DNA of 64,000 bases. Source: Vibrio sp. 16. GTDB taxonomy: Bacteria; Pseudomonadota; Gammaproteobacteria; Enterobacterales; Vibrionaceae. The DNA lies in NCBI RefSeq assembly GCF_963681195.1, contig NZ_OY808997.1:496001-560000 (forward strand). The letters are read 5' to 3'. The position numbers and the translations under genes were made by a program. Numbering within the stretch: the first letter of the stretch is position 1; the number at the start of each line of letters is the position of its first letter. This document shows positions 1 through 64,000 of this stretch, in pieces. The notes under the pieces were generated by a model. It made no database searches. It was not told the DNA's origin and saw nothing but the letters and a program-made list of their open reading frames with translations.

Positions 1-3000
1 TCTGGTGACCGTTCTAAATTCTACCGCCTGATCGAAGCATCGCTTTACGGTGGTATCTCAAGTGCGATTACACGCTCGCTACGTGACTACCTTCTGCCAC
101 AAAACGGCGGCGTGAAGAAAGCGTTCCAAGATATGGAATCGGCGCTGCGTGAAAACCGCATGACGCTAGAAGCGATCAAAACCACGCAAGCCGACCGTGA
201 CTTGTTCAAACACTTGATCACAGAGTCGACCAACTATGTGGCTGCGGACTACATGCGTCACGCGAACGATCGTCGTAACAAGTTGGATAAAACACTGTCA
301 TTGCGTTCAGAGCTGTTCGGTTCTCGTGAAACTCTCGTTGAGCAAAACAACCTGCTTAACCGCGTTCAAGAAGAGCTAGAACTGCTGATCGAGTCGGAAT
401 CTGCGCTAGAGCAAGATTACCAAGCGGCTTCGGATCACTTGCAACTGGTGCAAAACGCACTGCGTCAGCAAGAGAAGATCGAACGCTACCAAGAAGATCT
501 TGAAGAGCTAAGTGAGCGTCTTGAAGAACAGATGATGGTAGTGGAAGAAGCGCAAGAACGCGTGATGATGGTGGAAGAGCAAGCGACCGTTGCAGAAGAA
601 GAGGTGGATAGCCTTAAGACGCAACTGGCGGACTACCAACAAGCACTTGACGTTCAGCAAACTCGTGCACTTCAATACCAACAAGCGGTTCAAGCGCTGG
701 AGAAAGCGAAACAGCTACTTGGCGATGACAGCCTAACGGCAGAATCGGCACAAGCGCTTGTCTCTGAGCTTAAGAGCAAAGAATCAGAAAGCACCAACGC
801 GTTGCTATCGGTTAAGCACAAACTGGACATGTCTTCTGCAGCAGCAGAGCAGTTCGAAACGGCACTTAAACTGGTACAAAGCATCGTTGGTCAAGTTGAG
901 CGCAAAGACGCGTCTGAACATGCGAAAACCGCAATTGCGAAAGCGCGTGAATCTCAGCAAGTTGCGCAAAACGAACAACAATGGCGTGCACAGCACCGTG
1001 ATCTTGAACGTAGCCTTAACCAGCAACGTCAAGCGCGCGAGCTAGTCAACGAATACCAGAAGCAGTTCCATGTTGAACTGACTGACGAAATCACGTTTGA
1101 ACAAGAGCGTGAACGTCATGCGATGCAAATTGACTCGCTAGAAATGACGCAGGAAGACGTGCGTGAGCAACGCAGCGAACAGCGTCGTCTAGAGCAAGAT
1201 GCAGTAGCGGAAATCAACAAGCTAGAGGCCATTGCTCCAACTTGGATTGCGGCGAACGATGCGCTAGAAAAACTGCGTGAGCAAAGTGGCGCTGAGCTAG
1301 AAGATAGCCAGTCAGTCATGAGTCAAATGCAAGTGGTGCTTGAGCAAGAGAAGACCCTTTCTCTGGCGAAAGACAAACTAGCAGAGCGTCGCAGCCAACT
1401 TGACTCTGAGATTGAGCGTCTTGCTTCTCCTGGTGGTTCAAACGACCCTCGTCTGAAAGGTTTGGCAGATACACTGGGCGGCGTATTGCTGTCTGAGATC
1501 TACGATGACATCACAATTGATGACGCGCCTTACTTCAGTGCGATGTACGGTCCGGCTCGTCACGCTATCGTTGTTTCTGACCTATCTGGTATCGAAGAGA
1601 AACTGGTAGAGCTAGACGACTGTCCAGAAGACTTGTACATCATTGAAGGTGACATCGATGCCTTTGATGACAGCTCATTCGACGCAGAAGAGCTAGAAGG
1701 CGCGGTTTGCGTTCGTATGAACGATCGCCAAATGCGTTACTCTCGCTTGCCTGAAATCCCACTGTTCGGTCGTGCGGCACGTGAGCAGCGTTTAGAGTTG
1801 CTTCGTAACGAACGTGAAGAAGTGGTTGAGATGCACGCGAAAGCAGCATTCGATTCGCAAAAAATGCAGCGTCTTTACCAAGCGTTCAACCAGTTTGTGG
1901 CAAGCCACATTCAAGTAGCATTTGAAGCAGACCCAGAGCAATCATTGGCAACCATTCGCGACAAGCGTAACCAAATTGCTCGCGTACTGGCTGACCTGGA
2001 TGCGAAAGAGCAACAACAACGTTCTCAGCTTCAAACCAGCAAGCAAGCGTTGTCTTCTCTAGACAAGCTAGCACCAAACATGGCGTTGATTGAAGATGAA
2101 TCGCTGCAAGCGCGCTTTGACGAGTTGGAAGAGAAAATCGCCCAGCTTTCAGAAGCAAAAGCTTTCCTAAATAACCACGCGAAAGCGGTGGCGGAACTGG
2201 AAAAAGTCGCAGTTGCTCTAGATGCTGACCCAGAGCAATTCGATGCGCTAGAAGCAGAATACAAAGCGGCAGACGAACAGCTACAAGATCTTAAGAAACA
2301 AATCTTTGCACTTTCAGATCTTGTTGAACGTCGTCACTACTTCGCTTACTCAGATTCAGTAGATCTACTGAACAAGAGCAATGAACTGAGCGAGCAGCTA
2401 AAAGCGAAACTGGTTCAAGCTGAACAAATGCGAACCCGTTCTCGTGAAGAGTTGAAACAGTCGCAAGGTCAAATGAACCAATACAACCAAGTATTGGCAT
2501 CATTGAAGAGTTCGCACCAAGCGAAACTGGAAACGGTTCAAGAGTTCAAACAAGAACTTCAAGAGTTTGGCGTGAACGCGGACGAAGGTGCAGAAGAGCG
2601 TGCAATGCGTCGTCGCGACGAACTGCATGAGCGTCTACACACGTCTCGTAGCCGTAAGAGCGAATACGAGCGCACGATCACCTCTACTGAATTAGAGATG
2701 AAAGGCTTGGCGAAACGTCTGAAGAAAGTTCAGAAAGAATACGTTGAGCTACGTACGTTCGTGGTTGCAGCGAAAGCTGGCTGGTGTTCGGTACTTCGTC
2801 TGGCGCGTGAGAACGATGTTGAGCGTCGTCTACACAAGCGTGAACTGGCTTACATGTCAGCGGATGAACTGCGTTCAATGTCGGATAAATCATTGGGTGC
2901 GCTGCGTCTCGCGGTTGCGAACAATGACGACCTGCGTGATGCGCTGCGTCTGTCAGAAGACAATGCACGTCCAGAGCGCAAAGTTCTGTTCTACATCGCG

Positions 3001-3888
3001 GTTTACCAACATCTTCGCGAGCGCATTCGTCAGGATATCATCCGTACTGATGATCCAGTTGAAGCGATCGAAGAGATGGAAGTGGAGCTAGCGCGTCTAA
3101 CGGAAGAGCTAACGCAACGTGAAAACCGCCTAGCGATCAGCTCTGAGTCGGTAGCGAGCATCATCAAGAAGACGATTCAGCGTGAGCAAAACCGTATTCG
3201 TATGCTGAACCAAGGGTTGTCGAACATCTCGTTCGGTCAGGTGAAGGGCGTACGTCTAAACGTGAAGATCCGCGAAAGTCACGAAGTGCTATTGAATGGT
3301 TTGGCGACACAGCAAGAGCAGCATAAAGATCTGTTTGAATCGACTCGCTTTACCTTCTCTGAAGCAATGGCGAAACTGTTCCAACGCGTGAACCCACATA
3401 TCGATATGGGTCAACGTTCTCCTCAGGTTCTGGGTGAAGAGCTGCTAGATTACCGTAACTACCTAGAGCTAAGTGTGGAAGTGAACCGTGGTTCTGACGG
3501 TTGGCTACAAGCAGAATCTGGCGCGTTATCAACGGGTGAAGCGATCGGTACTGGTCAGTCAATCCTACTGATGGTTGTTCAAAGCTGGGAAGAAGAATCA
3601 CGCCGTCTGCGCAGCAAAGACATCGTGCCTTGTCGTTTGCTCTTCTTGGATGAAGCAGCACGTCTGGATGCTAAGTCTATCTCAACGCTATTCGAACTGT
3701 GTGACCGCCTGGATATGCAGCTTCTTATCGCAGCACCAGAAAACATCAGCCCAGAGAAAGGTACCACCTACAAACTGGTGCGTAAGGTGTTTAAAGACCA
3801 CGAGCATGTACACGTAGTGGGTCTGCGTGGTTTTGGTCAAACCGAGAAACCCAAAAGTGAAGTGCAAGAACTAATCGAAACGCTCTAG
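1..3888 (+). CDS. mukB: Chromosome partition protein MukB, C-terminal part (5' end outside window)
   Basis: The frame is open from the first base, giving 1295 residues of a protein that is normally about 1480, so roughly 190 N-terminal residues with the Walker A head lie upstream. MukB is the SMC-like ATPase of the MukBEF condensin. A long Glu/Gln/Arg-rich coiled coil comes first, then a hinge-like globular block (around SPGGSNDPRLKGLADTLGG), then a second coiled coil. The C-terminal head has a signature motif (GALSTGEAIGTG) and a Walker B segment (CRLLFLDEAARLD). In related genomes mukF and mukE precede it; they are not visible here. A strong terminator follows directly. Identity is near certain. 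Confidence 0.97.
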   Translation, partial: SGDRSKFYRLIEASLYGGISSAITRSLRDYLLPQNGGVKKAFQDMESALRENRMTLEAIKTTQADRDLFKHLITESTNYVAADYMRHANDRRNKLDKTLSLRSELFGSRETLVEQNNLLNRVQEELELLIESESALEQDYQAASDHLQLVQNALRQQEKIERYQEDLEELSERLEEQMMVVEEAQERVMMVEEQATVAEEEVDSLKTQLADYQQALDVQQTRALQYQQAVQALEKAKQLLGDDSLTAESAQALVSELKSKESESTNALLSVKHKLDMSSAAAEQFETALKLVQSIVGQVERKDASEHAKTAIAKARESQQVAQNEQQWRAQHRDLERSLNQQRQARELVNEYQKQFHVELTDEITFEQERERHAMQIDSLEMTQEDVREQRSEQRRLEQDAVAEINKLEAIAPTWIAANDALEKLREQSGAELEDSQSVMSQMQVVLEQEKTLSLAKDKLAERRSQLDSEIERLASPGGSNDPRLKGLADTLGGVLLSEIYDDITIDDAPYFSAMYGPARHAIVVSDLSGIEEKLVELDDCPEDLYIIEGDIDAFDDSSFDAEELEGAVCVRMNDRQMRYSRLPEIPLFGRAAREQRLELLRNEREEVVEMHAKAAFDSQKMQRLYQAFNQFVASHIQVAFEADPEQSLATIRDKRNQIARVLADLDAKEQQQRSQLQTSKQALSSLDKLAPNMALIEDESLQARFDELEEKIAQLSEAKAFLNNHAKAVAELEKVAVALDADPEQFDALEAEYKAADEQLQDLKKQIFALSDLVERRHYFAYSDSVDLLNKSNELSEQLKAKLVQAEQMRTRSREELKQSQGQMNQYNQVLASLKSSHQAKLETVQEFKQELQEFGVNADEGAEERAMRRRDELHERLHTSRSRKSEYERTITSTELEMKGLAKRLKKVQKEYVELRTFVVAAKAGWCSVLRLARENDVERRLHKRELAYMSADELRSMSDKSLGALRLAVANNDDLRDALRLSEDNARPERKVLFYIAVYQHLRERIRQDIIRTDDPVEAIEEMEVELARLTEELTQRENRLAISSESVASIIKKTIQREQNRIRMLNQGLSNISFGQVKGVRLNVKIRESHEVLLNGLATQQEQHKDLFESTRFTFSEAMAKLFQRVNPHIDMGQRSPQVLGEELLDYRNYLELSVEVNRGSDGWLQAESGALSTGEAIGTGQSILLMVVQSWEEESRRLRSKDIVPCRLLFLDEAARLDAKSISTLFELCDRLDMQLLIAAPENISPEKGTTYKLVRKVFKDHEHVHVVGLRGFGQTEKPKSEVQELIETL

Positions 3889-3911
3889 AACTGTACTTCA
3901 AGTCGTTCATT

Positions 3912-3947
3912 AAAAAATCCCGCAGTGATAAGCTGCGGGATTTTTTT
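3912..3947 (+). terminator. Rho-independent terminator of mukB
   Basis: A 10-bp stem (AATCCCGCAG / CTGCGGGATT) with a 7-nt loop is followed by a run of seven T, 23 bases after the mukB stop. Confidence 0.9.
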
Positions 3948-3986
3948 ATTGTGTAGTTTCGAGTAATGGTCGAACTATCTATATGA

Positions 3987-4013
3987 CAAAACCCGCTAGT
4001 TAAGCGGGCTTTG
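3987..4013 (-). terminator. Rho-independent terminator of the 4-7 kb minus-strand operon
   Basis: Read on the minus strand, AGCCCGC and GCGGGT(TTT) arms flank a short loop and end in TTTTG, just beyond the stop of the ATP-grasp gene. Together with the mukB terminator it separates the two convergent units. Confidence 0.75.
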
Positions 4014-4027
4014 ATTGCTGAGAGTGG

Positions 4028-5017
4028 TTATGTGGTCAGCTCTTTGGCGAAAATACCGAATTGTCTGGCAGCATAAGCGACTCGCTCTTCGGGTTTAGGG
4101 TAGTCTGCGCCTAATCCTAAACTTTCGATATGATGCAGTCTTGGCAATAATCCTGCGCCGTTGGCAATTTGAATCGCTAGCCCCGGTCTTGCGTTGAGCT
4201 CAAGTACCATGGGACCTTCCTCTTTATCCAGTACCATGTCGGTGCCCATGTATCCGAGCCCAGTCATCTCCCAAGCGCTGGAAGCGAGTACCAATAGGCG
4301 CTCCCAATGAGGAACTTGCAGTGTGGCGAGCTCTTTTCCTGTGTCAGGGTGATGGGTGATGGGTTGATCAAACTGAACGGCTCGCACAGCACGTCCTGTC
4401 GCGATATCAATGCCCACACCGACAGCGCCTTGGTGCAAGTTGGCTTTCCCATCAGATGCCGCCGTTGAGCAGCGCATCATCGCCATGACAGGGTAGCCTT
4501 TGAAAACGATGATCCGAACATCAGGTACACCTTCGTAGCTGAAACCGTCGAAGCAGTCATCGAACTTAATTAGGTTCTCGACAACCGCAACATCGTTCTT
4601 ACCCCCTAACGAGAAAAGACCAGCGAGCGCGTTACTGATATGGCGCTCAACATCTTCTTGGTTAATGGTCGAGCCAGAAGGTTTGGTATAGATACCATCT
4701 TTGTGCGATGTGATAACTAAAATGCCTTTACCACCACTTCCTTGGGCTGGCTTAATCACAAAGCCTGGCCAGTCTTTCACCATATTGTGAATGGTTTTGA
4801 CTTCGGCCTGATTACTGATCACGCCGATAAGCTCGGGTGTGGTCGCACCATGTTGTTGGGCGATGATTTTGGTTTTTAGTTTGTCGTCCACCAAAGGGTA
4901 TTTTGCACGATCATTGTAACGACCAATGTAACTGTGGTTACGTTGGTTCATCCCCATGATCCCCTTATGGCGGAGTTTGCCCGGCGACGTAAATTGCGAA
5001 GTAAAACGTGAGAACAT
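4028..5017 (-). CDS. ATP-grasp alpha-L-glutamate ligase-like protein (RimK-related, TIGR02291 type)
   Basis: 329 residues. An ATP-grasp fold is supported by the glycine-rich loop GFVIKPAQGSGGKGILVI near residues 85-102 and the metal-binding tail MVLELNARPG near 280. The family resembles RimK, which adds glutamate to a protein C-terminus. The substrate of this branch is not known to me. No signal peptide is present, so it should be cytosolic. The start lies 3 bases after the stop of the upstream transglutaminase-like gene, so the two are probably translationally coupled. The order ligase / inactive transglutaminase / retropepsin-like lipoprotein suggests amide-bond formation and cleavage at the envelope; this is inference. 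Confidence 0.85.
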   Translation of the reverse strand: MFSRFTSQFTSPGKLRHKGIMGMNQRNHSYIGRYNDRAKYPLVDDKLKTKIIAQQHGATTPELIGVISNQAEVKTIHNMVKDWPGFVIKPAQGSGGKGILVITSHKDGIYTKPSGSTINQEDVERHISNALAGLFSLGGKNDVAVVENLIKFDDCFDGFSYEGVPDVRIIVFKGYPVMAMMRCSTAASDGKANLHQGAVGVGIDIATGRAVRAVQFDQPITHHPDTGKELATLQVPHWERLLVLASSAWEMTGLGYMGTDMVLDKEEGPMVLELNARPGLAIQIANGAGLLPRLHHIESLGLGADYPKPEERVAYAARQFGIFAKELTT

Positions 5018-5020
5018 CGT

Positions 5021-6526
5021 TTAGTCCTCCGCAAGTGGCTTAAAGCGGCGTAGCTCTGTCAAACGGTAACCGGTGTAGGTACCAAGTAGTAAAATACCGG
5101 ATAGTACAATCAGCTGTAGACCAATAAAGTTAAAGGTTAAGTGCTGGATGTACGGGTTAGTCATTGCTAGGTAAACCAGTACAGCAGTCAGTAGTGAACC
5201 ACCACCTTGCAGAACCACTTCTTTGGCGCCTTCCTCTTCCCATAGAATCGACATACGTTCGATGGTCCATGACAAGATGATCATTGGGAAGAACGTAATC
5301 GATAGACCTTCGGTTAAACCGATCTTAAACGCCACCACAGTAAAGACAGAGATGATCATGATAACCGTGATGATCACCGCCGAAATACGTGCAACAAGCA
5401 GTAAGTTAAGCCTTGATAGATAACTTCGAATGACCAAGCCAGTGCCCACAATCAGCAAGAATCCGACGATACCCGTGATCAGCTGAGTCTGAACAAAAGC
5501 AACCGCTATCAGAACAGGCATGAAGGTGCCAGATGTTTTCAGACCAATAATGACACGCAAGAAGACCACGATAAGGGCACCAATAGGAATGAGCATGATG
5601 GTCTTAAACATCGCTTGCTCTTCAAGCGGTAAGCTGTGGATCGAGAAGTTGATCAAACCATCGGCTGAGACTTTGTCGTTGGTTGCTTGCTGCGGGGAAA
5701 CCTCTTGAGCAATCATCGAGAAGTGAACTTGGCTGTTTTGCCCACCCATAAGATCAAGCAGCGACACATTTGATTCATCCCAAACCAAGATATTTTCTGC
5801 AATAACTTGGTCTGCCTTTTCTGGGTTAAACAGAACCCATTGCTTTCCGTCCCATACTTGGTTCATGTGCTGAATGGATTGACGGCGGCGACCATCTTCC
5901 AGCTCGATAACACCAACAACCTTTCCTGGAACCTTGGCGTAAGCCAGCATTTTGTCGATCGCTTCGACTTTCGACATCTTATTCAGAAGCAAAGACGCAT
6001 TTTGGCTTTCTGAATCGTTGATAGTCTTGACCAGTTCACGAGTAAAAGTGACATCGTCGGCTGAACGCTGATTGGCGCGTTCAATCAAGGCAATCGCAGC
6101 AGCTTCGGTTGGCCCATCGAAAGTGGGTTGAGTGATCTCTTGGCTTGGCGGAATCGCGTCGACCTTAGCTTGCGGGTCAACAAGAAACTTCACTTTGTAG
6201 TAGATGGTTTGAGCGCCAGTCGCTTGGCGAATAGACCATTCTGCGCGACGACCAGAATCGGTATTGACGTAAGAGACGCCGTAGCCTGGAGAAGAGGAGG
6301 ATTCATCAATTAATGTGAAGCCGTTTTGGGTGTGAGGTGCTGCCAATGATGCCTTAACTGGCTTGGCTTGGGCATTGAACTCAACTCGCGCTTCAATATC
6401 CCAAACTTGACGGGTTTCACCTGGAGTCCAAGGAACACCATATGTTTGATGACGGAATATGCTGAGCGCTATACCGGCTAAAATGAGTAGCACAACCGAT
6501 ATATAAAAAGGGACTTTGGATGTCAT
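5021..6526 (-). CDS. Inactive transglutaminase-fold membrane protein with 7-TM C-terminal domain
   Basis: 501 residues. One N-terminal membrane helix (about 6-24) precedes a periplasmic transglutaminase-like region (about 40-300). The C-terminal third has about seven helices (for example LIVVFLRVIIGL, ITGIVGFLLIVGTGLVI, FIGLQLIVLSGILLLGTYTGY). This matches the family called inactive transglutaminase because the catalytic cysteine triad is lost; I infer inactivity from the family and did not align it. It lies between the ligase-like gene (3-bp gap) and the lipoprotein gene (11-bp gap), as in other gammaproteobacteria. A role in displaying or sensing a periplasmic peptide for the ligase and protease partners is plausible but unproven. 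Confidence 0.85.
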   Translation of the reverse strand: MTSKVPFYISVVLLILAGIALSIFRHQTYGVPWTPGETRQVWDIEARVEFNAQAKPVKASLAAPHTQNGFTLIDESSSSPGYGVSYVNTDSGRRAEWSIRQATGAQTIYYKVKFLVDPQAKVDAIPPSQEITQPTFDGPTEAAAIALIERANQRSADDVTFTRELVKTINDSESQNASLLLNKMSKVEAIDKMLAYAKVPGKVVGVIELEDGRRRQSIQHMNQVWDGKQWVLFNPEKADQVIAENILVWDESNVSLLDLMGGQNSQVHFSMIAQEVSPQQATNDKVSADGLINFSIHSLPLEEQAMFKTIMLIPIGALIVVFLRVIIGLKTSGTFMPVLIAVAFVQTQLITGIVGFLLIVGTGLVIRSYLSRLNLLLVARISAVIITVIMIISVFTVVAFKIGLTEGLSITFFPMIILSWTIERMSILWEEEGAKEVVLQGGGSLLTAVLVYLAMTNPYIQHLTFNFIGLQLIVLSGILLLGTYTGYRLTELRRFKPLAED

Positions 6527-6537
6527 AAGCTACCTTA

Positions 6538-7278
6538 TTATTTTTGGACGTCCGTGTGGATGTATTTTTTACTTACATCAACCACTGCAATGTCGCGAAT
6601 GAACTCGCGGCCTAGAAGCACAGGATGACTCATTTGCGAGCGATCTGCCAAGGTAAATTGCGCTTTTTCATGGATTTTTCCAAGCTTAACCCATAATTCG
6701 ATCACCGCACGTCTCTCAACTTCATCATTGGTGGATTGGCGTATTTTCACATAGCGGATAATAGGTGATTCGATCCAGTTTTCTTCCGTAAGCGGTGTTT
6801 CACCATCAGACAAGTGGAAACGAACCCAGTTTTTTCCATTGCGCTCAAACTCTTCAATATCCACGGCATTGAGCGACGACGTTGCCGCGCCAGTATCAAC
6901 ACGTGCATCAAATGCTTGTTTGATAGCATCGATAGTTACTTTTTCTACTTCCCCAAGGACAATCTGATGTGTTGGTGTCGCTTTTACAGGGGCAGGCGCT
7001 GGGATAACGACGGGTTTATTTTTAATTTTTACTTCCGCCATGATTTCATCTTTAAACGTGGCCAACTGACGATCGAGCGTATCAATCTGAGCTTCAAGGC
7101 TTTCGATGTAATCGTTTTGGTTATTGATCTGGAGCGAGAGGTTCTCCATTTTGTTCGAGAAGTTAGATTCAGAAGCTTGAATGGCTGCGAGCGTTTCATT
7201 GTGGTACTGCTCGCCTTTTGTCAGCGCGCAGCCTGAAAGCAAGACTAATGCGACAACGGGAGTCAATCTGGTTAGCAT
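6538..7278 (-). CDS. Retropepsin-like (ATP-dependent zinc protease family) lipoprotein
   Basis: 246 residues from the chosen start. The N-terminus MLTRLTPVVALVLLSGC is a lipoprotein signal with cysteine at 17. A coiled coil (about 30-75) and a proline linker come next. The C-terminal retropepsin-like domain has the aspartyl-protease signature DTGAATS near residue 124 and a later HPVLLGREFI motif. The family is annotated as RimB/ATP-dependent zinc protease, although the motif is of the retroviral aspartic type. An in-frame ATG lies 15 bases upstream (7293). The inner ATG is preferred because CAGG sits 7 bases before it and the lipobox then falls at the usual place. It is the first gene of the three-gene operon. 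Confidence 0.83.
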   Translation of the reverse strand: MLTRLTPVVALVLLSGCALTKGEQYHNETLAAIQASESNFSNKMENLSLQINNQNDYIESLEAQIDTLDRQLATFKDEIMAEVKIKNKPVVIPAPAPVKATPTHQIVLGEVEKVTIDAIKQAFDARVDTGAATSSLNAVDIEEFERNGKNWVRFHLSDGETPLTEENWIESPIIRYVKIRQSTNDEVERRAVIELWVKLGKIHEKAQFTLADRSQMSHPVLLGREFIRDIAVVDVSKKYIHTDVQK

Positions 7279-7395
7279 GAATAAACCTGACATTGATTAA
7301 AGTAGTGTGAAATAAGAAGTTTAGCGTATTAACCGAATCCCTCACAACCAACAGTTGAGACAGAGCTCTCATCCTGTAAGGATTGATAAGTGATT

Positions 7396-7432
7396 ACAAA
7401 AAATAAGGGGGCGCAACGCACCCCTATTTAGG
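7396..7432 (-). terminator. Rho-independent terminator of cmoAB
   Basis: On the minus strand a GC-rich stem (GGGGTGCG / CGCCCCC, small bulge) is followed by TTATTTTTT, about 90 bases beyond the cmoB stop. It separates cmoAB from the lipoprotein operon. Confidence 0.7.
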
Positions 7433-7521
7433 AAATATCGATGTTTGCGCAGAGTAACCTTTAATCGCTGAAAATGGGTTAACTCTTTGTCAAATCATCG
7501 GCTGTGAATCTCAAGCTATCA

Positions 7522-8493
7522 TTATGGCTTGTTTGCAACCAACACAGCTCTTCGAGGCGCGGGATGCCCTTCGACGGTTTTACTTGGATCGTTCGGATCA
7601 AGGTAGTCGGGAAGTGAATTGTGAGTCATCCACTCCGTCGTGCGCTGCTCACCCGTCGTGGTGACGTTTTCGTCGACAATACGCACGTTTTCAAAGCCAA
7701 CATTTTCCAGCCAGACTTTTAACGCACGCGCTGAAGGAAAGAAGTAGACATTACGCATCTGAGCGTAGCGATCTACTGGAACCAACACCGCATTCTCATC
7801 TCCTTCGATGACGAGCGTCTCAAGTACCAGCTCTCCGCCAGATACGAGTTGGTTTTTAAGTTGGATAAGGTGCTCAAGAGGAGAGACTCGATGGTAAAGC
7901 ACCCCCATGCTAAATACAGTATCAAATGCTTCAAGCTTTGGTAGTTGCTCAATACCAAGTGGTAATAAATGCGCGCGTTGATCGCCACCCATCAATTTGC
8001 GAATAGCTTCAAACTGAATAAGGAATAAGTGAGAAGGATCAATACCGACAGTAAGTCGAGCGCCTTCACCGAGCATGCGCCACATGTGGTAGCCGTTGCC
8101 ACAGCCAACATCCAATACGCTGCGGTTTTTCAGTGGTGAGATATGCGGAAGAACGCGATCCCATTTCCAGTCACTGCGCCATTCAGTATCGATATGAATG
8201 CCGTGCACGGTGTAAGGACCTTTACGCCATGGATGAAACGTGCGTAACAGGTTCTCCAGTTTTTTTAATTCACCAGTGTGGAATGGTACATCATTGGCGA
8301 TGGTGACGGAGTTCTTGATGTCGATCTGATCAGGCGAACCTTCAGGGATTTTGTTCAGTGCTTTTACCCAGCGACCAAAATCGCCATGTTCTGCGTTTGC
8401 CCAATCGGTTAATTGTTGAGGTAGTACATTTAGCCACGGCTGAAGACGCGTGTCTTGCGCGATTAACTGATAAAAATTAGCAAAATTAAACAT
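7522..8493 (-). CDS. cmoB: tRNA U34 carboxymethyltransferase
   Basis: 323 residues, the usual CmoB length. It transfers a carboxymethyl group from carboxy-S-adenosylmethionine to 5-hydroxyuridine at position 34, making cmo5U so that tRNAs can read G- and U-ending codons. The SAM-type motif [16 protein letters not shown] (about 123-138) and the CmoB segment [17 protein letters not shown] are visible. It follows cmoA by 58 bases on the same strand, so substrate synthase and transferase are made together. Confidence 0.96.
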
Positions 8494-8551
8494 AGTTTTT
8501 CACTGAGTAAGTAATTAAAAAATTTAGCAAAGAGCGGGCTGTGTTCTGTTT

Positions 8552-9292
<741 letters not shown>

Positions 9293-9400
9293 TCATTTCT
9301 CATCAGGCACAAACACGAAGTTTGCGTGGTCTACAGACGTTAAAAAGGCGCGTATTTTATGGGAAATTCGCGCCTATGTCATGCTTTGCCGCAATTGAGT

Positions 9401-10282
9401 TTAGAACATCTGTATTTGATTATTGCCATTATCGGCAGGAAAGCGGCTTAAATCCGGTAACGAACACGTTGTTTGCAGTTGTTGATAGAGTTTCAGTGCC
9501 AGTTCCGGTGCGATTAGATTGTCTGAAGTATGGATAAATAAGTAGGGTTGCTTTCCCTGTGAAATCCACTCTGGGAGCTTTTTTAGCCAAGGCTGGAAAA
9601 AAGCGTTGTTGACGTCATCAACAGGGTGGCCAATAAAACGAATCATTGGATGGTCGGATGTGGCTATGGCGTGTACAGGGACTTTGGGCTTTTTCTTTTG
9701 CGCGTCCAATAGCGATTCATAGTGCGGGTGCGAGGGCGTGATCTGCTCTGAAAAAACAGGTCTGCTATCCATAATAATTCGGTCGTATTGTTGCTCAATT
9801 AACCACTGGTTGAGTGCTTTTTCTGCGTCCCCCTTGGCAAAAAAATCGGGATGACGTACTTCGATACCAATTGGAAAATTGGGTGGGAATAAGGTGCAAA
9901 AACGTTTCAGTGTATTCAAGTTTTGTGGGCCGAATGCGGCTGGCAGTTGAATCGTCCACTGACCAATACGCTCGTGTAAAGGCGCCATAATTTGCATGAA
10001 CTCTTTTAACTGAGCTTGGCAACCTTTCAACATGTGTTGGTGGGTTATTGCTTGCGGCAATTTAAAGGTGAAACGGAAGTCTTCATGGGTGGCGGCTTTC
10101 CAGTTGTTCACCGTACTTGAACTTGGTGTAGCGTAAAAGGTGGTATTCCCCTCAACGGTGTGGAACACCTGCGCGTACTTTTCAAGGCGTTCGGCAGGCT
10201 TGGTACCGCTGCCGTAAAAGCTTTGTTGCCAGTTGTTGTGCGACCACATCGTGAGGCCAAGTCGAAGGGGTAAACTATCCAT
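9401..10282 (-). CDS. yecE: DUF72 family protein YecE
   Basis: 293 residues. The DUF72 TIM-barrel-like fold is recognised by the opening LRLGLTMWSHNNWQQSFYG, the motif VEGNTTFYATPS and the later IGIEVRHPDFF and YLFIHTSDN. No reaction is firmly assigned to this family. The same neighbours (cmoAB on one side, aspS on the other) occur in Escherichia coli, so this is conserved chromosomal backbone. It is divergent from aspS, with 275 bases between the starts. Confidence 0.88.
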   Translation of the reverse strand: MDSLPLRLGLTMWSHNNWQQSFYGSGTKPAERLEKYAQVFHTVEGNTTFYATPSSSTVNNWKAATHEDFRFTFKLPQAITHQHMLKGCQAQLKEFMQIMAPLHERIGQWTIQLPAAFGPQNLNTLKRFCTLFPPNFPIGIEVRHPDFFAKGDAEKALNQWLIEQQYDRIIMDSRPVFSEQITPSHPHYESLLDAQKKKPKVPVHAIATSDHPMIRFIGHPVDDVNNAFFQPWLKKLPEWISQGKQPYLFIHTSDNLIAPELALKLYQQLQTTCSLPDLSRFPADNGNNQIQMF

Positions 10283-10492
10283 ATCTCGTTATCGTTTTGA
10301 GTGTCTATATTTAGCTCATCAGAGCTTTGCCCAGAGGCCTGTAATAAGGCTATAATCTGCAGCTATTTTTCCATATTGCGACTGTTTTAAGCCGTTATTG
10401 GTTTAAAAAGCATCAATGGATAATAAATCGCAATAAATTGTACGCTAGGTGGTCGATTTCATCCCACTTTCAGCGTATAAATGGACTTTTGC

Positions 10493-10519
10493 TCTATCGA
10501 TAACGTTAACATCGATAGA
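10493..10519. promoter_or_regulatory. Perfect inverted repeat in the aspS upstream region
   Basis: Nine-base arms TCTATCGAT and ATCGATAGA flank a 9-base centre (AACGTTAAC), ending 38 bases before the aspS start. It could be an operator or a hairpin in the aspS leader. There is no T-run, so it is not a simple terminator. Confidence 0.45.
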
Positions 10520-10557
10520 TAGTAATCAACAAATTTTAAGAGATTGGGAATTTCATT

Positions 10558-12336
10558 ATGCGTACCCATTACTGTGGTCACCTGAACAAGTCCCTTGCAG
10601 GACAAACTGTAGAACTTTGCGGCTGGGTTAACCGTCGTCGTGATTTAGGCGGTCTTATTTTTATCGATATGCGAGATCGTGAAGGCGTTGTTCAGGTAGT
10701 TGTCGATCCAGATATGGCAGACGCGTATGAGGTGGCTAACACACTGCGTAATGAATTCTGTATCAAGCTAACGGGTGAAGTTCGCGTTCGTCCAGACAGC
10801 CAAGTAAACAAAGACATGGCAACGGGTGAAGTTGAAATCATCGCTAAAGGCCTTGAGATCATCAACCGCTCAGATGTGCTACCTCTAGACTTCAACCAGA
10901 AGAACTCAGAAGAGCAACGTCTGAAGTACCGTTACCTTGATCTACGTCGTCCAGAAATGAGCGACCGCATCAAGCTACGTGCTAAAGCGTCTAGCTTTGT
11001 TCGTCGTTTCCTAGATGACAACGGCTTCCTAGACATCGAAACACCAGTACTAACTAAAGCGACACCAGAAGGCGCTCGTGACTACCTAGTACCAAGCCGT
11101 GTGCACAAAGGCAGCTTCTACGCGCTTCCTCAGTCTCCACAGCTATTCAAACAGCTTCTAATGATGTCTGGTTTTGACCGTTACTACCAAATCGTTAAGT
11201 GTTTCCGTGATGAAGACTTGCGTGCTGACCGTCAACCAGAATTCACTCAGATCGATATCGAAACGTCATTCATGACGGCTGACGAAGTTCGTGCAACGAC
11301 TGAAAAAATGGTTCGCGATATGTGGCAAGAGCTACTAAGCGTTGACCTAGGTGAATTCCCGGTAATGCCGTTCAGCGAAGCAATTCGTCGTTTCGGTAGC
11401 GACAAGCCAGACCTACGTAACCCACTTGAGTTAGTCGACGTTGCTGACCTAGTGAAAGATGTTGAGTTCAAAGTATTCTCAGGTCCTGCAAACGACGAGA
11501 AAGGTCGCGTTGCGGTAATCCGCGTTCCTGGTGGTGCATCTTTGACTCGTAAACAAATCGACGGTTACGGTGAGTTTGTAGGCATCTACGGTGCGAAAGG
11601 TCTAGCTTGGATGAAGGTCAACGACCGCGCTGCAGGCTTGGAAGGTATCCAATCTCCAGTTGCTAAATTCCTAAGCGAAGAGGTGATCAACGGCATTCTA
11701 GAACGCACTCAAGCGGAATCTGGCGACATCATTCTATTCGGTGCAGACAAAGCAAACGTGGTTGCTGAAGCTATGGGCGCACTTCGTCTTAAGTTAGGTA
11801 AAGATTTAGAGTTGACAGACGAGAACGCATGGGCGCCGCTATGGGTTGTGGACTTCCCAATGTTTGAAGAAGATGATGAAGGCTACCTACACGCAATGCA
11901 CCACCCATTCACATCACCTCTAGGTGTGACTGCGGAAGAGCTAAAAGCGAACCCAGCAGCTGCAAACTCTAACGCTTACGACATGGTTCTAAACGGCTAC
12001 GAAGTGGGCGGTGGTTCTGTTCGTATCCACGATGCAGAAATGCAAGCGGCAGTCTTTGACATTCTGGGTATCGAAGCTGATGAGCAACAACTGAAATTCG
12101 GCTTCCTACTGGACGCTCTAAAATTCGGTACGCCTCCACACGCTGGCCTTGCTTTCGGTCTAGACCGTCTAGTGATGCTGCTATGTGGTACAGAGAACAT
12201 CCGTGATGTTATCGCGTTCCCTAAAACAACAGCGGCGGCGTGTCTACTAACAGACGCACCAAGCCTTGCTAACCCAGCGGCTCTAGAAGAGCTAGCGATT
12301 GCCGTAAAAGCTGCAGAGAAGAAAGACGAAGAGTAA
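10558..12336 (+). CDS. aspS: Aspartyl-tRNA synthetase
   Basis: 592 residues, the normal bacterial AspRS length. This class II enzyme charges tRNA-Asp. An N-terminal OB-fold anticodon-binding domain ([28 protein letters not shown]) leads into class II motif 2 ([18 protein letters not shown]) and motif 3 ([13 protein letters not shown]). A bacterial GAD insertion lies between them (about 290-420). GGGA lies just upstream of the ATG. The gene ends in a strong terminator and stands alone as a transcription unit. Confidence 0.98.
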
Positions 12337-12361
12337 GCTTCTCATTGAAACTTTTTGTGAC

Positions 12362-12389
12362 AAACCGCTTCGACTGAAGCGGTTTTTTT
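12362..12389 (+). terminator. Rho-independent terminator of aspS
   Basis: A ten-base stem AAACCGCTTC / GAAGCGGTTT with loop GACT is followed by a T-run, 25 bases after the aspS stop. Confidence 0.92.
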
Positions 12390-12461
12390 GTCTCTGAGGT
12401 ATGGAGTTTTGTTGCTGATGTGTTAAAAGATACGTAACGCTATACAAGTAATGATAAAAAC

Positions 12462-13496
12462 ATGAGTAACCACCCAGTTCACTGCAATGCCACGCATCAA
12501 TTGAGGCGCAAAGTACTAATCGGTATGTGTGTCGTTCTTGGAATCGTTGGTTTGTTGTTTGGGCTCGCGAATCTTTTCTATTTTGACGCTCGAGCCAATA
12601 CGCTGGGCATGATCGAAATTGTTTACTCGATTGCATCGTTTTCAATGCTTCGGTATGTCTGGAGGAATGAGCCGCCAAGTTGGTTTCTTGTCTTTCATTG
12701 CGCGGTCCTCACCGCTTTGATCTGCTACGGCACTTATGCCAGTCGTATAGAGAGCTCCGTTTACTTGTGGGCAATAGCGTTACCAACCGTTTTCTACTTA
12801 GCTCTTGGGTTGCGTGTTGGCTTCTATTGGAGCTTGATTTGTCTTCTTATCGAACTCTTGGTGCTCAACAGCGCAATGACTGACTCGCAATTGATGCGAC
12901 CTGCCGTTTTCCTCAACTTTGTCCTTGCCTATGTTTTTGTCTGGACCATATCCCATGTCTATGAAGATAGTAGGGTGAAAGGCGTGGACAGGCTGAACTC
13001 TCTTGCTCATCAAGATGCTTTGACTGGGGCACAGAACCGTCTGTCACTTGTCACGACCTTTGACCAAAAAGGGGAACAACTCAATGGAAGCTATTTATTA
13101 ACGTTGGATATTGATGATTTTAAGGTTATCAATGACAGTTATGGCCATGCTGCGGGGGATGATGTACTAAAACAAGTCGTTAGCCGTTTATCGAGCTTGG
13201 TTGGGGAGCAAAATATTTTTCGCATGGGAGGTGAAGAGTTTGTCTTGGTGCTCCCTAATAAGATCGTCAAGCATCAAGGGCTTTCTACTCTTGCACACAA
13301 GTTGCAGGGCTGCATTGTTGCAAAACCAATTCTTTTTCAGGGTAACGAACTTGAGGTGACTTTTAGCGCTGGCATTGATCAGTACTTGAAAGTTAAAGGG
13401 TTAGATAAGACTCTGTCGAATGCGGATCACGATCTCTACCTTGCAAAAAAAGCGGGCAAGAGAAGCACTTACTATCAAGGAGAAGTGCTTTCTTGA
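12462..13496 (+). CDS. Membrane-anchored GGDEF diguanylate cyclase
   Basis: 344 residues. Six predicted membrane helices fill about 20-175 (for example MCVVLGIVGLLFGLANLFYF, AVFLNFVLAYVFVWTISHVY). A GGDEF domain follows with LDIDDFKVINDSYGHAAGD and the active-site motif GGEEF at 256-260. These residues are those of an active c-di-GMP synthase. The inhibitory RxxD site expected five residues before the motif reads VGEQ, so product feedback is probably absent. The N-terminal domain resembles no named sensor I can identify. It is converging with rluE with only 13 bases between stops. Confidence 0.88.
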   Translation: MSNHPVHCNATHQLRRKVLIGMCVVLGIVGLLFGLANLFYFDARANTLGMIEIVYSIASFSMLRYVWRNEPPSWFLVFHCAVLTALICYGTYASRIESSVYLWAIALPTVFYLALGLRVGFYWSLICLLIELLVLNSAMTDSQLMRPAVFLNFVLAYVFVWTISHVYEDSRVKGVDRLNSLAHQDALTGAQNRLSLVTTFDQKGEQLNGSYLLTLDIDDFKVINDSYGHAAGDDVLKQVVSRLSSLVGEQNIFRMGGEEFVLVLPNKIVKHQGLSTLAHKLQGCIVAKPILFQGNELEVTFSAGIDQYLKVKGLDKTLSNADHDLYLAKKAGKRSTYYQGEVLS

Positions 13497-13509
13497 CGGT
13501 GTTTAACTC

Positions 13510-14205
13510 TTAATCAACCTGTACTTCTTTCCATTCACCAGGTTGTAAATCACCTAACTTGATGTCCCCCATCGAGTAGCGAATCAAACGCAGGGTAGGG
13601 AAGCCGATATTAGCGGTCATGCGGCGCACTTGTCGATTTCGTCCTTCAATGATGGTGATTGCTAACCAAGTGGTTGGAATATTTGCTCTGAAACGCACTG
13701 GCGGGTTACGCTCCCAAATTTCAGGGGCTTCCATCACCTCGACCTGAGCGGGGAGTGTCATACCATCTTTCAGTTCTACCCCTTTTCGCAGTTTGTCTAA
13801 ATCGGCTTCTGACGGAGCGCCGTCAACTTGCACCCAATACGTTTTTGGAGATTTGGATTTCGGCTGAGTTAATTTCGCTTGGAGAACGCCATCATTGGTG
13901 AGAATCAACAATCCTTCACTGTCTCGATCTAGTCGGCCCGCGGCATAAACATCTTTCACTGGAATAAAGTCAGCTAGGGTTTTGCGCCCGTCTCCATCTG
14001 TAAATTGGCTTAAGGTATCAAATGGCTTGTTAAACGCGATCACCTTGCGAGCCTCTGGCGCGATTTTGGGTTTACTGCTGGCGGTTTTTTTGCGATTGCG
14101 CGAAGAATGCTTAGTGCTTGTTTTGTGACTAGATGGACGTTTAAAACCGGGTTTTCCATTCCGAACGGACGAAGAGCTAGACTCACGACGTGAGCGTGGT
14201 GACAT
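13510..14205 (-). CDS. rluE: 23S rRNA pseudouridine synthase, RluE type
   Basis: 231 residues from the chosen start. RsuA-family pseudouridine synthase; RluE modifies U2457 of 23S rRNA. The catalytic motif [17 protein letters not shown] (about 105-121), the [12 protein letters not shown] opening and [21 protein letters not shown] are visible. The frame extends upstream to 14307, but the ATG at 14205 has AAGGTAG directly before it and opens a plausible protein. The first about 45 residues are a Ser/Lys/Arg-rich tail, probably disordered and RNA-binding. RluE is preferred over RluB or RluF on size and motif, without alignment. Confidence 0.87.
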
Positions 14206-14485
14206 GTTAACTACCTTGCAAAAATGTAAATGAAGTGTGGGTAAAACTTTTAACCAAGTGCGTAATAAGCTACCATTTGCGCGCCCAAAAACAGGATTGG
14301 CGAACAAGATAATAGACTATTCTGCCAAATTTGTTTAATTATAACGAAACGCTCTCAAGGATGTCGCACGCTGGCGACGAAAAAATAAAGAGACGGGCAA
14401 AGCGCAACAAGTGAGGGGATTATTCATAACTTGTTAGCGAACACACACATAGGACCAATCACCAACGGTCCAGTCAGAACAATAG

Positions 14486-16720
<2,235 letters not shown>

Positions 16721-16736
16721 TGATGGTTTAGAGCAA

Positions 16737-16766
16737 TAAAAAACCCGCTACTTAGCGGGTTTTTTC
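16737..16766. terminator. Bidirectional terminator between icd and cspD
   Basis: The stem AAAACCCGCTA / AGCGGGTTTT has a T-run on both strands (TTTTTT plus, TTTTTTATT minus), so it can serve icd and the convergent cspD. Confidence 0.88.
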
Positions 16767-16810
16767 TTTACTGATATATGTGTTTAGTGGTTATTTCACT
16801 ATGGCAGCGG

Positions 16811-17032
16811 TTATTTAGCTAGTTGAGCTTCCACTGGTGTTACAACACTTGCGTGAGAACCCTTTGGACCTTCTTCCACTTCAAAGTTGACTTGTTGGCC
16901 TGCTTTCAGAGTACGATAACCATCCATCTGAATTGTGGAGTAGTGTGCAAACACATCCCCGTCTTCACCTTCTGGACAGATAAAACCAAATCCCTTGGCG
17001 TTGTTAAACCATTTTACTGTACCTGTAGCCAT
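16811..17032 (-). CDS. cspD: Cold-shock-domain protein CspD
   Basis: 73 residues. A single cold-shock domain binds single-stranded nucleic acid through [20 protein letters not shown] (RNP1/RNP2-type motifs near 13-32). In E. coli, CspD is the stationary-phase paralogue that inhibits replication and sits next to clpSA, exactly as here. The start ATG at 17032 has GAGGGA 8-9 bases upstream. An ATG 9 bases further upstream would overlap that site and is rejected. Confidence 0.93.
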
Positions 17033-17497
17033 GCTATACATCCCTCATGCATTTTGTTACTGATGTTGTTTGAACGTTCACAGTTCTTCCATTGTGAACA
17101 AAAAGTGAATTTCCATTCAGCCGCTGCCAAATTTTCAGTCACTATTTGACCAATTTAGCCAATGATTGAGCACAGTCAATAAGAAAAAGGTATTAGACTC
17201 TACATATTTGCAAACAAATCACTTTTGAGATTTACATTTTTATAACTATGTGAGCGATATTCACGTGTAAACCATTTTTGTCTTGAATGGTTTTTGGTTT
17301 CTTTTTAATCAATTAGATAGATAAATCCAAACCGGAAGAATCTTTTATTTGCAGCCACTCAATTGCTGCATTAGTCTCTAAGTAAGGGCAAAACGTTTCT
17401 TATCGATTTATGCCCCAAAATCTAAGAGCTAAATTCAAAACTTCTGCTCACTATAGTGGTAAAATTAAAGCAAGTCGTACATCAACGTTGATAGATC
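17033..17497. other. Intergenic control region between cspD and clpS
   Basis: 465 bases, AT-rich, between divergent starts. Visible items are AAACCATT / AATGGTTT arms around 17271-17294, a CCACTATAGTGG palindrome near 17453, and ATCAACGTTGAT at 17481-17492, only 5 bases before the clpS ATG where a ribosome site would be expected. No clear Shine-Dalgarno for clpS and no coding sequence are seen. Promoters were not assigned. Confidence 0.4.
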
Positions 17498-17818
17498 ATG
17501 AGCAAGCATTTTGAATGGGTGACTCCAGACTCAGATTTACTGGAGTTAGAAAAAACAAAAGTTAAACCACCATCCATGTATAACGTCGTACTAAATAACG
17601 ATGACTACACGCCGATGGACTTTGTAATTGAAATTCTGGAACGTTTTTTTTCAATGGATGCGGACAAAGCAACCCAGGTGATGCTCCAAGTGCATTATGA
17701 AGGGAAAGCGATTTGTGGCACATATACTGCAGAAGTTGCTGAAACCAAAGTGGCCCAAGTCACGATGTATTCCAAGGAAAATGAGCATCCTTTGCTTTGT
17801 ACAATGGAACAAGCGTGA
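17498..17818 (+). CDS. clpS: ClpS adaptor, N-end rule substrate selector for ClpAP
   Basis: 106 residues, the usual length. ClpS binds the ClpA N-domain and delivers proteins with Leu, Phe, Trp or Tyr at the N-terminus. The core motif [24 protein letters not shown] (about 28-51 in full), [20 protein letters not shown] and the unstructured N-terminal tail are present. Ends 42 bases before the clpA start. Confidence 0.97.
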
Positions 17819-17860
17819 GGTTTGTTCGTACAACCTGAGTTGTTGTTGAAGGAGGTACTT

Positions 17861-20131
17861 ATGCTAAATAAAGAATTAGAGTCGAGCCTGAACAGTGCGT
17901 TCTCTCGAGCTCGAGACAAGCGACATGAGTTTATGACTGTCGAGCACCTCCTGCTAGCATTGCTGGAAAATGATGCAGCTAGAGAGGCTCTTCAAGCTTG
18001 TCAGGCCGATATTGAGGCTCTCAGAAATGAGCTCGATATTTTTATTGACCAAACAACGCCTCTTATCCCAGAAAATGATGAGACTCGAGAAACCCAACCA
18101 ACGCTGAGCTTTCAACGTGTGCTACAGCGAGCGGTTTTCCACGTCCAATCTTCTGGTCGAAGCGAAGTGACTGGCGCTAACGTTTTGGTCGCTATTTTTA
18201 GCGAACAAGAGTCTCACGCTGCCTACTTACTCAAGAAGAATGATGTTAGTCGTTTAGACATCGTTAACTTCATTTCCCACGGCATCACGAAGGCATCCAG
18301 TGCAGGCGATGATGCCTCATCTCACGATTCATTCAGCAGTGATAATGTTGAGGAAAGCGGCTCTGAAGAGCGTTTAGAAAGTTTTGCTACAAACCTAAAC
18401 CAAGTGGCCAAGCAAGGCCAAATTGATCCATTGATTGGTCGCGATAAAGAGCTTGAGCGAACAATTCAAGTCTTGTGTCGTCGCCGCAAAAACAACCCGC
18501 TGTTAGTTGGTGAGGCGGGCGTAGGTAAAACTGCCATTGCGGAAGGTTTAGCGTGGAGAATTGTAGAAGGGCAAGTGCCTGAAATCATTCAAGATAGCGT
18601 GATTTACTCGCTAGATATCGGTTCTTTGCTCGCAGGTACGAAATACCGTGGTGACTTTGAGAAACGTTTTAAAGCGATTCTTAAGCAGCTAGAAAAAGAA
18701 GACGATGCGATTCTTTTCATTGATGAAATCCATACCATCATTGGTGCGGGTGCAGCATCAGGCGGGCAAGTCGATGCAGCAAACCTAATCAAGCCGCTTC
18801 TAAGTAGTGGCAAACTCCGCTGTATTGGTTCGACTACATACCAAGAATACAGCAACATCTTTGAAAAAGAGCGTGCGTTGTCCCGCCGTTTCCAAAAGAT
18901 TGACGTGGTTGAACCTTCGGTTGATGACACGACCAAGATTTTGATGGGTCTAAAAACCAAGTATGAAGCGCACCACGAAGTTCGTTATACCAACAAAGCA
19001 CTTCGTGCCGCTGTGGAATTGTCTGCCAAATACATTAATGAACGCCATCTGCCGGATAAGGCTATCGACGTTATTGATGAGGCCGGAGCTCGTAGCCGTT
19101 TAGCGCCAGCAAGTCGTCGTAAGAAAACGGTCGGTGTAGCTGATATTGAAGCCATGGTTGCTAAGATGGCGCGTATCCCTGAGAAGTCAGTCTCTTCTTC
19201 AGACAAAGAGATCCTAAAAAATCTTGATGAGAAGATGAAGATGTTGGTATTTGGGCAAGATGATGCGATTGATGTACTAAGTGAGGCGATTAAGTTAACC
19301 CGTGCAGGTCTTGGTGCCGAGAATAAACCAGTCGGCTCTTTCTTGTTTGCAGGCCCAACAGGGGTGGGTAAAACGGAAGTGACGGTTCAACTTTCCAAAC
19401 TGCTGGGCATCGAGCTATTGCGCTTTGATATGTCTGAGTACGGTGAGCGCCACTCTGTGAGCCGATTGATCGGTGCGCCTCCAGGTTATGTCGGTTACGA
19501 CCAAGGTGGTTTACTGACGGATGCGGTCATTAAGAACCCTCATGCCGTCGTGTTGCTAGACGAGATCGAAAAAGCGCATCCAGACATCTTTAACTTGCTC
19601 CTTCAAGTCATGGATAACGGTACGCTTACAGACAATAACGGACGTAAAGCTGATTTTCGTAATGTCATATTGGTGATGACAACCAATGCTGGCGTACAAA
19701 TGACTGAGAAGAAATCGATCGGTCTGATCCAGCAAGATCACAGCCATGATGCGATGTCAGAAATTAAGAAAGTGTTCACACCGGAGTTTCGTAACCGTTT
19801 GGATAACATCATTTGGTTTAATAGCCTAGATGAGCATGTTATTCATCAGGTGGTGGATAAGTTCATTGTCGAGTTGCAGGCTCAACTGGATGTTCGCGGC
19901 GTGTCACTGGAAGTGTCAGATGATGCTCGCCACTGGTTGGCGATGAAAGGCTACGACAAAGCGATGGGTGCTCGACCAATGGGACGAGTCATCCAAGAGA
20001 AACTCAAGAAGCCGTTGGCGAATGAGTTGCTGTTTGGTTGCTTAGTCGATGGCGGTACAGTGAAAGTCAATCTGAAAGGTGAAGAACTCAAATTTGAGTA
20101 TCTGAGCGAGAAAGAAGCGGCTGTTCACTAA
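17861..20131 (+). CDS. clpA: ATP-dependent Clp protease ATP-binding subunit ClpA
   Basis: 756 residues. AAA+ unfoldase that feeds ClpP. A Clp N-domain (about 1-145) precedes two AAA+ modules, with Walker A motifs GEAGVGKT and GPTGVGKT and Walker B motifs [10 protein letters not shown] and [10 protein letters not shown]. An IGL-type loop is visible as SIGLIQQD, as expected for ClpP docking. The start at 17861 is preceded by AAGGAGGTACTT, so an upstream in-frame codon at 17822 is not used. Co-transcribed with clpS. Confidence 0.98.
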
Positions 20132-20155
20132 AACGTAGCTGTTTAAGCGTAAGGC

Positions 20156-20184
20156 AAAAGCCAGAGTATTTACTCTGGCTTTTT
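20156..20184. terminator. Bidirectional terminator between clpA and the YdcF-like gene
   Basis: The perfect stem AAGCCAGAGTA / TACTCTGGCTT has T-runs on both sides (TTTTT plus, TTTTG minus) between convergent genes. Confidence 0.88.
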
Positions 20185-20191
20185 CATTTCT

Positions 20192-20827
20192 CTACTCGTT
20201 GTCGTGAAACACTGCGCTTAAGGCTCTGAATGACATTTCAATGCTGTCAGGGATTTCTTGCTCAATTTGATAGCCCATCGCAGGGTAACGCTTGATTCGG
20301 TCGAAGTCCCCCAACATTGCTCGCACAGTGGTATCGAGGTCGATATCGTCGTTAAAGTAGTCGCTAAACTCAATACGGGGTGAGGTGACACAAAAACGCT
20401 CTAAAACACCAGGCCATTGCTTTATAAATGTCGCATACGTTCTTCTTTCCATATAAGGCTTTTGGACAAGTATGAAGGAAGAAAAGCGGTGACCAAGTTG
20501 GTTTAACAACGAGGCAGTATAAAGGACATTCTCTCCGGTGTTGGTCGCTTTGTTTTCGACAATAATGGCATTGCTCGGAACGCCCATATCTTTTGCAATG
20601 TCTGCGAAGGTCTCCGCTTCAGATTTATCGAAGACGCCGTCGGTAAGCCGTCCAACACCGCCAGAGAAAATCAGCGTCTTCGCCCATCCCTCAAGATAAA
20701 GCGTTGCTGCGTATTCCGCGACACGCAAGTCATTGCTGCCGAGCACGAAGATACAGTCAGAGACTTGCAGTTTGTGTCCGAGCTGCATATACGACCACAG
20801 TTGTTCTATATGTTGATATAGCTTCAA
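20192..20827 (-). CDS. YdcF/SanA-family (DUF218) protein
   Basis: 211 residues. DUF218 core features are CIFVLGSNDLRVAEYAATLY, TLIFSGGVGRLTDG, FADIAKDMGVPSNAIIVENKATNTGENV and FILVQKPYMERRTYATF. E. coli YdcF is a soluble SAM-binding member; SanA and ElyC are envelope members. No signal peptide or membrane helix is evident here, which favours the YdcF branch. The molecular job is unknown. Last gene of the LysR / epimerase unit, 16 bases after the epimerase stop. Confidence 0.8.
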   Translation of the reverse strand: MKLYQHIEQLWSYMQLGHKLQVSDCIFVLGSNDLRVAEYAATLYLEGWAKTLIFSGGVGRLTDGVFDKSEAETFADIAKDMGVPSNAIIVENKATNTGENVLYTASLLNQLGHRFSSFILVQKPYMERRTYATFIKQWPGVLERFCVTSPRIEFSDYFNDDIDLDTTVRAMLGDFDRIKRYPAMGYQIEQEIPDSIEMSFRALSAVFHDNE

Positions 20828-20843
20828 AGGACGTCCTTATGGT

Positions 20844-21665
20844 TTAAACCAACTCAAGAGTGTGCTGATGGTGGAAGCGGTAGCCAAGTTCCAGTAGTGA
20901 ATCAGCCAAAATCAGTTTATCGGCGATAGAAACGATAGGTGGTAAAGGGTAGGTTGCACCAACGTTATCTAGAGCAGCTTGATAAAACTCAGCCTTGCTC
21001 ACCGTGTTAGGGGTTGTTGCGTTGACCACGACATTTTTATCTAGCGTTGAGACAAAGCTGACCGCCCCAATTGCGTCTGTTAGGTGGAGCATGTTTGCAG
21101 GAGCGAGATCGCTGACCTGCTTTAGCCTTGGAGCGAATCGAGAAGGATGTCGATCAGGACCAACAAGACCACTGCATCGCACGATGGCAAATTTCAGTCC
21201 TGAGTCTTTGACATACTGCTCGGCGAGTAACATGATTTTGGCTTTCTCGCTGAACGAATCGTGCTGTTCACTGAGTGTTAACGATGCGTGTTCTTCAGAC
21301 ATCGGCTCCGCGGTACTTGGATAAACCGTCGTTGAACTCACCATGACAACTTTGCCCACGTTTGCTGTTTGACAGGCATGAACAAGCTTGCGCCAATGTT
21401 CTGCATACTGCTGACCACCTCCAGCGCGAAAGCCCGGAGGGAAACAACCAATCACAATGTCGGGCGCTTGGTTTTGCAGGTGTGAGACAAAGGCGTCTTC
21501 AGCCTCATTTAGATCGCAGTGAAAAGCGTTAAGCGCTTCTTCTTGTAGCGTTTTTACACCTTCGACGGTTGTTTTGCTGACGTAAACTTTATGTCCAATC
21601 GTCTCGAGGTAGTGTACCAGAGGTCGGCCGAGCCAGCCCCCTCCAATGACAGTAATCGTTTTCAC
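20844..21665 (-). CDS. NAD(P)-dependent epimerase/dehydratase-like protein (YeeZ type)
   Basis: 273 residues. The Rossmann fold opens with ITVIGGGWLGRPLVHYL. VVMVSSTTVYPS follows, and no clear YxxxK is visible, as is common in this branch. It starts at GTG, and GTGA overlaps the stop of the LysR gene by four bases, so the regulator and this protein are translationally coupled. E. coli has an analogous LysR-YeeZ neighbour pair (yeeY/yeeZ). Substrate unknown. Confidence 0.78.
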   Translation of the reverse strand: MKTITVIGGGWLGRPLVHYLETIGHKVYVSKTTVEGVKTLQEEALNAFHCDLNEAEDAFVSHLQNQAPDIVIGCFPPGFRAGGGQQYAEHWRKLVHACQTANVGKVVMVSSTTVYPSTAEPMSEEHASLTLSEQHDSFSEKAKIMLLAEQYVKDSGLKFAIVRCSGLVGPDRHPSRFAPRLKQVSDLAPANMLHLTDAIGAVSFVSTLDKNVVVNATTPNTVSKAEFYQAALDNVGATYPLPPIVSIADKLILADSLLELGYRFHHQHTLELV

Positions 21666-22552
21666 ATTTCACTCCCTGTAATTAAATCTCGTATTTCACT
21701 GCGTAGCATCTTGTGAATAGGTAAAGCGCTGCAGCTAGGGTGCTGGATAACATCGACGTTCGCATGCCAAGTCAGTCTCTCGAACTCTACGGGAACACGA
21801 ACCACGTCCCCCGTCTCCAATAAGGGTTTGACCATGTGAGTAGGTAGTACTCCCCAACCAAACCCTCGATTAATCAGGTCCATAAGGATGTAGTAGTTGT
21901 CAGCATACCAAACATTTGGGCTGTAAGCTTTTTGAAAACTGCTCGTCTTCGCGGTTTTAGAACGTATCAGCAGCTGACGGTGTAAGGTTAAGTTTTCAAG
22001 GTTCGGTGAGGTCGCTTTGGCCAGTTCATGTTGGCTCGAGACGTAAACATCAAACTCAATACTCCCCACCGATTCAAAATCGATACCGACGGGAAGATCC
22101 AGCTCCGAAAACAAGATTCCAGTCGTTGCACGTTTTGATACCACTAGTTCGATCACATCAACGCTCGAGGCGGCTAAGAACTCAAAGCTCACTCCTGGAT
22201 AACGATCCAGAAGGCGATGGATCGCGCCATAGAGCTGTGAAGTCGGAATACCTTCATCAATTGCGATAGATAGATTAGTTTGCTCTTGATTGAATATCTG
22301 CTCAGCACTTTGTTTTAGCCTGTCGTGCTGCTGCAACGTTGCTCTAGCGTGAGGTAGCAACTGCTGTCCTTCGTTGGTTAACACAGGGTATCTACCCGTT
22401 CGATCAAAGAGATCGAAACCACTGTCTATTTCGAGGTTGATGATGTGTTGACTGATGGCAGACTGCACTTTGTTCAATGAGCGAGCCGCAGCGGAAAATG
22501 AGCCGCTCTCCACAGTGGCAACAAACGCTTGGAGTTGTTCAATGCTAAACAT
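21662..22552 (-). CDS. LysR-family transcriptional regulator, divergent from a PACE efflux gene
   Basis: 296 residues. The winged-helix domain at 1-60 (LQAFVATVESGSFSAAARSLNKVQSAISQHIINLE) and a substrate-binding domain (about 90-290) are typical. It is divergent from the PACE gene, and intergenic bases 22592-22606 carry ATTA-N7-TAAT. LysR regulators divergent from PACE pumps (AceR with AceI in Acinetobacter) activate the pump in response to its substrate, often a polyamine or biocide; that role is inferred here. It also leads a minus-strand unit with the epimerase and YdcF-like genes. Confidence 0.88.
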   Translation of the reverse strand: MFSIEQLQAFVATVESGSFSAAARSLNKVQSAISQHIINLEIDSGFDLFDRTGRYPVLTNEGQQLLPHARATLQQHDRLKQSAEQIFNQEQTNLSIAIDEGIPTSQLYGAIHRLLDRYPGVSFEFLAASSVDVIELVVSKRATTGILFSELDLPVGIDFESVGSIEFDVYVSSQHELAKATSPNLENLTLHRQLLIRSKTAKTSSFQKAYSPNVWYADNYYILMDLINRGFGWGVLPTHMVKPLLETGDVVRVPVEFERLTWHANVDVIQHPSCSALPIHKMLRSEIRDLITGSEM

Positions 22553-22591
22553 ATCTTTAATACTGATAGTACCTAACTACATTCCATCATA

Positions 22592-22606
22592 ATTACTCAT
22601 GATAAT
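22592..22606. promoter_or_regulatory. Candidate LysR-regulator binding site
   Basis: ATTA-N7-TAAT lies in the 91-base gap between the divergent LysR and PACE starts. It fits the general T-N11-A type of LysR site but is short, so the call is weak. Confidence 0.3.
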
Positions 22607-22643
22607 AGTCGCAAATGATTGCAAACTTATTGTGAGAGATACA

Positions 22644-23063
22644 ATGAAATCCAAAGAAAGAGTTTTTCACGCTGTGCTGTTTGAAATGGTCGCTTTAGCG
22701 ATACTGGTTCCGGCGTCTGCGGTTGTTACAGAAAAGGGAGCGAGCGATCTTGCCATGGTGGGTATTGGTTTAAGCTTATTTACCGTTGTTTGGAATTACC
22801 AATACAACATCTTATTTGATCGCTGTTTTGGTGGTGATAGAGAGCAGCGATCGTTGAAGCTTCGCATCGGACATACCGCGGGATTTGAAGGTGGTTTGAT
22901 ATTTATCACGGTACCGAGTATTGCTTGGTTCCTCGATATCTCCATCATTGATGCTTTATTGTTAGAGGTTGGGTTTTTGGTATTCTTTTTCATTTATGCA
23001 ACAGGGTTTAATTGGTTCTACGATCGATATCAACCATACCGCTTTATCAATGTAAGTCGCTAG
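22644..23063 (+). CDS. PACE-family multidrug/biocide efflux transporter
   Basis: 139 residues. Four membrane helices form two tandem transmembrane pairs (VFHAVLFEMVALAILVPASAV, MVGIGLSLFTVVWNYQYNILFD, IGHTAGFEGGLIFITVPSIAWF, FLVFFFIYATGFNWFYDR). Conserved Glu, Asn-Tyr and Phe-Asp-Arg motifs fit AceI-like proton-coupled efflux. A longer frame begins at 22599, but ATG 22644 follows GAGAG and gives the family length and start (MKSKERVFHA). Likely controlled by the divergent LysR protein. Confidence 0.87.
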   Translation: MKSKERVFHAVLFEMVALAILVPASAVVTEKGASDLAMVGIGLSLFTVVWNYQYNILFDRCFGGDREQRSLKLRIGHTAGFEGGLIFITVPSIAWFLDISIIDALLLEVGFLVFFFIYATGFNWFYDRYQPYRFINVSR

Positions 23064-23120
23064 ATTATTGACGCTCTGAGCCTATCCTTATAGTAAGGAA
23101 TCGGTTTGAGGGAGAAGAGA

Positions 23121-23861
23121 ATGAAGTGGTGGCTAGTTCTATTCTTTGTGTGTAGTAGTGCTCAAGCGCAAAAAGTCTATATGACATCGCTTGATTGGCC
23201 GCCGTATTCTGGAGAGACACTTGTTGAGAATGGACTCTCAGTCGCCATCGCACGTGAAGCGTTTGCGGTGATGGGGTATGAACTCGTTGTAGAGTTTAAA
23301 CCTTGGGTCAGGACGGTAACCACTGCATCTAAGAGGGAAAAGTATATTGGTTATTTTCCTGAATATGCGTTTGAAACTGAGGATTTTGTTTTCTCTGATT
23401 CTATTGGATCTGGACCACTAGGGTTTGTGCAAAATAGGGAGAGGCCAATTTTGTGGTCAGAGTTGATTGATTTATCTGATTATCGGATTGGTGTTGTCCA
23501 AGGCTATATCAACACGCAAGCCTTCGATGCCTTAGTGGACAAAGGGGAACTCAGCGTTGAAGCGGCAGAGAATGACATTCTCAACATCTACAAAGTCGCC
23601 AAAGGCAGAGTCGAATTAGCGGTGATCGATGCCAATGTACTGCGTTACCTCATTAAGATCGATCCTCGGCGAGAAGTGCTTCAGAGTCGAGTAGAAATGA
23701 ACCGCCAACTATTAGAAGTGAAGGATCTGTATTTAGCGTTTAAAAACACCCCTGAAGGGCACAGTTGGCGGCGTATATTCAATCAAGGTTTAAGGCAAAT
23801 TGACATAGAAAGCATTGAAGCTCGCCTATTGGACACAACTTCCCTTAAACGCTTGCAATGA
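23121..23861 (+). CDS. Periplasmic solute-binding protein, SBP_bac_3 fold, no transporter partners
   Basis: 246 residues. A signal peptide (MKWWLVLFFVCSSAQAQ) precedes a type II periplasmic binding fold of the polar amino acid type (TSLDWPPYSGETLVENGLSV, YFPEYAFETEDFVFSDS, RIGVVQGYINTQAFD, VIDANVLRYLI). No permease or ATPase lies nearby. Such orphans are common in Vibrio and may serve a shared transporter or a sensor. The ATG at 23121 sits right after GAGGGAGAAGAG; an in-frame TTG at 23106 would overlap that site. Confidence 0.78.
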   Translation: MKWWLVLFFVCSSAQAQKVYMTSLDWPPYSGETLVENGLSVAIAREAFAVMGYELVVEFKPWVRTVTTASKREKYIGYFPEYAFETEDFVFSDSIGSGPLGFVQNRERPILWSELIDLSDYRIGVVQGYINTQAFDALVDKGELSVEAAENDILNIYKVAKGRVELAVIDANVLRYLIKIDPRREVLQSRVEMNRQLLEVKDLYLAFKNTPEGHSWRRIFNQGLRQIDIESIEARLLDTTSLKRLQ

Positions 23862-23865
23862 GTTC

Positions 23866-24102
23866 TTATTGGCTCGAGAGTACGCGCAAAATCTTGTCAG
23901 CATGTTCAGCGACTTCGATCCCCTCGTCGGTTAGATATCCACCGTCAGGTAATGTACATAAGCCTTTAGCATATAGACGAGCGACAGCAGCTTGCATTTC
24001 CTCTGATGCATCGTGGTGAACTTTGATGCCTGTTGCCGCACTGCTTAAATCGAATTGAAGCAATAAGTTAAGTTCAGCGATATGGTCTTGTGTGTACTTC
24101 AT
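23866..24102 (-). CDS. TIGR02647 family protein, function unknown
   Basis: 78 residues. MKYTQDHIAELNLLLQFDLS and the central ASEEMQAAVARLYAKGL followed by LTDEGIEVAEHADKILRVL match the small TIGR02647 family of gammaproteobacteria. The end looks like a winged-helix wing (GYLTDEG), suggesting DNA binding, but no function is established. ATG 24102 has AAAGG 8 bases upstream. A TTG two codons earlier is too close to that site. Convergent with the binding-protein gene, stops 5 bases apart. Confidence 0.75.
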   Translation of the reverse strand: MKYTQDHIAELNLLLQFDLSSAATGIKVHHDASEEMQAAVARLYAKGLCTLPDGGYLTDEGIEVAEHADKILRVLSSQ

Positions 24103-24598
24103 AATCAATACCTTTACGAATCAATACGGTTACCTTAGTTCTGGTGCTATGCAGCGGCAATTCAATTAACAGAGAAGTGTTATCTACGGCATAAAAATCG
24201 ATTTTATTTGAACAAATTTGCTCAGCATTTGAGCCACAACAAAGCTTAACAGGTAACCGTCGCAGTTATTCGTTGTGGGGCGACAGGCGTGAAAAATGAA
24301 ATCTAATAATGCGAAAAGTGTATAAAACAAAGGTCCCATATAAGAAATTAGACTAAAGTCTATGGCAGGGGAGTGGTTAGGTGTTTTTGGGTTTATAACT
24401 ATCTGATATTTAATATTTTAATATCTATCGCTTTGGCCTGTTTTATCTATTTTTAGCCCAAGAACAATGTCTCAATGGTTAAACTTTTTATAAGATAAAA
24501 GACTATCTGTCTTTTGATGAGATTTAACGCTTGAAATTGAGCACATTTCGAGTAATTATCCGCGCCCACTATTCCACATGTTTCAAGATGTTAATCTG
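24103..24598. other. AT-rich intergenic region upstream of focA
   Basis: About 500 bases without a convincing gene. A loose FNR-like sequence (TTGAT-GAGA-TTTAA, 24514-24527) lies 72 bases before focA. Its second half matches only 3 of 5 consensus bases. No terminator or RNA gene was recognised. Confidence 0.35.
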
Positions 24599-25441
24599 AT
24601 GAACCTTAACCAATTTGACTCACTGCTACCGCCTCAAGTAGCTGAACGTGCGGCTGAGATCGGCGTTGATAAAGCGACTAAAGATCCGATGAAGTCGTTT
24701 CTTCTTGCGATATCTGCGGGTATCCACATTGGTATCGCCTTCGTTTTTTATACCATTGTCACCACTGGTGCTGGCGATATCCCTTGGGGAATATCCCGTT
24801 TACTTGGTGGGCTAGCATTTAGTTTAGGATTGATTTTAGTGGTGGTCACTGGCGGAGAGCTCTTTACTAGCTCGGTCTTAACGTTAGTGGCTCGCGCGAG
24901 CGGTAAGATCACATGGCGATGCTTGTTTAAAAACTGGGCGGTGGTCTATGGAGGCAACCTGGTTGGTGCATTGTTGCTGGTGGCGTGTATGCTTCTTACC
25001 AAGCAATACATGTTCGACCATGGTCAAGTTGGCTTAAACGCGATGAGCATTTCTCAACATAAGTTACACCATACGTTTATCTCGGCTGTTGCGCTGGGCA
25101 TTATGTGTAACGTTTTGGTGTGCATTGCCGTGTGGATGACGTTCAGCGGTCGGACTCTAACCGATAAAATAGCGGTGATGATTTTGCCTGTCGCGATGTT
25201 TGTCTCTGCGGGTTTTGAGCACTGTATCGCAAACATGTTCCAAGTACCGATGGCCATCGGGATCAAAAACTTCGCGCCTGCAGAGTTTTGGCAGATGACC
25301 GGCGCGAATATTGCCGATTACGCTGATTTGAATTTGATTGACTTTATTCTTAACAACCTGATCCCTGTGACATTGGGTAATATCATCGGTGGTGGCCTGT
25401 TTGTTGGGATGTGGTACTGGCTCATCTATCTGCGAGATTAA
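24599..25441 (+). CDS. focA: Formate transporter FocA
   Basis: 280 residues. A pentameric FNT-family channel exchanging formate across the inner membrane during fermentation. Close to E. coli FocA throughout: AFVFYTIVTTGAGDIPWG, LGLILVVVTGGELFTSSVL, HHTFISAVALGIMCNVLVC, AMFVSAGFEHCIANM and NNLIPVTLGNIIGGGLFVG. The essential gating histidine lies in FEHCIANMF. The ATG at 24599 aligns with the E. coli start, rather than one 21 bases upstream. pflB does not follow it, unlike in E. coli, so it is a single-gene unit. Confidence 0.92.
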   Translation: MNLNQFDSLLPPQVAERAAEIGVDKATKDPMKSFLLAISAGIHIGIAFVFYTIVTTGAGDIPWGISRLLGGLAFSLGLILVVVTGGELFTSSVLTLVARASGKITWRCLFKNWAVVYGGNLVGALLLVACMLLTKQYMFDHGQVGLNAMSISQHKLHHTFISAVALGIMCNVLVCIAVWMTFSGRTLTDKIAVMILPVAMFVSAGFEHCIANMFQVPMAIGIKNFAPAEFWQMTGANIADYADLNLIDFILNNLIPVTLGNIIGGGLFVGMWYWLIYLRD

Positions 25442-25452
25442 CCCCTTCCTCT

Positions 25453-25480
25453 TTCCGAAGCACAGTACAGTGCTTCGGAA
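25453..25480. terminator. Perfect hairpin between focA and the small convergent gene
   Basis: Eleven-base arms TTCCGAAGCAC / GTGCTTCGGAA with a 6-base loop lie 12 bases after focA and 10 bases after the stop of the minus-strand small gene. Neither strand has a T-run after it, so it may act as a 3' end stabiliser rather than a classical terminator. Confidence 0.55.
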
Positions 25481-25489
25481 CGCGTATCA

Positions 25490-25615
25490 TCACTCCACCA
25501 GACCAAACTCCTCGGCGTTCACTATGTGTTCAGGCTCATCCCAGAGCCAATTGTGCATTTCTTCATCACGATGACCTTGATTAAAGGTTTGATCCTTTGT
25601 GCTATCAAATTTCAT
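25490..25615 (-). CDS. Small acidic protein, 41 residues, function unknown
   Basis: ATG at 25615 preceded by a near-perfect ribosome site (AAGGAGGGG, 5 bases spacing) opens 41 codons ending in TGA. The product starts MKFDSTKDQTFNQGHRDEEM and continues through WLWDEPEHIVNAEEFGLVE. It is acidic and Trp-containing, with no membrane helix or signal. I do not recognise it. The strong ribosome site and clean stop before a hairpin argue for real expression. Confidence 0.62.
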   Translation of the reverse strand: MKFDSTKDQTFNQGHRDEEMHNWLWDEPEHIVNAEEFGLVE

Positions 25616-25779
25616 GGCTGCCCCTCCTTGTTTGATTAGAAATCAATCTAAGTTGGCGTTATGACGAAATTATTACGCGTTCTGAATTAATTTATATGTG
25701 TGTGTTTGCAAAGGGTTTTATTGTTTTAAAAACGCTTGAAGGGGGATAGCTACTCAGATTGAAACAGGTATCACCACTG

Positions 25780-25802
25780 TTATCCACAGATTCTGTGGAT
25801 AA
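25780..25802. promoter_or_regulatory. Inverted pair of perfect DnaA boxes
   Basis: TTATCCACA at 25780-25788 and its reverse complement TGTGGATAA at 25794-25802 both match the 9-base DnaA consensus exactly. Together they form arms of 10 bases (TTATCCACAG / CTGTGGATAA) around ATT. It lies 30 bases downstream of fetB. No oriC genes are nearby, so a regulatory or DnaA-titrating site, or a hairpin at the fetB mRNA end, are possible. Confidence 0.6.
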
Positions 25803-25831
25803 GATCATTTGGTTCAAGTGGGAAGGTGATC

Positions 25832-26626
25832 TTATTTGTTTGAGAGTGGTTTTATCATGACAAGGCCGTGGGGATGAATGCCTCGGCGCACAGTCAAATT
25901 TAAGCAAATCGTGATTGATACTGACATCATGACGAAAATCGCAATCATGATCATAATCTGATATTTAATGGCGACAATAGGGTTCGCCCCGCCAAGTATT
26001 TGACCTGTCATCATCCCAGGTAGCGTGACTAATCCGCTCGTCGTCATCGAGGCAAGGGTTGGGGCGAGCGATTTTCGAATCGCTTCTCTCAAAAATGGCA
26101 ACGTCGCAAACCTTACGCTCGCGCCAAGTGCAATTGCCGCTTCATATTCTGACTTTCGTTCTTCCAATGCGGAGAAAAAATTCTGTAAAGCGACGATGTT
26201 GCCCCCTAGCGAATTGCCAAGCAACATACCCGCGAGTGGAATGACGTATTGGGCATTGTACAGTGGGGTAGGTCGAACAATCGCTAGGCAAATGAGAAGC
26301 AAAACGGGCGCTAAACCAACGACTAACCCTCCTACCACAGGGAGAAAAAGTCGTTGTTTAGGAAGCTTCGCCTTATCCAGTATCGAGCTTGACCCTATCA
26401 TGATCATCACAGCAAGCCACAACAAGTTGACCGTCATACTGTCGAGCTGGAACAAAAACTCTAAATAGACGCCAACTAAAGTGAGCTGTATTCCCATCCT
26501 TAACACACCGATGGCCGTGTCTTTTGCTATACCTAATTGGTAGTAGTAATTGATTGCTAATGGAACCAATAGCGTTGCACCGAACAAGATCAATAGTGGC
26601 CACGGTATGTCGACGACAGCGTTCAT
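25832..26626 (-). CDS. fetB: FetB-like ABC transporter permease (UPF0014), without FetA
   Basis: 264 residues. About six to seven membrane helices. GLVTLPGMMTGQILGGANPIVAIKYQ closely parallels E. coli FetB, the permease of the FetAB system linked to iron export and oxidative-stress resistance. VIPLAGMLLGNSLGG and the EAAIALGAS coupling-type helix are also present. No fetA ATPase gene flanks it. The ATG at 26626 has GGAG 6 bases upstream. An in-frame ATG at 26638 has the same purine-rich site too close. Confidence 0.82.
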   Translation of the reverse strand: MNAVVDIPWPLLILFGATLLVPLAINYYYQLGIAKDTAIGVLRMGIQLTLVGVYLEFLFQLDSMTVNLLWLAVMIMIGSSSILDKAKLPKQRLFLPVVGGLVVGLAPVLLLICLAIVRPTPLYNAQYVIPLAGMLLGNSLGGNIVALQNFFSALEERKSEYEAAIALGASVRFATLPFLREAIRKSLAPTLASMTTSGLVTLPGMMTGQILGGANPIVAIKYQIMIMIAIFVMMSVSITICLNLTVRRGIHPHGLVMIKPLSNK

Positions 26627-26873
26627 GATGAGCTCCATTTTCTCCGCAGTAATAGTCGCTTTGTTTACATATTACCTTGATTTGAAGAGAGGTTATACGG
26701 CGAGCATTAGAAATGCAGCGGGTGGAAAACAGAACATTTTTTTAACAAACAGCGGTGTACACAAGTAACAAAGCGGCAGAGTTTTGGTGAAAAATGCGTG
26801 CTTCATACACTGTTTAATTAAGCGGATTTTACTCAGTTGTTGTAAAGTTGTTTCCATTTTAACAGAGTGTTTA

Positions 26874-26893
26874 CTGTTAATATTTTTTCATAT
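26874..26893 (+). promoter_or_regulatory. Tandem TorR-box-like decamers
   Basis: CTGTTAATAT (26874-26883) and TTTTTCATAT (26884-26893) are directly adjacent and match the E. coli tor box CTGTTCATAT at 9 and 8 of 10 positions. Adjacent direct decamers are the known TorR arrangement at torCAD. This suggests TMAO-dependent TorR activation. The regulator genes are not in this window. Confidence 0.5.
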
Positions 26894-26917
26894 TTCAATG
26901 CAATCTAACACATCAAA

Positions 26918-26927
26918 TGTTAATTAA
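26918..26927 (+). promoter_or_regulatory. ArcA-P-like box upstream of torECA
   Basis: TGTTAATTAA matches the 10-base ArcA-P core (A/T)GTTAATTA(A/T) exactly. In this AT-rich region chance occurrence is possible. It fits redox control of an anaerobic reductase operon. Confidence 0.35.
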
Positions 26928-27097
26928 ACACATCTCTGGATGAGCTCAAAAAAGTATTGAATAACAAGGTTGAGAGACGATCTATAGATTGAACCTTACT
27001 AAGAGTATGGTCTAACATTTCTTATTAGAGATTGTAAAAAAATTAAGCTTGCTTTGAAAAGCTACCCAATAACACTAGATACAAAATAGGCAAATGT

Positions 27098-27277
27098 ATG
27101 AGTGATGTTAATAAAATTGAGAGTGGTGAAAAACGCTCACTGGAGTGGAAATCATTCCTCTTCATCGCAGTCGTTCTCTTCCCTGTGTTGAGTGTGGCAT
27201 TTGTTGGTGGTTACGGATTCCTTGTATGGGCACTACAAGTTTTCTTCTTTGGACCTCCAGGTGCACACGGCCTGTAA
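27098..27277 (+). CDS. torE: TorE/NapE-type small membrane protein
   Basis: 59 residues: MSDVNKIESGEKRSLEWKSF, then one membrane helix (about 20-50, FLFIAVVLFPVLSVAFVGGY onward), ending FFFGPPGAHGL. The FGPPGxHG tail and position before torC identify the TorE/NapE group of periplasmic nitrate/TMAO reductase operons. Its role is unclear. It ends 49 bases before torC, first gene of torECA. Confidence 0.85.
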   Translation: MSDVNKIESGEKRSLEWKSFLFIAVVLFPVLSVAFVGGYGFLVWALQVFFFGPPGAHGL

Positions 27278-27326
27278 GCCGTGAGCTCATTTCCACATTT
27301 TTGAACAGATTTTAAGAGAGCAAACT

Positions 27327-28511
27327 ATGAAATCATTTATCATCAAGCTGTGGCGCACCATGACACGCCCGGCAGTTCATATCAGCTTAGGTGTGCTGAC
27401 TATGGGCGGCTTTATTGCTGGTGTTATTTTCTGGGGTGGCTTTAACACCGCACTGGAAGCGACCAACACAGAAGAGTTCTGTATTAGCTGTCACACCATG
27501 CGTGACAACGTATACGTGGAACTGCAAGAAACGGTTCACTGGAAAAACCACTCTGGTGTTCGTGCTACGTGTCCTGACTGTCACGTTCCTCATAACTGGA
27601 CAGATAAAATTGCACGTAAGATGCAGGCTTCTAAAGAAGTATTCGCTCAAGTATTTGGTAACTATGATGAACCAGGTGCGTTTGAAGAGCGCCGTATCGA
27701 ACTCGCTAAACACGAATGGGATCGTTTCTCTGCAAACAAATCCCTAGAGTGTAAAAACTGTCACAACTACGAATCGATGGATTTCGAGCAAATGTCTCCA
27801 ACTGCTCGCATCCAAATGAAGCAAGCAGCAGAGAAAGATCAAAGCTGTGTTGATTGTCACAAAGGTATCGCGCACAAACTTCCAGCTGGCATGGACAGCA
27901 TTGGCGGTATCGTTGGTGACCTTGAAGGTCTAGCTTCGAACACTAACTACGACGTTGGTCAAACGCTAGTGAGCGTGCGTCACCTACCTATCTACTTCGA
28001 TGCTGAAGGTACTACTGAAGCTGGTCTACTAAACCCGGCATCTTCAGTGAAAGTGATTGCTGACAAAGGTGACTACGCGGAAATCGAAATTGACGGTTGG
28101 CGCAAAGCGAAAGGCTTTGGTCGTGTAATCCAAGAAGACTTTGGTAAGAACATTGCGGTGGCTTCTCTTCTTAAAGAAGCATCAACAGACAGCAACGTTG
28201 TGACAACCGGCGAGAAAAAAGTGGATGAGCTAACTGGTCTTCCATGGGAAAAAGTGGCGGCGAAAGTATGGATCAAGAAAGAATCTATGCTGAACGATAT
28301 TACGCCTGTATGGGAAAAATCAGCGGAAGCATACAAAACCAACTGTTCTGTATGTCACACGCAGCCTGACGAAGCGCACTTCGATGCGAACACATGGCCT
28401 GGTATGTTTGACGGTATGCTTGCATTCGTTAACCTAGATACAGACAGCGAAGCACTGATCTTGAAGTACCTACAGAAACACTCTTCAGATTATGCTGAAG
28501 GCCACCACTAA
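27327..28511 (+). CDS. torC: Pentaheme c-type cytochrome TorC (NapC/NirT family)
   Basis: 394 residues. A membrane anchor (about 16-35) carries the periplasmic domain. Five CxxCH heme sites are seen: CISCH, CPDCH, CKNCH and CVDCH in the NapC-like half, and CSVCH near residue 343 in the C-terminal half that docks TorA. TorC takes electrons from menaquinol and passes them to TorA. Second gene of torECA. Confidence 0.95.
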   Translation: MKSFIIKLWRTMTRPAVHISLGVLTMGGFIAGVIFWGGFNTALEATNTEEFCISCHTMRDNVYVELQETVHWKNHSGVRATCPDCHVPHNWTDKIARKMQASKEVFAQVFGNYDEPGAFEERRIELAKHEWDRFSANKSLECKNCHNYESMDFEQMSPTARIQMKQAAEKDQSCVDCHKGIAHKLPAGMDSIGGIVGDLEGLASNTNYDVGQTLVSVRHLPIYFDAEGTTEAGLLNPASSVKVIADKGDYAEIEIDGWRKAKGFGRVIQEDFGKNIAVASLLKEASTDSNVVTTGEKKVDELTGLPWEKVAAKVWIKKESMLNDITPVWEKSAEAYKTNCSVCHTQPDEAHFDANTWPGMFDGMLAFVNLDTDSEALILKYLQKHSSDYAEGHH

Positions 28512-28536
28512 TAAGCGTCGGATTGGAGTAAATTAA

Positions 28537-30999
28537 ATGGCTATTTCACGAAGAAGTTTTCTTAAAGGTGTTGCAACAACAAGTGCAGCATCAGTAATCG
28601 GTCCAAGCTTATTGGCATCAGCATCTGCAAGTGCGGCTGAGTCTACAGGTACTTGGAAGGTTTCAGGTTCACACTGGGGCGCATTCCGCGCCCACATCTA
28701 CGCGGGTAAAGTTCAAGAAATCAAACCACTTGAGCTTGATAAAAACCCAACAGAGATGTTGAACGGTATTAAAGGCATTATCTACAGCCCATCACGTGTT
28801 CGTTACCCAATGGTGCGTCTAGATTGGTTGAAGAAGCACAAGTACAGCGCAGATACACGTGGTGACAACCGCTTTATCCGCGTTACTTGGGATGAAGCAC
28901 TTGACCTGTTCTACCGTGAACTAGAACGTGTGCAAAAAGATTACGGTCCATGGGCTCTACACGCGGGTCAAACCGGTTGGAACCAGACTGGTGCATTCAA
29001 CAACTGTACAGCTCACATGCAGCGTGCTGTTGGTATGCATGGTAACTTCATTACTAAAGTGGGTGACTACTCAACAGGTGCTGGTCAAACCATCCTGCCT
29101 TACGTTCTAGGTTCAACAGAAGTATACGCGCAAGGTACTTCTTGGTCTGAAATCCTAGAAAACGCAGATAACATTGTTCTTTGGGCAAACGACCCAGTGA
29201 AGAACCTGCAAGTAGGTTGGAACTGTGAAACGCACGAATCTTTTGACTACCTAGCTCAACTGAAAGAGAAAGTAGCAAAAGGCGAGATCAACGTACTTTC
29301 TGTTGACCCAGTTAAGAACAAGACTCAGCGTTACCTAGAGAATGATCACCTGTACATCAACCCAATGACAGACGTTGCATTCATGCTGGCTGTTGCGCAC
29401 GTGCTGTACAACGAAGATCTATACGACAAGAAGTTCATCGAAACTTACTGTCTAGGTTTTGACGAGTTCATCCAGTACGTTCAGGGCGAAACCAAAGACA
29501 AAGTGGTTAAGACTCCTGAGTGGGCGGCTGAGATCTGTGGCGTTAAAGCTGACAAGATCCGTGAATTCGCTCGTATGCTTGTAAGCGGTCGTACACAGAT
29601 CCTGATGGGTTGGTGTATCCAGCGTCAAGAACACGGTGAGCAACCTTACTGGGCAGCAGCGGTTATTGCAGCAATGGTTGGCCAAATCGGTCTACCTGGC
29701 GGTGGTATCTCTTACGGTCACCACTACTCAAGTATTGGTGTTCCTTCTACTGGTTTTGCTGGCCCTGGTGGTTTCCCTCGTAACCTTGACCAAGGTATGA
29801 AGCCGAAATGGGACAACAACGACTTTAACGGTTACAGCCGTACGATCCCGGTTGCGCGTTGGATCGACTGTCTACTAGAACCAGGTAAAGAGATCCGTTA
29901 CAACGGCGGTAAAGTAAAACTGCCTGACTTCAAGATGATGGTTATCTCGGGTAACAACCCGTGGCACCACCACCAAGATCGTAATCGCATGAAGAAAGCA
30001 TTTAAGAAGCTTCAGACTGTGGTTACGGTTGAGTTCGCTTGGACTGCAACGTGTCGTTTCTCTGATATCGTGCTTCCTGCATGTACTCAGTGGGAACGTA
30101 ACGACATCGACGTTTACGGTTCATACTCAAGTAAAGGTTTGATCGCGATGCATCGCTTAGTGGATCCTCTGTTCCAATCTAAGCCTGACTTCCAGATCAT
30201 GAGTGAACTGACTCAACGCTTCGGCCGTCGTGATGAATACACGCGTGGCATGAGTGAAATGGAGTGGATCCAAAGCCTATACAATGACTGCCGTGCAGCG
30301 AACAAAGGTAAGTTCGAAATGCCAGAATTCAATGAGTTCTGGGAGAAGAGCGTACTAGACTTCGGTCAAGGTAAACCTTGGGTTCGTCACGCTGACTTCC
30401 GTCAAGATCCAGAAATCAACCCACTGGGTACACCTTCTGGTTTCATCGAGATCACGTCTCGTAAGATCGGTCGTTACGGTTACGAACACTGTCAAGAACA
30501 CCCAATGTGGTTCGAGAAATCAGAGCGTTCACACGGTGGTCCTGGTTCTGATAAACACCCATACTGGCTGCAATCTTGTCACCCAGACAAGCGTCTGCAC
30601 TCTCAGATGTGTGAATCAGAAGAGTTCCGTGCAACTTACGCAGTTCAAGGTCGTGAGCCTGTTTACATCAACCCAGTTGATGCCAAAGCCAAAGGCATTA
30701 AAGATGGTGATCTAGTACGCGTATTCAACGACCGTGGTCAGCTACTAGCGGGCGCAGTTGTTACAGATAGCTACCCACGTGGTGTTATCCGTATCGAAGA
30801 AGGTGCGTGGTATGGTCCTCTGAACGAGAAAGAAGGCGCTATCTGTACGTACGGCGATCCAAACACGCTGACTCAAGATATCGGTTCTTCTGAGCTAGCT
30901 CAGGCGACGTCAGCGAACACGTGTATCGTAGACTTCGAGAAGTTCACAGGCAAAGTACCGCCAGTAACTTCATTCGGTGGTCCAATCGAAGTGGCGTAA
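28537..30999 (+). CDS. torA: Trimethylamine N-oxide reductase, molybdopterin catalytic subunit
   Basis: 820 residues. A twin-arginine signal (SRRSFLKG at 3-10) and a cleavage-type ASASA end direct the folded enzyme to the periplasm. DMSO-reductase family motifs include GDYSTGAGQ, whose Ser binds molybdenum, plus [26 protein letters not shown] and [12 protein letters not shown]. It reduces TMAO, an abundant marine osmolyte, using TorC electrons. The chaperone gene torD does not follow, unlike E. coli torCAD. Terminator follows. Confidence 0.96.
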
Positions 31000-31016
31000 G
31001 CTAAGTAGCATTGAAC

Positions 31017-31044
31017 AAAAACCAGCCTACGGGCTGGTTTTTTT
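31017..31044. terminator. Terminator of torECA, overlapping the convergent gene end
   Basis: AAAAACCAGCC / GGCTGGTTTTTTT with a short loop. It overlaps the last codons of the convergent binding-protein gene (stop at 31027), so the two operons share a 3' end. Confidence 0.88.
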
Positions 31045-31797
31045 GTGTCTGTCGTCTCTATCTTGTTCCAATCCGTATTTAAACTTGAGCTGTTGAAGAC
31101 GCTCTTGCGCATAAGTTCTGAAATAATAGTTCAGGCTGTACACAACCTGTTGAGCGTATGGATGGTCTTTCCTAACCGCGGCATATAATGGAGTGGTAAT
31201 AAATGGAGTGGAATGAACGGTTAAGCGTTTAAGCGGCAGCCCCATCTCTTTAACTACCCACCGTGCTACATACTCATCGGTAATGATGACGTCAACACGC
31301 TGCGAGAGCAGTAAGCGGATGCTAGTTTCCAAATTGGCTGACGATACCTTTTGGATTCCCTCGTGGTTAAGCAGTTCTGGAGGATAGGCATAGTTGTCAA
31401 TCAGTGCGACGCGCTGGCCATTCAAACTCTCTGGTGTCTGATAGCTGAATGCCGTGTCCTCAGAACGTGATATTACCGATAAGTGATTGCTCATGTAGGG
31501 CTCGGTAAAATAGTAATGTCGCATTCGTTCGTCGTTTTTCCACACAGCGACAATCACGTCATTCTTACCGTAGTAAGTCTCTTTTAACACTCTTGGCCAA
31601 GGCTTCAGCTCATAGATAAACTTGTAGCCGGAATGCGTTAATCCCTCGATAACGATGTCGTGAGCAATTCCTTTCCCAATTGGTGAATCCATAACATAGG
31701 GCGCCCATTTGCTCTGCGCGACCTTTAACGGAACGGCAAATGCTGTTGAGATCATCAGTAAGTAACTCAGGGAAACAACAAATAACCAGTGTCTCAA
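31027..31797 (-). CDS. Periplasmic solute-binding protein, SBP_bac_3 fold, orphan
   Basis: 256 residues. Signal peptide MRHWLFVVSLSYLLMISTAFA, then a binding-protein fold (LKVAQSKWAPYVMDSPIGKG, VIVAVWKNDERMRHYYFTEP, RVALIDNYAYPPELL, VDVIITDEYVARWV). It resembles the other orphan at 23121 in architecture (PPY/APY opening, KPW motif), but the two sequences are clearly different. No ABC partners. Ligand unknown; the 3' end is shared with the torA terminator. Confidence 0.75.
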   Translation of the reverse strand: MRHWLFVVSLSYLLMISTAFAVPLKVAQSKWAPYVMDSPIGKGIAHDIVIEGLTHSGYKFIYELKPWPRVLKETYYGKNDVIVAVWKNDERMRHYYFTEPYMSNHLSVISRSEDTAFSYQTPESLNGQRVALIDNYAYPPELLNHEGIQKVSSANLETSIRLLLSQRVDVIITDEYVARWVVKEMGLPLKRLTVHSTPFITTPLYAAVRKDHPYAQQVVYSLNYYFRTYAQERLQQLKFKYGLEQDRDDRHKKTSP

Positions 31798-32173
31798 TCC
31801 GTTAATCCTCGTTGAAAAGCTCTCTGTTCAGTCTAGTCGATGATGTGACTTAGAGTATTTACGTGATATTTCGTCTCATAGATTGAGAAAATGACTACCG
31901 AAGAACGCAAAGATACGAAAAAGTTCCACTGACGTTGATTTTAGGTTTTGTTGAGTTTATTTGTGATAAAGGTCTCTTTTATTGGCTTGTTGAGCCTATT
32001 TATTGCTCATTTTTTACATTGATTTATGTTTTTGGCTAATTTGCGGGCTATGCAATTAGATCTCTTTTGATTGTTTTATTTGTGAATTATTGGGTGGGCG
32101 AATAATTTGCTCAACCAGAGCGAGCAGGTGGTAGATGACGCTCATAAATAAAAATTTATAGGAACAAATAAAA
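31798..32173. other. AT-rich intergenic region upstream of the porin gene
   Basis: 376 bases between divergent genes, probably a long leader and promoter for the porin. The ribosome site AATTTATAGGAAC lies just before the ATG. TTTGTGAT-type half sites could bind CRP but no full palindrome was found. Nothing coding seen. Confidence 0.35.
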
Positions 32174-33169
32174 ATGAAAAAGACAGTATTAGCAGTAGCT
32201 CTTTCTCTTGTTGCGGGTTCAGCAATCGCAGCAGACGTTAACCAAACAACGTCTGAGCGTGCACGTGAATCTCTAATCGACCTAATCCTATCTGGCGAAG
32301 AATTCTCTGTTGGCGGTCAAGTGGCTGTTGGTGGTGAATACCTAGAAGGTCGTAAAAACGAGAATGGCGAAGACCGTGAATTCCACAACTACGACGTAAC
32401 TGGTTTTGACCTTTTCGTTAACTACCAAAAAGGTAACGTACTAGGCCAATTCGCAGGTGAATTCGACCTAGACAACAACTACTCTTCAATGGATGCGTCT
32501 TTCGCAGTCATCGATGCATGGGTTGGTTACAAAACTGGCTTCGGTGTAGCTTCTGTTGGTTACGCAGCGGATTCAGCACTAGACGCAGTTGACGGTGCGG
32601 CAGACCTAACAGTTGAGTACGGTGCATCAGCATCTGACGCTTCAGACGTTAACCAAGTTGTTAAGTTTGAAGGCATCAAAGAAGGCTTCAAATACGGCGT
32701 ATCTTACTACGGTGACCGTGAAGCAGACGCTTCTGGCCACAAAGGCTTCAACGGTTACGTTGGCTTCCAAAACGAGCAGTTCCAAGTTAACGCAGGTTAC
32801 GAAAAGAACGAAGACAACGATGTTGAAGGTGATCTAGAGCAAATCATGCTAGTAAACGGTGTTGTAAATCTAGGCGATATCGCGCTAGGTGCAAACATTG
32901 CTAAGCACGAACTATTCTCTGGCGATGACTCAATGCTTTACAGCGCATCTGCTGGCTACACAATCGACAAACTATACCTAGCAGTTGGTTACGCTCAATC
33001 TGAAGCATACACTTCTGATGCAGAAGACACTAAGTGGACTAACTTCGGTGCAACTTACCAGTTCACTAACAAGCTATCTGCTCTAGTTGACTTCCGTGTT
33101 GACCTATCAGAAGAGAAAGACAGCAGCGAAGACCTAGCTGCATTCTTCAAAGTTGCTTACGACTTCTAA
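32174..33169 (+). CDS. Outer-membrane porin
   Basis: 331 residues. Signal peptide MKKTVLAVALSLVAGSAIAA, then alternating beta-strands of a general porin (FSVGGQVAVGGEYLEG, YDVTGFDLFVNYQKGNVLGQ, FKYGVSYYGDREAD, FNGYVGFQNEQFQVNAGYE) and a C-terminal aromatic strand ending YDF, the BAM recognition signal. Codon use looks highly biased, fitting strong expression. Which named Vibrio porin it is cannot be settled from sequence reading. Monocistronic. Confidence 0.85.
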   Translation: MKKTVLAVALSLVAGSAIAADVNQTTSERARESLIDLILSGEEFSVGGQVAVGGEYLEGRKNENGEDREFHNYDVTGFDLFVNYQKGNVLGQFAGEFDLDNNYSSMDASFAVIDAWVGYKTGFGVASVGYAADSALDAVDGAADLTVEYGASASDASDVNQVVKFEGIKEGFKYGVSYYGDREADASGHKGFNGYVGFQNEQFQVNAGYEKNEDNDVEGDLEQIMLVNGVVNLGDIALGANIAKHELFSGDDSMLYSASAGYTIDKLYLAVGYAQSEAYTSDAEDTKWTNFGATYQFTNKLSALVDFRVDLSEEKDSSEDLAAFFKVAYDF

Positions 33170-33191
33170 TCAAGTTTAGGCTTAAAAATTT

Positions 33192-33214
33192 ACGGCCTGT
33201 TCTGCAGGCCGTTT
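33192..33214 (+). terminator. Hairpin after the porin gene
   Basis: ACGGCCTG / CAGGCCGT with a 5-base loop, 23 bases after the stop, followed by only three T. Likely first of two terminators. Confidence 0.6.
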
Positions 33215-33261
33215 ACCATCAAAGCAGGAAGCTTTTAGCGCAATAATCCACTGCCTTTTTC

Positions 33262-33286
33262 GCCCTCCGGAGTTGGAGGGCTTTTT
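33262..33286 (+). terminator. Second terminator after the porin gene
   Basis: GCCCTCC / GGAGGGC with a 6-base loop and TTTTT. Either a back-up for the porin gene or the end of a short independent transcript from 33215-33261. Confidence 0.75.
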
Positions 33287-33463
33287 CTGTTTTAGACAAG
33301 TACATCGCGCTTCTATCGATACCTCTATTGCCTGTGACTTCGCGGTGGTCACAATAAAAAGGAAAAATGTGAAGCTTGTACGGCTTTGTGTTTTTGATTA
33401 AATAGACAATAAAAATATCCAATGCTGTAATGTGCCGATACTCCTTTGTCTTAGAGCACAGTT

Positions 33464-35203
33464 ATGGCCCTGCATGTAGAACTAGCCAATAGCCGCCTTG
33501 TTGTCATCCCCAATCACGATATAACCGCGAAAAAAAAAGATAATCAGCTGCACTTCTTGTTTCAGGGGCTGAGCAACTACAAGTTCAATGATCGCTTTTT
33601 ACTGTGTCAGACTGAGTTTAATTTCGAACGCAGTGCAACGATATTGGGTGACGGGTTTCAAATGCTTGCCCAAACGACTGGTACCATCGAGCAACCAATC
33701 GATATAGGTCGTTGTCCAGATAATTCTCCCAGCTATCGCATTTACTCAAGCCAAGATCCCAAGCGCTACTACAACTATCTTATGGTTGAAGATTCTCTGG
33801 GCTACAGTCTGTTTGGCTTCACTTCGTGTCATCGCTTCGCGGGCTACTTTGAAGTACAGGAGCAAGAAGGACGTTGGTTAGTCAGCGCTTACATTGATGG
33901 CGAAGGAACCTATCCTCAAGATTGGTCTACCACGGCATTAGAGTCGATTGTGTGCCTGCAAGGCGATTCTATGTCTCAGCTTTACACAGAGTATTCCAAG
34001 CTGATTGCGAAGCATCACCCTGTCCGAGCGGGCGTTGAGGCGAAAGCCCCAATAGGGTGGTGTTCTTGGTACGCGTACTATGCTGAAGTCAATCAAGACA
34101 ACATCTATCACAATCTCGAGGTGATGTCTGCCGATGCCAAGCAGCTTGAATACGTCTTGCTCGACGATGGTTATCAAGCCTTTATGGGGGATTGGTTAAC
34201 ACCTTCGGACAAATTTCCATCGGGGGTTCGAGCTGTCATTGAAGCAATCAAAGCAAAAGGCAAAAAGCCAGCAATTTGGCTAGCTCCTTTTATTGCTCAG
34301 CCTGAATCTGAGTTGTTCAAACAACACCCTGATTGGTTTGTAAAACATCAAGATGGCCGCTTACTTAAAGCAGAAGAAGTCACTTACGCGGGATGGCGTT
34401 GTACGCCATGGTATGTGTTGGATACCTCTAATCCTGAGGTCCAAGAGCACTTGACTCATGTTGTTCGCGTCATGCGCGAAGAGTGGGGAATAGAGTTGTT
34501 TAAGTTGGATGCCAACTATTGGGGTACTTTGAAAGGTCAGCGTTATCAGACAGGGACAACGGGTATCGAAGCTTACCGAATGGGGATGGAAGCAATCGCT
34601 GAAGGAGCAGGAGACGCATGGATTCTAGGTTGCAACGCACCGATGTGGCCATCACTTGGTTTAGTTGATGCGATGCGCGTGTCTGATGATGTAGAACGCA
34701 ATGAGCATCGATTTGAACAGATCGCAAAAGAGACCTTTTATCGCAGCTGGCAGCACCGCAAACTGTGGCAGATTGACCCAGACTGCGCGACATTGGTATC
34801 GCTGCCTAATCAAGCCGCAGAACGTCAAAGCTACGAGTTTCACCGCAATGTACTATTGGCCAGTTCAGGTCTTCTGCTTTCGGGCGACCCGTTGCCTGAG
34901 CTCACGCCTTGGGCAAAGCAGACACTATCCAAACTGATACTGCGACATAAACACTGCCAAGAGAGTGCGCGATTTACCGCGCTAAACCTCCATCATGCCT
35001 TCTTGCCTATTACAGAGCGCAATGACCTCCATTGCTTGTTTAACTATCAGCAGCCTGCAAGGGAAGTCACATTGACTGCGGAGCAGCCCGTCTATTGGTA
35101 TGACTATTGGACAGGCGAACGATTGGTTGAAGAGCCGACCCAAGTCATTGAAGTTGGTCTTGAGTCCGGTTTGTCGAGTCGAGCGATAATTACCTCGATA
35201 TAG
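33464..35203 (+). CDS. GH36-type alpha-galactosidase (melibiase clan)
   Basis: 579 residues, no signal peptide, so cytoplasmic. The (beta/alpha)8 core starts with APIGWCSWYAYYAEV. The KxD motif FKLDANYWG puts the expected nucleophile at D349, and RVSDDVE at 406-411 gives the expected acid/base at D408 or D409. It releases alpha-galactosyl or similar residues. The upstream porin might admit the sugar, but no sugar permease or regulator is near. Related GH36 enzymes include alpha-N-acetylgalactosaminidases, so substrate is uncertain. Confidence 0.84.
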   Translation: MALHVELANSRLVVIPNHDITAKKKDNQLHFLFQGLSNYKFNDRFLLCQTEFNFERSATILGDGFQMLAQTTGTIEQPIDIGRCPDNSPSYRIYSSQDPKRYYNYLMVEDSLGYSLFGFTSCHRFAGYFEVQEQEGRWLVSAYIDGEGTYPQDWSTTALESIVCLQGDSMSQLYTEYSKLIAKHHPVRAGVEAKAPIGWCSWYAYYAEVNQDNIYHNLEVMSADAKQLEYVLLDDGYQAFMGDWLTPSDKFPSGVRAVIEAIKAKGKKPAIWLAPFIAQPESELFKQHPDWFVKHQDGRLLKAEEVTYAGWRCTPWYVLDTSNPEVQEHLTHVVRVMREEWGIELFKLDANYWGTLKGQRYQTGTTGIEAYRMGMEAIAEGAGDAWILGCNAPMWPSLGLVDAMRVSDDVERNEHRFEQIAKETFYRSWQHRKLWQIDPDCATLVSLPNQAAERQSYEFHRNVLLASSGLLLSGDPLPELTPWAKQTLSKLILRHKHCQESARFTALNLHHAFLPITERNDLHCLFNYQQPAREVTLTAEQPVYWYDYWTGERLVEEPTQVIEVGLESGLSSRAIITSI

Positions 35204-35256
35204 TGGCGGCTCTGCTTTACCATACGCTTTGAAGCAGTCACATTGATTAGGTATTC

Positions 35257-35778
35257 ATGTCAATCATTCTAGGTATTGACCCCGGCTCACGCATTACTGG
35301 GTACGGGGTTATCCGACAAAACGGACGCCATTTGCACTACTTAGGTAGTGGATGCATTCGTACATCAGAAAAAGATCTTCCGGGCCGTTTGAAGCAGATC
35401 TATGCTGGAGTTTCGGAAATCATTACCCAATTCCAACCGGATGTGTTCGCCATTGAGCAAGTCTTCATGGCACGCAACGCAGATTCAGCACTCAAACTTG
35501 GTCAAGCGCGAGGGAGTGCTATAGTCGCCGCCGTGAACGCGGAGCTTCCGGTTCACGAATATGCGGCTCGTTTGATTAAACAGGCGGTCACTGGAACGGG
35601 CGGGGCAGACAAAGAGCAAGTGCAGCACATGGTGCAACAAATGTTGAAACTTCCTGGTAAACCCCAAGCCGATGCCGCCGATGCACTGGGTGTGGCAATT
35701 TGTCACGCCAACACCAACAAAACCTTAATTGCAATGGCAGGTAAAGCGACCAGTGCACGTCGCGGACGCTACCGCTAA
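35257..35778 (+). CDS. ruvC: Holliday junction resolvase RuvC
   Basis: 173 residues, usual length. Nuclease that cuts Holliday junctions symmetrically. The catalytic acidic residues are seen in [15 protein letters not shown] (Asp7), [11 protein letters not shown] (Glu) and the C-terminal [12 protein letters not shown] pair. It is followed by ruvA and ruvB, making the ruvCAB order common in Vibrio. Confidence 0.97.
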
Positions 35779-35877
35779 CGCTCAATCTCAAAATTCACCT
35801 TCGAGGCGACAAAGAACTGGATGTCTATCCAGTTCTTTATTATCCTGTCGCAAATTCATTTCCAAAGAGTATTTACC

Positions 35878-36492
35878 GTGATTGGACGTCTACGCGGCAT
35901 TCTGATTGAAAAACAACCCCCTGAACTGCTGATTGAAGTTAATGGTATTGGCTATGAAGTCCAAATGCCGATGAGCTGCTTTTATGAGCTGCCTAATGTC
36001 GGTGAAGAAGCGATTATCTATACTCACTTTGTTGTTCGCGAAGATGCTCAGCTGCTTTATGGGTTTAACACGGTAAAAGAGCGTGCTTTGTTCCGCGAAG
36101 TGATTAAAGCCAATGGTGTTGGGCCAAAATTGGGTCTTGGGATTCTTTCGGGTATGACGGCAAGCCAATTTGTGGCATCTGTCGAGCGAGAAGACATTTC
36201 GACCTTGGTGAAATTGCCTGGAGTGGGCAAGAAAACCGCTGAGCGTTTGGTGGTCGAAATGAAAGATCGCCTTAAAGGGTGGAGTGCCGGTGATCTCTTT
36301 ACGCCGTTCACTGATGCCGCTCCTGTTGATTCTACGCCAACTGCAACAAACAGCGCAGAAGAAGAGGCAGTGAGCGCACTGCTCGCCTTGGGCTACAAAC
36401 CGACGCAAGCCTCTAAAGTTGTCGCGCAAATTATTAAGCCAGGAATGAGCAGTGAAGAGCTGATTCGTGACGCTCTGAAATCGATGGTTTAA
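35878..36492 (+). CDS. ruvA: Holliday junction branch migration subunit RuvA
   Basis: 204 residues from the GTG at 35878, giving [21 protein letters not shown], which matches the E. coli start. The frame extends 57 bases upstream, but no family member begins there. RuvA tetramers bind the junction. The two helix-hairpin-helix motifs ([15 protein letters not shown] and [16 protein letters not shown]) are seen, and domain III at the C-terminus contacts RuvB. Confidence 0.96.
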
Positions 36493-36509
36493 CGGATAGG
36501 AAATAACTC

Positions 36510-37514
36510 ATGATTGAAGCCGATCGTCTTATCGCGCCAGAAAACCCAGTGTATCGAGAAGAGGATGTTATCGATCGTGCCATCCGTCCAAAAAAGCTGG
36601 AGGATTACAAAGGCCAAGATCACGTGCGTGACCAAATGGAGATCTTCATCAAAGCGGCTCAGTTACGTGAAGAAGCGCTCGACCACCTGCTGATTTTTGG
36701 ACCTCCAGGATTGGGTAAGACTACGTTAGCTAACATTGTTGCCAACGAAATGGGCGTGAACATCCGCACGACGTCAGGACCTGTGCTAGAAAAGGCCGGG
36801 GATTTAGCCGCATTGCTGACGAATCTAGAAGAGAACGATGTTCTTTTCATTGATGAGATTCACCGCTTAAGTCCGATGGTTGAAGAAGTACTTTATCCGG
36901 CAATGGAAGATTATCAGCTTGATATCATGATTGGCGAAGGACCAGCAGCGCGCTCGATTAAAATCGACTTACCTCCATTTACCTTAATCGGTGCGACAAC
37001 TCGCGCAGGTTCATTAACATCGCCACTGCGCGACCGTTTTGGTATTACCCAACGCCTAGAGTATTACAAGATTCCTGATTTGCAGAACATCGTTCAACGC
37101 AGTGCAGACTGTCTAGGTTTGTCGATGGAAGCAGAAGGTGCCCTTGAGGTCGCGAGACGGGCACGTGGGACGCCACGTATCGCCAACCGACTGCTTCGTC
37201 GCGTACGTGACTACGCAGAAGTTAAGGGTAATGGTCATATTTGCGCCGAGGTTGCCGACAAGGCGTTGAACATGCTGGATGTCGATGCCCAAGGTTTTGA
37301 CTACATGGATAGGAAGTTGCTGCTCGCCATCATGGAGAAGTTCGGTGGTGGTCCTGTTGGTCTCGATAACATGGCGGCTGCCATCGGTGAAGAGAAAGAC
37401 ACCATTGAAGACGTACTTGAGCCTTACTTGATCCAACAAGGCTATTTGCAAAGGACGCCAAGAGGGCGTATCGCGACCGATCGCGCTTACCTACATTTCG
37501 GAATTGAAAAATAA
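36510..37514 (+). CDS. ruvB: Holliday junction helicase motor RuvB
   Basis: 334 residues. AAA+ ATPase pumping DNA through the RuvA-bound junction. Walker [10 protein letters not shown], Walker [11 protein letters not shown], arginine-finger region [18 protein letters not shown], and a C-terminal winged helix ([20 protein letters not shown]). Good ribosome site (AGGAAATAACTC before ATG), 17 bases after ruvA. Confidence 0.98.
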
Positions 37515-37520
37515 GTTTTC

Positions 37521-37546
37521 ACGCCGGTCAACGAGACCGGCGTCTT
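37521..37546 (+). terminator. Terminator of ruvCAB
   Basis: ACGCCGGTC / GACCGGCGT with a 5-base loop, 6 bases after the ruvB stop. The T-run is short (CTTA), so strength is uncertain. Confidence 0.6.
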
Positions 37547-37693
37547 ACCACTTGTGACCAATGTCACGTTTGTAAAATCTCGCCTACCACTAATTAGGTA
37601 AGTAAAATGGATGAGATGTTAAGTATTTGTTTTGCATAAATACCTATTTCGCCTTGTTCATTACGCTCGGGTAACATTAAACTCACGAAACGC

Positions 37694-37707
37694 TTGACAT
37701 AGATCAA
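37694..37707. promoter_or_regulatory. FNR box 1 upstream of cydA
   Basis: TTGAC-ATAG-ATCAA matches the FNR consensus TTGAT-N4-ATCAA at 9 of 10 defined positions. It also contains a TTGACA-like -35 element. Confidence 0.65.
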
Positions 37708-37743
37708 GTTGGCGCTTTTTTAAACAAAAATGCCAAGCAAAAC

Positions 37744-37757
37744 TTGACTCAAATCAA
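37744..37757. promoter_or_regulatory. FNR box 2 upstream of cydA
   Basis: TTGAC-TCAA-ATCAA, again 9 of 10 matches. Its start is 50 bases from that of the first box, close to five helical turns. Confidence 0.65.
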
Positions 37758-37837
37758 AGCGGAACTCTCCTATAAACCTTTTGAAACAATCTGTTTTTAG
37801 CAGTAATATTAGCCTCAGCTATATTAGCTGATGCTTA

Positions 37838-37847
37838 ACAATTAACT
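37838..37847 (-). promoter_or_regulatory. ArcA-like box upstream of cydA
   Basis: On the minus strand AGTTAATTGT differs at one position from (A/T)GTTAATTA(A/T). E. coli cydAB is ArcA-activated, so the site is plausible. Confidence 0.3.
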
Positions 37848-37973
37848 AACCGTTACGGTACATTTTTGCAACAGAGTGTTGCTATTTAATAACAATCTTT
37901 AAGATTGGATAACGACTATTTATGCTTGGCAAAAATGTAAGAAAGTGTCTTCAGCCGACACATAGGAGTAATC

Positions 37974-39560
37974 ATGATCGATGTTGTTGATCTATCGCGG
38001 TTGCAGTTTGCACTGACTGCGATGTATCACTTCCTATTCGTACCATTGACTCTAGGTATGGCCTTCCTACTGGCTATCATGGAATCAATGTACGTAATGA
38101 CGAACAAGCAAATCTATAAGGACATGACCAAGTTCTGGGGTAAGCTATTCGGTATTAACTTCGCCCTAGGGGTAGCGACTGGCCTAACCATGGAATTCCA
38201 GTTCGGTACTAACTGGTCGTACTATTCGCATTACGTAGGTGATATCTTTGGTGCACCTCTTGCGATCGAAGCCCTTGTTGCCTTCTTCCTAGAATCCACT
38301 TTTGTGGGCTTATTCTTCTTTGGTTGGGATCGCTTATCAAAACGTCAACACCTTGTTGTCACTTGGCTTGTTGCCCTAGGTTCTAACTTCTCTGCACTTT
38401 GGATCTTGGTGGCGAATGGCTGGATGCAAAACCCAGTTGGCGCAGAATTTAACTTCGAAACCATGCGTATGGAAATGGTGAGCTTTGCTGAGGTTGTCCT
38501 TAACCCAGTTGCTCAGGTTAAGTTTGTACACACCGTCGCTTCTGGTTACACGACTGGCGCAATGTTCGTTTTAGGCATCAGTTCATACTACCTTCTTAAA
38601 GGTCGTGATATTGCATTCGCTCGTCGTTCATTTGCTATTGCAGCGTCATTTGGTATGGCTGCGATTCTTTCAACCATCGTTCTAGGCGATGAGTCTGGTT
38701 ACGAGTTGGGTGAAGTTCAAAAAGTGAAACTCGCAGCTGTTGAAGCAGAGTGGCACACAGAGCCTGCACCAGCGGCATTCACCTTGTTTGGTCTTCCGAA
38801 TCAGGAAACCATGCACACCGACTACGCGATAAAAATTCCTTACGTAATGGGTATCATCGCGACGCGTTCTCTTGATGAGCAAGTTACGGGTCTTCGCGAT
38901 CTTCGTGATGATCACGTAGAGCGTATCCGTACTGGTATGTATGCATACGAACTGCTAGAGAAATTGCGAGCAGGTGATAAATCTGAAGCAAACATGACAG
39001 CCTTCGACGAAGTGAAGGGTGACCTAGGCTACGGTCTTCTTCTTAAGCGCTACACCGACAATGTTGTCGACGCAACAGAAGAGCAAATTCAAGCCGCTGC
39101 GGATGACTCAATCCCAACGGTATGGCCACTATTCTGGTCGTTCCGCATTATGGTTGCGTGTGGCTTTATCATGCTATTCGTCTTCGGTGCAGCGTTTATT
39201 CAAACTTGTCGTCAGAAGATTGAGCAGAAACAGTGGGTTCTTAAAGCGGCACTATTTAGTATTCCACTGCCGTGGATCGCTGTAGAAGCAGGTTGGTTCG
39301 TTGCCGAATACGGCCGTCAGCCTTGGGCTGTGGGTGAAATCCTACCGGTGAACGTTGCGGCATCTGCACTGAGCGCTTCAGAAATCTGGACGTCACTATT
39401 TGCAATCATCGCGCTGTACACTGTGTTCTTAATTGCAGAAGTTTACCTGATGCTGAAGTTCGCACGTAAAGGTCCAAGTAGTCTGAAAACAGGCCGCTAC
39501 CACTTTGAGCAAAACGCTGACTCTGTCGAAGACAAAGTTAGTCGCCAAGTAGAAGCGTAA
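37974..39560 (+). CDS. cydA: Cytochrome bd-I ubiquinol oxidase subunit I
   Basis: 528 residues. CydA carries hemes b558, b595 and d of the high-affinity terminal oxidase. Family motifs: [20 protein letters not shown] (with the b595 His19 region), [20 protein letters not shown], the quinol-loop segment [18 protein letters not shown] and nine-helix architecture. The periplasmic Q loop is of the long type typical for Proteobacteria. Good ribosome site (TAGGAGTAATC). First gene of cydAB-cydX-ybgE. Confidence 0.97.
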
Positions 39561-39578
39561 GACAAGGAGAAACAAAAC

Positions 39579-40715
39579 ATGTTTGATTACGAAATCTTAC
39601 GACTGATCTGGTGGATCCTGATTGGTGTTCTGATGGTCGGATTCGCGGTTACTGATGGCTTCGATATGGGCGTTGCTTCTTTATCACCGGTTATCGGTAA
39701 GAACGATACTGAACGCCGAATTATGCTCAACACCATTGCTCCGCACTGGGATGGTAACCAAGTTTGGCTAATCACGGCTGGTGGTGCTTTGTTTGCTGCT
39801 TGGCCGTTGGTTTACGCTACCTCGTTCTCAGGTTTTTATTTAGCGATGTACGTGACGCTAGCGGCACTTTGGATGCGTCCATTGGCACTTGATTACCGTT
39901 CAAAGATCGAGAATCCAAAATGGCGTCAAGCTTGGGACTACGCGCTTTGCTTTAGTGGTACTGTGCCTCCAGTCATTTTCGGTGTTGCATTTGGTAACTT
40001 GTTGCAAGGTGTGCCGTTTGAACTAAACGACCTGCTGATGTCTGAGTACAAAGGTACATTCTTCGCACTGCTAAACCCATTCGCACTGCTATGTGGTGTA
40101 CTTAGCTTAATGTTATTTGTGCTTCAAGGCGCAACTTGGCTACAAATGAAAACGACTGAGGCGATTCACCAGCGCGCAAGAAATGCCGCTCAAATCGCAG
40201 GTCTGGTTGCTGTCGCGCTGTTTGTTGCAGGTGGCTTCTGGGTTCAGTCGATTGAAGGCTTTGTAGTTACAAGCACTATCGATACGTTGGCGGATTCAAA
40301 CCCGCTAAATAAAGAAGTAGTGCAGCAAGCGGGTGCTTGGATGACGAACTTCGAAACGTACCCTGCAATGTGGGCAGCGCCTGTTCTAGGTGTGTTAATG
40401 CCATTACTTGCAGTGATTGCATCTCGTTTTGAACGTGGTGGTTTTGCATTCTTGTTCTCAAGCTTGGCGAATGCTGGGGTAATCTTGACGGCAGGTTTAG
40501 CGATGTTCCCATTCGTTATGCCTTCAAGTCTTGTACCAAACCACAGTTTGACTATGTGGGATTCAACGGCGAGTGAACTAACACTAGGCCTTATGACTCT
40601 TGTCGCGGCTGTGTTTGTTCCTGTGATTCTTGGCTACACAACTTGGACGTACTACAAAATGTTTGGACGTCTAGACAAGAAGCACATTGAAGACAACGAC
40701 GTATCGGCTTACTAA
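39579..40715 (+). CDS. cydB: Cytochrome bd-I ubiquinol oxidase subunit II
   Basis: 378 residues. Eight to nine membrane helices pairing with CydA. DGFDMGVASLSPVIGKND, TIAPHWDGNQVWLITAGGAL and TLWMRPLALDYRSK-like segments are hallmarks. Starts 19 bases after cydA with AAGGAGAAACAAAAC before ATG. Confidence 0.97.
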   Translation: MFDYEILRLIWWILIGVLMVGFAVTDGFDMGVASLSPVIGKNDTERRIMLNTIAPHWDGNQVWLITAGGALFAAWPLVYATSFSGFYLAMYVTLAALWMRPLALDYRSKIENPKWRQAWDYALCFSGTVPPVIFGVAFGNLLQGVPFELNDLLMSEYKGTFFALLNPFALLCGVLSLMLFVLQGATWLQMKTTEAIHQRARNAAQIAGLVAVALFVAGGFWVQSIEGFVVTSTIDTLADSNPLNKEVVQQAGAWMTNFETYPAMWAAPVLGVLMPLLAVIASRFERGGFAFLFSSLANAGVILTAGLAMFPFVMPSSLVPNHSLTMWDSTASELTLGLMTLVAAVFVPVILGYTTWTYYKMFGRLDKKHIEDNDVSAY

Positions 40716-40727
40716 GGAGTATTAACT

Positions 40728-40835
40728 ATGTGGTATTTCGCATGGATTCTGGGTGTCTTGCTAGCATGTGCATTCGGCATCATTAACGCTCTTTGGCTAG
40801 AGCACTCAGAAATGATGGACAAAGACAGTGAGTAA
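40728..40835 (+). CDS. cydX: Cytochrome bd-I small subunit CydX
   Basis: 35 residues, short enough to be missed by length-cutoff gene finders: MWYFAWILGVLLACAFGIIN then ALWLEHSEMMDKDSE. MWYFAWILG and the single helix are the CydX signature; it stabilises hemes in CydAB. Ribosome site AAGGAG before ATG, 12 bases after cydB. Its end overlaps the ybgE start by 8 bases. Confidence 0.95.
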   Translation: MWYFAWILGVLLACAFGIINALWLEHSEMMDKDSE

Positions 40836-41130
40836 TCTCGCTGCGCAGGTAGCCAAGCTACATGCACCATTAGATAAGACCCTGTTTAGGGTCTTATCAC
40901 TTGTATTAGGTTTTTATCATGTCGCGATGGTGATGTGGGATCCGGAGGCATACTCCGCTTCTATCGGCGGTTTTAATGCGCTGATTTCGCCACTACTGAT
41001 TTGGGCAATCTGCTCGAGCATGGTATTTGGCTTGAGTTTCAAACCACGAAACTGGTACTGGCAGATACTATTTAGCCCGTATTTCTCCTTGGCTATCTTA
41101 AGTTATCTGACCCTGCTTAGAGTGTTCTAA
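40828..41130 (+). CDS. ybgE: Cyd operon protein YbgE
   Basis: 100 residues from a GTG inside the end of cydX. Three membrane helices with the FHVAMVMWDP-like signature (FYHVAMVMWDPEAYSASIGG). Function not firmly known; the gene always tracks cydABX. A terminator follows. Confidence 0.9.
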   Translation: MSNLAAQVAKLHAPLDKTLFRVLSLVLGFYHVAMVMWDPEAYSASIGGFNALISPLLIWAICSSMVFGLSFKPRNWYWQILFSPYFSLAILSYLTLLRVF

Positions 41131-41164
41131 CAAGCCTTGATTAAAATCTATTCGCATTCTTATC

Positions 41165-41203
41165 AAAATAGCGCCACTAAATGATAGTTGGCGCTATTTT
41201 TTT
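41165..41203 (+). terminator. Terminator of the cyd operon
   Basis: AAAATAGCGCCA / TGGCGCTATTTT stem (one mismatch tolerated) with a T-run of seven. Confidence 0.88.
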
Positions 41204-41295
41204 GTTTCAATCATTGAAAACCTCCATTATCCCTTGCATAAACCCGCTTGAGTTGCGTTATAGTAATGCTCTTCAATGAGTTAAAGAGGTGAGGC

Positions 41296-41715
41296 GTGCA
41301 ACAAGAGCAATCCACTTTCGAATGGCCGATAACGGTCTATTACGAAGACACTGATGCAGGTGGGGTGGTGTATCACTCGAATTACCTAAAGTTCTTTGAA
41401 AGAGCGAGAACAGAATTGCTTCGCAATGTTGGCGTTTCACAGCACACTCTTTTGGAACAAAACATTGGATTTGTAGTCCGACACATGGACATCGATTTTC
41501 TGCAAGGTGCTCGTCTTGACGATCAACTGACGGTAAAAACACACGTTGCAGAATTAAAGAAAGCTTCGCTGACTTTCTGTCAGGAGATCGTCAATCCTGA
41601 TGGCAAATCATTGTGTAAGGCAATGGTTAAGGTAGCATGTATCGACAATGAGAAAATGAGGCCAATAGCGATCCCTCAATCAATAGTTATGGAGTTTACT
41701 CATAGTGACCGCTGA
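41296..41715 (+). CDS. ybgC: Tol-Pal system acyl-CoA thioesterase YbgC
   Basis: 139 residues, hotdog fold. The active-site segment [27 protein letters not shown] (in part) with Asp near 18 is diagnostic. It hydrolyses acyl-CoA and links phospholipid metabolism to Tol-Pal. Starts at GTG 41296 after GAGGTGAGG. Overlaps tolQ by 11 bases. A -10-like TATAGT lies at 41259-41264. Confidence 0.94.
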
Positions 41716-42403
41716 TATTTCAATGCTTGACCTGTTTTTACAAGCAAGTCTGTTAGTAAAAATGGTGATGTTGACCTTGTTAGGTATGTCTGTTGTCTCT
41801 TGGGCAATGATCATCAAGCGCAGTAAAGTTCTGTCGCAGGCCTCAAAGGATGCTGACGCATTTGAAGACAAATTCTGGTCAGGCACCGATCTTTCCATTC
41901 TTTATCAAAACGCCAAAAAACGAAAAGACGAGCTTTCAGGTACCGAAGAGATTTTCTACTCGGGCTTTACTGAGTTTGCTCGATTACGCAAATCCAATAG
42001 CGACTCGCCTGATTACATTATGGAAGGTACCGGTCGATCTATGCGTGTGTCGGTTGCGCGCGAAGTCGATGAGCTTGAAACCAACCTGCCATTTCTTGCG
42101 ACGGTGGGCTCAATCAGCCCATATATCGGTCTTTTCGGTACGGTGTGGGGCATTATGCATGCCTTTATCGCCCTTGGTGAAGTCAAGCAGGCAACCCTAG
42201 CCATGGTTGCTCCAGGTATTGCAGAAGCGCTTGTCGCAACGGCAATGGGCTTATTTGCTGCTATTCCAGCGGTTATGGCGTACAACCGGCTAAGTAACAA
42301 AGTCAGTAAGTTAGAACACAACTACGCAACGTTTTCTGAAGAATTCCACAGTATCTTGCATCGTCAAGCGATGGCTGGCCGCGATAACGCTCATAAGGAG
42401 TAA
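41705..42403 (+). CDS. tolQ: Tol-Pal proton-channel subunit TolQ
   Basis: 232 residues, GTG start giving [20 protein letters not shown], matching the E. coli N-terminus. Three helices: the first near 15-38, the last two in [20 protein letters not shown] and [19 protein letters not shown]. With TolR it forms the ExbB/MotA-type motor energising TolA for outer-membrane constriction. Confidence 0.97.
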
Positions 42404-42408
42404 TTAAC

Positions 42409-42852
42409 ATGGCCGGTTACCAACGTAAAAAAAGAAAGATGACAGCCGAAATCAACGTCGTACCCTATATCGACGTCATGTTGGTTTTGCTGATCATCTT
42501 TATGGTGACATCGCCATTTGTCACTCAAGGAGTTGACGTCGAACTGCCTAAGACCGCAACGGCAAAACCAGCCTCAGAGCTAGCCGGTGAGAGCGATGCC
42601 AGCTTCATTATTGTTGAGATTGATCGTGACGGTAATTTGGGATTAAGCGTCAATGATGAAGAGGTGATGCGAGGTCTTTCGCTGCAAGACATTATTGTTC
42701 GCGTCAAAGCTGAACTGTCTTTAAAACCAGATTCGCCTGTCGCTGTGGGTGGTGATGCGGCAACACCTTATGCTGAGGTGGTTTTGGTTTTGGATGAACT
42801 AGGCCGTGCAGGTATCCCTAAAGTGGGCTTGTTGACGGACATTAAGGAATAA
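42409..42852 (+). CDS. tolR: Tol-Pal motor subunit TolR
   Basis: 147 residues. One helix (about 17-39, VVPYIDVMLVLLIIFMVTSP) carries the essential proton-relay Asp (D24 in PYIDVM). The periplasmic domain ends in GRAGIPKVGLLTDI. It lies 5 bases after tolQ. Confidence 0.97.
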   Translation: MAGYQRKKRKMTAEINVVPYIDVMLVLLIIFMVTSPFVTQGVDVELPKTATAKPASELAGESDASFIIVEIDRDGNLGLSVNDEEVMRGLSLQDIIVRVKAELSLKPDSPVAVGGDAATPYAEVVLVLDELGRAGIPKVGLLTDIKE

Positions 42853-42865
42853 GCGCTCTTAGTGT

Positions 42866-43933
42866 ATGAAAGAGATTAAGCCCAAGAAGAAAAGTGATTA
42901 CAAAAAGCCGCTCGCGATATCGGCTTCTTTGCATGCGCTGTTGGTTGTCGCCCTAATTTGGGGGGCAGATTTTACCATGTCTAAGCCAGAGCCAACAGGA
43001 CAGTTGGTTCAAGCCGTTGTGATTGATCCTGCAAGGGTACGCGAGCAAGCTCAGCAAATTCGTAATCAACGTCAAGAAGCGGCCAAGAAAGAGCAAGATC
43101 GCCTCGATAAACTAAGACGAGAAAGCGAGCAGCTCGAGAAGAACCGCAAAGCGGAAGAGGAACGCATTCGCAAGCTTAAGGAGCAGCAAGCCAAAGAAGC
43201 TAAAGCGGCTCGTGAGGCAGAAAAGCGTCGCATTGCAAAAGAGAAAGAGCGCAAAGAGGAAGAGCTGCGCGCTAAGCAAGAGAAAGAACGCGTAGCCAAG
43301 CTAGAAGCAGAGCGCAAAGCCAAAGAGCAGGCAATTAAAAAAGCAGAGCAAGAACGCTTGGCTAAAGAAGCAGCCATAGCAAAAGCGGAGCAAGAGCGTA
43401 TTGAGCGTGAAAAGGCGGCTAAGGCAGCAGAAGAGAAGGCTCGCAGAGAACGCGAAGCGGCTGAAAAAGCCGAACAAGAACGCATAGCGAAAGAGAAAGC
43501 AGCAAAAGAAGCCGCAGAAAAAGCACGCAAAGAAAAAGAGCGCTTAGAGCAGCTAGAGCGAGAGCGAAAACAGCAAGAAGCAGCGCTCAATGACATTTTT
43601 GCTGGTTTAGAAACCGAAGCGGAGCAAAACAGCTCTGCGCGAAATCAGCACATAAACTCAGAAGTGAGTCGATATGCGGCGATATATACCCAACTTATTC
43701 AAAGTCGCATCATTAAGGATGACTACTTAGTGGGAAAGTCGTGTAGGTTGAACGTAAAGTTGGTTCCGACAGGAACGGACGGTATTGTGAGTAGTGTTTC
43801 TGTACTTAATGGTGACGCCCGTCTCTGTACCGCTGCTAAGAGTGCGGTCAGCCAAGTAGGTAACTTCCCGATGCCGAAAGATCGGGACATTATTGATAAG
43901 ATTCGCGATATTAACTTAACTGTTGATTACTAA
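42866..43933 (+). CDS. tolA: Tol-Pal inner-membrane linker TolA
   Basis: 355 residues. An N-terminal helix (about 17-35, SASLHALLVVALIWGADF) leads into a very long Lys/Glu/Ala-rich helix (about 60-240) of repeated AEQERIAKEK-type units. The C-terminal globular domain (about 260-355) includes RIIKDDYLVGKSCRLNVKL and binds TolB/Pal. The low-complexity helix creates long spurious frames on the opposite strand. Confidence 0.95.
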   Translation: MKEIKPKKKSDYKKPLAISASLHALLVVALIWGADFTMSKPEPTGQLVQAVVIDPARVREQAQQIRNQRQEAAKKEQDRLDKLRRESEQLEKNRKAEEERIRKLKEQQAKEAKAAREAEKRRIAKEKERKEEELRAKQEKERVAKLEAERKAKEQAIKKAEQERLAKEAAIAKAEQERIEREKAAKAAEEKARREREAAEKAEQERIAKEKAAKEAAEKARKEKERLEQLERERKQQEAALNDIFAGLETEAEQNSSARNQHINSEVSRYAAIYTQLIQSRIIKDDYLVGKSCRLNVKLVPTGTDGIVSSVSVLNGDARLCTAAKSAVSQVGNFPMPKDRDIIDKIRDINLTVDY

Positions 43934-43948
43934 ATTAAGGAATATGAC

Positions 43949-45304
43949 GTGATTAAACGCCTTATGACTGGAGTACTTGTTATTTGTGCAAGTCTCTCCA
44001 ACGTGGCTCACGCCGCACTCGAGCTTGTCATTACGGATGGCATTGATTCGGCTCGACCAATTGCGATTGTGCCTTTTAAATGGGAAGGCGCGAGCAAACT
44101 TCCTCAAGATGTATCTGCTGTGGTTGCCTCCGATCTACAGCGCAGTGGTAAGTTCAGCCCTATTGCTACCAACAGAATGCCGCAAACACCTTACAGTGAG
44201 GCAGAAGTCAATTTTGATGCTTGGACTGGGCTCGGTGTGGACTCCTTGCTTACAGGGACGATCACACAAAATGCAGAGGGTAACTATGTCATTAATTACC
44301 AATTGGTCGATGTGGTTCGAGGTCAACTGACTCAAGGTCAAAGCAAAGCGCTAAGCCCAGATGGACAATTGGTCCTATCCAAAGACCACGTGCTTTTCAA
44401 CAAGCAAGCAACGGTACCAGGGGATCGTTTACGTGAATACGCCCACCGTATCTCAGACTTGGTTTATCAAGAATTGACGGGCGAGCGTGGTGCGTTTTTA
44501 ACTCGCATCGCTTATGTCGTGGTTAATGATAAGGATCAGAAATTCCCATACCAACTGCGTGTCTCGGATTACGATGGCTATAACGAACGCCTAGTGCTGC
44601 GCTCTAAGCAACCGCTTATGTCGCCAGCTTGGTCTCCTGATGGAAAAAAACTCGCTTATGTGAGCTTTCAAAATGGTCAAGCTGAAATCTATATAATGAA
44701 TATTTATACCGGTGAGCGAGAGAAGGTTACGTCATACCCTCGTCACAATGGTGCGCCAAGATTTTCTCCTGATGGCAATAGCTTAGCGTTAGTTTTGTCT
44801 AAAACGGGTAGCCTTCAAGTCTACACTTTGGACTTGAAAACGCGCAAATTAACTCAAATTACTCGTGGCCGTTCAAATAATACTGAACCGTATTGGCATC
44901 CGGATGGTAAATCCCTTATCTTTACGTCGGACCGCGGTGGGCGTCCACAGATCTATCAAGTTGACTTGGCGGGTGGTTCTCCAAATCGTCTCACTTGGCA
45001 AGGCACTCAAAACTTGGGCGGGCAAATCACTCCAGATGGTCGGTTCCTTGTGATGGTTAACCGCAGTAATGCAGGTTTCAACTTAGCGAAGCAAGATCTC
45101 GAGACAGGTGCGGTACAAATTTTAACTCAGACTCTACTTGATGAGTCACCAAGCATTGCGCCAAATGGCGGAATGGTTATTTATAGCTCTATCTATAACA
45201 AAGCCAACGTGTTGTCGATGGTTTCAATTGATGGACGCTTTAAAGCTCGATTACCGGCAACAAATGGACGAGTTCGTGCGCCCGCATGGTCACCGTTTTT
45301 GTAG
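43949..45304 (+). CDS. tolB: Tol-Pal periplasmic beta-propeller TolB
   Basis: 451 residues from GTG 43949, with AAGGA 7 bases before. Signal peptide [22 protein letters not shown], an N-terminal domain and a six-blade propeller built on repeats like [49 protein letters not shown]. It binds Pal and TolA. Confidence 0.97.
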
Positions 45305-45338
45305 CAAGTAAGTATCAAAAAGTAAGGAAAATATATCA

Positions 45339-45866
45339 ATGCGACTAAACAAAGTTCTTAAAGGGCTACTCATTGCGCTACCAGTTCTAGCTGTTACAGC
45401 TTGTAGTTCAAGCGACGACGCGGCTAACGCTTCTGGCTCTACAGAAACAAACCAAGCTCAAACAACTGACGGTACAGTGGTTTCACCAATCGATCAGAAC
45501 GGTCTACTTACCGAGCAAGAGCTTAAAGAGCAAGCACTGCGCGAAACTCAAACTATCTACTTTGCGTTTGACAATGCGACTATCGCTGGCGACTACGAAG
45601 AAATGCTTGCAGCACACGCGGCATACCTAAGCAAAAACCCAGCTCTTAAAGTAACGGTTGAAGGTCACGCGGACGAGCGTGGTACTCCAGAGTACAACAT
45701 TGCACTTGGTGAGCGTCGTGCGACAGCTGTGGCTAAATACCTTCAAGCACTAGGTGTTCAAGCTGATCAAATCTCGATTGTTAGCTACGGTGAAGAGAAA
45801 CCTCTTCTACTAGGCCAATCTGAAGATGTGTACGCTAAGAACCGTCGTGCTGTTCTAGTCTACTAA
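45339..45866 (+). CDS. pal: Peptidoglycan-associated lipoprotein Pal
   Basis: 175 residues. A lipobox VTAC puts the lipidated Cys at 22. After an Ala/Thr linker comes an OmpA-C domain with [10 protein letters not shown] and [22 protein letters not shown], which binds meso-diaminopimelate. Outer-membrane anchor of the Tol-Pal complex. Confidence 0.97.
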
Positions 45867-45882
45867 TTCAAGGACTATCCTT

Positions 45883-46665
45883 ATGTTCAGTAACCTTAAG
45901 CGCGTAGTTACGCTTACGTTACTGGCAAGTGCGGCGGGCTCTGTGCTCGCTGCACCAGCTCCAGTATCCGATCTCAATAGCAGTAACTCTGCCACATCAA
46001 CCTCTTCAGTTCGCTCGAATGAAACCGAAGTTCAGCGTCTTGAGCGCCTATTAGAAAACCGCAATCGCGTCCAGTTACAAATGCAGCAGCAGTTGGATGA
46101 AATGGCACTCGAAATCAGCGAATTACGCGGCCAACTGGAAAAGAATAATTACGACATGCAGCAAATGTTGCAACGTCAACGTGAGCTGTTTATCGAACTA
46201 GATAAAGTTCGCGGTCAAGTTAATACGGTGCCTGCCGTTGTCGACAATCAAGAAGGCAATGAAACGCCCGCTTCCGGTGGCACGTTCAGCTCAAATGCGG
46301 ATGAGCAAACCGCGTATCAAAATGCTGTTGATTTGATTCTGAAGAAACGTGACTACACAGGAGCCATCGCAGCGTTCCAGCAGTTCCAGAAAGACTACCC
46401 AGATTCATCATTTACGCCAAACTCACACTATTGGTTAGGCCAACTCTATTTTGCGAAGAAACAAGATAAAGAAGCAGTGAAGAGTTTCGCTGCCGTGATT
46501 TCTTACCAAGATTCCAATAAACGTGCGGATGCATTGGTTAAGTTAGGCGACATTGCCTCTCGCAACAACAACACAGAGCAAGCGAACAAGTACTACCAAC
46601 AAGTATTGGATGAGTATCCAAGCAGTGCGTCGGCTAAGCTTGCGAAAGAACGCATCAAAAACTAA
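45883..46665 (+). CDS. cpoB: Cell division coordinator CpoB (YbgF)
   Basis: 260 residues. Signal peptide (MFSNLKRVVTLTLLASAAGSVLA), a trimerising coiled coil (about 45-115, QMQQQLDEMALEISELRGQ) and C-terminal TPR repeats (YQNAVDLILKKRDYTGAIAAF, HYWLGQLYFAKKQDKEAV, KYYQQVLDEYPSSASAKLA). It tunes PBP1B activity with Tol-Pal. Last gene of the tol-pal operon. Confidence 0.95.
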   Translation: MFSNLKRVVTLTLLASAAGSVLAAPAPVSDLNSSNSATSTSSVRSNETEVQRLERLLENRNRVQLQMQQQLDEMALEISELRGQLEKNNYDMQQMLQRQRELFIELDKVRGQVNTVPAVVDNQEGNETPASGGTFSSNADEQTAYQNAVDLILKKRDYTGAIAAFQQFQKDYPDSSFTPNSHYWLGQLYFAKKQDKEAVKSFAAVISYQDSNKRADALVKLGDIASRNNNTEQANKYYQQVLDEYPSSASAKLAKERIKN

Positions 46666-46682
46666 GCATGATGTAATAACTG

Positions 46683-46709
46683 AAAAAGGAGTGGATACAC
46701 TCCTTTTTT
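46683..46709 (+). terminator. Terminator of the tol-pal operon
   Basis: AAAAAGGAGTG / CACTCCTTTTTT with loop GATA, 17 bases after the cpoB stop. Confidence 0.9.
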
Positions 46710-46807
46710 GTTGTTTGCGCAATAAGTAATTCCAGGCGGTACTGGCATCTTGGATTCGGTTGAGGTTACAATACTCGGATTACTGGAAGTTGCGTAGAGC
46801 AAGAGCA

Positions 46808-47869
46808 ATGAGCCACATTTTAGATAAAATCGATACTGTATACCCATTTCCTCCAAAACCAGTCCCTCTGACAGAAGATGAAAAACAAGCCTATATTGCG
46901 AACATTAAAAAGCTTCTGAAAGAGAAAGACGCGGTTTTAATTGCCCACTATTACACGGATCCAGAGATCCAAGCCCTTGCAGAAGAGACGGGTGGTTTCG
47001 TTGGTGATTCGTTAGAGATGGCGAAGTTTGGCAATCGACACCCTGCAAGCACACTGATCATCGGTGGGGTTCGCTTTATGGGTGAGTCTGCAAAGATCCT
47101 GACGCCAGAAAAACGCATTTTGATGCCAACACTGGAAGCAGAGTGTTCGCTAGATTTGGGTTGTCCTGCTGATAAGTTCACCGAGTTTTGTGATGCACAC
47201 CCTGACCATACCGTTGTGGTTTACGCGAACACTTCAGCGGCGGTCAAAGCGCGCGCAGATTGGGTTGTGACCTCTAGTATAGCGCTTGAAATTGTTGAGC
47301 ACCTGGACTCCGAAGATAAGCCGATTATCTGGGGTCCTGACCGCCATCTAGGTTCTTATATCTCGAATAAAACCGGCGCAGATATGCTGCTATGGCAAGG
47401 CGAGTGTATTGTTCACGATGAGTTTTCAGCGGACGCTCTACGCAAGATGAAGTCTGTCTACCCAGACGCGGCTATTCTTGTTCACCCAGAGTCACCTGCG
47501 AGCGTTGTAGAACTAGCAGACGCAGTCGGCTCAACAAGCCAGCTGATTAAAGCGGCGAAAGAGCTGCCTCATCAACAGATGATCGTTGCTACCGACAAAG
47601 GCATCTTTTTTAAGATGCAACAATTAGTACCAGAGAAAGAACTGATTGAAGCTCCTACTGCGGGAGCAGGCGCGACATGTCGTAGTTGTGCCCACTGTCC
47701 ATGGATGGCTATGAATGGCTTGAAAGCGATCGAAGCAGCACTGCGAGATGGCGGAGAAGAGCACGAAATCTTTGTTGATGAAGAACTGCGTGTTAAGTCA
47801 TTGATTCCACTAAACAGAATGCTAGACTTTGCCGAGCAACTGAATATGCAAGTTAAAGGAAATGCGTAA
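46808..47869 (+). CDS. nadA: Quinolinate synthase NadA
   Basis: 353 residues. Condenses iminoaspartate with dihydroxyacetone phosphate to quinolinate for NAD synthesis. The three 4Fe-4S cysteines are expected in ECSLDLGC (two Cys in view) and [40 protein letters not shown] is the N-terminal signature. ATG 46808 follows a weak AGAG. The frame extends 48 bases upstream but without support. Its place after cpoB is as in E. coli. Confidence 0.97.
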
Positions 47870-47892
47870 TTAGGTGATTGGCGTCACATTTT

Positions 47893-47921
47893 AAAAACCA
47901 GCTGATTTGGCTGGTTTTTTT
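47893..47921 (+). terminator. Terminator of nadA
   Basis: AAAAACCAGC / GCTGGTTTTTTT (stem AACCAGC/GCTGGTT) with a short loop. Confidence 0.88.
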
Positions 47922-47975
47922 GTATCTGTTTTTTACTTTATATTCACTGTCGAAATTAATTGAAGTGGTGTGATT

Positions 47976-49019
47976 ATGACCGTTTGGTTATTGGTAAAGA
48001 AATGGTTCAAGTCGCATGTCTTTCATTTGAGTAACCGAAACTTAATTATATTGAGTTTGGTGTATGTTGCTCTCTCGTGGGTAATGCTCAAACTGGCCGG
48101 TGAGCAGGCTCTCACACAAGATATTGCGACCTTCGTTTACTACCTCATGGTAACAGCCTCGACGGTGGGCTATGGTGACCTGTCGCCAAGCAGTAACCTA
48201 GGTAAGTGGATTGTTGTTTTATTCGTTATCCCTGGTGGTTTAAGTCTTTTTGCTGCTTTGTTGGGACGTGTAGCAAGTGGCGCCATTGAATATTGGCGTG
48301 CAGGTATTTTAGGTAAGCGGAGGGTTCGCGTGGAAAATCATATTTTATTGTTGGGTTGGAATAACGCTCGTACCATCCACCTTATTCGGATGTTGCAACA
48401 CGAAGAGGAAGGGAAACGACCCATTGTGCTTTGCAGTCGCTCCGACATCGAAAACCCGCTACCTGGCGAAATCCAATTCGTTAAGGTGACCAGTTACACA
48501 GACAGCCAACAAATGGAAATGGCCCATGTGGAAGGTGCAAGCTGCATAATCGTGGATAATTTGGAAGACGATATAACCTTATCGGCCTCACTCTATTGTG
48601 CGAATATCAATCCTGATGCTCACTTGTTGGCCTACTTTAAGGATGAAGCATTGGGTCACTTGTTGAGTCAACATTGCCCTAAAGCAGAGTGCATTCCAGC
48701 GGTTGGTGCTGAAATGCTCGCCAAAGCGGCGGTAGACCCTGGATCGAGTGCTTTGCATCAAGAGCTTCTTGCTTCAACTCGAGGTATGACTCAATACTCG
48801 ACGATATACCCGCAAGATCAGCCTTCTGCTAAGGTCGAGCAAGTCTTTAGCTTCATTAAAAAACACTACCAAGCGACTTTGATCGCATTCGATGTTGGGC
48901 AGGGAATAGAGCTGAATCCTGATCTTGACCGCTCAATTCCAGCTGGTAGCAAACTCTTCTATATTGCCGATGAGCGTATTGACTCGTTCAATTGGTCTTC
49001 CATGCATAAGGAAAAATAA
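47976..49019 (+). CDS. Two-helix potassium channel with RCK-like cytosolic domain
   Basis: 347 residues. Two membrane helices flank a pore with the selectivity filter TVGYGD at 63-68. A long cytosolic part follows, with a Rossmann-like RCK domain (NHILLLGWNNARTIHLIRML) whose nucleotide loop is degenerate (GWN in place of GxGxxG), so NAD binding may be lost. The ATG at 47976 is preferred over the GTG at 47970. Its TAATG overlap with the next gene implies co-translation, so K+ flux is probably part of the same stress module as the next three genes. Confidence 0.85.
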   Translation: MTVWLLVKKWFKSHVFHLSNRNLIILSLVYVALSWVMLKLAGEQALTQDIATFVYYLMVTASTVGYGDLSPSSNLGKWIVVLFVIPGGLSLFAALLGRVASGAIEYWRAGILGKRRVRVENHILLLGWNNARTIHLIRMLQHEEEGKRPIVLCSRSDIENPLPGEIQFVKVTSYTDSQQMEMAHVEGASCIIVDNLEDDITLSASLYCANINPDAHLLAYFKDEALGHLLSQHCPKAECIPAVGAEMLAKAAVDPGSSALHQELLASTRGMTQYSTIYPQDQPSAKVEQVFSFIKKHYQATLIAFDVGQGIELNPDLDRSIPAGSKLFYIADERIDSFNWSSMHKEK

Positions 49020-49435
49020 TGGAACTGTTAGCAGGCCTGTTGTCGGGCTTCCCAAACTTTGTGTTGTACTTTGGATTATCGATCGTATTCGTGATCGCGT
49101 TTAAGTTTATCTATGTTCGTCTCACTCCATACGATGAGTGGACTCTGATTAAAGAACAACAAAACACAACCGCAGCAGTCGCATTAAGTGGTGCATTTCT
49201 TGGTTACTGTTTAGCTATTGCGGGTGCCGCTAAAAACTCGGTCAGCATTTTAGATTTTGCTGTTTGGGGATTGGTTGCCATGTTCGCTCAAATGATCGCT
49301 TTTGGGATCGTACGCTTTGTTTTAGTGCCGAAAATTGCTGAACGTGTCGAGAATGACGAGCTGCCAGCAGGTATTGTTTTGGCGACAGTCTCTGTATCGA
49401 TTGGCGTTTTGAACGCTGCGTGTATGTCTTACTAG
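49019..49435 (+). CDS. DUF350 membrane protein (YjfL-like)
   Basis: 138 residues. About four helices (NFVLYFGLSIVFVIAFKFIYV, AVALSGAFLGYCLAIAGAAK, AVWGLVAMFAQMIAFGIV, LATVSVSIGVLNAACMSY). YDEWTLIKEQQNTTAAVALSGAFLGY is very close to E. coli YjfL. The function of DUF350 is not established. It starts inside the stop of the channel gene. Confidence 0.87.
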   Translation: MELLAGLLSGFPNFVLYFGLSIVFVIAFKFIYVRLTPYDEWTLIKEQQNTTAAVALSGAFLGYCLAIAGAAKNSVSILDFAVWGLVAMFAQMIAFGIVRFVLVPKIAERVENDELPAGIVLATVSVSIGVLNAACMSY

Positions 49436-49443
49436 GAGGCATG

Positions 49444-50004
49444 ATGAAACGCAGTTCTAATGTTCAACGTCCATCAATGGAAAAGGCGATTGGAAAAGCC
49501 TTTCCGTTTGTGATGTTCGGGACCTTTATGGTTTTTTCTCAATATGAGTCTAAGACAGAAGGTGCGATTTACCTCGATAGCAACGAGTGTAAGAACAATA
49601 ACCTCGAGCAAGCAGAGGAGTGTGAGCTCGCTTATCAAGAGGCTTTGGCGGAAGCAGAGCGTACAGGGCCTAAGTACAAAACCGAGCGCGAGTGTGAATA
49701 CGATTTTCGTGAAGATGACTGTTATTACAGCTCTCGCTACTTTTCCTACATCCCCCGTATGGGCGGCTACTACTATTCAACCGATCTCGACGATTTTGAT
49801 GGCTACAAAAAACGCTACTACTCGCAACCTATGTACCGTTACAAAAAAGGGTATTACTCAGGCAGCGGGCAGTTTTTTGGCTCTCACCGAATCACCCCAG
49901 TTACTCTTGCCAGTACGAGTTTGAAAAAAGGGGGAGGCACAATCGGCAGCGCAATGTCACGTGGTGGGTTTGGTAAAGCCGTGTCATCCAGTCGCGGCGG
50001 TTAA
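49444..50004 (+). CDS. DUF1190 protein (YgiB/YjfM-like)
   Basis: 186 residues. N-terminal MKRSSNVQRPSMEKAIGKAF precedes a hydrophobic segment (about 18-33, FPFVMFGTFMVFSQ). The E. coli YgiB cysteine/acidic motif is recalled by DSNECKNNNLEQAEECELAYQEAL and ERTGPKYKTERECEYDFREDDC. The end is Tyr-rich then Gly/Ser-rich (SRGGFGKAVSSSRGG). The lipobox seen in YgiB is not clear here. ATG 49444 is 4-5 bases after AGGAGG; an ATG three bases earlier is too close. Confidence 0.83.
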   Translation: MKRSSNVQRPSMEKAIGKAFPFVMFGTFMVFSQYESKTEGAIYLDSNECKNNNLEQAEECELAYQEALAEAERTGPKYKTERECEYDFREDDCYYSSRYFSYIPRMGGYYYSTDLDDFDGYKKRYYSQPMYRYKKGYYSGSGQFFGSHRITPVTLASTSLKKGGGTIGSAMSRGGFGKAVSSSRGG

Positions 50005-50006
50005 CC

Positions 50007-51170
50007 ATGTTACGCCGAGAAATCAAAGAGCGACCAGACTGGAAAGCCCTCGCGCAAAGGTACGGGTTTGGCTTTCATTCGATGTACGATAAGCCGTATT
50101 GGGATGAGTCTGCGTTTTATCAATTCAATTTGCAGCAGATCGAACACGATCTTGAAGCGCCGACGGAAGAGCTTCATCAGATGTGTTTATCCATCGTCGA
50201 CAAAGTACTACGTGATGAGCAGTTGATTCGCCGATGCGCGATCCCAGAAGCTATGTGGGATCAAGTCAGAGCTTCGTGGCTACGTAATGAACCATCGCTC
50301 TATTCTCGATTGGATTTCGCTTATAACGGTAGCGGCCCTGCCAAGCTGTATGAAAATAATGGCGATACCCCGACGAGCCTATTCGAAACCGCGTTTTGGC
50401 AGTGGGTCTGGTTGGAAGATGTGGTCAATCAAGGGGTAATGGCGCGAAACGCCGATCAGTTTAATATCCTACAAGACTATCTTATTGAGCGCTTTAAAGA
50501 GATCTCGACCTTGCAACCAGGTCAGGTGCTGCACTTTAGTTGCTGCAAATACACCGAAGAAGATAAGGGCACGGTTCAATACCTAGAAGATTGTGCCAAG
50601 GAGGCTGGCTTGCAAACGGCCTTTGTTTACGTCGAAGATATTGGCGTCAGCCGACAAGGCCACTTTGTTGACAGCAATGATCGCGAAATTCGTTGGATGT
50701 TCAAACTCTACCCTTGGGAGTTTATGTTTGAGGATCCGTATTCTGTTCATTTAGCGACGGCGAACGTGAACTGGCTAGAGCCAATGTGGAAGTCTATTTT
50801 ATCCAACAAAGCCTTGCTGCCCTTATTGTGGCAAGAGTTTGAAGGCCATCCTAATTTGCTACCAGCCTATTTTAGTGATGATGCCAAGGCGGCAACACTC
50901 AAAGACTACGTGGTTAAACCGCTGTTTTCCCGCGAGGGGGCGAACATCGAGATAGTTAGAGAGGGTCGCTCAACGGTAAAGACGGACGGACCTTACCAGT
51001 CGGACTTATCGATTGTGCAGCAATACGCACCGTTGCCAAAGTTTGGTGACAACTACACCCTAGTTGGCAGTTGGTTAGTCAATGATCGTGCGGCGGGCAT
51101 TTCAATTCGAGAAGATGAGTCATTAGTCACCCAAGATATGGCGCGCTACATTCCTCATGTGATTTTGTAG
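50007..51170 (+). CDS. Glutathionylspermidine synthase-like ATP-grasp ligase (YgiC-like)
   Basis: 387 residues, the length of E. coli YgiC. Closely parallel throughout: RPDWKALAQRYGFGFHSMYD, PSLYSRLDFAYNGSGPAKLYENNGDTPTSL, SCCKYTEEDKGTVQYL, MFKLYPWEFMF, VVKPLFSREGANIEI and QDMARYIPHV. The GSP_synth ATP-grasp core makes amide bonds to spermidine in the named enzyme, but this stand-alone class lacks the amidase half and its substrate is unknown. Starts 2 bases after the DUF1190 gene. Confidence 0.87.
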   Translation: MLRREIKERPDWKALAQRYGFGFHSMYDKPYWDESAFYQFNLQQIEHDLEAPTEELHQMCLSIVDKVLRDEQLIRRCAIPEAMWDQVRASWLRNEPSLYSRLDFAYNGSGPAKLYENNGDTPTSLFETAFWQWVWLEDVVNQGVMARNADQFNILQDYLIERFKEISTLQPGQVLHFSCCKYTEEDKGTVQYLEDCAKEAGLQTAFVYVEDIGVSRQGHFVDSNDREIRWMFKLYPWEFMFEDPYSVHLATANVNWLEPMWKSILSNKALLPLLWQEFEGHPNLLPAYFSDDAKAATLKDYVVKPLFSREGANIEIVREGRSTVKTDGPYQSDLSIVQQYAPLPKFGDNYTLVGSWLVNDRAAGISIREDESLVTQDMARYIPHVIL

Positions 51171-51188
51171 TCTAGATGTAAAGTGATT

Positions 51189-51220
51189 AGCCCCTTAGAA
51201 TCAGCGCTAAGGGGCTTTTT
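51189..51220. terminator. Terminator between the YgiC-like gene and the copper operon
   Basis: Ten-base arms AGCCCCTTAG / CTAAGGGGCT with a T-run on the plus strand (TTTTT), 18 bases after the stop. The PCuAC gene ends 3 bases beyond, so it may serve both strands. Confidence 0.87.
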
Positions 51221-51222
51221 CG

Positions 51223-51684
51223 TTAATGGGCGTATACGTGTCCGTTCGCTTCAACCGCTAATTCGACTTCAACCTTGCCAGCGTGCTTAAATTGCAACGT
51301 CATCGGGAATCGGTCACCTTGCTTGTATGATTGCTTAGGATTAAAAATCATTAAGTGATAACCCCCTGGCTCAAACATTACCGTCTTCATGCTGCCAATG
51401 CGCACGCTATCAATTTTCTTCATTTTCATGACACCATCCGCCATCTCATGCGTGTGAATCTCGACATGATCGGCGATTGGTGTAGAAGCGCTGATTAGAA
51501 AATCGTCTTTACTCGCTAGGTTTTTAAACTGGAAAAAACCAGCAATGACCGCGGCATTAGGCGGCGCTTCACGGCTCCATGGGTGATCGATTTGCATGCT
51601 GTCAGCAGTGTATTCGTGGGCGAACAGCTGAGTGCTAAATAGCGTTGCCACTAGGGCGAACAGTTGAGCGTATTTTTTCATCAT
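51223..51684 (-). CDS. PCuAC-family periplasmic copper chaperone
   Basis: 153 residues. Signal peptide MMKKYAQLFALVATLFSTQLFA. The PCu(A)C domain has the copper ligands expected in the pattern HxxxM...HxM: HTHEMADGVMKM and GGYHLMIFN. Such proteins hold Cu(I) and deliver it to cytochrome oxidase. It is the last gene of the MbnP-MbnH operon, 21 bases after the barrel gene. The N-terminal AHEYTADSMQIDHPW and C-terminal HVYAH histidines may extend the binding site. Confidence 0.9.
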   Translation of the reverse strand: MMKKYAQLFALVATLFSTQLFAHEYTADSMQIDHPWSREAPPNAAVIAGFFQFKNLASKDDFLISASTPIADHVEIHTHEMADGVMKMKKIDSVRIGSMKTVMFEPGGYHLMIFNPKQSYKQGDRFPMTLQFKHAGKVEVELAVEANGHVYAH

Positions 51685-51705
51685 TAACCTTCTTATATCG
51701 TTAGA

Positions 51706-52845
51706 TTACCAAGTTAAATTGCCTTGATAGACAAGCCAGAACGCCGTCTGATTTTGCTCATCTATCTGTTCATAATTTGCTTGTAGTCGCAGTAGCTGCA
51801 TCGGAGCGAAACGCCAGTTAACCACGGCACTGTAGCGCTGAGGCGTGAGGCCTTTGGCATCTAGTGCTTGTTCAAAGTCTCGACTGGTGTTGGTGACTCG
51901 ATTATCTGTGTGCAGCCAGTCGTATCTCAGTCCCAACTCTAGTTGGTCATTCTGCCATCGCAGTTGACTTGAAAGCCCTTGCTGGAAGGCCGAGAGCTCG
52001 GTGTTGATTTGCTGAGAATCGACCAGGTTTGCGTCTAGCCGTTGTCCCATCCACTCGACATCCCAGGTCAGCTGTTGCCATTTCAGCTGGCTAGACACAC
52101 TCACTAGTTGGGTGTCTCCTGCGAAAGTCATCGGACTGGTTTGGCTGGTATGCTTGTGGCTGTGTCCATCATCTTGCTGGTTGCTTCTCTGCTGAGCCGT
52201 AAACTGCGCTGCACTCGCGACCAATGTCAGCTGGTACTGCGAGCGCAGTTGATACCACTGATAAAGTGCGCCAAATGCTGCTGGAGAGGCAGAGTCGGCT
52301 TGTGCAGGAAATTGATCGCCCCGGCCGAGCCATAAAGTCAGGTCTTGGCGATTGGTCGCATAGGTCACATGCACACTGTCATCTTGGTATTGATTAGCCA
52401 AGAACGCCTGTTGGGCTAGGGTAGGATCTAAAAATGACCAATCATGCTCATGGGTCGCATTATAGAGACCGATAGGGCTGAGCTGCCGACCGATACGCAG
52501 TGTCCAGTTTTGATGAAGGTAAGGTTGTAGCCACAGCTCTTCAATCTCGATAGCCTCTCCGTGGTGACTTCCAACCACTAATTTGGCCGCTAAAATCTGA
52601 TCTAAGCTGGCTAACAATCCCAACTCGCCATGCATCAGTTGCAACCCTTGTTCATGGTGGGAAACGTGCGCATCAGTGATCACGCCGGGGACTGAATACG
52701 GCTCTTCCCGGCTGGTTTGGTAATAGCCGAACTGGGCAAACAGATTGGACTGGAGGTTAACCTGTTGCCAGATAGGTTCAATCGGGTTTGCACTTGCTAC
52801 GCTTGAAAAGGCGCACAAAGCGGTTGCGATGTTTATGACTCTCAT
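51706..52845 (-). CDS. Outer-membrane beta-barrel protein with His-rich loop
   Basis: 379 residues. Signal peptide MRVINIATALCAFSSVASA, then repeated amphipathic strands (SNLFAQFGYYQTSRE, LRIGRQLSPIGLYN, VHVTYATNRQDLTLWLGRG, LELGLRYDWLHTDNRV, LRLQANYEQIDEQ) ending in an aromatic-rich strand (QTAFWLVYQGNLTW). IGRQLSPIGLYN recalls phosphate-selective porin-like barrels. The loop QQDDGHSHKHTSQTSP near residue 232 is a likely metal-binding patch. Its ATGA overlaps the MbnH stop. Function unknown; a copper-linked porin or receptor is inferred. Confidence 0.72.
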   Translation of the reverse strand: MRVINIATALCAFSSVASANPIEPIWQQVNLQSNLFAQFGYYQTSREEPYSVPGVITDAHVSHHEQGLQLMHGELGLLASLDQILAAKLVVGSHHGEAIEIEELWLQPYLHQNWTLRIGRQLSPIGLYNATHEHDWSFLDPTLAQQAFLANQYQDDSVHVTYATNRQDLTLWLGRGDQFPAQADSASPAAFGALYQWYQLRSQYQLTLVASAAQFTAQQRSNQQDDGHSHKHTSQTSPMTFAGDTQLVSVSSQLKWQQLTWDVEWMGQRLDANLVDSQQINTELSAFQQGLSSQLRWQNDQLELGLRYDWLHTDNRVTNTSRDFEQALDAKGLTPQRYSAVVNWRFAPMQLLRLQANYEQIDEQNQTAFWLVYQGNLTW

Positions 52846-54005
52846 TGGCTTACCTCTGCAACGAATGGGTTGGCGTAACGAGGGTTACTAATGAATACGG
52901 GGTCGCTTAAAGCGTTGAGAAATGCCAACATGTCTTGCTTTTCTTGTGCGCTGAGCGTGAAACCTTTAACAAACTCACTCTTATTGGGATTAATGCGCCC
53001 GTCACCTTGATGTTCACCTGAGGTGATGTTTCGACCGCCATTGGCATAAAAGTCGAGCACTTCCGCTAAACTCGCGATGCTTCCATCGTGCATGTATGGC
53101 GCGGTAAAGGCGACGTTTCTCAGCGTTGGTGGTCGGAATTTACCTTTATCGCTTGGGTTTTGGGTGACGCTAAACAGGCCGTTATCTTCAATTGGGTAAC
53201 TGCCTTGTGAGTCAAGGTTGTATAAGCCGGTATTAAAGAAGGGCCTGGACACAAACACTGAACCGTCATGCAAGGTAGAGTCGCTGAAATTGAACCCATT
53301 ATGGCAGTGAAAACACTCCATCTTTTCACTGTTGAACAGGTCTTGGCCCCGCATTGCAGAGCTGCTCATTGTACCGCGGTCAAAAGGCGAATCTTTGGAG
53401 ATCAAAGCTCGGTTAAACACGGCCAACGCTTTAATCACGTTGGGAAACGTAAAACTGTCTTGGTGATTGGGAAAGGCGTTATTGAACAACTCTTGATACA
53501 AAACGTCATCGCGAAAGCGCTGTAAAATGGTCTCTCGGTTGCTATCGTTGATGCCCATCTCGACTGGGAACTCACCAAAGAGCGGGATCACCAATTGCTG
53601 CTCAATCTCCTTGAGGATCGGATTAGCCCATGTGTACGACGCGTTATAGGCGATATTGGTCAGAGTTTGTGAGTTTCTATGCAGCACTTCTCCCGTCGAG
53701 CCAGTGGGCACTTTTACCCCATCAGAAAAAGCCAGCGCTTGCTGGTGGCAAGATTCGCACGACATGGTTTGATTGCCCGACAATCGAACGTCATAGAATA
53801 GATGACGACCAAGCTGAAACTTTTCTTCCGTTGCTGGATTCTCTGCAGGCTCTTTAGGCAAAGGAAGCGTGCCCGTTTGATAGTCGAAACCGTACGCGTT
53901 CACTGAGCTTTGCGGCTCTACCGTATAATTGGATTCACTGCCACAGCCCGCGACCAATGCGATCACGAGCAATGCCAGCAAAGCAAACTTAAGGTCTGCT
54001 GGCAT
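52842..54005 (-). CDS. MbnH-like diheme cytochrome c peroxidase/MauG family lipoprotein
   Basis: 387 residues. A lipobox LVAGC (Cys21) anchors it. Two CxxCH sites, CESCH (83-87) and CFHCH (231-235), plus RPPTLRNVAFTAPYMHDGS, are the hallmarks of the diheme peroxidase/MauG group. Its partner gene is an MbnP homologue, so MbnH is the closest functional class. Known MbnH forms a high-valent diheme state and oxidises a Trp of MbnP. The start at 54005 has GGAG 8 bases upstream; upstream in-frame codons overlap MbnP. Confidence 0.86.
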   Translation of the reverse strand: MPADLKFALLALLVIALVAGCGSESNYTVEPQSSVNAYGFDYQTGTLPLPKEPAENPATEEKFQLGRHLFYDVRLSGNQTMSCESCHQQALAFSDGVKVPTGSTGEVLHRNSQTLTNIAYNASYTWANPILKEIEQQLVIPLFGEFPVEMGINDSNRETILQRFRDDVLYQELFNNAFPNHQDSFTFPNVIKALAVFNRALISKDSPFDRGTMSSSAMRGQDLFNSEKMECFHCHNGFNFSDSTLHDGSVFVSRPFFNTGLYNLDSQGSYPIEDNGLFSVTQNPSDKGKFRPPTLRNVAFTAPYMHDGSIASLAEVLDFYANGGRNITSGEHQGDGRINPNKSEFVKGFTLSAQEKQDMLAFLNALSDPVFISNPRYANPFVAEVSQ

Positions 54006-54010
54006 GTTGA

Positions 54011-54907
54011 TTACTCCACTGACACCCAAGTTTGCGCACTGCTACAATCATCAGCTACGCATTGACCTGTGACGAGATCAAGCCCTAAATTGTCGAAGAT
54101 GCCCTGACAATCGGGATCGCTACTGGAAGACATGCAGCCCGGAGGAGTATTGGCGGTATTGGCGCTAATATCGCTGTTTGCGACCAGCTTTTGATAGTCA
54201 AACACTATGGTGTGATCTTTAACGTTGTAGCTATCAAACTGATAAGTCGGGCGATTAGGACGAGAGGTCGCGCAGTTTATGATTTCGTTTTCAGCGTCGA
54301 GCACTTCACATCCTGTGGTGCCTAGATGAATATTCCAACCTGAGACATCTAAACGCAGATGTTTATGGCCGTTTTGCCAGCTCCAATTCATGCCCATCAC
54401 ATCCAACGGGGAGACCGCATCATCGCCATCGATACCAAAATGATTCAGCTCGGTAGGTACACCAATGGTGAAGCGCACTCCCGAGTAATCTCCTTGTGGG
54501 ACGTAGCCTTTAATTTGTGTATTGATCGACTCGTTACCGTTTGCGCAGCTATCTGCGCCAGTTTCAAAGTCGAGTAGGGCGACATTTTGGTACTGCCATC
54601 TACCATCTTGTTCAAGTTGCACAGCGGTCTTATCGCCATTGTCGTTGATAAGTTGAATGTCTGACAGATATAGGCGAGCGTCTTTAAACTCAGGGTTAAC
54701 ATTCGTGGTGCCTGCCAGTGCATTGTCCATTTGACGACACTCAACTGGGTGTTCGCCAACACGGGCGTTAAAGGTTAAGGTCACGGGTTGCAGTGAGCGC
54801 TGCTCTGCTGATGGCGAATCTGAGCCAGAGCCGCCTCCGCAGCCAGCAATGAAACCGACGAAGAGAGAAGCCGCAATCATCTGCGAGCTGTTAGATTGGT
54901 TGAACAT
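54011..54907 (-). CDS. MbnP-family lipoprotein, probable copper-binding partner
   Basis: 298 residues. Lipobox FIAGC puts the lipidated Cys at 23, then a Gly/Ser linker. The MbnP-type domain shows LTFNARVGEHPVECRQ, ARLYLSDIQLINDNGD, DYSGVRFTIGVP and NWSWQNGHKHLRLDVSGWNIHLG, rich in Trp and His. In characterised pairs one MbnP Trp becomes kynurenine by MbnH and the protein binds copper. Several candidates are visible (NWSWQNGHKH region). Several cysteines likely form disulfides. It precedes mbnH with 5 bases to its start. Confidence 0.83.
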   Translation of the reverse strand: MFNQSNSSQMIAASLFVGFIAGCGGGSGSDSPSAEQRSLQPVTLTFNARVGEHPVECRQMDNALAGTTNVNPEFKDARLYLSDIQLINDNGDKTAVQLEQDGRWQYQNVALLDFETGADSCANGNESINTQIKGYVPQGDYSGVRFTIGVPTELNHFGIDGDDAVSPLDVMGMNWSWQNGHKHLRLDVSGWNIHLGTTGCEVLDAENEIINCATSRPNRPTYQFDSYNVKDHTIVFDYQKLVANSDISANTANTPPGCMSSSSDPDCQGIFDNLGLDLVTGQCVADDCSSAQTWVSVE

Positions 54908-55039
54908 GGACTTTCCTTCCTTGTTTCTGGCATGCGTATTATCGATTGGCTAAAAGCAACGCAAGCCAGCGCCTCGAGGTCATAGCGTCGCGGCGAATAT
55001 TGTATTTTTGAGGGTTTTTAAGTAGGCCGATAAGGCCTA

Positions 55040-55495
55040 TTAAGCGAGGAAAGCCAAAGGTGGAGACTGCTTGGGAGCCACCGAAAGATAGAACTTACGT
55101 TGGCAAAGCAGTAAAGGTGCAGCAATGCTGCGGGTGTTGACTCGGCATAGCCACAAAGCGATAGCTGCCAAGACAATGGCCATGATGAGAATAGAAAGTT
55201 TGCACACATCCAGCAGTGGACAGCTGAACTTTAATGGATCGTGTATCTCGTTGCTATCGAGCGTAGCGCTGTTGTTATCTTCGATCAGTTCGTTGATGTC
55301 CACCCATTTAAAGCCGTCTGCTGTACACAGTAAGACTTTCTCACCCTGTGCTTCTGCTAGCCAGTTGTTGTTGTGGACCTGTGACGGGTTAAGTGACAGC
55401 GTGGCAAGCAAATAGAGCTGGAACAGCAGAGCGGTAATGACGTATAACGCCATCACTCTACGTTTTCTCTGCGAAATCCCTGTTATTTGCATCAT
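55040..55495 (-). CDS. DUF2946-like membrane protein at the head of the copper operon
   Basis: 151 residues. A helix (about 16-36, LYVITALLFQLYLLATLSL) and a second (about 103-120, SILIMAIVLAAIALWLCR) flank a loop with LLCTADGFKWVDI and SCPLLDVCKL. CTADG plus Cys motifs resemble DUF2946, a family found near copper-uptake genes. The start is uncertain: ATGs at 55495, 55492 and 55453 are possible and none has a strong ribosome site. Function unknown. It lies 132 bases before mbnP. Confidence 0.6.
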   Translation of the reverse strand: MMQITGISQRKRRVMALYVITALLFQLYLLATLSLNPSQVHNNNWLAEAQGEKVLLCTADGFKWVDINELIEDNNSATLDSNEIHDPLKFSCPLLDVCKLSILIMAIVLAAIALWLCRVNTRSIAAPLLLCQRKFYLSVAPKQSPPLAFLA

Positions 55496-55635
55496 TACAA
55501 TCAGTTAACCAAAAACGGCGCGGATACTAACAAAGAAATTAAGGGATTGTAATAATTGTTTTATAAAATGGTGATATTGGTGTCGTTTGGGGAATATAAC
55601 AGCGCGTTAGTTATTCGGAAGGAATGACTAGAGTT

Positions 55636-55666
55636 GAAAAAGCCGCCAACTGTGTGGCGGCTATAG
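55636..55666 (-). terminator. Terminator of the UPF0149 gene
   Basis: On the minus strand AGCCGCC / GGCGGCT with an 8-base loop and TTTTT, 5 bases beyond the UPF0149 stop. Confidence 0.85.
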
Positions 55667-55671
55667 GAGGG

Positions 55672-56253
55672 TTAAGCTTCTTCGGTCAGCGCTGCACCGC
55701 GCATGGTTAAGCCGCACAGCATCATAGGAACAGAATTAAAGATCTCTTCGAACTGCTCTAGACCCTCCATCCCTTGCTCTGCGAGAGTGGCTATCGATGT
55801 CTCTGGGTCGTAGAGCATACTCAGTGAAAGCAACACACCACCGAGCAGCGCACTGTCCTCGCTATCTTCTGGCATGATGGTTTCCCAATCATCTCTCGCT
55901 AACTGCCAACCTTGGAGAAAGCCTTCACAGAAATCACGCGTCGCTTCATTGACGATTTCTTCCTCATCCAATGCGCACTCTTGCGGCCATTGCCACTCGT
56001 TACTGAGAAGTGCAGGGCGGTATTCATTCCAAAGAGCGACAATCAATTCAACATAGGTTTCAAATTGCTCACCATCAGAAAATGGCGCCACTTCTTCGCC
56101 CCCCCATAAAAACGGGAGCCACTCTTCAGGAGGAAGAATGTTTGGCGCCGTGGCCATTGCCGTGACAAAGCCATGAGTTTTAGCTTGATTGATTAGCTTG
56201 TCTTGAAGCTCAGGAAGAGCAAGAAGGTTTTGTAAGCTCAAGGTAAATACCAT
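55672..56253 (-). CDS. UPF0149 (YgfB/YecA-type) family protein
   Basis: 193 residues from ATG 56253. The opening VFTLSLQNLLALPELQDKLI and the acidic helices FCEGFLQGWQLARDDWETIMPED and EDSALLGGVLLSLSMLYDPE are typical of the UPF0149 alpha-helical fold. A longer frame starts at 56295, but ribosome site and family length do not favour it. No enzyme activity is established. Confidence 0.8.
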   Translation of the reverse strand: MVFTLSLQNLLALPELQDKLINQAKTHGFVTAMATAPNILPPEEWLPFLWGGEEVAPFSDGEQFETYVELIVALWNEYRPALLSNEWQWPQECALDEEEIVNEATRDFCEGFLQGWQLARDDWETIMPEDSEDSALLGGVLLSLSMLYDPETSIATLAEQGMEGLEQFEEIFNSVPMMLCGLTMRGAALTEEA

Positions 56254-56367
56254 AAATGTGATTGAGTAGTGATTGCGCCATGGTAACAGGCTCACTATCC
56301 GATAAAAAGGTTGAAGGGTTCAATTATTCACTATAATTTTTGGTAAACGACAAAATTTCAGTTGGTT

Positions 56368-58800
56368 ATGGAAAGAAGTTATTCGCTCAAACGGAAAAGC
56401 ATTTACGCTTTAGCATTTTATCTTGCTGTCGTGGTGACCTTAATTGGTACTATCAGCTATCGGGTGGTTGAGCCACCGACGCGAATGCAGCTGGAACGCA
56501 ATCTCGATCTTAGAACCGAGCTGATTTCTGCTCAAATCCGAGAGCCAATTAACAGCTCTTTAGGTATTCTTCAGGCAGTAGTCACCATCGGCAGCAACCA
56601 TGAAACGCAATCGCATCAAGCCGAGCTACTTTTCAAGCTCTTTTCTCTGACGGATGGTTTGACTGTGAGTGGCGGGCTTTGGCCAGTACCTCGTTCTATC
56701 GATAAAGACGTGGCATACAAAAGCATCTTTTTCAATCGAGCTGGTGATGGTGTCGTCGATCGTGTCTATTCATGGGATAACCCTGAGTCGGGTGGTTACG
56801 ACAACGAAGCGTGGTATACCTCGGTTATCAATAAACCAGTAGGTACCACGGTTTGGTCTCAGGTCTATATTGATCCTTTTACCCAGGTGCAAATGATCAC
56901 CGCATCATCGCCATACTATATTGATGGTGTGTTTGCTGGTGTTGCAACGGTCGATTTATCCCTCGAAAACTTAGTTTCGTTTGTCAGGAAACACGCAGAA
57001 GAATATGACTTAGGAGTCATACTAAAAGACTCCTATGGTGATGTAATTACCGAGCATAACTTCCAACTGGTGGACGATATATACATCAGCCAACACACCT
57101 TTGGAGACTTCAACTGGAGTGTAGATGTCGTTAATGCGAAGCGTCTGGTTGCAGAACAAGTTTACGATGTAGTCAGAAATGTCGAGCTGGGAATTGTTCC
57201 CATCATGCTGGCGTGTGTCATGCTTGGCTATCTTCTTATCAACCGCTTTCTTATCGCGCCCATTGTGTTGATTGCTAAGAAAGTTGATGACTCAAAACGC
57301 GGCGGGATCATTGATATCACTTATGACAGCAATGATGAAATCAGACACCTCATTGACAAATTTAATCAAAAAACCGTTTTTCTAGAAGCTGAGAAGGTAA
57401 AAGCGCAGGCATCGACCAAAGCCAAAAGTGCCTTTCTAGCCACGCTATCGCATGAAATTCGCACTCCTATGAACGGTGTATTGGGTACCGCGCAAATTCT
57501 GTTAAAAACGGATTTGACCGAAGAGCAGCGCAAGCATCTCAAAACACTCTATGAATCCGGCGACCACATGATGACCTTACTTAATGAAATCTTGGACTTT
57601 TCCAAAATTGAGCAAGGGCATCTTGAGTTGGAGCACCAGCCATTCCCACTTGAATCGATCATAGGCAGTATCAACAGCGTTTATTTCACGTTGTGTTCTG
57701 AAAAAGGTCTGCAATTTAAAGTGATCTCTGAGGTGCCTCAGGGTCGTTGGTATCGTTCGGATAAAGCTCGCCTGCGGCAAATCTTGTTCAACTTGCTGAC
57801 CAACGCGGTCAAGTTTACTTCAAGAGGATATGTTGAAGTTTACTTCACCGAAAAGCGTGCAAATGGTGTCGACTATCTACATATCCGAGTGAGAGATACT
57901 GGGATTGGCATAGCCAAAGAATCGCAAGAAAAAATCTTTAAGCCGTTTGAGCAAGCAGAGTCATCCACAACGCGGAGATTTGGGGGAACAGGGCTTGGTC
58001 TTGCTATCGTTAAACAATTGTGTGAACTGATGGATGGCGATATTCACCTTACCAGCGAGGTCGGCATCGGCTCTTGTTTCGAAGTTCAACTCAAAATGGA
58101 GTCTTGTGAGCCAGCGTTAACCACAGTGACTGAACATAAAAAATTGAGCTACAACGGGTTGAGAGCACTGATTGTAGAGGACAACCGAACCAACGCCATC
58201 ATTCTGACCACCTTTATGTCCAGCAAAGGTTTTGTTTGTGATTGTGTGGAAAATGGTGAGCTGGCGGTGTATGCGGTGGCAACAGGGGAATATGATCTCG
58301 TCTTAATGGACAATCATATGCCCGTTATGGACGGTGTTGAATCGACAACGGCTATCCGAGGTCTACACGACAGCAAAGCCAACATCTTAATCTTCGGTTG
58401 TACAGCGGATGTCTTTAAAGAGACCAGAGAACGTATGCTGGGTGTAGGCGTTGACTACATTGTCTCTAAGCCTGTCGATGAAACGGATCTCGATGACGCT
58501 CTGTTCGCATACGCAGATAAGTTGTACCAGTACAAACCAAGTTTGCTTAAGTCGCAAAACGAGGCTGAAGGTGAGGGCGTAGAAGGGGTATTGCTCAAGT
58601 GTTTTATGGCAATAGAGAACAACGAATTCAGCGCCGCGTTGATAGAGTTTAATCAGATCAAACAGATCATTGGCGAGTCAGATGATGCATTTTTGCGTGG
58701 TTGTTTGACGCGTATTGAAGAGAGCCTTATGAGGGAAGAAAACCCTTCTCAAGAAGATTTGGACATCCTGACTGTGCAAATTACTGATTTTTGTAACTAA
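56368..58800 (+). CDS. Hybrid sensor histidine kinase with periplasmic Cache-type sensor
   Basis: 810 residues. A helix (about 13-30) and a second (about 276-296) enclose a periplasmic domain with Cache-type features (GGLWPVPRSIDKDVAYKSIF, NEAWYTSVINKPVGTTVWSQ, ASSPYYIDGVFAGVATVDLS). A HAMP-like linker leads to HisKA (SHEIRTPMNG, His362), the ATPase with NLLTNAVKF and GGTGLGLAIVK, and a receiver domain (DLVLMDNHMPVMDG, Asp648). No Hpt domain is present, so a separate phosphotransfer protein such as LuxU or a similar protein is needed. The ATG at 56368 is chosen over TTG 56362. Confidence 0.88.
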   Translation: MERSYSLKRKSIYALAFYLAVVVTLIGTISYRVVEPPTRMQLERNLDLRTELISAQIREPINSSLGILQAVVTIGSNHETQSHQAELLFKLFSLTDGLTVSGGLWPVPRSIDKDVAYKSIFFNRAGDGVVDRVYSWDNPESGGYDNEAWYTSVINKPVGTTVWSQVYIDPFTQVQMITASSPYYIDGVFAGVATVDLSLENLVSFVRKHAEEYDLGVILKDSYGDVITEHNFQLVDDIYISQHTFGDFNWSVDVVNAKRLVAEQVYDVVRNVELGIVPIMLACVMLGYLLINRFLIAPIVLIAKKVDDSKRGGIIDITYDSNDEIRHLIDKFNQKTVFLEAEKVKAQASTKAKSAFLATLSHEIRTPMNGVLGTAQILLKTDLTEEQRKHLKTLYESGDHMMTLLNEILDFSKIEQGHLELEHQPFPLESIIGSINSVYFTLCSEKGLQFKVISEVPQGRWYRSDKARLRQILFNLLTNAVKFTSRGYVEVYFTEKRANGVDYLHIRVRDTGIGIAKESQEKIFKPFEQAESSTTRRFGGTGLGLAIVKQLCELMDGDIHLTSEVGIGSCFEVQLKMESCEPALTTVTEHKKLSYNGLRALIVEDNRTNAIILTTFMSSKGFVCDCVENGELAVYAVATGEYDLVLMDNHMPVMDGVESTTAIRGLHDSKANILIFGCTADVFKETRERMLGVGVDYIVSKPVDETDLDDALFAYADKLYQYKPSLLKSQNEAEGEGVEGVLLKCFMAIENNEFSAALIEFNQIKQIIGESDDAFLRGCLTRIEESLMREENPSQEDLDILTVQITDFCN

Positions 58801-58813
58801 CTTTCATAAGTTG

Positions 58814-58859
58814 ACTTGGTTTTGAGCGTTTCTAATAGTTTTAGTGATTCAAACCAAGT
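58814..58859 (+). repeat. Imperfect inverted repeat after the hybrid kinase gene
   Basis: ACTTGGTTT and AAACCAAGT arms are separated by 28 bases, 13 bases after the kinase stop. No T-run follows, so it may be a weak terminator or mRNA 3' structure. Confidence 0.35.
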
Positions 58860-59022
58860 TTATCTCCATATCTGGTTATTTATTTACCTAAATTAATTAA
58901 ATTCAAAACCAAAAACTACAAAAATGGTGTTCTAATAGCGCCATTAACTACCTATATGTTCATTTGGTGGTTGATTGTTTTAATTAATGTCGTTTTTGTT
59001 GGTTTTTTATTTGGGTAAGTAG

Positions 59023-59472
59023 ATGAAGTCAAGAGGTCCTTTCTGTATTCGCAATGCTGCTGCAGATACTTTCGCTATGGTCGTGTTCTGTTTTGTTTCT
59101 GGCATGTTGATTGAGATTTTGATCTCTGGCATGACATTTGAGCAGTCACTGGCATCACGAACTTTGTCGATCCCCGTCAATATTGCTATCGCTTGGCCTT
59201 ATGGTTTGTTTAGAGATTACGTTCTTCGACAAGGAGCAAGGCTCTCTGACACGGGTGTAATGAAGAATGTCTCTGATCTAGTGGCGTACGTTTTGTTTCA
59301 ATCACCAGTGTACGCAGCGATTTTGTTTACCGTTGGCGCTTCTACCGATCAAATCATCACAGCAGTCACCTCTAATGCGGTTGTTTCTTGCGGTATGGGT
59401 GTCTTATATGGCTACTTCTTAGATATGTGCCGCAAGTGGTTCCGAGTGCCTGGCTACTATCAAGAGGCCTGA
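59023..59472 (+). CDS. alaE: L-alanine exporter AlaE
   Basis: 149 residues, the AlaE size. Four helices. [61 protein letters not shown] and [20 protein letters not shown] align readily with E. coli AlaE, which exports L-alanine and is induced by it. Single-gene unit. Confidence 0.93.
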
Positions 59473-59617
59473 TGTGTTCGAATCATCAACGATTTAGACA
59501 GTTAGTGACCAAACAATCACGCTAAGGCGCTTTTTTTCCTCTTTAGGCTTGACCTAACCCAATAGAATCATTAAATTAGCGCCTCGTTAGCCAATGATGC
59601 TAACCACAATTTGATTC

Positions 59618-59705
59618 GGTGAGTTGTCCGAGTGGCTGAAGGAGCACGCCTGGAAAGTGTGTATACGGCAACGTATCGAGAGTTCGAATCTCTCACTCAC
59701 CGCCA
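59618..59705 (+). tRNA. tRNA-Ser (anticodon GGA)
   Basis: 88 bases including encoded CCA. Acceptor arms GGTGAGT and ACTCACC, discriminator G, a long variable arm typical of tRNA-Ser, and T-arm GTTCGAATC are complete. The anticodon GGA is at 59652-59654. The sequence is close to the E. coli tRNA-Ser(GGA). A terminator follows, and no integrase is nearby. Confidence 0.97.
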
Positions 59706-59712
59706 CATTCTA

Positions 59713-59740
59713 AGCCCCAGCAGAAATGCTGGGGCTTTTT
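59713..59740 (+). terminator. Terminator of tRNA-Ser
   Basis: AGCCCCAGCA / TGCTGGGGCT with loop GAAA and TTTTT, 8 bases beyond CCA. Confidence 0.92.
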
Positions 59741-59776
59741 CGTTTTTCTCACGGTGGAGAAGACGAGTGTGCACCT

Positions 59777-59806
59777 CTATTGCGATGTACTAGTGTATCG
59801 CAATAG
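59777..59806. promoter_or_regulatory. Perfect 10-base dyad, candidate operator of the pnuC operon
   Basis: CTATTGCGAT and ATCGCAATAG are exact inverted arms around GTACTAGTGT. The AT-flanked GCGA half-sites and 20-base centre spacing (two helical turns) suit a dimeric repressor or activator. It lies 196 bases before pnuC. The regulator is unknown. Confidence 0.5.
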
Positions 59807-59917
59807 TACTATTCGCATAAAATGGCACCGTAATTGTTTTAATCAGCCAACTGTTAGATGACCATGTATTCTGAGCTTCTAACTCAATATTGATCTGATT
59901 TATGATCGGGTACATCG

Positions 59918-59943
59918 AAGGGAGGACAAATGTCCTCCTTTTT
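59918..59943 (+). terminator. Intrinsic terminator in the leader of pnuC
   Basis: GGAGGAC-AAAT-GTCCTCC followed by TTTTT, 59 bases before the pnuC ATG. It either ends a short transcript from 59800-59940 (possible small RNA) or is an attenuator. pnuC has its own ribosome site AAAGGA beyond it. Confidence 0.75.
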
Positions 59944-60001
59944 GTTTGTTGCGACGCCATAAGATGAGCGCATTCCAAGCACAAAAATAAAGGACATCTT
60001 C

Positions 60002-60739
60002 ATGGACCTATTTGCCCTGTTAGACATCAACAACACCCTAGTTACCATTCCTATTGGCGATGGTTATGCGATGAGCTGGATTGAAGCCTTTGGTACGGTT
60101 TTCGGTTTGCTTTGTATTTGGTTTGCGAGCCAAGAAAAAAACATCAATTACTTATTCGGTTTGCTGAACGTTACACTTTTTGCCGTCATCTTTTTCCAGA
60201 TTCAGCTTTACGGATTGCTTCTGCTTCAATTGTTTTTCTTCTGCGCCAACATTTATGGCTGGTATGCGTGGACAAGACCAAATGCCCAAGGTGAGACACT
60301 TGAGGTTCGTTGGTTAAGCAAACAGAAGCTGATCGCGACAGCTTCAGTTAGCATTGTTGCGATTGCGATGTTAACGATTTACATCGACCCATTCTTCTTT
60401 GCGTTGGCGAACATTGCCGTTGATACGCTAAATGTGTTCGGCGCTGGTTTGTCTGAGCCAGTTTTAGAGCCAGATGCTTTCCCTTTCTGGGATGCAACCA
60501 TGACCGTGCTTTCTATCGTGGCGCAAATCTTGATGACACGTAAGTACGTTGAGAACTGGATTCTTTGGGTAGTCATCAATATCATCAGCGTTGGCATCTA
60601 CGCGACACAAGGTGTGTACGCAATGTCGGTTCAATATGCGATTCTGATGTTCATTGCGGCAAATGGCACAAGAGAGTGGGCACGTAGCGCAAAACGCAAC
60701 GGTGAGAAGACCCTAACTCAAGCGACAGCACAAGGTTAA
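60002..60739 (+). CDS. pnuC: PnuC-family nicotinamide mononucleoside transporter
   Basis: 245 residues. Seven helices. YAMSWIEAFGTVFGLLCIWFA, LFFFCANIYGWYAWTRP and ILMTRKYVENWILWVVINIISVGIY carry the PnuC family signature (WxxW and NWxLWIxxN-like). PnuC facilitates uptake of nicotinamide riboside or a related nucleoside. The adjacent phosphorylase suggests that the imported compound is a nucleoside that is cleaved inside. Confidence 0.9.
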   Translation: MDLFALLDINNTLVTIPIGDGYAMSWIEAFGTVFGLLCIWFASQEKNINYLFGLLNVTLFAVIFFQIQLYGLLLLQLFFFCANIYGWYAWTRPNAQGETLEVRWLSKQKLIATASVSIVAIAMLTIYIDPFFFALANIAVDTLNVFGAGLSEPVLEPDAFPFWDATMTVLSIVAQILMTRKYVENWILWVVINIISVGIYATQGVYAMSVQYAILMFIAANGTREWARSAKRNGEKTLTQATAQG

Positions 60740-60743
60740 GTCA

Positions 60744-61475
60744 ATGATGAAGCAACCTCATATTGGCGTAGATAGCACGCAAGTAGCCCCTCGAGTGATC
60801 GTGTGTGGCGAGCCAGATCGAGCAAACCGCATTGCCGCGTTGTTTGATAACGCAGAACTGGTTTCTGAAAACCGCGAGTATCGAGTGTTTACCGGCACAT
60901 ACCAAGGTCAACGAGTCTCAGTGTGCAGTACTGGTATCGGAGCACCATCGATGATCATTGCGGTAGAAGAGCTAAAACAGTGTGGTGTAACAGATGTGAT
61001 TCGTGTCGGATCCGCGGGTGCAATGCAATCTGGCATTAAACTTGGTGAGTTAATTGTGGCAGAAGGTGCGGTAAGAGATGAAGGGGGGTCAAACGCTTAC
61101 GTTCATTCTTCTTATCCGGCTTATGCGAGCTTTTCGTTGCTCAAAGCGCTCGACAGCTATTTAGCGGAAAAAGAAGCGCGCTACCATCTAGGTGTGGTTC
61201 GCTCCCATGACAGTTTCTATACCGATGACGAAGAAGCGATCTGCGAGTACTGGAACAAGAAGGATATTCTCGGTGCGGATATGGAAACATCAGCGCTGTT
61301 TACCGTAGGTCGGCTGCGTGGTCTAAACGTTGCCTCTATCTTGAACAATGTCGTCCTGTATCAACAAGATGTGAAGGAAGGTGTAGGGCAGTACGTAGAT
61401 GAAGCACAAGTCATGATGGAAGGGGAACGCTTGGCATCTTATGCTGCTCTTGAAGCCTTGATTGCGCAAAGTTAA
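60744..61475 (+). CDS. Nucleoside phosphorylase (uridine phosphorylase-like)
   Basis: 243 residues. PNP/UDP family features: RVIVCGEPDRANRIAALFDN, VCSTGIGAPSMIIAVEEL, IRVGSAGAMQSGIKLGELIVA and GADMETSALFTVGRLRG. It splits a ribonucleoside with phosphate into base and ribose-1-phosphate. The substrate cannot be read from sequence; uridine phosphorylase is the nearest class, but the pnuC neighbour makes a pyridine nucleoside possible. Starts 4 bases after pnuC, so co-transcribed. Confidence 0.85.
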   Translation: MMKQPHIGVDSTQVAPRVIVCGEPDRANRIAALFDNAELVSENREYRVFTGTYQGQRVSVCSTGIGAPSMIIAVEELKQCGVTDVIRVGSAGAMQSGIKLGELIVAEGAVRDEGGSNAYVHSSYPAYASFSLLKALDSYLAEKEARYHLGVVRSHDSFYTDDEEAICEYWNKKDILGADMETSALFTVGRLRGLNVASILNNVVLYQQDVKEGVGQYVDEAQVMMEGERLASYAALEALIAQS

Positions 61476-61597
61476 CTGGATCACAGCTCAGCGAATTATT
61501 GAAGCGGCACTTTGGTGTCGCTTTTTTATTGGCTGTCATCAAGTTGGTCGAACGAGTACAATCTATTTGAGATTGTTGTCATTAAAGAGAAACTTAC

Positions 61598-62278
61598 GTG
61601 AAAATAAGCCCTTACCCCACTGGACGTTTCCAACGCTTTCTAGAGCAGAAAAGCGCCGAGTTTCGTGACTTAATCTTTCAATGCCAAATCGGCAGTCGCT
61701 ACTTTGATTCTGGTGAGGAGATCCTTCGCCAAGGTGAGCAGCTTCAATATCTGTACGTTGTACCAGTCGGTCGAGTTTCGATGAGCATCATTGCTGCCAA
61801 CGGTCGCCGTTTTCAACTGGGCGAAGCCAATTGCGATTACCATCTTTATGGTGAAATGGAGTACTTCACTCAGACACCCTGTCAGTGGAATGTAGTGGCA
61901 GATGAACACATGCAAGTGGACATCATCTGTATTCAAAAACTGACTGAAGCACTGCATCAGCACCCCGACATGATGTTCTTTTTTGCTTCTGCCTTGGCGG
62001 AGGATTATCAAGATTCAATGGATATCTACACCAATCGCTTGTTACATCCTATCACCTACAACATCGCTTATGACTTGCTGGTGCAAAAACAAACCAACAC
62101 CTTGCTTGGTGGGTTCGATAAAGTAAACCAAGAAGCGGAACGCTTTGGTACCTCAGGGCGAGTTTATCGCCGAGCCGTAAAAGATTTGATGGATAAGGGA
62201 TTGATCACAAAGGGAGAACAGGGGCTTGAGATTATTGATGAAGCGGCGTTAATAACGTTTCTTGATACCTACGAATAA
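61598..62278 (+). CDS. Crp/Fnr-family transcriptional regulator (YeiL-like)
   Basis: 226 residues from GTG 61598 (AAAGAG about 10 bases before). A cyclic-nucleotide-binding-like beta-barrel (about 30-110: YFDSGEEILRQGEQLQYLYVVPVGRV) and a winged helix (FGTSGRVYRRAVKDLMDKGLITKGEQG) are seen. No canonical cAMP-binding RS/T motif or FNR cysteine cluster is obvious; C29, C84, C104 and C121 are scattered. YeiL is the nearest named type. It lies 122 bases after the phosphorylase and may regulate pnuC through the upstream dyad; that is inference. Confidence 0.82.
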   Translation: MKISPYPTGRFQRFLEQKSAEFRDLIFQCQIGSRYFDSGEEILRQGEQLQYLYVVPVGRVSMSIIAANGRRFQLGEANCDYHLYGEMEYFTQTPCQWNVVADEHMQVDIICIQKLTEALHQHPDMMFFFASALAEDYQDSMDIYTNRLLHPITYNIAYDLLVQKQTNTLLGGFDKVNQEAERFGTSGRVYRRAVKDLMDKGLITKGEQGLEIIDEAALITFLDTYE

Positions 62279-62338
62279 GCCGCCAGTTATCCCGCAGGCT
62301 CTGCATAACAAGTGTTTAGTTGCACCGTTGTTTGGATA

Positions 62339-62369
62339 AACAGCGACCGCCATTGCGGCGGTCGCTGTT
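62339..62369 (-). terminator. Perfect 13-base hairpin between the regulator and MCP genes
   Basis: AACAGCGACCGCC / GGCGGTCGCTGTT with a 5-base loop, 21 bases beyond the MCP stop and 60 after the regulator stop. T-runs are short on both strands (TTTATCC minus, TCC plus), but the stem is very strong. Confidence 0.6.
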
Positions 62370-62390
62370 CCAATCTGAAGTTTGTCAGGG

Positions 62391-64000
62391 TCAAACCTTA
62401 AAATACTTCAGCTGATCATTGAGGTGTTCTGCGGTGTTGGCCATGGCTTGGCTGTCTTGTGCGAGCGATTGTGACGCTTGGAGCACTTCGTTTGCGGCGA
62501 GGTGGATGCCTGTCACGTTTTCATTCATCTCTGTGGCAACAGCGCTTTGCTGTTCTGAGGCGGCGGCGATTTGTGCCACCATATCGTTGGCGTTTTGCAT
62601 TTCAACCACAATTAAATCTAACTGCTTACGAGTATTTTCTGACGATTCAACGCTTTGAGCGACATTTTCATTACTTGTTTGCATTGCTTCGAAGGTTTTG
62701 TTTGCTTGTTCGGTTAGCTTCTCGATGGTGTGCTGTACTTCATTGGTTGAATTTTGCGTGCGGCTCGCGAGATTGCGGACCTCATCCGCGACAACGGCAA
62801 AGCCTCGGCCTTGCTCACCAGCACGTGCCGCTTCAATCGCCGCATTGAGTGCGAGTAGGTTGGTTTGCTCAGAGACGTCACGGATGACTTCAACCACATT
62901 ACTGATTTCATTTACCCCCGCTTGCAAACCGCGAACCAAATCATTGGCGAGGGATATATTGTCAGAAACATGCGCAATCGACTTTGATGTGACCTTCATA
63001 GCTTCATCGTTGACTTGAACGTGGTTGACCACTTTGCCTGTACTTTCTGAGGTGTTTTCAGCATTCGTGGCAACATCCGAAATTGTCGCGCTCATCTCCG
63101 TCATTGCAGTTGAGAGCAACTCTAGCTGGCTATGCTGAGAGTTGACGCTGGTGGCAGCTTCTTCACTGGCTTGAGCAATTTGACTCGCCATGGTACTTGA
63201 TTGAATCGCCGAGTCATGGGCGGTGCTGAGGGTGGTTTGAAGCTTGTCGAGCATCTTGTCCATTTGTTTACCCATATCACCTAACTCATCTTTACGCGTA
63301 AGGTTAAGACGACCTCGCAAATCACCATCGGCAATGTTGTGCATGTGGGTGATGAGTTTTTCTAGAGGGGTAAGGATATTATTTGAGATCACGTAACCCA
63401 TGGCGAACAGAAGCCCAGTGAGGATAAGTGCTACGACGGTCTCTTTGATTGCCAGTGCGTAAAACGCCTCCTGAATGTCAGAGACCAGAATGCCAGAGCC
63501 AATAACCCATCCCCATTCAGGAAAAAGTTGCACGTAAGAGATCTTATCTTTCAGCGCGCCTTGAGGGCTTTTCCATTGATAGTCTAGAAAACCTTTCTGC
63601 GCTGGTGTGTTTGAAATGGCCACCATTTCTTGCCAGTGGTACTTGCCCGCTCCATCGGTAAAGTCTTTGGCCGTTTTGCCATTCAGCTCAGGTTTGAGCG
63701 GATGCTGAACGACACGTGTTTGCTGATCTACAATCCAGAAATAATTATTGCCATCGTATCGGATGGCTTCAATCGCTTTGAGCGCTTGCTGTTTAGCTGT
63801 CTCTTCTCCGAGGGTTTGACGTTGATTGTAGTAATGCTGAGTCAAACTGAGCACAGATTCGACCTGCGCTTGAAGTTTGTTTTGGCGCTCCAGCATTGAG
63901 GAGTTACGTTGTTGCAGTAGGTTGTATGCGCAAGCCATCGCGATAAGAATTGCCGACAATAAGACAATCGACGCGAGTTTGGATTTTATTGTTAGGTTAC
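62391..64000 (-). CDS. Methyl-accepting chemotaxis protein, 5' end just outside window
   Basis: 536 residues within the window, the frame staying open to the edge. The decoded N-terminus [20 protein letters not shown] is that of a typical MCP, so only a few codons are missing. The first helix is followed by an sCache_2-type periplasmic domain ([57 protein letters not shown]). A second helix (near 200), HAMP and a signalling hairpin ([39 protein letters not shown]) complete it. No C-terminal CheR/CheB pentapeptide is seen. Confidence 0.93.

Follow-up and report, generated by a model that had tools for sequence, protein, structure and literature searches.

The first of five genes in a copper operon of Vibrio sp. 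16 is small and resembles a leader, one that would act on the ribosome during its own synthesis and serve as a copper sensor. The operon lies on the minus strand of the window, by which we mean the whole stretch of 64,000 nucleotides analysed here, and consists, in order, of gene 1, MbnP, MbnH, an outer-membrane barrel and PCuAC (51223–55495). We consider it probable that a nascent-chain leader responding to copper controls a modular cassette for copper acquisition, with stalling, the direction of the copper response and the ligands as putative elements of this proposal. What is new is gene 1. Copper operons headed by DUF2946 proteins are already known, and MbnPH-like and PCuAC genes are among the contents listed for such CruR-type operons (PMC9426467).

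Fast-growing, tractable Vibrio species would have a likely copper-responsive translation-arrest leader whose arrest motif does not belong to the RAPP class, and how metal binding sets the stall therefore becomes directly testable. The MbnP/MbnH modification pair would be placed under that switch, and the barrel next to the pair may be a copper porin that works independently of TonB. Loci in which the cassette was removed or exchanged naturally while the leader stayed in place offer ready-made comparisons.

Organization of the locus

All five genes named in an earlier sequence-only reading of this DNA are present, in the order and at the coordinates that it gave. On the minus strand they encode gene 1, a putative divergent DUF2946/CruR-type leader of 151 aa (55040–55495), an MbnP-family lipoprotein (54011–54907), an MbnH-family di-heme enzyme that is also a lipoprotein (52842–54005), a porin-like barrel (51706–52845) and a PCu(A)C copper chaperone (51223–51684). 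That reading had the spacing of the middle three genes right, with a 5-base gap from MbnP to MbnH and an ATGA overlap between MbnH and the barrel, both of which are read in the sequence; it left unmentioned the 132-base spacer between gene 1 and MbnP.

Upstream of gene 1 is a promoter-like block, TTACAA–17 nt–TAGTAT (55524–55552, minus strand). In 15 chosen loci that were aligned the block is conserved, and its TTACA does not vary; it matches the sigma-70 consensus weakly and was unreported by the sigma-70 scan. Across the region, the promoter- and terminator-like sites returned by the sigma-70 and terminator scan were not in excess over shuffled sequences. A plus-strand gene (50007–51170) converges on PCuAC. 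Between the two lies a terminator-like hairpin (51189–51216, scan match on the plus strand), of a kind that matches in the whole region about as often as in shuffles.

Gene 1 and its arrest-like tail

Gene 1 is built of an N-terminal hydrophobic segment, a loop with C57, H85 and C92, a second hydrophobic segment and an arrest-like C-terminal tail. The three loop residues are invariant in 26 of 26 sequences, and hydropathy places the second segment in each of the 78 homologs measured. The tail reads Y136-L-S-V-A-P-K-Q-S-P-P146 (55058–55090, minus strand) and is followed by five variable residues and the stop codon. Its consensus is YxxxAPK[Q/H]SPP. In none of the 35 loci do Y, APK or SPP vary, whereas synonymous change is free, with all four codons in use for Ala and for Pro, and four for Ser. 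The distance from the conserved Cys to the Pro pair is exactly 53 residues in all 81 tail-bearing homologs (85 homologs in total). An invariant tail at this fixed Cys–Pro spacing is, as judged from sequence, what marks a ribosome-arrest peptide, here with xSPP in place of RAPP as its diverged motif. The predicted structure of gene 1 is poor (pLDDT 68), too weak for a copper site to be placed in it.

How is gene 1 related to DUF2946? Scanned by itself at E up to 0.1, it matches nothing in Pfam or NCBIfam, and the PF11162 (DUF2946) profile matches neither the window's gene-1 protein nor anything in its own genome. None of the 26 members of the gene-1 alignment matches PF11162 at E up to 10; scanned to that limit, they return scattered unrelated names, the best being Ninjurin (0.005, one member). 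Homology to DUF2946 members runs through the bridge proteins P0112–P0114 and is remote. Direct hhalign of gene 1 against seven PF11162-hit proteins is weak (34%), and the hhalign match to the bridge set stops short of the C-terminal tail. The earlier label of DUF2946-like stands for a remote relation through bridging sequences, and does not extend to the PF11162 profile. Gene 1 had also been described as a membrane protein only; on the evidence it is the most telling of the five genes, a leader probably in control of the operon. No relative of gene 1 turned up when viral contigs were scanned by pattern.

Among the closest known systems is CruR of Bordetella pertussis (DUF2946; cruR-bfrG-bp2921). 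Like gene 1, it is a small exported protein in first position, with a Cys motif and a very C-terminal Pro-Pro motif at fixed spacing, and its operon shares with the window a long spacer and copper genes downstream (PMC9426467). Gene 1 likewise stands first, ahead of a long spacer, and leads into PCuAC in 31 of 31 genus loci. It differs from CruR in having xSPP for RAPP and CPLL for CXXC, at a spacing of 53 against 52–54. Its second hydrophobic segment is weaker or absent in the three RAPP-bearing bridge proteins. Downstream of gene 1 is a porin-like barrel, whereas the cruR operon has a TonB-dependent transporter. Change of the Arg in RAPP abolishes CruR stalling, and RSPP is reported as partly permissive (PMC12992588). 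The RAPP-type arrest peptides (the ApdA, ApdP and SecM class) also combine a short, Pro-ending C-terminal motif with a small exported protein, but gene 1 has no Arg two residues ahead of the Pro pair and has a conserved Y and APK further upstream. CutF of Rhodobacter capsulatus is, as proposed for gene 1, an exported copper-sensing leader with a Pro-rich end; it has 45 residues between its motifs, and PCuAC-type genes are described among its family's neighbours (PMC9973294). CutF acts via a stem-loop over the Shine-Dalgarno site, whereas such a stem-loop is not predicted in the window.

The spacer

Directly after the gene-1 stop codon is the hairpin UAGGCC-UUAUC-GGCCUA (55023–55039, minus strand; -9.1 kcal/mol). 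The first 60 nt of the spacer (54980–55039, minus strand) favour C over G (17 C, 9 G) and may form a Rho loading region. All 12 cassette-type Vibrio spacers have a hairpin of -4 or lower, and the stems differ in sequence; the groups (12 cassette-type, 23 others) and thresholds were picked after inspection of the data, and related loci are not independent. The control spacers were the 98 left of 128 after gene-1 spacers had been taken out. Across 34 loci the spacer after gene 1 is 77–421 nt long, and some spacers are more structured than their shuffles (L013, for example, at z -4.1). The spacer features are missing from the four cassette loci outside the main Vibrio group (L021, L105, L106 and L107) and from the gene-1/PCuAC loci except L082 and L085, and a Rho mechanism may therefore not be general. 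In 51000–55800 Rfam at gathering scores gave no RNA family.

The mbnP Shine-Dalgarno region (AAGGAAGGAAAG; 54911–54922, minus strand) is predicted to be open in the free spacer (0.96 unpaired), and it stays open when the first 25 bases of the spacer are taken away. Removal of these bases raises Shine-Dalgarno unpairing by 0.1 or less in 31 of 34 loci and by more than 0.1 in the other three (L019, L083, L088). A hidden Shine-Dalgarno site of the CutF type finds no support from folding in the window; 3 of 34 loci behave as it predicts.

MbnP and MbnH

Both proteins are clear members of the families to which the sequence-only reading had assigned them. MbnP scores 286 bits with TIGR04052 (cut-off 140) and 123 bits with PF20243 (cut-off 27), and MbnH 488 bits with TIGR04039 (cut-off 363). 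Their structural matches are PDB 7l6g (E 1.2e-35) and 6e1c (E 2.1e-105), respectively, both of which we take to come from Methylosinus trichosporium OB3b. As in those proteins, MbnP has MxWxW and the aligned Cys, MbnH has two CxxCH, and the genes are adjacent. In the window the MbnP motif is M173-x-W175-x-W177 (MNWSW; Trp codons at 54383–54385 and 54377–54379), and the CxxCH motifs are at residues 83 and 231 counted from the ATG, which is the MbnH start; a TTG at 54029 opens a longer frame. The lipoboxes are IAGC-G in MbnP and VAGC-G in MbnH. The His just upstream of WxW, presumably a copper ligand, is present in the window's MbnP, but 6 of the 28 MbnP sequences compared lack it.

The pair differs from that of M. 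trichosporium OB3b in having no methanobactin genes alongside, as the earlier reading had noted and as holds for the operon, and in being linked to a porin-like barrel and PCuAC. Acquisition or storage of copper had been proposed, and the copper part is well supported. The remark that such pairs have been little explored outside methanobactin loci holds only in part, since a 2013 paper already described the MbnP/MbnH pair as conserved far beyond the organisms that make methanobactin (PMC3621798). A literature search under the name 'metallo-mystery pair' found no paper.

The outer-membrane barrel and PCuAC

The barrel (379 aa) has no profile match over cut-off and no family name. Its predicted model (pLDDT 86) is a 16-strand porin with no plug region, which agrees with the outer-membrane barrel first proposed, and the GHSHKH stretch of that proposal is present at about residues 227–232, in a His-rich predicted outer loop (DGHSHKH, about 52150–52170). 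H94, E97, E102 and H132 are conserved, and His and Glu are kept at loops predicted to face outward. A protein recorded under V. natriegens (P0001) shares 61% identity with the barrel. A TonB-dependent copper transporter (OprC, CrtA, MbnT) was rejected: the protein has 379 aa, 16 predicted strands, no plug and no such Pfam match.

The predicted fold is that of the OprP/OprO and OmpT-type 16-strand porins. Fold searches list porins and other outer-membrane barrels, with no copper-specific barrel among the best 50 matches of each search. A sequence identity of 7–15% in the matches listed, the His-rich predicted loop and a genomic tie to MbnH distinguish the barrel from those 16-strand porins. In 388 genomes all nine strong matches to its subfamily are tied to MbnH (eight intact, one truncated), against 0 of 12 weaker-match loci checked. 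PCuAC is the copper chaperone it was said to be, with a PF04314 score of 124 bits (cut-off 29; E 3.8e-36), a match to PDB 9yah (E 2.1e-22) and an HxM-type copper motif.

Distribution and exchange of the cassette

Gene 1 and PCuAC form a constant unit, found together at every one of the genus sample's 31 gene-1 loci. MbnP, MbnH and the barrel lie between them in 10 of these, in one of which (L089) the barrel frame has a break close to its start. The five-gene order also occurs in three loci of two other families (L105, L106, L107). The sequence-only reading had suggested comparing synteny across Vibrio; carriers keep the order, but there are few of them: MbnP occurs in 11 of 296 Vibrionaceae genomes. 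A deletion scar shows the cassette lost and the leader and mbnP start kept. In genome G268 the cassette is kept behind an interrupted gene 1. Locus comparison thus shows MbnP-MbnH-barrel to be an optional cassette between the leader and PCuAC, one that is gained, lost and exchanged among Vibrio strains. In the window, 51230–55430 matches Vibrio sinaloensis DSM 21326 and the flanks match strain AD048. These matches identify the copy in the window as an import of 4.2 kb, a horizontally exchanged tract of DSM 21326-type DNA in an AD048-type backbone.

Proposed mechanism and alternatives

In the leader model, the N-terminal segment of gene 1 would bring the nascent chain to the inner membrane, and the exported loop would bind Cu(I), probably via C57, H85 and C92, given their invariance. 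The ribosome would stall at YxxxAPKxSPP. The second hydrophobic segment, about 28 residues from the Pro pair, would then lie roughly at the tunnel exit or the membrane, and copper binding or membrane insertion could therefore alter the pull on the stalled chain. Without copper, and if the direction is that of CruR, the stalled ribosome would shield the C-rich spacer from Rho and the whole operon would be made; with copper, the stall would be released and transcription would end before mbnP. The operon would acquire and handle scarce copper: the barrel may pass it across the outer membrane, MbnH may oxidise the first Trp of the MbnP WxW, W175, to make a copper site (as kynurenine it would be about 4 Da heavier), and MbnP may hand copper to PCuAC for oxidase assembly. 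The complete route from outer surface to oxidase proposed earlier is plausible at most: the unit that stays constant is gene 1 with PCuAC, the three genes between them are optional, and the genome has a second PCuAC next to an SCO1 gene.

Several points count against the leader model. The arrest core is without the Arg of RAPP, and the CXXC of CruR is down to one Cys; direct hhalign is weak, the bridge match falls short of the tail and the gene-1 model is poor; spacer features are uneven, the His is missing from some MbnP (6/28), and gene 1 is interrupted in G268. More tentatively, and a little short of an even call, gene 1 may define a new class of metal-sensing arrest peptide. It would stall at YxxxAPKxSPP without Arg and sense periplasmic copper by C57, H85 and C92; with the second transmembrane segment at the tunnel exit, copper-dependent folding or membrane insertion would set the pull. 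The switch would be portable, retaining control across Vibrionaceae, Moritella and Psychromonas while the payload changed (PCuAC alone, or a kynurenine-forming MbnPH and copper-porin cassette).

Three other explanations bear on the leader and the cassette. Gene 1 could be a CutF-type leader, in which copper causes or prolongs the stall, the next Shine-Dalgarno site opens and copper induces a storage or protection operon. CutF works in this way (PMC9973294) and belongs to the same superfamily, and the strong hairpin in 12 cassette-type spacers, the structured spacers such as that of L013 and the three loci of 34 that open once 25 bases are removed all fit. We nevertheless consider it unlikely: the window's mbnP site is predicted open either way, 31 loci gain 0.1 or less, and in our judgement porin and PCuAC suit acquisition better than protection. 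It is quite improbable that gene 1 encodes just a small copper-binding protein of the inner membrane that acts in trans, for example by passing copper to PCuAC, with a conserved C-terminus that is a protein-interaction motif. Such a protein would account for the second segment in 78 of 78 homologs, the invariant C, H and C and the constant PCuAC partner, but not for a tail that does not vary and has its final PP close to the stop codon, the fixed 53-residue spacing, the first position and long spacer, or survival of the leader and mbnP start after cassette deletion.

For the cassette itself, a rather unlikely reading is that MbnP, MbnH and the barrel form an outer-membrane unit for copper storage or redox protection rather than uptake, the barrel being a general porin there by chance. 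The barrel has no TonB plug, and the solved structures among the matches listed are general and phosphate porins; against this stand the tie of its subfamily to MbnH (9/9 strong, 0/12 weaker matches) and the His and Glu residues conserved in its predicted outer loops. Copper acquisition behind a copper-responsive leader remains the reading that we favour.

Related genes elsewhere in the genome

A methanobactin operon was rejected on a search of the genome for the MbnB family. The sole match is 1.8 Mb from the copper operon on the same contig, and it lies in a set of the order DUF2282, MbnB/TglH/ChrH, DUF2063 and DoxX, which is no methanobactin operon. A second PCuAC gene, on another contig, adjoins an SCO1 gene.

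Operon content and distribution

Five genes lie on the minus strand at 51223-55495, namely gene 1 (151 aa), MbnP, MbnH, a 379-aa barrel and PCuAC. The MbnP and MbnH identities proposed in the sequence-only reading were borne out by HMM searches, in which both, and PCuAC likewise, scored far over the curated cut-offs. All three match solved relatives: MbnP 7l6g (E 1.2e-35), MbnH 6e1c (E 2.1e-105) and PCuAC 9yah (E 2.1e-22). The MNWSW motif of the window MbnP is intact. Among sequences from the window and the fetched loci tied to the window genes by BLAST (duplicate L104 excluded), MxWxW is present in 28/28 MbnP and two CxxCH in 29/29 MbnH. A His just upstream of the MbnP motif is kept in the window and absent in 6 of the 28 (L106-L110, L113). 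In Methylosinus, MbnH reportedly converts the first Trp of WxW to kynurenine, and Trp oxidation probably occurs in the MbnP of Vibrio sp. 16. The barrel has a predicted porin fold, through which copper might pass. The barrel shares 61% identity with a protein recorded under the name V. natriegens (P0001); a laboratory species may therefore carry the cassette, the MbnP-MbnH-barrel block.

MbnP was found in 11 of 296 sampled Vibrionaceae genomes. One carrier (L012) has an MbnP of a different type, matched by profile only and outside the 28-sequence motif set, with neither gene 1 nor a barrel nor PCuAC found in its surroundings. Gene 1 is present in 28 of 196 genus genomes, at 31 loci, and at every one PCuAC follows on the same strand (in two pieces in L103). 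The order described in the sequence-only reading recurs across Vibrio in part: 10 of the 31 loci have the cassette between gene 1 and PCuAC. In one of the ten (L089), the barrel frame is broken near its start. Members of the gene-1 family are frequent among the V. harveyi / V. parahaemolyticus group (P0028; gene-1/PCuAC loci L090-L103), and the P0028 cluster comprises 403 sequences on 1000 contigs under the source name 'hypothetical protein'.

Outside the Vibrionaceae, three loci (L105, L106, L107) have the identical five-gene order. At L021 gene 1, MbnP, MbnH and the barrel are present and PCuAC was not found within the fetched stretch. In the order-level sample, TIGR04052 matches occurred in 44/394 genomes; of the 17 non-genus TIGR04052 loci fetched (L105-L121), 14 had neither a gene 1 nor a PCuAC match. 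At L111, L112, L115, L116 and L118-L121, MbnPH pairs of other families adjoin the gene of a divergently transcribed protein of ~910-960 aa, most of these having an N-terminal stretch H(S/T/M)E/DHDKARFV-like or similar.

Gene 1 and its relation to known leaders

Thirty-four homologs align with gene 1 across the length. Residues that never vary among the 26 members of an alignment include C57 (in LLCT..GFKW), H85 and C92 (in CP.L), and also Y136, A140, P141, K142, S144, P145 and P146. The tail YxxxAPK[Q/H]SPP is unchanged in 35/35 loci compared at codon level, with all four Ala and Pro codons and four Ser codons in use, and conservation ends at the residue right after SPP. Of 85 homologs taken (P0025-P0109), all 78 that match the pattern have 53 residues between the Cys and the Pro pair (P145-P146), as do three further homologs with a different Cys box; the tail is absent in four (P0098, P0102, P0105 and P0109, the last of 84 residues). 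More remotely related are P0110 and P0111 of Photobacterium, which have FGPKQSPP and a spacing of 52.

Is gene 1 DUF2946-like, as the sequence-only reading had suggested? Taken alone, it hit neither a Pfam nor an NCBIfam model even with E allowed to reach 0.1, a search of its own genome with PF11162 (DUF2946) gave no match, and direct hhalign comparison with seven PF11162-hit proteins reached 34% only. The likeness holds by way of three bridge proteins, P0112-P0114. A gene-1 profile search returned 90 proteins, including P0112 (E 5.5e-5) and P0114 (E 9.9e-4), both labelled PF11162. P0112, with the sequence GEKVLLCTPEGFKWVD...ECALC...SRAPP, scores 31.1 bits against PF11162 (cut-off 23.7); P0113, of the same type, had no match in a Pfam scan. 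By hhalign, gene 1 against the bridge set gave 99% (E 7e-18), the matched part stopping short of the tail, and the bridge set against the same seven proteins 94% (E 1e-7). The Cys-to-Pro-pair spacing of the bridge proteins is 52-54. Given this homology chain and the like spacing, the best reading of gene 1 is that it belongs to the DUF2946/CruR/CutF superfamily and has diverged, with CXXC changed to CPLL and RAPP to xSPP.

CruR of Bordetella pertussis stalls at RAPP, copper relieves the stall and Rho then terminates transcription (PMC9426467). PMC12992588 describes CruR stalling demonstrated in vitro and abolished by changing the Arg, with RSPP partly permissive; APKQSPP did not turn up when the text of that paper was searched. 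We infer for gene 1 stalling at the tail, copper ligands and the direction of a copper response; its structure model is weak (pLDDT 68).

After C92 there is a second hydrophobic segment, with a 19-residue mean hydropathy of at least 1.3 in 78/78 measured homologs. A median of 28 residues (22-34) separates its end from the first Pro of the pair. A ribosome halted at the Pro pair would place this segment near the tunnel exit. Peak values are 1.86 and 1.84 in P0110 and P0111. The segment is a trait of the gene-1 branch, whereas the bridge proteins fall below 1.3 (P0112 1.21, P0113 1.15, P0114 0.16).

Operons headed by DUF2946 that also contain MbnPH-like and PCuAC genes have already been published (PMC9426467). 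Our literature search found no paper on this Vibrio family of leaders or on the motif in its tail. Proteins of <150 aa were retained in the CutF survey, whose clusters may include some gene-1 relatives.

Spacer and promoter

The spacer between gene 1 and mbnP is 132 nt in the window. In CutF of Rhodobacter capsulatus, a copper-dependent stall opens a stem-loop (PMC9973294). A lock of this type is disfavoured in the window, where the mbnP Shine-Dalgarno region is already open in folding prediction; across 34 loci, removing the first 25 spacer bases opens this region in three.

Cassette-type spacers, those of Vibrio loci with the cassette or its traces (the window, L013-L020, L082, L085 and L089), have two common features. 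In a post hoc grouping of related loci, 12/12 have a first hairpin of <=-4 kcal/mol within 26 nt of the gene-1 stop, formed by several stem sequences, and in 12/12 C exceeds G by at least 6 in the first 60 nt. The features occur together in 0/23 other spacers (hairpin in three, C excess in two) and in 2/98 other same-strand spacers. The 23 include L021, L105, L106 and L107, which have the cassette outside the main group, so the features are not tied to it everywhere. Upstream of gene 1, a TTACAA-17-TAGTAT block is kept across 15 chosen aligned loci.

Cassette loss and exchange

At L085 the spacer leads into a shortened mbnP start fused to DNA like the barrel-gene end, followed by PCuAC; this junction is a deletion scar. 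At L182 (G363) there is no MbnP match and MbnH is reduced to residues 272-387, with gene 1, barrel and PCuAC kept; the same genome has a different MbnPH pair on another contig (L194). A strain assigned to the same species, G166 (probably V. sinaloensis AD048, L132), lacks the cassette, and its PCuAC opens with the mbnP-type start GGAAAGTCCATGTTTAAT. At L020 (G268) gene 1 is in two overlapping pieces with one internal TGA, before a complete MbnP-MbnH-barrel-PCuAC; this reflects a sequencing error or else a strain that has lost its leader naturally.

In window bins fully within 51300-55349, identity to V. sinaloensis DSM 21326 (L131) is 95-100%, against mostly 60-90% in the flanks; both flanks match AD048 at 92-100% per 150-base bin. 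With a single breakpoint per side, 134/147 and 211/220 informative sites agree, and the mosaic ends fall at 51229 to 51231, in the last PCuAC codons, and at 55429 to 55435, near the gene-1 start. The simplest reading would be import of the tract into the window lineage.

Other copper genes and the operon flank

The genome of Vibrio sp. 16 has two COX1 genes and a second PCuAC adjoining SCO1. On contig C1, at ~2.384 Mb (L180), genes for a DUF2282 small protein, an MbnB/TglH/ChrH enzyme, DUF2063 and DoxX stand in a row, a set that we take to resemble a bufferin-type copper metallophore operon. In the window, DUF350, DUF1190 and glutathionylspermidine-synthase-like genes on the plus strand (49019-51170) converge on the five-gene operon, with a terminator-like hairpin in between.
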